Below are positions 1 through 27,426 of a DNA stretch of 27,426 bases, one piece after another. The DNA lies in the NCBI GenBank assembly GCA_020723935.1, contig DYHY01000010.1:2438-29863 (forward strand), in the 5' to 3' direction. The translations under genes were made by a program, and so were the position numbers. Under the pieces are notes generated by a model. The model searched no databases. It saw only the letters and a list, made by a program, of their open reading frames with translations, and was not told where the DNA came from. This DNA is from Candidatus Micrarchaeum sp. (GTDB lineage: Archaea > SpSt-1190 > DYHY01). The stretch's first letter is position 1, and each line of letters starts with the position of its first letter.

Positions 1-2
1 AC

Positions 3-1223
3 GCCCTGCTTGAGAACCCGGGCACCCCGGTCTATCTCACTCCATACAGCGCCGCCATTCTCCCGCACGTCCTGCGCGATTCCGAGAAGTTCGCGCGGCG
101 CGCCGAGGACGAAAGGGGGGCTGCGAGGAAGATAGTGAATGCCGTGTTCGACGGCAAGGGCCTGATCGTCGTGCGGGACGGGGAGACGATCGACCTTGGG
201 AAGCGGGGCGGAAATTACCTGACGCTCTACGAGCAGAAGGACCTCATCCACCTCCCGGGCGGCGTGTGCGGCGTCTACAAGTTCGGCACGAACACGTTCC
301 CTGTCAGCGTCTCCACGGTATTCGACGTCGCAGGTGAGATAGACGCAAGCGGGCGCTTCTCCCAGGAGGGCTACTTCCGCAAGCTTTCCTCGGACGTTAT
401 GGTCGGCGAGACGACCCTCGCGTACAAGACGCAGAACCCCGGGACGAGGCGCGAGCGCGAGCGCGAGATTGTGGACGGCATCGCGCAGGCGCTCAAGGAG
501 ATGCGCGCCCGGGAGGAGGGCGGCCTGATAGCGATGCCTGCCTTCTCGCAGTACAGGATATGCGAGGTCATGCGCCTCCTCTTCGCGGCGCTCTCCGAGA
601 CCGGGTTCACCGAGAACGACGTCCACCTGGTCTTCCAGGGGCCGCTCGCAACGCGCATGATAGACGAGCCCGGGAGCCCGTACGAATATGCAAGGCTCTT
701 CCTCGACAGGATGGAGAAGAACTTGGATTTCGATTTCGTCCCCGACGGCACTGTGCACGTTGTCGTCGCGACGCCGGGCTTCGCGTACAAGGACACTTTC
801 GCAGGCAAGGCCGTCGACTCCGCGATACGGAGCAGGGGGAAGGTGATCCTCTCCTCAAGCTACGCGCCCAAGGCGAGCCCGCTGAGGGAGATACTGGAAG
901 AAGGCAAATACAATGACGAGCCGATACCCGCCGGGATCGTCCAGGTGTATTCGCTCACGGGCCATCCGACGTACGGGGAGACGTACGCGAGGATCGTCGA
1001 GGCGGTCGCGCCGCAAGTCATCTATCCGGTCCACGGCTCGCCGGAGACGATAGCAAGCTATCTTCAGCTCGTCAAGCCACTTGGCTACACGGAGGGGAAG
1101 AACATCTTCGTCCCGGAGCCCGGGCGCGCCCTGATAGCCTATTCCGACAAGCGCGGGAAGAGGTATGAGGTCGTGGAAAGCGGGCTGGCCGCCGACGCCG
1201 TCAGGAAGATGCGGCGGGGATGA
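3..1223 (+). CDS. Beta-CASP metallo-beta-lactamase-fold ribonuclease (RNase J-like), 5'-truncated
   Basis: The reading frame is open from base 3, so the gene starts before the window; a GTG at 135 is internal. About 406 residues are visible. RNase J-type enzymes degrade or trim RNA in the cytoplasm using two zinc ions. Visible family features are the segment DVMVGETTLAYKTQNPG followed by REREREIVD, matching the end of the lactamase core and entry into the beta-CASP domain; GGLIAMPAFSQYR, the beta-CASP strand/helix; a TGHP histidine motif; and VIYPVHGSPETI, the late PVHG histidine motif. The catalytic HxHxDH motif would lie upstream and is not seen. The gene ends in TGA, 35 bases before the stop of the next gene on the opposite strand. 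Family assignment is firm; whether it is an exonuclease (aRNase J) or an endonucleolytic CPSF-like relative cannot be settled without the N-terminus. Confidence 0.82.
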   Translation, partial: ALLENPGTPVYLTPYSAAILPHVLRDSEKFARRAEDERGAARKIVNAVFDGKGLIVVRDGETIDLGKRGGNYLTLYEQKDLIHLPGGVCGVYKFGTNTFPVSVSTVFDVAGEIDASGRFSQEGYFRKLSSDVMVGETTLAYKTQNPGTRREREREIVDGIAQALKEMRAREEGGLIAMPAFSQYRICEVMRLLFAALSETGFTENDVHLVFQGPLATRMIDEPGSPYEYARLFLDRMEKNLDFDFVPDGTVHVVVATPGFAYKDTFAGKAVDSAIRSRGKVILSSSYAPKASPLREILEEGKYNDEPIPAGIVQVYSLTGHPTYGETYARIVEAVAPQVIYPVHGSPETIASYLQLVKPLGYTEGKNIFVPEPGRALIAYSDKRGKRYEVVESGLAADAVRKMRRG

Positions 1224-1258
1224 TCGCGGCCGCGGGGGCGGTTGAAAGGAACTCCTGC

Positions 1259-1546
1259 CTATTTCCTTCTGAGGATCCCTTGCTTGGCCTGGATGGACTC
1301 GTTCTTGAGGACCGCGTCCTGAAGGCCCTTGAACTCAGCCTCGGTCATCGGGCCGGAGATCTCCAGCTTCGCGCGCCACAGCTGCTTTTGGGTGCGCGCC
1401 AGGGTGTCGTATTCGGAATCGGGGCCGCAGAACATCGTGTTCGCCCGGTTGCCAGCCTTCTCTATCTCCCCGACGAGGGCGACGATCCTGGCCTTGAACG
1501 TGTTGAAATCCATCTTAACCGGGTCTTCCCTTATCGTGACTATCAT
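1259..1546 (-). CDS. Small hypothetical protein, 95 aa
   Basis: A charged, probably alpha-helical soluble protein with no signal or membrane segment (start MIVTIREDPVK, end ILRRK). I do not recognise a family. The frame stays open upstream, but the ATG at 1546 is preferred: it follows a purine-rich AGAGAGG ribosome-site-like stretch and lies about 45 bases after a TATA-like element at 1589-1596. An internal ATG would give an 84-residue protein starting MDFNTF. The gene is divergent from the 180-residue protein at 1653, and the two share a short intergenic region with separate promoter elements. The predicted helices (residues about 15-32 and 42-85) could form a small coiled-coil or helical bundle; this is inference from composition only. 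Confidence 0.6.
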   Translation of the reverse strand: MIVTIREDPVKMDFNTFKARIVALVGEIEKAGNRANTMFCGPDSEYDTLARTQKQLWRAKLEISGPMTEAEFKGLQDAVLKNESIQAKQGILRRK

Positions 1547-1588
1547 GCCTCTCTTTGCCCCTTTGCCGTCACATAACGGGTGTTTTTC

Positions 1589-1596
1589 GTATAAAA
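1589..1596 (-). promoter_or_regulatory. TATA-box-like element for the 95-aa gene
   Basis: Reads TTTTATAC on the minus strand. It is about 45 bases before the ATG at 1546, which would leave a short 5' leader carrying the AGAGAGG ribosome-site-like sequence. Confidence 0.45.
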
Positions 1597-1621
1597 GCCC
1601 TCGCCCGGGGGCCGAAAAAGG

Positions 1622-1630
1622 TATATATAA
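1622..1630 (+). promoter_or_regulatory. TATA box for the 180-aa gene
   Basis: TATATATAA centred about 27 bases before the ATG at 1653. The spacing predicts a transcript starting at or next to the start codon (leaderless). It lies back to back with the TATA-like element of the divergent gene. Confidence 0.6.
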
Positions 1631-1652
1631 TTGGCGTTGAGGCCATTTTCCT

Positions 1653-2195
1653 ATGGCAACGACCGCCGTAATGAGCCCCGGGCTCGGCTGGGACGCGAAG
1701 GAAGTGACTGACTCGGTGCTCTCCGCCCTGCGGGAAACCGCCGACATCTTCATAACTAAGGAGGGCTTCTCGAGCCTCATAGCCACGCGCCACGAGAGCC
1801 TCAAAGGGGACTTAACGAAGATGGTCTTCAAGCTCAAGGGCGCGCAGGACGTCCTCCTCGGCGCAAAGGGCGTGGACAACTTCTCGCTCTACAAGACGAC
1901 CGGGGACTTCCAGGGGAGCGTCGTCATCTTCAAGGACAAGATGGTTTTCATATCGTCCCTTGCCTACAAGCTTCAGAAGGCCGCCGAATACTACAAGCCC
2001 GAGGAGAAGATAGCCGAGATGAACAAGATCCTCTCGGACCTGCGGGCCCGCGCCGAGGACGCCGGGTTCACGTTCGCGGGGACCCTGGACTCGTTCTCGG
2101 TGACGCGCGCGGGCTCCTTCAGCGGGGGCGGGGCAGTGCATTTCCTCGCCGACGCCAAGGCGTCTCTTTCGGGGCTCAAGCTTCGGGCGCTGTAG
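1653..2195 (+). CDS. Conserved-looking hypothetical protein, 180 aa
   Basis: A soluble protein of unknown function (start MATTAVMSPGLGWDAKEV). The N-terminal half looks like mixed alpha/beta with repeated hydrophobic beta-like strands (SVVIFKDKMVFIS). Residues about 108-140 form a charged helix (YYKPEEKIAEMNKILSDLRA), and the C-terminus ends SLSGLKLRAL. No signal peptide, membrane helix or metal motif is seen. A TATA box 27 bases upstream fixes the start and suggests a leaderless mRNA. The 79-residue gene follows after 31 bases and is probably cotranscribed. No family name is offered. Confidence 0.65.
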   Translation: MATTAVMSPGLGWDAKEVTDSVLSALRETADIFITKEGFSSLIATRHESLKGDLTKMVFKLKGAQDVLLGAKGVDNFSLYKTTGDFQGSVVIFKDKMVFISSLAYKLQKAAEYYKPEEKIAEMNKILSDLRARAEDAGFTFAGTLDSFSVTRAGSFSGGGAVHFLADAKASLSGLKLRAL

Positions 2196-2226
2196 GGGAA
2201 AACCACACACGGAGTGAAGACTGAAA

Positions 2227-2466
2227 ATGACTTTCAAGTTCGTGCTTCCGGACAAGAGGGAATTCACGTTCCCGGACGAGGCGACGGCCGTCAAGGAGAC
2301 CCAGAGCGCCGCAAAGCAGCTCAACAAGGTCGTCATCCTGCGCGAGGAGAGGAACGGATCCTGGCCGGAGTTCGCGACAATCTACCCTTCGGGCGAGGTC
2401 AGGAAGCCCGTCGATGTCGGGAGCTTCGCGCGCGGCCTGGATACGAGGCGGGTAAGGCGCCCGTAA
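2227..2466 (+). CDS. Small hypothetical protein, 79 aa
   Basis: A small basic soluble protein (MTFKFVLPDKREFTFPD...GLDTRRVRRP). The start is supported by a GGAGTGA ribosome-binding site at 2211-2217, nine bases before the ATG, as expected for an internal operon gene. It follows the 180-residue protein by 31 bases. The first 20 residues look like two beta strands and the next 25 an amphipathic helix; the arginine-rich end could contact nucleic acid. Function is unknown. Confidence 0.55.
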   Translation: MTFKFVLPDKREFTFPDEATAVKETQSAAKQLNKVVILREERNGSWPEFATIYPSGEVRKPVDVGSFARGLDTRRVRRP

Positions 2467-2540
2467 GCGCCTGCCCGGATTTTTCGGGAAACCCGGACGG
2501 CGCCGGCTCGCCGCGGGCTTTGCGCGAAAACGCCAACCAA

Positions 2541-2546
2541 TTTAAG
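2541..2546 (+). promoter_or_regulatory. TATA-like element for the radical SAM gene
   Basis: TTTAAG in a locally AT-richer stretch, about 29 bases before the ATG at 2573; consistent with a leaderless start for the two-gene unit that follows. Confidence 0.4.
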
Positions 2547-2572
2547 ACGGGCCGGGGCCCTGCGGAGCGCAG

Positions 2573-3883
2573 ATGAAAGTAGCGATACTCGAGGCTAGGG
2601 CCGGTCCGGGCGCGAGCAAGGACACTGCGGGCGGTTTCGGGAGCAGGTTCCCCGCGGGAAGGAGCCTGTTCTCGCGCCTCGCATCCGCCGCCAAGGCCGG
2701 CATCAGGTATCCGTCCCCAACCCTCGCGTACCTCGCGGCCATCTTCAGGCGCGGCGGCCACGACGTTAAGATACTTGACCGTGAAATCCCCGGTCTCGGG
2801 ACGGACCTCGCGATAATCCCCTCCTCCTCAATCGGGTGGAAGGGCGAGAGGCGCCTGGGCCAGGAGATACGGATGCGCCGGCCCGGATGCAGGGTCGCGT
2901 ACGTGATGCCGTTCTCGGCGCAGTTCCCCCGCACGTTCCTCGATTCCGGTGCCGCCGACCTCGTGATAGACGGCGAGCCGGAGGACGCGGCGATCAGGAT
3001 GTCGCGCTCGGGCAGGATTCCACGCGGCGTCGTGAGGAGCAGGCCCCTGGATCCCGAGCGCCTCCCTTTCCCGGACTGGCAAGGCTTCCCAATCCAAAGC
3101 TACTCGTATTTCCCAGGCCTCTGGAGGAAGCCGCTCCTGGACGTCCTCTCCTCGCGCGGCTGCCCCTACGGATGCGGATACTGCCCGTACAAATCCATGT
3201 GGGGCGCATGGCGGGCGAGGAGCGCAGAGAGCGTCGTGTCCGAGATAGCGGGCCTGCGCGAGAGGCATTCCGTTCGCTCCGTGATGTTCCGCGACATCTG
3301 CTTCTCCGCCGACAGGTCGCGCGCGAGGGACGTATGCGAGGCGCTCGTCTCCGCCGGTCTCTCCTCGCAGATAGAATGGGGCTGCGAGACGAGGCCCGAC
3401 CTCCTGGACGGGGGGCTTCTTCAGGCGATGCGCGGGGCGGGGATGCGCGAGCTTGAGGTGGGGTTCGAGAGTTCGGACGCCAAGCTCCTCGCATCCAAGG
3501 GCAGGCTTCCGGTGAAAGAGAAGACCATATTGGACCTCTCCGCGGAATGCCGCAGGCTCGGGATACGCTTGGCAGTCTTCTACGTGCTCGGGATGCCGGG
3601 CCAGACCGAGGAGGACGTCAAGCGGGTCGTGAGGTTCTCGCGCACGGTGAACAGCTTCGCCGCGCAGTTCACGCTCTACACGCCCTTTCCCGGGACGCCC
3701 CTCTTCGGCGCCGACGGGAAGGGGGTGCTCGAGCTCAACTCCGAGAGGTTCGACTGCTTCACGCCCGTCGCAAGCTACGGGATATCCCCAGACAGGCTCT
3801 CAGCGCTCTGGGACGAGGCGCAGGGGGGGTATTTCGCGAGGGCTGGCTGGCCCCTTCCCAACTGGAGGTGCTTCCTGCCGTGA
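2573..3883 (+). CDS. Radical SAM protein with N-terminal B12-binding-like domain, 436 aa
   Basis: Radical SAM enzymes cleave S-adenosylmethionine with a [4Fe-4S] cluster to start radical chemistry. The CxxxCxxC cluster motif is present at Cys197, Cys201 and Cys204 (SSRGCPYGCGYCPYK). Residues about 40-145 resemble the Rossmann-like cobalamin-binding domain of the BchE-type class (PSPTLAYLAAIFRRGGHDV... DLVIDGEPEDAA), but the cobalamin-ligating DxHxxG motif is not visible, so B12 binding is doubtful. The late GMPGQTEEDVKRVVRF and FTLYTPFPGTPLF segments are typical of this class. The stop overlaps the start of the next gene (GTGA), so the two are translationally coupled and probably act in one pathway. 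Substrate is unknown; methylation or rearrangement of a lipid, cofactor or sugar would suit the family. Confidence 0.85.
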   Translation: MKVAILEARAGPGASKDTAGGFGSRFPAGRSLFSRLASAAKAGIRYPSPTLAYLAAIFRRGGHDVKILDREIPGLGTDLAIIPSSSIGWKGERRLGQEIRMRRPGCRVAYVMPFSAQFPRTFLDSGAADLVIDGEPEDAAIRMSRSGRIPRGVVRSRPLDPERLPFPDWQGFPIQSYSYFPGLWRKPLLDVLSSRGCPYGCGYCPYKSMWGAWRARSAESVVSEIAGLRERHSVRSVMFRDICFSADRSRARDVCEALVSAGLSSQIEWGCETRPDLLDGGLLQAMRGAGMRELEVGFESSDAKLLASKGRLPVKEKTILDLSAECRRLGIRLAVFYVLGMPGQTEEDVKRVVRFSRTVNSFAAQFTLYTPFPGTPLFGADGKGVLELNSERFDCFTPVASYGISPDRLSALWDEAQGGYFARAGWPLPNWRCFLP

Positions 3884-4776
3884 GATCGCGCTCCGTCGTC
3901 GTCTCGGGCGCGACCGGGATGCTGGGCTCTTGCGTCGCATCGGATTTCGCGCAGCGCGGCTGGAAGGTGCTGTGCTTCGCGCGGCCGGCGAGCGCGAAGG
4001 ACGGCCTTCTAGCGAGGGCGCCTTCAGCCCGCTTCTACACAGGAGACCTCCTTTCGCGGGAGGACGTCTCCGACGCCATCTCCTCCTCCGGCGCGGACGC
4101 CTTCGTCAATTGCGCCGGGAAGGCCCCCTTGTTCCCCTTCCGCGCCGGCAGGGCCGAGCTGTTTTCGGCTAACGTCCTCGCGGCGCGCGCGATCGCGGGC
4201 GCCTGCCGTGAGTCGGGCGTCCCGCTCGTCCACGTGAGCTCCGTCTCGGCCGGGCTTCCGGGAAGCGGCGCGTATGGCAGGAGCAAGCTCCTCGGCGAGC
4301 GCGAGATTGCTGCAAGCGGCCTCGCCGACTTTGCGGTCGTTCGCCCCTCGACAATATACGACGAGGCCGGGAGGAACGACATCGCCAGGCTGGTGCGCGC
4401 GGCGCGAAGCCTGCCGGTCATCCCGCTCCCCTACGGGGGCTCGTGCAGGCTGCAGCCGGTCCGCGCGGCCGACGTCTCGGCGCTGGTCCTCGCCCTCTGC
4501 GAGAGAAAGGGCGGACGCAGGGGAAGGCTCGTCGAAATCGGGGGCGGGAGCGTCGTCACCCTCCGCGATATCTTCCGGATGATCCTCTCAGGTATCGGGA
4601 GGGGCGGCGTCCCGATAGTCCCGGTTCCGCTGCCCGGGAGGTCCGCTTTCCTCTCGGCATTCTTCGAGGACAGGACGGTCGACAACTCCGCCGCCGAGCG
4701 CATCCTTGGCCGCAGGACCATGCCTTTCAGGGACGGGCTTTCACAGGTTCTCGGGAAACCGAAATCCGCGCGCTAG
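3880..4776 (+). CDS. NAD(P)-dependent epimerase/dehydratase (extended SDR), 298 aa
   Basis: An extended short-chain dehydrogenase/reductase. The nucleotide-binding motif GATGMLGS lies at residues 10-17, directly after a short basic N-terminus and first beta strand. The active-site YxxxK is Tyr132-Lys136 (GAYGRSKLLGERE), preceded by the catalytic-serine strand VHVSSVSAG at 118-125; the family's VVRPSTIYDE follows. Members epimerise, dehydrate or reduce nucleotide sugars or lipid-linked sugars in the cytoplasm. The chosen start is a GTG overlapping the TGA of the radical SAM gene by four bases; the frame extends upstream only as antisense-like filler within that gene. It abuts the opposite-strand gene with no gap. 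A role together with the radical SAM partner in surface glycan or lipid synthesis is inference. Confidence 0.85.
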   Translation: MRSRSVVVSGATGMLGSCVASDFAQRGWKVLCFARPASAKDGLLARAPSARFYTGDLLSREDVSDAISSSGADAFVNCAGKAPLFPFRAGRAELFSANVLAARAIAGACRESGVPLVHVSSVSAGLPGSGAYGRSKLLGEREIAASGLADFAVVRPSTIYDEAGRNDIARLVRAARSLPVIPLPYGGSCRLQPVRAADVSALVLALCERKGGRRGRLVEIGGGSVVTLRDIFRMILSGIGRGGVPIVPVPLPGRSAFLSAFFEDRTVDNSAAERILGRRTMPFRDGLSQVLGKPKSAR

Positions 4777-5433
4777 CTAGACGGAGAGCTCCTCGTCCGA
4801 CATCTTCTCCCTCTCGTACTTGTCCGGGTCCTCCGGGAGCGCCCGCTTCGCCTTGTCCCAGTTGTTCAGGAAGTTCTCGCGCGGGACCTTCACGAGCTCG
4901 CGGACGCTGTCTAGGATCCTCTCCTTGTTGAGGAAGACGCGCCCCCACGTGCGGATCCGCCCCGCCCTCGTCTTCTCGCAGTATGCCTTCCCTTCTTCCT
5001 CGTCCTTCCAGGGGTAGAAATAGTACGCGTCGTCGTTGTAGTAGAACGCGCCGTCCATCCAGATGTTCCTGACCTCGCGGCGCAGGAACAAGTAGCTGTT
5101 GAACGACATCACGTCGTAGCAGACCACGACGTCGACGGCGTACGCCTTCCTCTTCTTTATCGAGAAGTCCATGACGCCGCGAAGGGTCGTGTCCAGCTCG
5201 CGCGAGACGACGGCTATCTTCACGCCGTTCTTCAAGATGATGTTGGGCCCGTCCTCGTCGCCCACGTTGAGCGCCGTGTCGGGCCCCGCGATGCCCCGCT
5301 TCTGCAGCTCATGGAGGACGAGCGCCTCCGCGAAGATCTTCCTCACGTGCCTAGGCTGCTTCTCCTGCTCCGCGCCGAAGACCTTCTTGAGCGAGGCGAT
5401 GAGTTCCGCTACGGCTTCGGGTGTCGGCGGCAT
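4777..5433 (-). CDS. Hypothetical protein, 218 aa
   Basis: A soluble protein with no recognisable family. The N-terminal helix (EAVAELIASLKKVFG) is followed by HVRKIFAEALVLHELQKRGI, then beta strands around NIILKNGVKIAVVSR and AYAVDVVVCYDV, an aromatic stretch (FYYNDDAYYFYPW), and a charged helical C-terminus (about 165-218). The helix-E-helix, then strand-turn-strand order resembles the start of PD-(D/E)xK nuclease-like folds, but no clear catalytic D...ExK set is seen, so this is only a suggestion. It is the last gene of the long minus-strand run, starting 12 bases after the pilin-like gene, so it may belong to the pilus unit. Its stop codon directly abuts the stop of the convergent epimerase gene. 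Confidence 0.7.
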   Translation of the reverse strand: MPPTPEAVAELIASLKKVFGAEQEKQPRHVRKIFAEALVLHELQKRGIAGPDTALNVGDEDGPNIILKNGVKIAVVSRELDTTLRGVMDFSIKKRKAYAVDVVVCYDVMSFNSYLFLRREVRNIWMDGAFYYNDDAYYFYPWKDEEEGKAYCEKTRAGRIRTWGRVFLNKERILDSVRELVKVPRENFLNNWDKAKRALPEDPDKYEREKMSDEELSV

Positions 5434-5445
5434 CTTCGGGAGCGC

Positions 5446-5628
5446 CTAGAAGAGCTTTCCTACCGCGTTTGCGAAGGTCGAGTTCGCCTTCTCGGCCGCG
5501 CCGGTGGCAGTCCCCCATATCCCGCCCCAGTAGCCGAGGACGTAGGTTATCATGACAAGGGCTATTACGGCGATTATTATCCACTCGAGGGTCGAAAGGG
5601 ACCTGCGGGGCCTGCGGCTGGCTTCCAT
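5446..5628 (-). CDS. Type IV pilin-like peptide with class III signal-type N-terminus, 60 aa
   Basis: A short basic N-terminus (MEASRRPRRS) is followed by LSTLEWIIIAVIALVMITYVLGYW, a hydrophobic helix with Glu at the fifth position after the presumed cleavage site, as in type IV pilins and archaeal class III signal proteins. The residue before the site would be Ser10 rather than the usual Gly/Ala. The mature peptide is about 50 residues and would be a pilus subunit or membrane-bound accessory. The start at 5628 is preferred because a TATAAATT-like element lies about 27 bases ahead. An alternative ATG at 5664 overlaps the stop of the upstream gene and would add 12 residues. Its position right after an ATPase and two TadC-like genes supports a pilus role. 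Confidence 0.6.
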   Translation of the reverse strand: MEASRRPRRSLSTLEWIIIAVIALVMITYVLGYWGGIWGTATGAAEKANSTFANAVGKLF

Positions 5629-5650
5629 GCGCCGGAAACCAGCTTTCAGG

Positions 5651-5658
5651 TTATAAAT
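5651..5658 (-). promoter_or_regulatory. TATA-box-like element for the pilin-like gene
   Basis: Reads AATTTATAA on the minus strand, about 27 bases before the ATG at 5628. It suggests a separate leaderless transcript, allowing more pilin-like subunit than machinery. It overlaps the end of the upstream coding sequence. Confidence 0.4.
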
Positions 5659-5660
5659 TT

Positions 5661-6548
5661 TCATGCCGGGAGGACCGCGCAGGCCGCGGAGAACGACGCA
5701 ATCGCGGCCGCCTCCAGGACCACGAGGTACGCTGCGAGGTTCTGCGGCCGCTTCTCGATGGCAAGCGAGGCGATCGCCGCCGACATCGCGGGCATTATCA
5801 GGACGGAATACGCAAAGAGGGACGCCTTGAGCGCGGCCGGGTCGCCCTGGAAGGAGACCCCGAACGCTGCGGAGGTCCCGCCCATCCTGGCCAGGAGGCC
5901 CACGATTGAGGAGACCGCGCCCATCATGAACGGGACGAAGAAGGCGCCTGCGGAAAGTATCGTGTATTTCTGCAGCTCCACTGACGCGCGCCTCCGCTCC
6001 TCTATCTCGCGCACCTCCTCTATCTCCCGCGAGACCTTCAGGAGGAAGTCGCAGGCGTCGAAATTGTGGGAGATGCCGGTCTTCACCGCCTCGAGGAGGA
6101 GCGCGACCTGCCCGCTCCTCTCCAAGTAGGGACGGAAAGCTTCCTCGAGCGCGTCCTCCGCGGAGATCCTTCCGGAGGATTTCAGGTAGGAGTTCCTGGC
6201 CGAGGCGAGGATGCTGGCTAGCTCCCCCTGGGGCTGCACCCGCTCGAAGACCGCCCTTGAGGGCGTCCCCTTCGGGAGCTTCGCCATCTTCACGAGGAAC
6301 GGGACTATCTCCTTCTCGATCCTCGCAAGCTTCCTCTCGGAGGCCGCGCCCGGGAGCTGGAACGCGACGAGGACGGATGCGACGATCGTCGCGGCCGCGT
6401 ATTTCAGCGGCAGGACTGCGAGGGCGGCCGCGCAGACGAGCGCGACCGCCACGGCGCAGTTGGCCGCATAGCCCATCCCGCGCGAGGCGTAGCGAAGGAG
6501 CCTCTCCTCTGGGGACGCCCTCGCCCGCTCCGTCACGGCGCGCTCCAC
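5661..6548 (-). CDS. TadC/GspF-like pilus assembly membrane protein, second copy, 295 aa
   Basis: A polytopic membrane protein of the type II secretion F-domain class, the inner-membrane platform of type IV pili. It has an N-terminal charged segment, two hydrophobic helices at about residues 28-66, a cytoplasmic helical F-domain (about 75-195, with IVPFLVKMAKLPKGTPS and ISHNFDACDFLLKVSREIEEVREIEERRRASVE), then hydrophobic segments at about 197-220, 236-260 and 268-292. The GTG start overlaps the preceding gene by 16 bases, so the two are cotranslated. Two unequal F-domain proteins in tandem is the usual archaeal/Tad arrangement (TadB-TadC). It should act with the ATPase encoded just upstream. 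Confidence 0.75.
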   Translation of the reverse strand: MERAVTERARASPEERLLRYASRGMGYAANCAVAVALVCAAALAVLPLKYAAATIVASVLVAFQLPGAASERKLARIEKEIVPFLVKMAKLPKGTPSRAVFERVQPQGELASILASARNSYLKSSGRISAEDALEEAFRPYLERSGQVALLLEAVKTGISHNFDACDFLLKVSREIEEVREIEERRRASVELQKYTILSAGAFFVPFMMGAVSSIVGLLARMGGTSAAFGVSFQGDPAALKASLFAYSVLIMPAMSAAIASLAIEKRPQNLAAYLVVLEAAAIASFSAACAVLPA

Positions 6549-7336
6549 ACAACATACGCGAATTCGGCAGCCGAAAGGACCGGGAAGACAATGAGGAACG
6601 CAATGACCGGGACGATCGGCCGCGTCCTCGCGGTCGCGAGGATGAACGCGCAGACCGCCGGGAGGAGGGCGGTCGTGGCTATCGCGAGGACGGCGACAGC
6701 CTGGCTTTTCGCCGAATACCTCTCGAGGAGCGCCGCCCGCTCCGCCGCCTGCCTCCTCGCAGTGCGGCCGACGAGCTCCCTTGCCTCCCGCGAGCTCCCT
6801 TCCGCCAGGACCGAGGACGCCGCGGCGAAAGCCTCGTCAAGCTTCTCGGATTCTATCCTTTCCGCGGCGCAGTCCAGCGCCCTTTCGAGGGGCATCCCCT
6901 TCCTCGCTTCCAGGATCGCCCCCCGCACGACACTCCCCAAGGGGCCGCCCCTTGAAGCCGCCGCGGCCCTCTCCAGGGCGCTCACGGGCGTGAGGCCTAG
7001 CTCCAGGAGGTGGTTGAACTGCGAGAGGAAAACCGGGAGCTCCCTCTCCATACTCTTCCTCGCGGCGCCTTTCGCAAGGGCCGCGCATGCGGACGGGATC
7101 CTGAGGGATGCGAGCGCCAGAAGGAGGAGGCCGGCGCAAAGAGGCGCGCTTCCCGCGGCGAGGACCGCCCATACGGCGGCCACGGCGCATGCGGCGGAAA
7201 GCGCAAGCGACGCGAAAGCCAGCCCTTCCAGCGGAAGATCGCCCGCCCCGAAGAGCGAAAGCCCGGCTTTCAGCCGGCTTATCTGGAACTGCCCCTCGGC
7301 GGCTTTCCTCGCCAGCCTCGCTATTTCGCTTCCCAT
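6533..7336 (-). CDS. TadC/GspF-like pilus assembly membrane protein, first copy, 267 aa
   Basis: A type II secretion F-domain membrane protein. Hydrophobic segments lie at about residues 37-61, 63-81, 212-234 and 240-262. The cytoplasmic F-domain at about 95-205 contains MERELPVFLSQFNHLLELGLTPVSALERA, close to the family signature for platform proteins, and RKGMPLERALDCAAERI. It would form the inner-membrane platform that the ATPase rotates or pushes to extrude pilin. The ATG start overlaps the ATPase gene by 16 bases and its own end overlaps the next platform gene by 16 bases, so the three form a tightly coupled unit. Confidence 0.78.
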   Translation of the reverse strand: MGSEIARLARKAAEGQFQISRLKAGLSLFGAGDLPLEGLAFASLALSAACAVAAVWAVLAAGSAPLCAGLLLLALASLRIPSACAALAKGAARKSMERELPVFLSQFNHLLELGLTPVSALERAAAASRGGPLGSVVRGAILEARKGMPLERALDCAAERIESEKLDEAFAAASSVLAEGSSREARELVGRTARRQAAERAALLERYSAKSQAVAVLAIATTALLPAVCAFILATARTRPIVPVIAFLIVFPVLSAAEFAYVVWSAP

Positions 7337-8778
7337 AGCATCCTGAAGAATTCTTCATCCCTCTTCCCCGCGAGGCCCTTCAGGAGCGCCTCGCGCCTTC
7401 GCAGCTCCTTCCCCAGACCCCTGCCGCCGAAGAGCGACGCGGAAATCCATTTCTCCGCCCTGCTCTTCCCCTTGAGGGAGCCCGACCATCTCCTCTTGGC
7501 GAAATCGTACGCGAAGAGCCTGCGCGGCGCGCCCTCGCCAGCCACCTCGGAGATCTCCGAGACCACGCGCACGGTCCTCGCGTTCCCGTCCTCGAACCTC
7601 CTGCACGAGACGAGCATCCCGAACGCCGCGCAATCCCGCCTGCTCACGCCCTGCGACACGAGCCGCCCGACCGCGAGGGCCGGGCTTTCCGAATGGTAGG
7701 TGAAATACGTCCCGAAGGACTGGCCCGACAGGCACGAGTCTCGGAGCGCCAGGGCTTCCGCGGGCGTGCGCACCTCCCCGACGACGACCCTGTCCGGGCG
7801 CAGCCGGAGGGTCTCCAGGATGCAGTCCGCCATCCCGAGGCCGAGGTGCTCGACCTCCACGAGCCTGACCTGGTGGCTGTGCGGTATTTTTATCTCGGGT
7901 ATTTCCTCGACCGAGACTATCCTCTGGTGCGGCGGGATGAAGCGCAGGAGGGCGTTCAAGAGCGTCGTCTTCCCCGCGCCCGTGTTCCCGACGACGCCGA
8001 GGTTCGTCCCGCCGCGCCCCATGACGAGCGAGAGGAATGCGGCCATCTCCCAGTTCAGCATTCCCCTGAGCGCGAGGTCCGCCGCGGTGAGGGGCTCCTC
8101 GGAGAACCGCCTTATGTCTATGCAGGGCCTCCTCGAAAGGGGCGGGACCGCGACGCTCACCCTGTCGCCGTTCGGGAGTATCCCGTGGGACGCGGGCTTC
8201 CCCTCGTCAACGCGCCTGTTCAGGGGGAAGAGCATCTGGTTGGCCTTCTCGACGAGGTATTGCCCCGAGAGGAACGAGAGGTTCGTCTCGCACATCCCAG
8301 CCTTCCTGTGGAAGACGTACACGGGCTCGCCGGGCCCGTTCGCCAATATCTCCTCGATCTCCGGGTCCTCCATGAGGAAATCCAGGGGCCCGAGGCCGTC
8401 GCCGCTAGCGGAAAAGCAGATCTCCTTGTAGAGCCGGGCCCTCTCGGGCCCTATCCTCCCCTTGGCGAGGGATGTGTACCTGTCGACGAGGGAGTCTATC
8501 ACGCCGCGGCGCTCCGCGCCCGTCTGCGTTATCTCCGGGCGCGCGCGGTACGTCTCCAGGATCTTCCCTATCCTGAACGCGTCCTCCTCGGAGAGGTCGT
8601 GGTTGACGCTCTTCCTCACGTAGATTGGGAGCTTCCCCCCGCCCTTCCCGGGAACGATGACGGCCGCGGCTTGCGCCCTTGAGGAGGAAGAAGAAGGCGA
8701 TGGCTCCAGGCGGTTGGCGTCGTTTCCTGCGAGGGGGATTCTCCTTACTGCGAAGCCTAGGCCGGGGGGATCAGCCAT
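7321..8778 (-). CDS. Type II/IV secretion system ATPase (TadA/VirB11/FlaI class), 485 aa
   Basis: The hexameric motor ATPase that powers pilus or secretion assembly at the cytoplasmic face of the membrane. Walker A GNTGAGKTT is at about 264-272, an acidic strand SVEEIPEI at 289-296 (Asp-box equivalent), Walker B DRVVVGEVR at 329-337 and a His-box-like SGQSFGTYFTYHSES at 351-365. The N-terminal domain contains GLGPLDFLMEDPEIEEILANGP, diagnostic for this family. The first 45 residues are low-complexity, Ser-rich and basic, likely disordered. It starts 21 bases after gatB, so it may be transcribed from the gat operon. The two platform proteins follow with overlaps. Family certain; whether it builds a pilus, adhesin or secretion system is not. 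Confidence 0.9.
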   Translation of the reverse strand: MADPPGLGFAVRRIPLAGNDANRLEPSPSSSSSRAQAAAVIVPGKGGGKLPIYVRKSVNHDLSEEDAFRIGKILETYRARPEITQTGAERRGVIDSLVDRYTSLAKGRIGPERARLYKEICFSASGDGLGPLDFLMEDPEIEEILANGPGEPVYVFHRKAGMCETNLSFLSGQYLVEKANQMLFPLNRRVDEGKPASHGILPNGDRVSVAVPPLSRRPCIDIRRFSEEPLTAADLALRGMLNWEMAAFLSLVMGRGGTNLGVVGNTGAGKTTLLNALLRFIPPHQRIVSVEEIPEIKIPHSHQVRLVEVEHLGLGMADCILETLRLRPDRVVVGEVRTPAEALALRDSCLSGQSFGTYFTYHSESPALAVGRLVSQGVSRRDCAAFGMLVSCRRFEDGNARTVRVVSEISEVAGEGAPRRLFAYDFAKRRWSGSLKGKSRAEKWISASLFGGRGLGKELRRREALLKGLAGKRDEEFFRMLWEAK

Positions 8779-8799
8779 CTTCTGTGGTCGGTTTTCTTT

Positions 8800-10197
8800 T
8801 CAGCGCTGCTTAGAGTTAAGTATCTTCTCCAGCACAGTTATAACTTTTTTGGGATCTGCCCTGTATCCGAGGGCTTTCATAACCTCTCCGACGATGCTGT
8901 GGATCGCGGCCTTCTTCCCTCTGCAGTAGTCCTCCGCGGCGCCCTTCTGCCCCTTCAGGGCCTCGTGGACCGCACGCTCTATCTCCGCGCCCTCCACCTG
9001 CCTGGTCTCGACGTCCGCCGGCCCCGTGCGTCCCGCCTCGAACCTTGCCTGTACCAGGCGCCGCGCGAGCTTCCCCGTCATCTTCCCGGATGCGACCGCC
9101 TCCGCGGCCTGCGAGAAGAACTCCGCTTCGTACTCCAGCTTCTCTGGGACTGCGAGCAGGCCCTTCTTTTTCAGGTAGTTGAAGACCCTGAGGGTGTCGT
9201 TGAGGAGGAACTCTGCGCAGGCCTCCGCCCGCTTCCCGTCGCGCGGCCTCACCGCCTCGAAGAGCGCGGCGAGGTCCTTGTGCTCGGAGAGGGCGCGCGC
9301 GTTCTTCGCGGAGATGGAGAACGCCCCCTGGAGCCTCTGCGCCTTGGCATCCGGCGATTCGGGAAGGTCGGCACAGATCCTGGCGACCTCGCGCGGGCTC
9401 AGCTCTATGGGCACTATGTCCGGGTCCGGGAAGTACCTGTAGTCGTCCGCGCTCTCCTTCTGGCGCGAGGATATCGTTATCTTCTGTAGCTCGTCGAAGT
9501 GGCACGTCTCCTGCAGTATTTCAAGGCCCCGCCTGCGCATGTTCTTCTGGCGGATGACCTCGTACTTTATCGCCCTGTAGACGTTGTGGAACGAGTTCAC
9601 GTTCTTCACCTCCACCTTCCTGCCCCCGTCCGTCGAGACGTTCACGTCTATCCTCGTGGAGCCCGCCTCCATGCGCGTCGCCCCCAGGTAGTCGAGGACG
9701 GTCGAGAGTTTCTTGAGGAACAAGCGCACCTCCTCGGGCGTCGAGAAATCCGGGTCCGTGACGATCTCGGCGAGGGGCGTGCCGCACCTGCTCAGGTCCA
9801 CCTTGTCCTTGCGTATGTCGTAGCGGCCGGGATCCTCCTCCAGGTGGACCTCCCTTATCCTCGCGCCGCAGAAGAGCCCGTCCGCCCCGACAGGGGTGGA
9901 AGTCCGCTGGTAGTTGTTGGGGAGGTCCGGATAGAAATAGTGCTTCCTGAGGAACGCCACGCGCCCGCCCTCCGGGACGGTGCAGCCGACCATGAGCGCG
10001 ATCCTCACCGCCTGCTCCATCGCGCGCGCGTTCGTCCCGGCCGGCTTGGCGCCGGGCTGGGCCGTGCACACGGGACAGATGGAGGTGTTCGGGCTCTGCG
10101 TGGGGCCCGCGGGGCAGAAGCAGAAGAGCTTGGACGCCGTGAGGAGCTGCGCGTGGATCTCCAGGCCTATCATCATCCTCCCTTCCCCGGCTTTCAT
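8800..10197 (-). CDS. gatB: Asp-tRNA(Asn)/Glu-tRNA(Gln) amidotransferase subunit B
   Basis: GatB is the kinase/tRNA-binding subunit of GatCAB. It phosphorylates Asp on mischarged tRNA(Asn) (or Glu on tRNA(Gln)) and receives ammonia from GatA. The opening GLEIHAQLLTASKLFC is diagnostic. Four cysteines at 26, 28, 41 and 44 (CFC...CPVC) form the expected zinc site. KVDLSRCGTPLAEIVTDPDF and ARMEAGSTRIDVNVS-type segments match the family core, and the C-terminal helical tail (YqeY-like) runs to the end. Length 465 is normal. ATG at 10197 overlaps the gatA stop (ATGA); MMIGLEIH eight residues in is an alternative start. Because GatDE, which handles Gln-tRNA in archaea, is also encoded here, this enzyme probably makes Asn-tRNA. 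Confidence 0.95.
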   Translation of the reverse strand: MKAGEGRMMIGLEIHAQLLTASKLFCFCPAGPTQSPNTSICPVCTAQPGAKPAGTNARAMEQAVRIALMVGCTVPEGGRVAFLRKHYFYPDLPNNYQRTSTPVGADGLFCGARIREVHLEEDPGRYDIRKDKVDLSRCGTPLAEIVTDPDFSTPEEVRLFLKKLSTVLDYLGATRMEAGSTRIDVNVSTDGGRKVEVKNVNSFHNVYRAIKYEVIRQKNMRRRGLEILQETCHFDELQKITISSRQKESADDYRYFPDPDIVPIELSPREVARICADLPESPDAKAQRLQGAFSISAKNARALSEHKDLAALFEAVRPRDGKRAEACAEFLLNDTLRVFNYLKKKGLLAVPEKLEYEAEFFSQAAEAVASGKMTGKLARRLVQARFEAGRTGPADVETRQVEGAEIERAVHEALKGQKGAAEDYCRGKKAAIHSIVGEVMKALGYRADPKKVITVLEKILNSKQR

Positions 10198-11585
10198 GGC
10201 GCGGAAAGGAGCCTCCCGTCGAGCTTGAGATTGGCCTGCGCGCGGCTCCCGACCTTCCCGTACGCGAGCTTCATGAGGCCGAGGACGGCGTCATCGTGGC
10301 CCCGGGGACCGTGCACCTGGAGGCCCACTGGAAGCCCGCGTATGTCGCCGGCGGGCACGGATCCGGCGGGTATCCCGCAGAGGTTCGCCTGCACCGTGAG
10401 GACGTCGGCGAGGTAGTTTTGCAGGGGGTCCGTTATCTCCTTCCCGTGGATCCACGGGACGAAGGGCATCGTCGGCCCGACCAGGAAGTCGGCGCCCTTG
10501 GCGAACACCGCGTCGACCTCGCGGGCGAGGATCCCGCGCACCCTCGCTGCCGCGGCAACCCACCTGCTGCTGTGCTCCTTGAGCGTGATGTAGGTGCCGA
10601 GGAGGACGCGCCGCTTCACCTCCGCGCCGAAGGCCGCGCGCCTCGTCTTGTAGATGTCGCCCTCGGAGATGCCGTACCTTATCCCGTCGTACTTCTGCAT
10701 CGCGGAGGAGAACTCCGCAAAGACCGTGAGGTAGTAGACAGGGACGCCGTATTTGGAGGAGGGGATTGAGACGTCTTTGGTCTCCATGCCCAGCCCGTCG
10801 ATCGCCTTCCTCACTATCTCCTCGACTTCCTTGTCAACGCCCTGGAAGAATTCCTCGGGGACCCCGAGGACGGGCCTGCTCCCGACGGAAGTCCTCCGCT
10901 CGTCCAGCGAGCTCTGGTCCCGGTCGTCCCTGCCGCGCATCGCCTCGAAGGCCGCTATCAGGTCGTCGGGCCCGCGGGCGATGGGACAGGGCGTGTCCAT
11001 GGACATCCCGAGATCCAGGAGGCCGTGGCGCGACGCCGCGCCCCAGGTGGGGCGGAAGCCGCACAGGCCGCAGAAGGCCGCCGGAGCGCGGATGCTCCCT
11101 GCGGTGTCGGTCCCTATGGCGAAGTCGACTATTCCCGCCGCGACCGCGACCGCGCTCCCCGAGGAGGATCCGCCCGGAACCCGCTCCAGGCAGTAGGGGT
11201 TCCTGACCGGGCCGAAATGCCCGCTCGTGCCCCCGCCCCCCGCCGCGAACTCGTCCATGTTCGTCTTTCCGATGACGATGGCGCCCCTCTCCAGGAGCCG
11301 CTCGATCACGGTCGCCGTGTAGGGCGCGACATAGTTCTCCAGAGTCCTGGACGATGCCGTGCAGCGCAGGCCCTTGACGGCGATGTTGTCTTTGACCGCT
11401 ATGATCTTCCCGAAGAGCGCGCCATGCTCGCGCATGACCCCTTCCTGCCCCTCGAGTTCCTTCGCCCTCGCGAGCGCGCCGGCCCCATCTATCGTGATGA
11501 ACGCGTTGAGCTTCCCGTTGAGTTTCTCCGCCTTCGCGACGGCGCGCTCCACCATCTGGGAGATCGTCCCCGCCGCGGCACCCAT
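10194..11585 (-). CDS. gatA: Asp-tRNA(Asn)/Glu-tRNA(Gln) amidotransferase subunit A
   Basis: GatA is the glutaminase subunit and a member of the amidase-signature family; it hydrolyses glutamine to ammonia, which is channelled to GatB. The catalytic triad is visible as Lys65 (IIAVKDNIAVKG), the cis-serine in PGGSSSGSAVAVAAG (about 137-151) and the nucleophile Ser164 in GTDTAGSIRAPA. The family segment CGFRPTWGAASRHGL follows. Length 463 is typical. It begins one base after the end of gatC and its stop overlaps the start of gatB by four bases, so the three subunits are coupled for stoichiometric production. Active-site residues are all present; no oddity seen. Confidence 0.95.
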   Translation of the reverse strand: MGAAAGTISQMVERAVAKAEKLNGKLNAFITIDGAGALARAKELEGQEGVMREHGALFGKIIAVKDNIAVKGLRCTASSRTLENYVAPYTATVIERLLERGAIVIGKTNMDEFAAGGGGTSGHFGPVRNPYCLERVPGGSSSGSAVAVAAGIVDFAIGTDTAGSIRAPAAFCGLCGFRPTWGAASRHGLLDLGMSMDTPCPIARGPDDLIAAFEAMRGRDDRDQSSLDERRTSVGSRPVLGVPEEFFQGVDKEVEEIVRKAIDGLGMETKDVSIPSSKYGVPVYYLTVFAEFSSAMQKYDGIRYGISEGDIYKTRRAAFGAEVKRRVLLGTYITLKEHSSRWVAAAARVRGILAREVDAVFAKGADFLVGPTMPFVPWIHGKEITDPLQNYLADVLTVQANLCGIPAGSVPAGDIRGLPVGLQVHGPRGHDDAVLGLMKLAYGKVGSRAQANLKLDGRLLSAP

Positions 11586-11586
11586 C

Positions 11587-11937
11587 TCAAATCTCCGCTC
11601 CCGGCTTCTTGCCTGCGGCAGGGATCTTCAGGAAGCCTTCCTTGTCCGTCCTTCCGGCGAGGAGGCCCTCGGGGAAGCCCTCCGTGCGCCCGTCCGCGCG
11701 AAGGTCCCCCATCGGCACGGGCGCGATTTCCCTCTCCGCGGCCTCCTTGGAAGCTAGCTCCTCTATCTGGGCGAAGTTGGATAGGATCTCGCGCGCGTCC
11801 CGCTCCAGGGCCGCCGCTTCCTCCGGCGTCAGCTCAATGCGGCAGATCCTCGCTATCTTCCCGACTCCTATGCCTCCCACGACGATGCCGCCGTCCGCGT
11901 CCTCCGACGCCCCGTTTTCCCTGGTTTTTTCCTTCAT
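11587..11937 (-). CDS. gatC: Asp-tRNA(Asn)/Glu-tRNA(Gln) amidotransferase subunit C
   Basis: GatC is the small helical clamp that wraps and stabilises GatA-GatB. Recognisable pieces are KIARICRIELTPEEAAALERDAREIL (helices 1-2), the linker MGDLRADG matching the family's L-R-x-D turn, and the C-terminal extended part ending FLKIPAAGKKPGAEI. At 116 residues it is somewhat longer than usual (about 95-100) owing to a 25-residue acidic, Gly-rich N-terminus. A GGAAGG ribosome-binding site precedes the ATG. It is separated by 104 bases from the small upstream ORF; no convincing TATA box is seen in that gap, so read-through from gatE is likely. Confidence 0.9.
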   Translation of the reverse strand: MKEKTRENGASEDADGGIVVGGIGVGKIARICRIELTPEEAAALERDAREILSNFAQIEELASKEAAEREIAPVPMGDLRADGRTEGFPEGLLAGRTDKEGFLKIPAAGKKPGAEI

Positions 11938-12041
11938 CGCCTTCCGCCGGTTCCCGTCCCGCCGCCGTTTGCGTATTTGCCCGTTTCGTATGGCTAAGCG
12001 GTTGAAAACATCGGAACCCCTCGCGCCTCCCTTCCGGCCCT

Positions 12042-12230
12042 TTAGCGCTTGGAGGGATGCTTGGAGTTCCCGCTATTATTATTGCGGCCGCCGCTCGCCC
12101 CTCTCTTCTTCTTTGCCGCCGCCGCCGATCCGACACGCCTCTTCTTCTTGGGAGGCTCCATCCAGGGCATCGTTGCTCCGGCCCCGCATCCGCAGCCGGA
12201 TCTGCATCCGCAAGAGGAGTCCCTGTGCAT
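12042..12230 (-). CDS. Tiny Cys-rich, Lys/Arg-rich ORF between gatE and gatC, 62 aa
   Basis: This ORF starts at an ATG that shares one base with the gatE stop (TGATG), a typical coupled arrangement. The product has a cysteine cluster near the N-terminus (CGCRSGCGCG, pattern CxCx3CxC), a patch PPKKKRRV, a second basic patch AKKKR and an Asn/Ser/Lys-rich, low-complexity tail ending SKHPSKR. It could bind RNA or a metal through the cysteines, but no family is recognised. Low complexity and GC-biased Gly/Ala codons mean chance is possible. The coupling to gatE and the gap it fills between gatE and gatC argue for a real gene. Confidence 0.42.
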   Translation of the reverse strand: MHRDSSCGCRSGCGCGAGATMPWMEPPKKKRRVGSAAAAKKKRGASGGRNNNSGNSKHPSKR

Positions 12231-14032
12231 CAGGCTGAGCCGTCCTCCCCGTGTTTTAAAAGGTTGCGCTCGAGGGCCGCCTTGAGGCGCGCCCCGTCGA
12301 CCTTCCCCCGCAGCGTCCTCATGAGCTCGCCCATGAGGCCGGGAAGCGCCCGCTCCCGGCCGGTTTTCGCGATGAAATCCCACTTTTCATCTATGAGCTT
12401 ATTTACGGCATCCTCGACGGCGGCGTCGGACACGACCTCCGCGCTGAAGCTCTCGCCCTTCGCGAGGCTTTCGATCGCCTGGGGGACGGAATCCCTCAGG
12501 ACGAAGCCCTTGGAAATCTGCGCGAACAGGGCGCCGAACGCCAGGTCTGCTATCCTGTCGACGTCGGTCCCCTTGCGCCTGAGGCTGGTCAGGGTCTCCA
12601 GGACTGTCGCCGCCGCAAGGGTCGGCTGCACCCCCGCCGAGACGGCCATTGTGAAGAGCGGATAATCCTCGGAAAGGAGCAGGCCCTTTGCCAGGTTGTC
12701 GGAAAGGCCCAGCTTCTTGAGCGCGGCCATCCTCTCCTCAGGCGTTTCCGCGGTTTTCGCCTTCGTCACGAACTGCGCCGTCCGGACGGGGGGGACGTCC
12801 GTCTCCGGATAGAACCGGGCGCTCCCGGCGATGGGCCGAAGGAAGCTGGTGGATCCGTCTGGGTTCGCCTTCCTCGTCTCCTTTGGGACGCCCTCTGCAA
12901 GGGCGGAGATCCGCCATTCGACGACCTCGAGGGCCGACGGCTCGTCGGCGACGATGCAGACGAGGTCCTTCTCGCCCGCGCCGAGGGCCTTCCTCAGTGC
13001 GGCGACCTCCCTGTCGGTCACTCCGTACGCGGGGAGCTCGTCGGTGTGGAAGAACCCCTTGGCCCGGGTCTTGACCCTGACGTATTCCGCCACCTCCTTC
13101 CCGAAATGCTTGCCCTCGTGGAGCGTCTCGCGCATAAGGCCCGCGAGGCCGGGGAAGGACGTCGCGAGGACCCTCTTCCCCCCGAGGACCTTGGATTGCG
13201 TGGATTCGAAGACTGCGGTCACGTCGGCGAGGCGCCTGCCCGTCTTCGCGCCCCCGTGCTTCCTCCCGAGGGATATGAGCGCGCCCTGCCTCGCCACCTC
13301 GTTAGCGACGAAGAGGGGTATCAAGTCCAGCCACTGCACGCCCTTGATCTCGATGCGCCCGCCCTCCTCGGTCGACACGTTGAGGTCCTGCCTTATCGAG
13401 CCTATGCCACGCACGACGCGCCCGGTCAGGCGCAGGATCGCGCCTATCCTTTCGGCGACCTGCCTAGCTTCCTCGGGCGTCGCGATGTCGGGCGCGGTCG
13501 CTATCTCGACCAGGGGTATCCCGAGCCTGTCGACGCGAAAGACGCTCCTCCCGCCCTCCGCCGAGATTATCCTTCCGGAATCCTCCTCGATCGAGATTGT
13601 CTGTATCCCGACGCGCTTCTTCCCCACGTCCAGCCAGCCGTCGGTCGCAAGGAGCCCTGTCCTCTGGAAGCCGCCGGGGCAGGAGCCGTCGATTATCGCC
13701 TTCCTCATCGTGTGCAGCTCCGGGACTATTGCGCAGTTGAGGCTCTTTGCTATCGCGCACGCTATCTCGAGGGCGTCCCGGTCCATCGCGAGCGGCGGCT
13801 CCTCGTCTATTTCTACAAGGCAGGTCGTGTCCCGGTACGCCTCGTAGGCGAAGGTCTTCCCCTTGGCGGCCTCCGCTTCCGAGACGAGGTCGCGCGCGCC
13901 GGTCTCGCTCGCGACGGGGCGAAGCTTGCGGGAGACCGTGAAATGCGGCGCGTCCTCCCTGAGGACGGACGGGCACCTGCAGAAGAGCTTGCCTGCCTTG
14001 AGCTGCTGGTGTATTTCGAGGCCCGCTTTCAT
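12230..14032 (-). CDS. gatE: Glu-tRNA(Gln) amidotransferase subunit E
   Basis: GatE is the archaeal GatB-like subunit that activates Glu on mischarged tRNA(Gln) in the GatDE complex. It opens KAGLEIHQQLKAGKLFCRCPS, the GatE counterpart of the GatB signature; PHFTVSRKLRPVASE and DGSCPGGFQRTGLLATDG match GatE. IGSIRQDLNVSTEEGGRIEIKGVQ is the core tRNA-kinase segment. An AspRS-like insertion (about 290-410, TRAKGFFHTDELPAYGVTDRE) separates GatE from GatB, followed by the helical tail domain. The ATG at 14032 gives 600 residues, close to the usual 620-630. The frame is open far upstream but only as the antisense of gatD, and a TATA box 26 bases ahead supports this start. Confidence 0.94.
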   Translation of the reverse strand: MKAGLEIHQQLKAGKLFCRCPSVLREDAPHFTVSRKLRPVASETGARDLVSEAEAAKGKTFAYEAYRDTTCLVEIDEEPPLAMDRDALEIACAIAKSLNCAIVPELHTMRKAIIDGSCPGGFQRTGLLATDGWLDVGKKRVGIQTISIEEDSGRIISAEGGRSVFRVDRLGIPLVEIATAPDIATPEEARQVAERIGAILRLTGRVVRGIGSIRQDLNVSTEEGGRIEIKGVQWLDLIPLFVANEVARQGALISLGRKHGGAKTGRRLADVTAVFESTQSKVLGGKRVLATSFPGLAGLMRETLHEGKHFGKEVAEYVRVKTRAKGFFHTDELPAYGVTDREVAALRKALGAGEKDLVCIVADEPSALEVVEWRISALAEGVPKETRKANPDGSTSFLRPIAGSARFYPETDVPPVRTAQFVTKAKTAETPEERMAALKKLGLSDNLAKGLLLSEDYPLFTMAVSAGVQPTLAAATVLETLTSLRRKGTDVDRIADLAFGALFAQISKGFVLRDSVPQAIESLAKGESFSAEVVSDAAVEDAVNKLIDEKWDFIAKTGRERALPGLMGELMRTLRGKVDGARLKAALERNLLKHGEDGSA

Positions 14033-14053
14033 CGGGAAGCCCCCCGGCCCGTT

Positions 14054-14064
14054 ATTTATATAAT
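14054..14064. promoter_or_regulatory. Shared bidirectional TATA element between gatE and gatD
   Basis: The stretch ATTTATATAAT reads as a TATA box on both strands: about 26-28 bases before the gatE ATG at 14032 and about 30 bases before the gatD ATG at 14090. The whole intergenic gap is 57 bases, so the two partner genes probably use one element, or overlapping elements, to make leaderless mRNAs. Confidence 0.6.
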
Positions 14065-14089
14065 GTTGGCGGGGGGACGCGCCCCTCAG

Positions 14090-15478
14090 ATGGCCCAGCG
14101 CAAGAACGGCGGTGCCGGCGACGAGACATCCTATCCGGCCGAGGTCGATTCCCGGCTCTTCTCGGCCGAGGGGATAAGAGAGGGCAACCTCGTGAGGCTC
14201 GCCCTCTCGGACGGCTCGGAGCGCGAGGGGATCCTGATGCCGAGGATCGCCGCGGGCGAGCAGGACATGATAATCCTCAAGCTTGCCACTGGCTACAACC
14301 TGACCGTCGCGGCCGGTGCCGTCTCGTCGGCGAAGAAGGCCTGCGAGGGCGTGGAAATAGGGAAGGTCATCCCCGTCTCGATTCCCCGGCCGGCCGGCGG
14401 CCTTCCGAAGATAGGCCTCGTAGCGACCGGCGGGACGATAGGGACGCACGTCGACTATTTCACGGGCGGCGTCTACATGTGCCGCACCCCCGAGGAGGTC
14501 CTCGCCACCGTCCCGGAAATCTCCAGGGTCGCCGACATCTCCGAGGTCTCCTCGCCCTTCACAATAGCCTCCGAGGACATGAATTTCGGGAACTATTCGG
14601 TCCTGGCGAAGGAGGTGGGGAGGCTCCTCAACTCCCCCGGAGTCCAGGGCGTCATAGCGACGCACGGGACAGACACTCTCCATTTCACCTCCGCCGCCCT
14701 CTCGTTCGCGCTCCAGGGCCTGACGAAGCCCGTCTGCCTCGTCGGTGCGCAGAGATCCCCCGACCGCGGGAGCTTCGACGGCTCGATGAACCTCCTGTGC
14801 GCCGCCAATTTCATCGCCAAGCGCGCGTCGGCGGGGGTGTTCCTTGTGATGCACGCGACGACGAGCGACGACTACTGCCTGGCCCACTGGGGGGCGAAGG
14901 TGAGGAAGATGCACACCTCCCGCCGCGACGCCTTCCGGTCCGTGAACAGGCGGCCCTTCGCGAGAATCTCCTATCCGGACGGGGAGGTATCGCCCGCATC
15001 CGAGGACAGGGGGGTGCAGGTGGACCTCTCGGGGAAGGTCTCCGTCAGGGCGGACTTCGACCCGAAGGTGGCCATGGTCAAGGCAGTCCCCAACGCCGAT
15101 CCCCAGATAATCGACTTCTACGTCTCCAAGGGGTACAAGGGCCTGGTCCTGGAGGGGACGGGCCTTGGCCACGTCCCGTCCAGCGGCGACCTCTCATGGA
15201 TCCCCGCCGTTAAGAGGGCGGTTGACGCGGGCCTCGTCGTCGTCTCCACGAGCCAGACCCTCTGGGGCGCGACGCACCCCTACGTCTACAGGAACCTGCG
15301 GCTCCTCGGAGAGGCGGGCGCGGTCTTCGGGAAGGACATGCTCCCCGAGGTCGCGTACGTGAAGCTCGCCTGGCTCTTCGGCTGCGGCCACGGGGCCGAC
15401 AGGGCGCGCGAGCTGGTCCAGAAGAACCTGGCGGGCGAGATCAACGAGAAGCTTTCGGCCGACGACTTCCTGGTCTGA
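14090..15478 (+). CDS. gatD: Glu-tRNA(Gln) amidotransferase subunit D
   Basis: GatD is the L-asparaginase-like glutaminase subunit of archaeal GatDE, feeding ammonia to GatE. An N-terminal GatD-specific beta-barrel-like domain (about 1-100, with EGNLVRLALSDGSEREGILM and DMIILKLATGYN) precedes the asparaginase domain. Catalytic residues are Thr116 in VATGGTIGT, Thr194-Asp195 in THGTDTLHFT and Lys273 in VRKMHTSRRDAF. Length is 462. An upstream in-frame ATG at 14063 would fall inside the TATA box, so the ATG at 14090 is chosen. It is transcribed divergently from gatE, an arrangement that ties expression of the two subunits together. Confidence 0.95.
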   Translation: MAQRKNGGAGDETSYPAEVDSRLFSAEGIREGNLVRLALSDGSEREGILMPRIAAGEQDMIILKLATGYNLTVAAGAVSSAKKACEGVEIGKVIPVSIPRPAGGLPKIGLVATGGTIGTHVDYFTGGVYMCRTPEEVLATVPEISRVADISEVSSPFTIASEDMNFGNYSVLAKEVGRLLNSPGVQGVIATHGTDTLHFTSAALSFALQGLTKPVCLVGAQRSPDRGSFDGSMNLLCAANFIAKRASAGVFLVMHATTSDDYCLAHWGAKVRKMHTSRRDAFRSVNRRPFARISYPDGEVSPASEDRGVQVDLSGKVSVRADFDPKVAMVKAVPNADPQIIDFYVSKGYKGLVLEGTGLGHVPSSGDLSWIPAVKRAVDAGLVVVSTSQTLWGATHPYVYRNLRLLGEAGAVFGKDMLPEVAYVKLAWLFGCGHGADRARELVQKNLAGEINEKLSADDFLV

Positions 15479-15508
15479 TTCTCCCGGGGCGCCGCGGGCA
15501 TGCGAAAC

Positions 15509-15516
15509 GCATAATT
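15509..15516 (+). promoter_or_regulatory. TATA-like element for the antiporter gene
   Basis: CATAATTA lies about 38 bases before the ATG at 15552, leaving room for a very short leader. Weak match. Confidence 0.3.
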
Positions 15517-15551
15517 AGTCGGAGCGGGCAGGCTTCCCTGGAAAATAGAAG

Positions 15552-16784
15552 ATGTTTCCTGCGAGCCCCGAATTCCAGATAACGGTCGTCCTCGTGGCCG
15601 CCCTCTTCGGCTTCATGCTCGCGGCGAAGCTCAGGCAGTCCGGGACCGTCGCGAGCATCCTCGCCGGGATAATCGTCGGCCCCAGCATCCTGGGGATAGT
15701 CGGCCCGTCCGAGACAATAGAGGCTCTCGCCATGATAGGTGCGATCTTCCTCCTCTTCGTCGTGGGCCTCGACACCCGGCCGGAGGACCTGGCGAACGCA
15801 AAGGCCGCGGCGGTAGCCTTCCTCGGAGTCGTCCTCCCTTGGGGCGGCGGGTACCTCGTCTCGCGCCTCTTTGGCTTCTCCGGGAACGCGTCCTTCTTCG
15901 TCGGGACCTGCCTCACCGCGACGAGCATAGCGATAACCGTCCAGGTCTTCAAGGAGCTGGGAAAGATCTCATCCCCCGAAGCCAAGATAATAATCGGCGC
16001 GGCGGTGATAGACGACATACTGAGCCTCCTCGCCCTCTCCGTCGCCGAGCAGGTGGCCCTCGCCGGCGGCTTCTCGCCCCTACTCCTCGCAGGCAAGGCG
16101 CTCCTTGCGCTGGGCTTCCTTGCCGCCGCGTTCCTCGTCGGCAAGATGGTCATCACCAAATGGCTCGTTTCCCTCCAGGAGTGGGCGATGCTCCACCGCG
16201 CGTACGAGCCCGTCCCGTTCATAGCTCTCGTACTCTTCGCCTTCGCCTACAGCCTGGGCGCGGAGCTGGCGGGCCTCTCCGCCGTCGTCGGAGCGTTCGT
16301 CGCCGGTGTCGCCCTCGAGAACGTCGAGATCGGCGAGCGCAAGGAGGGGGTGAGGTATTTCGAGATAATCTTCGGCTGCCTGTTCTTCGTCTCGCTCGGG
16401 GTCACCGTGAACCTCAAAGAGCTCTTCTCAAGCCCCCTCCTTGTTCTCTTCCTCCTCGCGCTCACGGTCGTGGCGCTTGCCACCAAGTTCGCCGCCGGCT
16501 TCCTCGCCTCCGCGGGAATGTCGGCCCTGGGCGCGCTCGGCGTCTCGGGAAGCTCGAGGCGCCTAGACGCTAGGGCCTGCGCGGCGGTGGGCTTGGGGAT
16601 GATGCCGCGGGGCGAGATAGCGATGATATCGGCGCTCGTGGGCCTCGGCGCCGGAGTGATAGACAACGCGGTATTCTCCGTCGTCGTGGCGGTGGGCTTG
16701 CTCACGACGATGATCGCGCCCGTCGCGCTGTCGCACCTCTACAACGAGCACAGCCCGCGCGCCCCGCACGTGAAGATCTACTGA
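15552..16784 (+). CDS. CPA2-family cation/proton antiporter (Kef/NapA-like), 410 aa
   Basis: A membrane protein with about 12 predicted hydrophobic helices covering nearly its whole length. The family's opening SGTVASILAGIIVGPSILG is at about 30-48. The discontinuous-helix motif TATSIAIT is at 122-129 and the ion-binding pair Asp154-Asp155 lies in AAVIDDILSLL. The late MMPRGEIAMIS matches the conserved RGE segment. Two acidic residues rather than one suggest electrogenic Na+/H+ exchange. The product lacks the C-terminal TrkA-N/RCK regulatory domains of bacterial KefB/C. It stands alone between gatD and the convergent protease pair, and would serve pH or sodium homeostasis in the cytoplasmic membrane. 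Confidence 0.88.
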   Translation: MFPASPEFQITVVLVAALFGFMLAAKLRQSGTVASILAGIIVGPSILGIVGPSETIEALAMIGAIFLLFVVGLDTRPEDLANAKAAAVAFLGVVLPWGGGYLVSRLFGFSGNASFFVGTCLTATSIAITVQVFKELGKISSPEAKIIIGAAVIDDILSLLALSVAEQVALAGGFSPLLLAGKALLALGFLAAAFLVGKMVITKWLVSLQEWAMLHRAYEPVPFIALVLFAFAYSLGAELAGLSAVVGAFVAGVALENVEIGERKEGVRYFEIIFGCLFFVSLGVTVNLKELFSSPLLVLFLLALTVVALATKFAAGFLASAGMSALGALGVSGSSRRLDARACAAVGLGMMPRGEIAMISALVGLGAGVIDNAVFSVVVAVGLLTTMIAPVALSHLYNEHSPRAPHVKIY

Positions 16785-16806
16785 CCAGCCCCCCGCCGGC
16801 CGGCCC

Positions 16807-17511
16807 CTATTTCCTGAAGAAGATCAGGTAGAACGCGGCCGCGATTCCCGCGAGGGTCGCGCCTATCACGATCGGAGCCGTCCCGATCCCCGCCCCCGCG
16901 GGCCTTCCCCTCGGGATGCAGTCAGCGTCGGCCGTTATGTCGCAGTCCGGGTCGCATATGCCGTCCCTCGCCGGCTCGCAGTAGCCATCCTTCCCGCCCT
17001 GCTTGCAGTCGTCCCCGCACGAGGCGTGGTTTTCCCCGGGCCCGCACCTACTGTCCCTGTTGCACAGGGAGAGGTCTTGGAGGAGGACGACGTCCCCCGA
17101 GGGGAGGCTTGTCAGGCGTATTTTCTTCTCCTCGGAGGAGAAGGGTATTCTCACCGTCACCGGGACGGACTCGACGGGCTTGGGGGGCTCCGTGAGGATG
17201 TAGAACGAGACCGGGATCTCCTGGGCCGCGACGACCTTGTTCCCGCCGTCGTCCGTGACCTCAAGGAGGAACCTTGAGTCTGCCTCGCCGTTGGAGGATA
17301 GTATTGTCTCCGTCCCCTCCATCGCGCTGGCCGAGGAGAGCTCCGCCGAGCCGTTCGCCCGGTGGAACATGAAGTTTAGCTCCAGGACCGTCGCGGCGCT
17401 TGCCGGGACGATTGCCATCGCCAGGATTATCGCGGCGGCGAGGACGATAGCCGCAAGCCCCCCTAGCGGCCCGGCCGCCCTGATTTCCCCGGTACGGATG
17501 GTTTTTCTCAT
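16807..17511 (-). CDS. Secreted Cys-rich protein with C-terminal membrane anchor, 234 aa
   Basis: A basic N-terminus (MRKTIRTGEIR) and a hydrophobic helix at about 18-39 ending in PASAAT form a signal peptide or anchor. Residues about 40-145 look like a beta-rich extracellular domain. A Cys-rich segment at about 147-200 contains CGPGENHASCGDDC and CDPDCDITADADC, a pattern common in exported archaeal proteins with disulfide or calcium-binding loops. A Gly/Ala-rich C-terminal helix followed by FFRK anchors it. The start 8 bases after the stop of the metalloprotease gene and same strand indicate an operon, so it may hold or accompany the protease at the surface. Frame extends upstream into the protease gene but the ATG at 17511 starts right at the signal sequence. 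Confidence 0.7.
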   Translation of the reverse strand: MRKTIRTGEIRAAGPLGGLAAIVLAAAIILAMAIVPASAATVLELNFMFHRANGSAELSSASAMEGTETILSSNGEADSRFLLEVTDDGGNKVVAAQEIPVSFYILTEPPKPVESVPVTVRIPFSSEEKKIRLTSLPSGDVVLLQDLSLCNRDSRCGPGENHASCGDDCKQGGKDGYCEPARDGICDPDCDITADADCIPRGRPAGAGIGTAPIVIGATLAGIAAAFYLIFFRK

Positions 17512-17519
17512 TCTTCTGG

Positions 17520-20216
17520 TCAGCACCTCAGTTTCTCGAAAGTGGAAAGATGGGCGAAGGAGGGCGGGTCGTACGCCTTGGGGCCGGGCGCGCCCGCGTA
17601 GCTCATTATCGAGCGCCCGCCGAACTGGTTCTTGTTCCCGTAGCAGCACAGGCCGTAGGCGTTCCTACACCAGCAGCAGTCGCTGTTCGCAGGGTCGCAC
17701 CCCCATTCGGCCGAGAGGGGGTTGGGCTTGGCCTGCCCCCCGCAGCGGGCCCCGTAATCGCAGTATTCGTCGCGCAGGCCGAACTCGTGCCCAAACTCAT
17801 GGGCGAGGACGTCCTCGAAGCCCTTCTTCATGAAGATCGTCCCCAGCCGGCACGAGAAGCCGCGGGTCGCGACGCCGCAGGCGCCCTCCTGGTCCGTGAT
17901 CCCGACCGCGACGTTGTAATTTGTCGTGAACCTCCTCGCGCAGTCCCTTATCGGCGAGAGCTCCGAGCAGCTTTCGCAGGAGACGGGCGCTGTGCAGTTG
18001 GTCCAGAGCGGGAGGATCCTCACAGTCTCCTTGCACGAGACGAGGGGGAGGTTGTCCAGGAGGAAGCCCGCCCGCGCGTCCACCTCGGAGTAGAAGGAGG
18101 CCTCGTCGCCCTGCCAGTTGAGCGGGACGAACGCGAGGACCAGCTTCGCCCTGCTGCAAGAGCCTGCTATGCACACCTGGTCGGGGCCGCACGAGGAGCT
18201 CGACGAGCAGGAGGGCCTGGAGGTCGTCGTCATGGGCACGGCGCAGCCCCTCGCCTCGACCGTCGGGACGCAGTAATAGGCGGTCTCTATCCCGCAGGAA
18301 TAGGCCTGCCTCTGCTGGCGTCCGCCGGTGCATTCGGACCACTGAGCCGGCACGGGGCATTCCGGGCATCTCCTCGCCGCCTCCGCGCAGGCGCCCGAAG
18401 CCGTGCATGCGAAGCCGTTCCCGCAGGCAGTCCCGGCCGGAAGGGGCAGGTAGGCGCAGTCGTAGCCGGTCGCCGCCGAGCAGTCGTCCGTCGTGCAGGC
18501 GTTGTTGTCGTTGCACGTGGGCGGGCAGCTCCTCCTGACGGGCGCCGTTGTGGTCGTCGCCGCCGCGGTCGACGTTGTGGAGGGTTTGGTCGGGAGGACG
18601 GTTGTGGGGGGTATTGTCGTCGTGACGTTTGGGAGAGGGGGTATTGTTGTTGTTGTCGTCGCCTTGGTCGTCGTCGTCGTGGCGCCCTTCGCGCACTTGA
18701 GGGAGATGTCGCAGGTCGTCTCGGACTGGCACCCCTTCGGGACGCAGTCGCGCATGCTCAGCATGTAGTTCCCGGAGCCCGAGCACGGTGAGATGCCGCA
18801 CCCGCTCTCCCTCCACGCCCTGCAGGAGCACCTGACGGGGGCCGCGGAGCGCGATATGTTGAACGCGAGGATCCTCCCGTCGTCCAGGATGGCGTAGAGC
18901 TTCTCGCGCGGCCAGCTGACGCCAACTATTCTGTCGGCGAACTGGGGTATCCCCCTTTTCAGGAGGTCTGCGGGCGTCGCGGGGATGCCGTACGCGCTCA
19001 GGATCTGGGACGATATCAGTATGTCCGGGGGGCTCATGTTGGCGACCGGGACGGAGGGTATCTGCAGGACGACCGCGTCCGTGTAGTTGAACCGCCCGAA
19101 GGAATAGAGCCGCGCCTTTGTCAGGAACCCGTCGCCCGACGCAATCGCGTACGAGCCGCCCGAGGCGCGCGCGTCAAGCATCCTCTCCGTCCTCCCGCTC
19201 GCCGCGTCCGTCAGCTGGTTTGCGACTATCGCGAAGGGCTTGGCCCTGTCCCCGGTGAGGTTCAGCAGGTAGAACTTCTTCCCCTCTTTCTCGAAGAACA
19301 CGACCTTCCCGTCCGGGCCGGCGGAGGCCCTCATTTCCAGGCCGTCCTCCAGCTCCGTCGTGTTGACGAGCTTCTCGAGGGCGCCGCTCGAGCGCAGGTA
19401 GGAGACGAGGCCGAACGTCCTCCTGACGCTCGAGAAGTCCTGCGGGTTCGTGAACTCCGTCCTTATGAGCGGGATCACGATCCTCGCCTCCGTCACCGCG
19501 GCCGGCCACTGGATGAACGAGAGCTGGTCGCCGCCTCCCGCGGCGAGGACCGGCGGCCTGGAAAGGTCGTCCTTCTCCAGGTAGTAGACCCTGCCGTTTG
19601 CCGGGATGTAGAGCAGGTCGCCGTAGGAGGTCATGGGCGGGTTCATCGCCCCAGACGTCATTCCGATGGGGGGGATCTCAGGGAACGACACGTTCCCCAT
19701 CACCGAGAGGTCCGCCGTGGAAAGGGCGAGGACGTTCCCGAGCTTCTCCGGCGCGCTGAAAGAGCCGGAAATCCCGTACGGGACCTCCTCCCCGTCGCGT
19801 CCCTGGTAGAAGTAGACCGCCTGGCCGTCCAGCGTCGGCTCGGGCGCGTAGCGCAGGAAGAGGCCCGAACCCAGGATTTCCGACCGGACTATTACGCCCG
19901 TCGCCGTCTCGATCTTGAAGATTGCGACCTCGTCGTGCGGGAACTCGCCTTCGGCGCCCCAGACCGTCCGCTCGCCGACCGCGAATATCGCGCCCGTCGC
20001 CTCGTCGAAGGACGCCCCCTTGGCCGTGAAATTGTACGGAAGATCGTATCCGCCCAGGAGCGTCGCGTTCCTGGGCTCGTAATAGGGCACTGTCGCCCCG
20101 CGCAGGTCGAGGGAGAAGGCGGCCCGGGGGGCCAGGAGGGGGATGGAAGCGAGGAGAAGGAAGGATGCGAGGAGAGAGGAAACCGCGCAAGCCCTTCTCC
20201 CAACCCTGCCAGCCAT
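17520..20216 (-). CDS. Secreted metzincin-like metalloprotease (M64-like) with Thr-rich linker, 898 aa
   Basis: The signal peptide is about residues 1-36 (basic start, hydrophobic core, then APRAAFS). Residues 40-470 are repetitive beta-type sequence, probably a beta-propeller. A first Cys-rich patch (about 467-507) leads into a low-complexity Thr/Pro linker at about 510-559, then a second Cys-rich patch with CNDNNACTTDDC. The catalytic domain occupies the end: HEFGHEFGLRDEY at 806-818 fits HExxHxxGxxD with Asp816 as third zinc ligand, and SIMSY near 869-873 is the met-turn of metzincins. The HEFGH...DEY form resembles IgA-peptidase M64. It is probably surface-exposed and degrades extracellular or host proteins (inference). 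A TATA box 27-28 bases upstream supports the ATG at 20216. Confidence 0.8.
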   Translation of the reverse strand: MAGRVGRRACAVSSLLASFLLLASIPLLAPRAAFSLDLRGATVPYYEPRNATLLGGYDLPYNFTAKGASFDEATGAIFAVGERTVWGAEGEFPHDEVAIFKIETATGVIVRSEILGSGLFLRYAPEPTLDGQAVYFYQGRDGEEVPYGISGSFSAPEKLGNVLALSTADLSVMGNVSFPEIPPIGMTSGAMNPPMTSYGDLLYIPANGRVYYLEKDDLSRPPVLAAGGGDQLSFIQWPAAVTEARIVIPLIRTEFTNPQDFSSVRRTFGLVSYLRSSGALEKLVNTTELEDGLEMRASAGPDGKVVFFEKEGKKFYLLNLTGDRAKPFAIVANQLTDAASGRTERMLDARASGGSYAIASGDGFLTKARLYSFGRFNYTDAVVLQIPSVPVANMSPPDILISSQILSAYGIPATPADLLKRGIPQFADRIVGVSWPREKLYAILDDGRILAFNISRSAAPVRCSCRAWRESGCGISPCSGSGNYMLSMRDCVPKGCQSETTCDISLKCAKGATTTTTKATTTTTIPPLPNVTTTIPPTTVLPTKPSTTSTAAATTTTAPVRRSCPPTCNDNNACTTDDCSAATGYDCAYLPLPAGTACGNGFACTASGACAEAARRCPECPVPAQWSECTGGRQQRQAYSCGIETAYYCVPTVEARGCAVPMTTTSRPSCSSSSSCGPDQVCIAGSCSRAKLVLAFVPLNWQGDEASFYSEVDARAGFLLDNLPLVSCKETVRILPLWTNCTAPVSCESCSELSPIRDCARRFTTNYNVAVGITDQEGACGVATRGFSCRLGTIFMKKGFEDVLAHEFGHEFGLRDEYCDYGARCGGQAKPNPLSAEWGCDPANSDCCWCRNAYGLCCYGNKNQFGGRSIMSYAGAPGPKAYDPPSFAHLSTFEKLRC
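18540..18690 (-). repeat. Low-complexity Thr-codon repeat encoding the protease linker
   Basis: Runs of ACA/ACC/ACG-type codons (GTT/GTC/GTG triplets on the plus strand) encode a Thr/Pro/Ala-rich linker of about 50 residues between the propeller-like part and the second Cys-rich patch. Such linkers are usually O-glycosylated and extended; repeat slippage may vary its length among strains. Confidence 0.7.
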
Positions 20217-20239
20217 CCTGCCGGGACGGGCGGCTTTTC

Positions 20240-20249
20240 ACTTATAAAA
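20240..20249 (-). promoter_or_regulatory. TATA box of the protease/anchor operon
   Basis: CTTTTATAAG on the minus strand, centred about 28 bases before the ATG at 20216; predicts a leaderless transcript. Confidence 0.6.
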
Positions 20250-20267
20250 GTGCATCGCCGGGCTGGG

Positions 20268-21073
20268 TCATGCTTCCTTCTCGAAGACCAGGTTGTTCCA
20301 GTCAAGCTTTCTCGCCCTGCGGTATCTGAAGCCTTCGAGAAGCCTTTCCGTCTCCTTGTCCTCGCATTCTAATTCTATCACTATCCGCAGCCTCCCCGCG
20401 GTGAGGAGGCCCTTCGCTCCCCTCAGGGCGTCCCTCTCGGAGTATTCCACGTCTATCTTCACGAGGTCCACTTCCCTAGCCTCACACCCAGCCTGCGGAG
20501 GAGGGAGTCTATCGTCTCGAGCCTGACCTTCTCTATCCTTCCGGAGCTCCTGCGCTCCCCCTGCATCATCTCCCCGGGGCGCATCACGAGGTGCGAGAAT
20601 ATGTCCACCTTGGTGTTGAAGGAGAACCCGGCGGTCCCCGCCCTGTCGGAGGCCGCGCGCTTGACAACGACGAAGTTCCTCGCCTTGTTCTCGGAAATGT
20701 TCCTCCTCAGCTGGGCGAACGTGCTCTTCACCGGCTAGACGGAGACGACCTTCCTGAAATTGTCGGAAAGCGTGACCGAATAGGTCCCTATGTGCGCCCC
20801 CACGTCTAGGAAGACGCGCCCCCTCGTCTTCCCTAGGAGGTCGCGGGTCTGGGGCTCGTTCTCCTCCCTTGCCACCCACCGATCCGAGCTCCCCCTCCTG
20901 AAATGGAACCTCTTGCCCTTGAGGAGGCCGCTCCTCCCTTCGGGAAGGAGCTTCCTGAGGAGCATCGTCCTCTCGCCCAGGTACCTGGAGAGGCGGTAGA
21001 TGAAGAGGTATTTCAGCCTGTTCCAGGCCAGCCTGACCTCCGAAAGGGCGTTTTTCACGCGGGTCGGAGCCAT
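20268..21073 (-). pseudogene. FkbM-family methyltransferase, interrupted by an amber codon and a frameshift
   Basis: Three pieces join into one FkbM-type SAM-dependent methyltransferase of about 268 residues. Piece one has the SAM motif GRVFLDVGAHIGTYSVTLSDNFRKVVSV and then a TAG at 20735-20737, exactly where the family has Glu of the motif-II acidic loop (VEP); the same frame continues PVKSTFAQLRRNISENKARNFVVVKRAASD. Near 20473-20490 one base is missing relative to the frame that follows, VDLVKIDVEYSERDALRGAKGLL, the diagnostic FkbM 'VDLVKIDVEG' segment. A GAG-to-TAG change plus a one-base indel explain everything. Either a decaying gene or sequencing errors. FkbM proteins often methylate sugars in glycan clusters. 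The start is uncertain: ATG at 21073 or GTG at 21058, given a TTTTTAA element near 21086. Confidence 0.75.
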
Positions 21074-21393
21074 CACGCCGGTTAAAAAGGTTGGGTGGAA
21101 TCCTGCGTCGCGCCCCCGGCGCCGCCGAAAAGCCGGCGAGCATCTCGGCATATCCGCCGGGGAGGTTCCTCACGCGCTCGGCGAGGAACTCATCAACCCT
21201 CTGCGCGTAGCGCGGCGAGACCGAAAGCGCGAGATCCATCGCCGCACAATAGTTCAAAAGGACGACGTCCTCGCGCGCTCCGGCGCAAGCGTCCTGGCGG
21301 AGCTGCGCCGCGATGCATAGGACCTGCCTGCTCGTGTGCTTTGTAGCAGCAGCATCCCTCTCCTAAGAACGAAGCGTCCTTGCCATACACCAT
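21074..21393 (-). pseudogene. Possible small broken ORF upstream of the FkbM gene
   Basis: Beginning at an ATG at 21391-21393 (MVYGKDASFLGE), removal of one base near 21351-21360 joins a GC-biased frame DAAATKHTSRQVLCIAAQLRQ... through ALSVSPRYAQRVDEFLAERVRNLPGGYAEM to about 21110. The resulting piece is about 95 residues, mostly helical, with normal codon bias for this genome. No family is recognised. The 3' end is unclear because the frame has no stop before it runs into the methyltransferase gene; another indel is likely. It could also be an N-terminal extension of the methyltransferase or chance. Confidence 0.28.
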
Positions 21394-21607
21394 TTTCAGA
21401 TTGCTACTTTGAAGTGCTGGTTATTTCTGTTTTCAGTTGATTTTTGCCTTTAAAAACCCCTTAAAAGACAATATTTGCCACTCCGAAAAGGAACATTTAT
21501 GAAAACTGGCGATTCAAGCCTTGCGGTGGTATTTTTCCAATATTGCTGTCCGCCACATGCTTCTTATAGGATATTTCAAAGGACACTTACGAATAAATAT
21601 CGAATCT
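21394..21607. other. AT-richer gene-free stretch
   Basis: Clearly lower in GC than the rest of the window, with several TATA-like strings (TTTAAAA near 21450, TTCTTATAGG near 21561, AATAAATAT near 21592). No open frame here has normal codon bias. It likely holds promoter elements for the structured RNA candidate that follows. Confidence 0.4.
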
Positions 21608-21712
21608 GCGGGAAGATGTAAAGGTGGATCAGGCGCTCGCCTGCTGGTAACAGGTGATGAGCGACTCGCGCCAGAATCGTCTGGTAAACGATTCCGGTTC
21701 GACACATCCCGC
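21608..21712 (+). ncRNA. Structured RNA candidate with two CTGGTAA-loop hairpins
   Basis: GCGGGA at 21608-21613 pairs with TCCCGC at 21707-21712, with TGT/ACA extending the stem after a bulge. Inside are hairpin 1 (GCCTG at 21639-21643, loop CTGGTAA 21644-21650, CAGGT 21651-21655), itself enclosed by CGCTC/GAGCG and alternatively GGCGC/GCGCC, and hairpin 2 with a perfect 7-bp stem (GAATCGT 21674-21680, loop CTGGTAA 21681-21687, ACGATTC 21688-21694). A T-loop-like GGTTCGA follows at 21697-21703. The repeated loop equals the anticodon loop of tRNA-Thr(GGU), yet no D arm or T stem can be formed, so it is not a standard tRNA. Function unknown; strand chosen from the loop and GGTTCGA resemblance. 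Confidence 0.45.
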
Positions 21713-21731
21713 CGGTTTGGTTGGTTTTGGT

Positions 21732-21802
21732 AGTCAAAGTCTTTGTTTTCTAGGTTGGTTAGTCCCAGATTTTCTTTGACTGTTGGGGTAGCTTCGGCTA
21801 TC
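21732..21802 (+). ncRNA. Two further hairpins upstream of ftsZ (one with UUCG loop)
   Basis: AGTCAAAG at 21732-21739 pairs perfectly with CTTTGACT at 21774-21781 around a 34-base loop that can fold internally (TCTAGG/CCCAGA, one mismatch). Directly after, GGTAGC-TTCG-GCTATC at 21787-21802 forms a 6-bp stem with a UUCG tetraloop, a very stable RNA element. They may be the 3' part of the RNA candidate just upstream or its terminator; they end four bases before the ftsZ TATA box. Confidence 0.4.
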
Positions 21803-21806
21803 TGAG

Positions 21807-21813
21807 TATATAG
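21807..21813 (+). promoter_or_regulatory. TATA box for ftsZ
   Basis: TATATAG, about 65 bases before the ftsZ ATG. The transcript would start near 21835 and carry a leader of about 40 bases with the ribosome-binding site GGGGTGA at 21859-21865, unlike the leaderless genes elsewhere in the window. Confidence 0.5.
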
Positions 21814-21874
21814 TCATTTCGGCGGTCCGGTCGATAGGTCGGGCTTGCAGAAACGACGGGGTGAACCGAGAAAA

Positions 21875-22942
21875 ATGGACTACGTCCTGCAAAGTGCGGC
21901 AAACGCGTCAAGGCCTGGCGCCGACTTCGAAGTCGGCCAAGCCAGGATTGTGGTGGTGGGTTGTGGAGGGGCCGGAAACAACACGGCGGACAGGCTCTAC
22001 CGCCTCGGGATACAGGGTGCAACTGTCGTGGCTCTGAACACGGACAAGCTGCACCTCGATGCCCGCGAGGCGGACAGGAAAATACTCATCGGCCGGGACC
22101 TAACGAAGGGCCTCGGCGCTGGCGGCTATCCGGAAGTCGGAAGGGCTGCCGCGGAGGAGGCGAGGAACGACATCAAGGATTCCCTGCGGAACTGCGATCT
22201 CGTCTTCGTCACAGCCGGAATGGGCGGAGGAACCGGGACGGGTTCCGCTCCGATAGTCGCGCAGCTAGCAAAGGAGCAGGGCGCAATAGTCATCGGGGTG
22301 GTCACGATGCCCTTCAAGATGGAACGCGCCAGGATCTTCAAGGCCGAGGCCGGCCTGTACGAGCTTAGGCAGACGACGGACACCGTCATCGTCATAGACA
22401 ACAACAGGCTCGTGGAAGTCGCCGGGAAGCTCCCCATTGCGCAGGCTTTCGCGGTGGCAGACGAGCTCATCGCGACGATGATCAAGGGGATTGTTGAGAC
22501 AATAGCCGTCCCGAGCCTCGTGAACCTAGACTATGCTGACGTCAAGGCGGTCATGTCCAACGGCGGGGTTGCGGTCATCGGCGTCGGCGAGTCGACGAGC
22601 GAGAACCGGGCGGAGGAAGCGGTCAGGAAGGCGCTTTCGAACCCGCTCCTGGATGTCGACTACAAGGGCGCGACGGGCGCGATGCTGCACGTCGTCGGCG
22701 GGCCCGACATGACCCTAGACGAGGTCAACACAATAGGCGATCTCGTCGCCAAGGACATGGATCCCGGAGCCTCGGTCATCTGGGGCGCGAGGATAGACCC
22801 GGCCCTCGAGGGCTCGATCCGCGTGATGACGATAATCACCGGAGTCAAGTCCCCACACATTCTCGGGTCGGTCAACCCGAGGGAGGCGTCCGTGCGCACC
22901 AAGCAGACCGCTAACAGCCTGGGAATACCCGTGCTTGCGTAG
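21875..22942 (+). CDS. ftsZ: Cell division protein FtsZ, 355 aa
   Basis: Tubulin-like GTPase that polymerises into the division ring. Visible motifs are the nucleotide-binding VVVGCGGAGNNT (26-37), the tubulin signature GGGTGTG at 117-123, the sugar/base-contact segment with ALNTD (53-57), and the T7 catalytic loop NLDYADVKAVM, whose acidic residues trigger GTP hydrolysis in the next subunit. The C-terminal domain (SNPLLDVDYKGATGAMLHVVGGPDM) is complete and the end is short, without an evident membrane-tether peptide. The ATG at 21875 is chosen because GGGGTGA lies nine bases upstream; a TTG at 21845 would add ten residues. The gene is intact although neighbouring genes on both sides are broken as printed. 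Whether it is the FtsZ1 or FtsZ2 class needs a tree. Confidence 0.96.
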   Translation: MDYVLQSAANASRPGADFEVGQARIVVVGCGGAGNNTADRLYRLGIQGATVVALNTDKLHLDAREADRKILIGRDLTKGLGAGGYPEVGRAAAEEARNDIKDSLRNCDLVFVTAGMGGGTGTGSAPIVAQLAKEQGAIVIGVVTMPFKMERARIFKAEAGLYELRQTTDTVIVIDNNRLVEVAGKLPIAQAFAVADELIATMIKGIVETIAVPSLVNLDYADVKAVMSNGGVAVIGVGESTSENRAEEAVRKALSNPLLDVDYKGATGAMLHVVGGPDMTLDEVNTIGDLVAKDMDPGASVIWGARIDPALEGSIRVMTIITGVKSPHILGSVNPREASVRTKQTANSLGIPVLA

Positions 22943-22964
22943 GGAAGAGTGAATCATGGGAACT

Positions 22965-22984
22965 GGGCCGGCAGGAGCCGGCCC
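22965..22984 (+). terminator. Hairpin after ftsZ
   Basis: GGGCCGGC-AGGA-GCCGGCCC, a perfect 8-bp GC stem 22 bases after the ftsZ stop. No T-run follows (CCCCAAAA), so it may stabilise the mRNA end rather than terminate by itself. Confidence 0.45.
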
Positions 22985-23742
22985 CCCAAAACCCAGACTC
23001 GCGATCCAAAAATCAAGGAATCCAAAAGAAAAACACATGTTCAGCAGAAACGACCGGGCGGTTCGGAGAGTCGGTGCGGCCGGCTCATCCCACTTTTGTT
23101 CTAGCCACCCCCAAACCCCCCTGAAAGTTGTTGGGCTGGAAGTACCTTTCCAGCCGTCCGGTCTACGCGCGGGCCCGTCGGCATCTACCTTTTCAGTGGT
23201 CCCCAAACCCCAACCCCCAAAAGTCCGGCGGGCCCCGCGGCTGATCTTATCGGATGCGCCTTCTTGCTCCGGTGGGATTGGCCTTCGATCCTCACCGGGT
23301 CCCCTCCTCTTCCGGGGGCCCGGCCTCCTTTATTCCCAAAATTCATGGTCCTGTCCAAACAGAGAGCCGGCCCGCGAGAATGCATGGACCGGTTTGCCCC
23401 GGCAAGGGCCCGTCGGAACTTTGCCCGAGGCACGGGAGGTCTTCGGACCGCCGCACCCCTGACCGACAGACAAGCAACGGAAAACAGCAAGCAAGCAAGC
23501 AAGCGAACGAAGAAGCAACATAGAACGGAGGAACAAGCAGCAGGCAGCGAGTCACAAGCGTCTGCGTCGAAGCGGGAACGGTCGCGATCCCTCCCAGGTG
23601 ATGCGGTTCGCGAGAGATAGAGGCGACCGGGACAGCGCCAGCGGCGGCTGGTAAAGACATGCGCCGGGATGAGACCTCGCAATCAGGAGTAAGCAAAGAA
23701 CCGAAAGGAAAAAACGAAGCAAGCAACGAGCACAAAACGAGT
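22985..23742. other. Gene-free stretch with C/G tracts and a GCAA repeat
   Basis: About 760 bases with no frame showing the genome's codon bias on either strand. It holds a perfect 8-bp hairpin (GGCTGGAA/TTCCAGCC) near 23133-23153, C-tracts at 23108-23121 and 23199-23218 (G-runs on the minus strand), a tandem GCAA run at 23487-23504, and a purine-rich 3' third with few pyrimidines. No rRNA, tRNA, RNase P or SRP RNA signature was found. It separates ftsZ from the convergent unknown gene. Confidence 0.4.
23487..23504 (+). repeat. Short tandem repeat (GCAA)x4.5
   Basis: Four and a half perfect copies of GCAA, followed by imperfect related units (GAAC, GAAG, GCAAC) to about 23520. Such a run is unusual in this GC-rich genome and lies in a gene-free stretch. 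Confidence 0.7.
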
Positions 23743-24388
23743 TCAATCCGCCGACTTTATTTTTTTGGGATTCTCAGGGACGGGCTTTTCCGCGATGAAC
23801 TGAAGGATGCGCCGGAGCCCTATGTCTGCCTGTACCCGCCGTATCTCCAGTCCGCCCTAGCGAATTCGACCAGCACCTCGTGTACCGGCCTGGGCGGGCT
23901 GAGGATGTAGCTTCTCGCCGCGGCCGCCGCTTCCTCCTAGGTGACGACGCAATACCTCTCGTCGTCGTTCCTGTGCCTCTTCGGGGAGACGATCAGAGCG
24001 GATTTCGAGGCCGATTCGGCGGGCCCGAGGACCGACGAGACGTAGGAGCCCATCCCGGGGTCCGAAAGGTAGAAGTCAAGGAGCTTGTCCGGTCCGTGTT
24101 CTCAGTACACGTCTGGACGCACGCGTGCCTCCTGTTGGATCCCCGCTTCACCTCGACGGCCCTGGCGCGCCAGGGCCCTATGACGAGGTAATTGTGGAAC
24201 CTGACGCCGTCCTCCCTCCTTTTCAGGTTGTTCTGCAGCCGGAGGATGACCTCGTCCCTGGAACCGGTGTACGCGAGGACGAAGCCTACGTCGTGCTCGT
24301 AGAGGAGGTCATTGTGGTGCCTAATCGCCTGCGGGTCCGAAACGAGAGCCTTCCTTGCAAGCTTGCGCTCGCTTTTCCGGCTTGCCAC
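23743..24388 (-). pseudogene. Unknown protein interrupted by two frameshifts and an amber codon
   Basis: From a GTG at 24388 with a strong purine-rich ribosome site (GGGAGGGGGG), the frame reads ASRKSERKLARKALVSDPQAI... to VEVKRGSNRRHACVQ. Near 24088-24096 one base is missing, after which DKLLDFYLSDPGMGSYVSSVLG continues to ERYCVVT and a TAG at 23937-23939. The same frame goes on EEAAAAARSYILSPPRPVHEVLVEFARADWRYGGYR. Near 23824-23834 another base is missing, and ADIGLRRILQFIAEKPVPENPKKIKSAD ends in TGA at 23743. Restored, it is about 214 residues. Codon bias stays normal in each piece, so the breaks are recent or artefactual. The family is not recognised; a VEVK strand could be part of a nuclease-like core, but this is speculative. 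Confidence 0.6.
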
Positions 24389-24416
24389 CTTCCCCCCCTC
24401 CCGACACTACTACTTG

Positions 24417-24999
24417 CTACCTGCCGCAAGTGACAGCCTCACTTTTCCCGTCTCTTGCGTCCGAAAAGGCGCGCGCTTCCGCAAGGAACAGGGCGGAAAC
24501 CGCCCGCGCCTCCCTGATCCGCCCGTCCTTGCACATCTCTATGGCCGTCGCGAGGGGCCTCCTGAGGACCTTCTGCTTCTCGATCTCGTCGCCCTCGGGC
24601 GGATCCTCCATCCTCCTCGCGCCCGTCGCGAGGAAGACGCGCGTGCGAAAGTTGAAATATCCGGAAATCGGGACGAGGGTCCCTATCGGCTCCATGCTTT
24701 CTGCGGCAAGGCCCGTCTCCTCCGCCACCTCCTCAATCGCGACCTGCCTCGGCGTTTTGCCCTTCTTCATCCCGCCCTTCGGGGGATGGATGTCGTAGGC
24801 GTTCTGGGCCAGGGCGAACTCCTTCACGAGATAGACGTTCCCCTCCGAATCGACGGGGACTGCAATGACCGAGTCCTTCCCGTCGGCGAACCGGGCGAAT
24901 TCCTGGACCGCCCTTTTCCTGCCAGCCGAGACCTACCTCGGCCTCGATGATCCTGAATATGCGCGAGCGCGCCCTCTCCTTCCTAGAGAGGACCTTCAT
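24417..24999 (-). pseudogene. NUDIX hydrolase with a frameshift near its N-terminus
   Basis: NUDIX enzymes hydrolyse nucleoside diphosphates linked to another group, such as ADP-ribose. The ATG at 24999 overlaps the stop of the upstream membrane protein gene (ATGA) and reads MKVLSRKERARSRIFRIIEAEV; one extra base in ACCTACCTC at 24931-24939 shifts the frame, after which SAGRKRAVQEFARFADGKDSVIAVPVDSEG continues through the Nudix box to 24417. The box is GGMKKGKTPRQVAIEEVAEETGL: the metal-binding EExxEE core is present but the usual first Glu is Lys and the Arg before it is Glu. About 193 residues once restored, a normal length for an ADP-ribose pyrophosphatase-like protein. If not repaired, translation could restart only at an internal GTG and lose the first beta strands. 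Confidence 0.75.
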
Positions 25000-25493
25000 C
25001 TCGCGGTCCGAGGACCGCTGCCCTCCAAGGAGGGCGCCGCCGCAACGGGCCTGGAATTCCAGGGCTTGCCCGTCTTGAGCCAGGCCGCGTGGACGCTCAT
25101 CCCCGCCAGGTTGAAGATTGCGACCGTCCATGTGAAGACGTCGCGCGAAAGCGGCTGCTTGAGGCCCAGGTTCACTATGCTCACCGCGAGGACGATGAAG
25201 CAGATGCTCAGCGCGATGGAAGTCACCCACCTCTCGACGAAATCCTCGAGGGCTCCCGGCGGTATTATGAGGTCGAGGAGGACGTATCCGGGCAGGAAGA
25301 AGACCGCGACGCTCGCCGTGACGAGGAAGACGATCGGGTTCTTCACCACGAAATAGTTGACGAGGTAGAGCGCTAGGAAGAGCGCGGTGAAGAACACGGG
25401 GTAGCGCTCGTCGGAGAAGAACGCCCAGATCTTCTGCATCATGCCGTCCTTCTTGGCGGAAGCGACGGCAAAGGGAGCTTTCCTTTTAGCCAT
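24996..25493 (-). CDS. DUF1616-like membrane protein, 165 aa
   Basis: A basic, Lys-rich N-terminus (MAKRKAPFAVASAKK) precedes four hydrophobic helices at about residues 35-51, 54-75, 90-112 and 118-142. FFLPGYVLLDLIIPP and EDFVERWVTSIALSICFIVL match the conserved FLPGY and 'ERxxxSxxLS' region of DUF1616 proteins, archaeal membrane proteins of unknown function often found among glycan genes. The ATG at 25493 is chosen because a TATA box lies 28 bases ahead (leaderless); the longer open frame upstream runs through the thermosome terminator. The gene's stop overlaps the NUDIX start. It is the first gene of a three-gene unit whose other two members are interrupted. Confidence 0.72.
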   Translation of the reverse strand: MAKRKAPFAVASAKKDGMMQKIWAFFSDERYPVFFTALFLALYLVNYFVVKNPIVFLVTASVAVFFLPGYVLLDLIIPPGALEDFVERWVTSIALSICFIVLAVSIVNLGLKQPLSRDVFTWTVAIFNLAGMSVHAAWLKTGKPWNSRPVAAAPSLEGSGPRTAR

Positions 25494-25517
25494 ATCGGGC
25501 CGGAAAAGGCCGCACCG

Positions 25518-25525
25518 ATTTATAA
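25518..25525 (-). promoter_or_regulatory. TATA box for the DUF1616-NUDIX-unknown unit
   Basis: TTATAAAT on the minus strand, centred 28 bases before the ATG at 25493; predicts a leaderless mRNA. Confidence 0.6.
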
Positions 25526-25580
25526 CAGTTTTTTGGCCCGCGCGGGCCCTGGCAGCCGGACCCCTGAAAAAGAAGTTTTC

Positions 25581-25604
25581 GGGCCCCGGGAAACCCCGGG
25601 ACCC
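25581..25604 (-). terminator. Hairpin terminator downstream of the thermosome gene
   Basis: GGGCCCCGGG and CCCGGGACCC form a 10-bp stem with one mismatch and a four-base loop. On the minus strand it is followed by CGAAAACTTCTTTTTC, a T-rich stretch suited to archaeal termination. It lies about 32 bases after the thermosome stop codon. Confidence 0.55.
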
Positions 25605-25635
25605 TTTTTCCATAAAGAGATTTTTTCCTTCAGGC

Positions 25636-27291
25636 CTACGTATCGGGCATGCCGCCCGGCATGCCGCCCATCCCTCCGGGGGGCCCGCCGGCACCGCCGC
25701 CGAGGTTGCTCGCCGCGATGACGTCGTCGATCTTCATGATCATCATCGCCGCCTCGCTCGCCGACTTTATCGCCTGCGTCTTCACGCGCAGGGGCTCGAT
25801 GACGCCCGACTTGTACATATTGTCTGTCTTCCCGTCGAGCACGTTTATGCCGTCATGCTTGTTGCCCTTCTCGTGGGCCGCCTTCACCTTGACGAGCAGG
25901 TCTATTGGGTCCAGGCCCCCGTTCTCGGCTAGCGACCTAGGTATTACCTCCATCGCGCCCGCAAATGCCTCTATCGCGAGCTGCTCGCGCCCGCCGACGG
26001 ACGCGGCGTACTTCCGAAGCTGGATCGCGACCTCGATCTCGGGGCAGCCTCCGCCGGGGAGGACCTTGCCGCTCTCGACAGCCGCGGCCACGACCTTGAT
26101 TGTGTCCGAGAGGCTCCTGTCGGCCTCGTCGATTATGTGCTGCGTCCCGCCGCGGATGAGTATTGTCACTGCCTTGGGGTCCTTACACCCGCGCACGAAT
26201 GTCATGGACTCGCCGCCCATCTTGACCTCCTCGACGAGCTTGGCATATCCGAGGTCCTTTTCCGACAGGTCCGCGAGGCTGGTAGCGACTCGCGCTCCCG
26301 TCGCGCGGGCGAGCTTGTTCATGTCGCTCTCCTTCACGCGCCTCACGGCGAAGACCCCTGTCTTGGAGAGGTAGTGCTGCGCGAGGTCGTCTATGCCCTT
26401 CTGGCAGAGGAGGACGTTCGCCCCGCTCTTCACGACGCTCTCGACCATGTTCTTGAGCATCTTCTCCTCCTGGTTCATGAACGCCTGGAGCTGCTCGGGG
26501 GACGTGATCCTGATCTCAGCCTCGGTCTCCGTCTTCTCTATCTCGAAGGCGGCGTTGACTAGCGCTATTTTGGCGCCGTCTATCCTCTTGGGCATTCCGG
26601 CGTGCACGCGCTCCTTGTCGACGACAATCCCCTCGATGAGCTCCGTGCTCTCCAGGGACCCGCCAGTCTTCTTCTCGACTTTGATGTCCTCAATGTCCAC
26701 CTTCAGGGACCCCTTGGCCTCCCCTGCCTCGGCGACGCGCCGCACCGCGGAGACGACGATCGCCGCCAGCTTCTCGCTCTCGGCCTCCGTGATCCTCCCC
26801 TTCATCGAGGTCTTGGCGATGTTCTTCAGGACCTCCTCGTCGGTGGCCTTGATGTCGATCGCCATCTTGGTCAGTATCTCCAGTGACTTGTCGGCCGCTA
26901 GGCGGTAGCCGTTGACTATGACAGTCGGGTGGATGTTCTGCGTGAGGAGCTCCTCGGCCTTGGCGAGCATCGCGCCGCACAGGACCACCGATGTGGTCGT
27001 TCCGTCGCCGACCTCGTCCTCCTGGACCTTCGCCACCTCCACGACCATCTTCGCCGCCGGGTGGCCTATTTCCATCTCCTTGAGGATCGTCACGCCGTCG
27101 CCGGTGACGACTATGTCGCCGAGGCTGTCCACGAGCATCTTGTCCATGCCCTTGGGGCCGAGGGTGCTGCGCACTATCTCCGCCACCGCCCTTCCGGCGA
27201 GGATGTTCATCCTCTGGGCGTCGCGGCCGAGGATCCTCTCGACATCTTCGCCTATCACGTTCTGCTGGCTCTGCACTTTGGTTTTTGCCAT
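25636..27291 (-). CDS. ths: Thermosome subunit (group II chaperonin), 551 aa
   Basis: ATP-driven cytosolic double-ring chaperonin that folds proteins without a GroES cofactor. Conserved ATP-site motifs are [11 protein letters not shown] (42-52), TGDGVTIL (63-70), GDGTTTSVV (95-103) and the late [12 protein letters not shown]; the apical domain with the built-in lid segment (about 240-280) is present. The C-terminus has the Gly-Gly-Met repeat ([11 protein letters not shown]) typical of chaperonins. Length 551 is normal. A GGTGTGA ribosome site precedes the ATG, and a TATA box about 85 bases upstream implies a 55-60-base leader that could carry heat-shock control. The gene is transcribed away from the window's right end and ends at a hairpin terminator. 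Confidence 0.97.
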
Positions 27292-27372
27292 TTTGAGTCA
27301 CACCGTTCTTTCACGCGGGGGAGGCTCGAAGAACCGTCGCCCCGCTTCTTGAGCAATGGCATTCGAAAATCG

Positions 27373-27382
27373 TTTTTAAAGG
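27373..27382 (-). promoter_or_regulatory. TATA box of the thermosome gene
   Basis: CTTTAAAAAC on the minus strand. The start site would be near 27350, leaving a leader of about 59 bases with the GGTGTGA site. Operator sequences for a heat-shock regulator could lie here, but none is recognised. Confidence 0.55.
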
Positions 27383-27426
27383 TTATGAAGGGGCGCCCGC
27401 CCGCCAATCCGGGCCCCCGGCGGGTT

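Follow-up and report, generated by a model that had tools for sequence, protein, structure and literature searches.

A shared-loop hairpin array upstream of archaeal ftsZ as part of a candidate divergent non-coding RNA gene

The window analysed here, a stretch of 27,426 nucleotides from a metagenome-assembled genome, was placed in Candidatus Altiarchaeota by the relatives of its ftsZ gene. Two hairpins with the same loop lie upstream of ftsZ, in a region with the following observed and predicted features.

21590 to 21602, plus strand: candidate promoter P1, CGAATAAATATCG, facing inward from the far end of the array; its position matches P1 of the relatives
21605 to 21786, minus strand: predicted ncRNA gene of about 180 nt, 5' end near 21785 and 3' end undefined; proposed from P2 and the fold
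21608 to 21712, minus strand: domain with a GCGGGA/UCCCGC closure that contains both repeat-loop hairpins (fold, minus z -3.59)
21639 to 21655, minus strand: hairpin B, loop UUACCAG (plus CTGGTAA, 21644-21650), atop a CGCTC/GAGCG stem (sequence and fold)
21674 to 21694, minus strand: hairpin A, stem GAAUCGU/ACGAUUC, loop UUACCAG (plus CTGGTAA, 21681-21687; sequence and fold)
21713 to 21731, minus strand: unpaired linker CUACCAAAACCAACCAAAC with extra ACCA copies (sequence and fold)
21732 to 21781, minus strand: 5' hairpin AGUCAAAG...CUUUGACU, 8 bp, plus an inner stem (RNAfold minus -12.1 kcal/mol)
21806 to 21823, minus strand: predicted promoter P2, BRE and TATA GCCGAAATGACTATATAC, directed away from ftsZ; 2 mismatches to GAAANNTTTAWAT
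21875 to 22942, plus strand: ftsZ (ftsZ1; Pfam Tubulin 2.6e-47, FtsZ_C 7.2e-36)

On the plus strand, the first CTGGTAA loop is carried by the stem GCCTG/CAGGT and the second by GAATCGT/ACGATTC. Both hairpins are enclosed by GCGGGA (21608-21613) and TCCCGC (21707-21712), and the string GGTTCGA stands immediately 5' of TCCCGC. The original prediction had described exactly this arrangement, two unrelated stems with one loop inside a closing stem, and every element was found in its place. The 330-nt region upstream of ftsZ was shuffled 24,000 times with its dinucleotide content preserved. A pair of hairpins sharing a 7-nt loop on stems of 5 bp or more arose in 10 of these shuffles (about 4e-4), and shared loops of any length from 5 to 8 arose in 223. 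Under a stricter two-strand score with 5-mers, the shared-loop p of the window was 0.023. The CTGGTAA hairpin pair occurs once in the genome, of which 0.30 Mb was read. On its own the window is suggestive at most, so the case is carried by the comparative data. The fold of 21608-21712 was stronger on the minus strand (z -3.59, 0/200 shuffles) than on the plus strand (z -2.00, 8/200 shuffles).

CTGGTAA matches an anticodon loop of tRNA-Thr(GGU), and GGTTCGA is similar to a T loop. On the RNA level, the likeness covers the 7-nt loop CUGGUAA and a stem of 5-7 bp. From this came the suggestion that the element imitates a tRNA, or is a tRNA-Thr gene that has decayed or been split or permuted. In contrast to an anticodon arm, the loop is present here in two copies, the D and T arms are missing, and the relatives carry loops that are not of the anticodon type (the UUGGCG hexaloop, UUGGGCA and CUGGACA). 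A scan for unsplit, unpermuted tRNA genes with ARAGORN gave none in the window. The genome has an intact tRNA-Thr(GGT) at G000:C1:33573-33647, and a complete copy elsewhere is what the original prediction had itself named as speaking against its reading. These results contradict the tRNA readings, and we consider them extremely improbable. Known families gave no other assignment: no Rfam 15 family scored above the gathering threshold in the window, nor at the array in 13 related loci. RNase P RNA was ruled out, as RF00373 was found at G000:C2:34504-34762.

Similar arrays were found upstream of ftsZ in relatives. The closest relative, G001 (L006/L028), whose FtsZ is 82% identical, has two hairpins with TGGGCA(A) loops and a third free copy of the motif (array p 0.0035). 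Many Woesearchaeota have 2-6 hairpins upstream of ftsZ with the exact hexaloop TTGGCG, and the stems differ from hairpin to hairpin. Other loop types are CTGGACA in a small group and TTGGGCA, TTGGGA, and GCGGGC or CGGGC in others. The loops are uniform inside each locus and different among lineages. Read on the plus strand, they have a UGG core in most lineages; on the minus strand they are CGCCAA (most Woesearchaeota), UGUCCAG and, in the window, UUACCAG, with N-C-C-A as the motif shared by most lineages.

To judge these arrays, the first repeat statistics, built on short AT-rich k-mers, were uninformative and were replaced by other tests. In about 26 kb of pooled ftsZ upstream regions, TTGGC[GA] was present in 105 copies, and its antisense complement in 5. 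Of the 105 copies, 70 sat on stems of 4 bp or more, versus 20 of 911 on the two strands of the 1.56 Mb around these regions. At p<=0.01, a shared-loop array was detected in 40 of 97 ftsZ upstream regions, a set that includes non-DPANN archaea, where no arrays were seen by eye. Covariation was measured on 92 TTGGCG sites chosen without regard to stems. Paired cells amounted to 84.6%, versus 46.4% in shuffles, and the covariation score was 0.894, versus 0.210 in shuffles (0/500) and 0.09-0.32 with slid partners; the shuffles overstate the significance because the sequences are related, and the slid controls preserve this relatedness. Compensatory stem changes around an invariant loop, named in advance as the support to look for, are thus present in relatives. 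They bear out two parts of the original prediction: that the element is a structured RNA, and that the loop rather than the stem is selected.

The array is specific to ftsZ. In G105, a woesearchaeote with 1.11 Mb of sequence, TTGGCG hairpins with 5 or more Watson-Crick pairs numbered three, all at ftsZ. In 281 genomes of its class, a pattern of two A/T-stemmed hairpins gave 4 matches, and all 4 adjoin ftsZ. Regarding a regulon, the 1.11 Mb of G105 held no further TTGGCG hairpins, and neither the motif nor its complement was enriched at translation starts, so no regulon was found. Two hairpins of G105 with TTGGCA loops and stems of at least 5 bp (L158, L224) lie away from ftsZ; the one in L224 is followed by ATTCTAAGAG, which resembles the conserved start-site motif. 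Different elements were also seen upstream of ftsZ: L093 and L159, from another DPANN group, have the repeated element ACCACCCC...AAAACCCACA without a hairpin array, and L087, which lacks a shared-loop array, folds very strongly on either strand (z -6.24 minus, -4.53 plus).

A direct DNA similarity search against 101 relatives gave no useful match to the window, because the region diverges too fast, and a search of viral contigs found no relatives. The hairpin model built on Woesearchaeota did not detect the window hairpins, which is expected if the loops differ. The kinship of the window to the Woesearchaeota array was consequently judged from position, layout and the intermediate relative G001, and on these grounds the two arrays are probably homologous. 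The alternative is that the window pair arose by chance, or is a DNA element of the promoter region, and resembles the Woesearchaeota array by position only. The distinct loop sequence, the failure of the hairpin model and the modest significance of the window alone under the stricter test agree with this explanation. It is hard to reconcile with the rarity of equal pairs among the 24,000 shuffles, with the TGGGCA-loop hairpins at the same place in the family mate G001, and with the minus-strand fold of the window's ftsZ upstream region (z -4.21). We therefore regard it as rather improbable.

The strand of the RNA was examined by folding. Over the 40 array loci, the mean fold z was -2.34 on the minus strand versus -1.23 on the plus strand, with the minus value lower in 33 of 40; in loci without an array, the strands were alike (-0.81 vs -0.89). 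The window's ftsZ upstream region gave -4.21 on the minus versus -0.96 on the plus strand. This evidence is statistical and uneven across loci, the minus strand not being favoured in L101, L058 and L098. Consistently, the stem mismatches contained 15 G.U pairs on the minus and 6 on the plus strand (one-sided p 0.039). The plus orientation with CTGGTAA loops, implied at the outset, was revised on these results, the minus strand with UUACCAG loops being better supported. A sister family within Altiarchaeota (G002, G004-G006, G008, G009) carries plus-strand UUGCCCC, UAGCCC and UGAACCC repeats that are weakly structured; its loops are C-rich on the plus strand and the minus bias is absent. These repeats (L029-L033, L039) lie between divergent gatD and ftsZ, mostly as weak hairpins. 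They could be the same RNA with altered loops, or another element.

Promoter motifs were found on both sides of the array. The conserved ATWTAAANNTTTCGG near ftsZ reads CCGAAANNTTTATAT on the minus strand, an archaeal BRE/TATA (P2), and it is followed 20-22 nt downstream on this strand by a conserved AGAA, where a start site is expected. P2 matches GAAANNTTTAWAT with 0-1 mismatches in most aligned loci of the relatives, and in the window it lies about 25 nt upstream of 21785. In most Woesearchaeota loci, a plus-strand TATA (P3, the ftsZ promoter) stands 7 nt beyond P2. Judging from these motifs, P2 and P3 form a divergent promoter pair, P2 serving the RNA and P3 serving ftsZ. Expression of ftsZ in Altiarchaeum is reported from metatranscriptomes (PMC12133352). 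P2 is present in the window, and P3 is not clear there. At the far end of the array, P1 points inward to ftsZ; in relatives it is as strong as P2 and lies at about -245 to -313. Compared with the strong BRE/TATA of the relatives at the same place, P1 of the window is weak, as judged by inspection only. The product of P1 could be an ftsZ leader, an antisense transcript to the ncRNA, or both.

The array can also be read as plus-strand RNA: P1 would then start an ftsZ mRNA with a long 5' leader, and a protein bound to the UGG loops of this leader (CUGGUAA here) would control ftsZ. A strong and conserved P1 facing ftsZ, an array always tied to this gene and a UGG core common to the plus loops of most lineages would all fit. 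However, the plus strand folds worse in most array loci, the mismatches favour G.U on the minus strand, and ftsZ has its own divergent promoter P3 close to P2. We consider the leader unlikely, if still deserving some weight, and it was dropped as the main reading after the strand tests. The original prediction of a two-site protein-binding RNA that may control ftsZ holds in part: multi-site binding is the simplest reason for the repeated loops, and the link to ftsZ stands, but the fold, the G.U bias and P2/P3 point to a divergent gene rather than to an ftsZ leader.

Both strands may also be transcribed as a cis-antisense pair, a P1 leader and a P2 antisense RNA whose complementary loops kiss in the style of plasmid copy control, with YUNR U-turns (UUGG, CUGG) of the sense loops assisting. 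YUNR is a motif in the recognition loops of antisense systems (PMC4485353). The array resembles the plasmid RNAs in that convergent promoters, P1 and P2, flank the hairpin region and most plus loops fit YUNR. It differs from them in its chromosomal place beside ftsZ and in having all loops identical within a locus, and the transcript pair is a prediction from the promoters on both sides. YUNR is missing from L161, L034 and the sister family. Moreover, such pairing requires no loop identity within a locus, so the concerted change of the loops is left unexplained. A cis-antisense pair appears quite unlikely.

In our view, the array most likely belongs to an ncRNA gene that is missing from the catalogues and runs divergently from ftsZ. 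The predicted product is a small minus-strand RNA whose promoter adjoins that of ftsZ and faces the other way; the short hairpins and single-stranded copies of this RNA would all display one motif. Comparison among the relatives gave the hairpins, the stem covariation, one loop type per genome, the ftsZ link and the promoter. Identical loops on unrelated stems within an RNA, and their concerted change across lineages, point to one partner reading all of them. The identical loops may be binding sites of one dedicated trans-acting factor. This would probably be an RNA-binding protein, collected or scaffolded by the RNA in a CsrB/RsmZ-like way. Promoter coupling with ftsZ would link the activity of the factor to division-gene expression. 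If the specificity of the factor drifts, all loops would change together, giving lineage-specific loops. We give this reading, an ncRNA gene together with a loop-binding partner, an even chance of being right, and our confidence in the loop-binding partner taken alone is lower than that.

The closest known parallel is found in bacterial sponge RNAs. RsmZ, 127 nt long, folds into four stem-loops and carries eight GGA motifs (PMC4005645). Like CsrB/RsmZ, the array consists of several stem-loops with differing stems and linkers, and displays one short motif in loops of 5-8 nt. The GGA motif (A(N)GGAX) was not found in its minus loops (CGCCAA, UGUCCAG, UUACCAG and similar). The array is archaeal and locked to ftsZ, and its motif is NCCA instead of GGA and varies among lineages. 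Since the motif differs and no CsrA-type partner is known here, the array RNA is best regarded as lying outside the CsrB/RsmZ family, the likeness being one of layout.

Two kinds of genes near ftsZ were noted. L101 (5016-5606) and about 19 other Woesearchaeota array loci encode a winged-helix protein (IclR-type HTH, about 196 aa); in several, its gene ends just before P1, and the protein is a possible local regulator. As the partner of the RNA it was rejected, being present in only about 20 loci and absent from Altiarchaeota. The region upstream of ftsZ in G001 contains two small genes that look like a HEPN/nucleotidyltransferase pair (L006:358-1198).

A literature search, largely outside subscription journals, found no description of such an RNA. 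Tentatively, and with somewhat less than even confidence, we propose that these RNAs are a hitherto undescribed archaeal class, encoded divergently from ftsZ in Woesearchaeota, Altiarchaeota and their relatives. Their loops would co-evolve with a dedicated partner, and the RNA would tie this partner to cell division, on a CsrB-like principle that evolved independently in archaea. The approach used here reaches RNA families that are missed by covariance models, because only the repeated loop is kept while stems and loop sequence vary among lineages. To our knowledge, the control of ftsZ in uncultured small-genome archaea is essentially unknown. If the proposal is true, it would offer a concrete handle on this control, namely an RNA and a motif that are both defined, together with a predicted partner whose specificity shifts in step with the loops.
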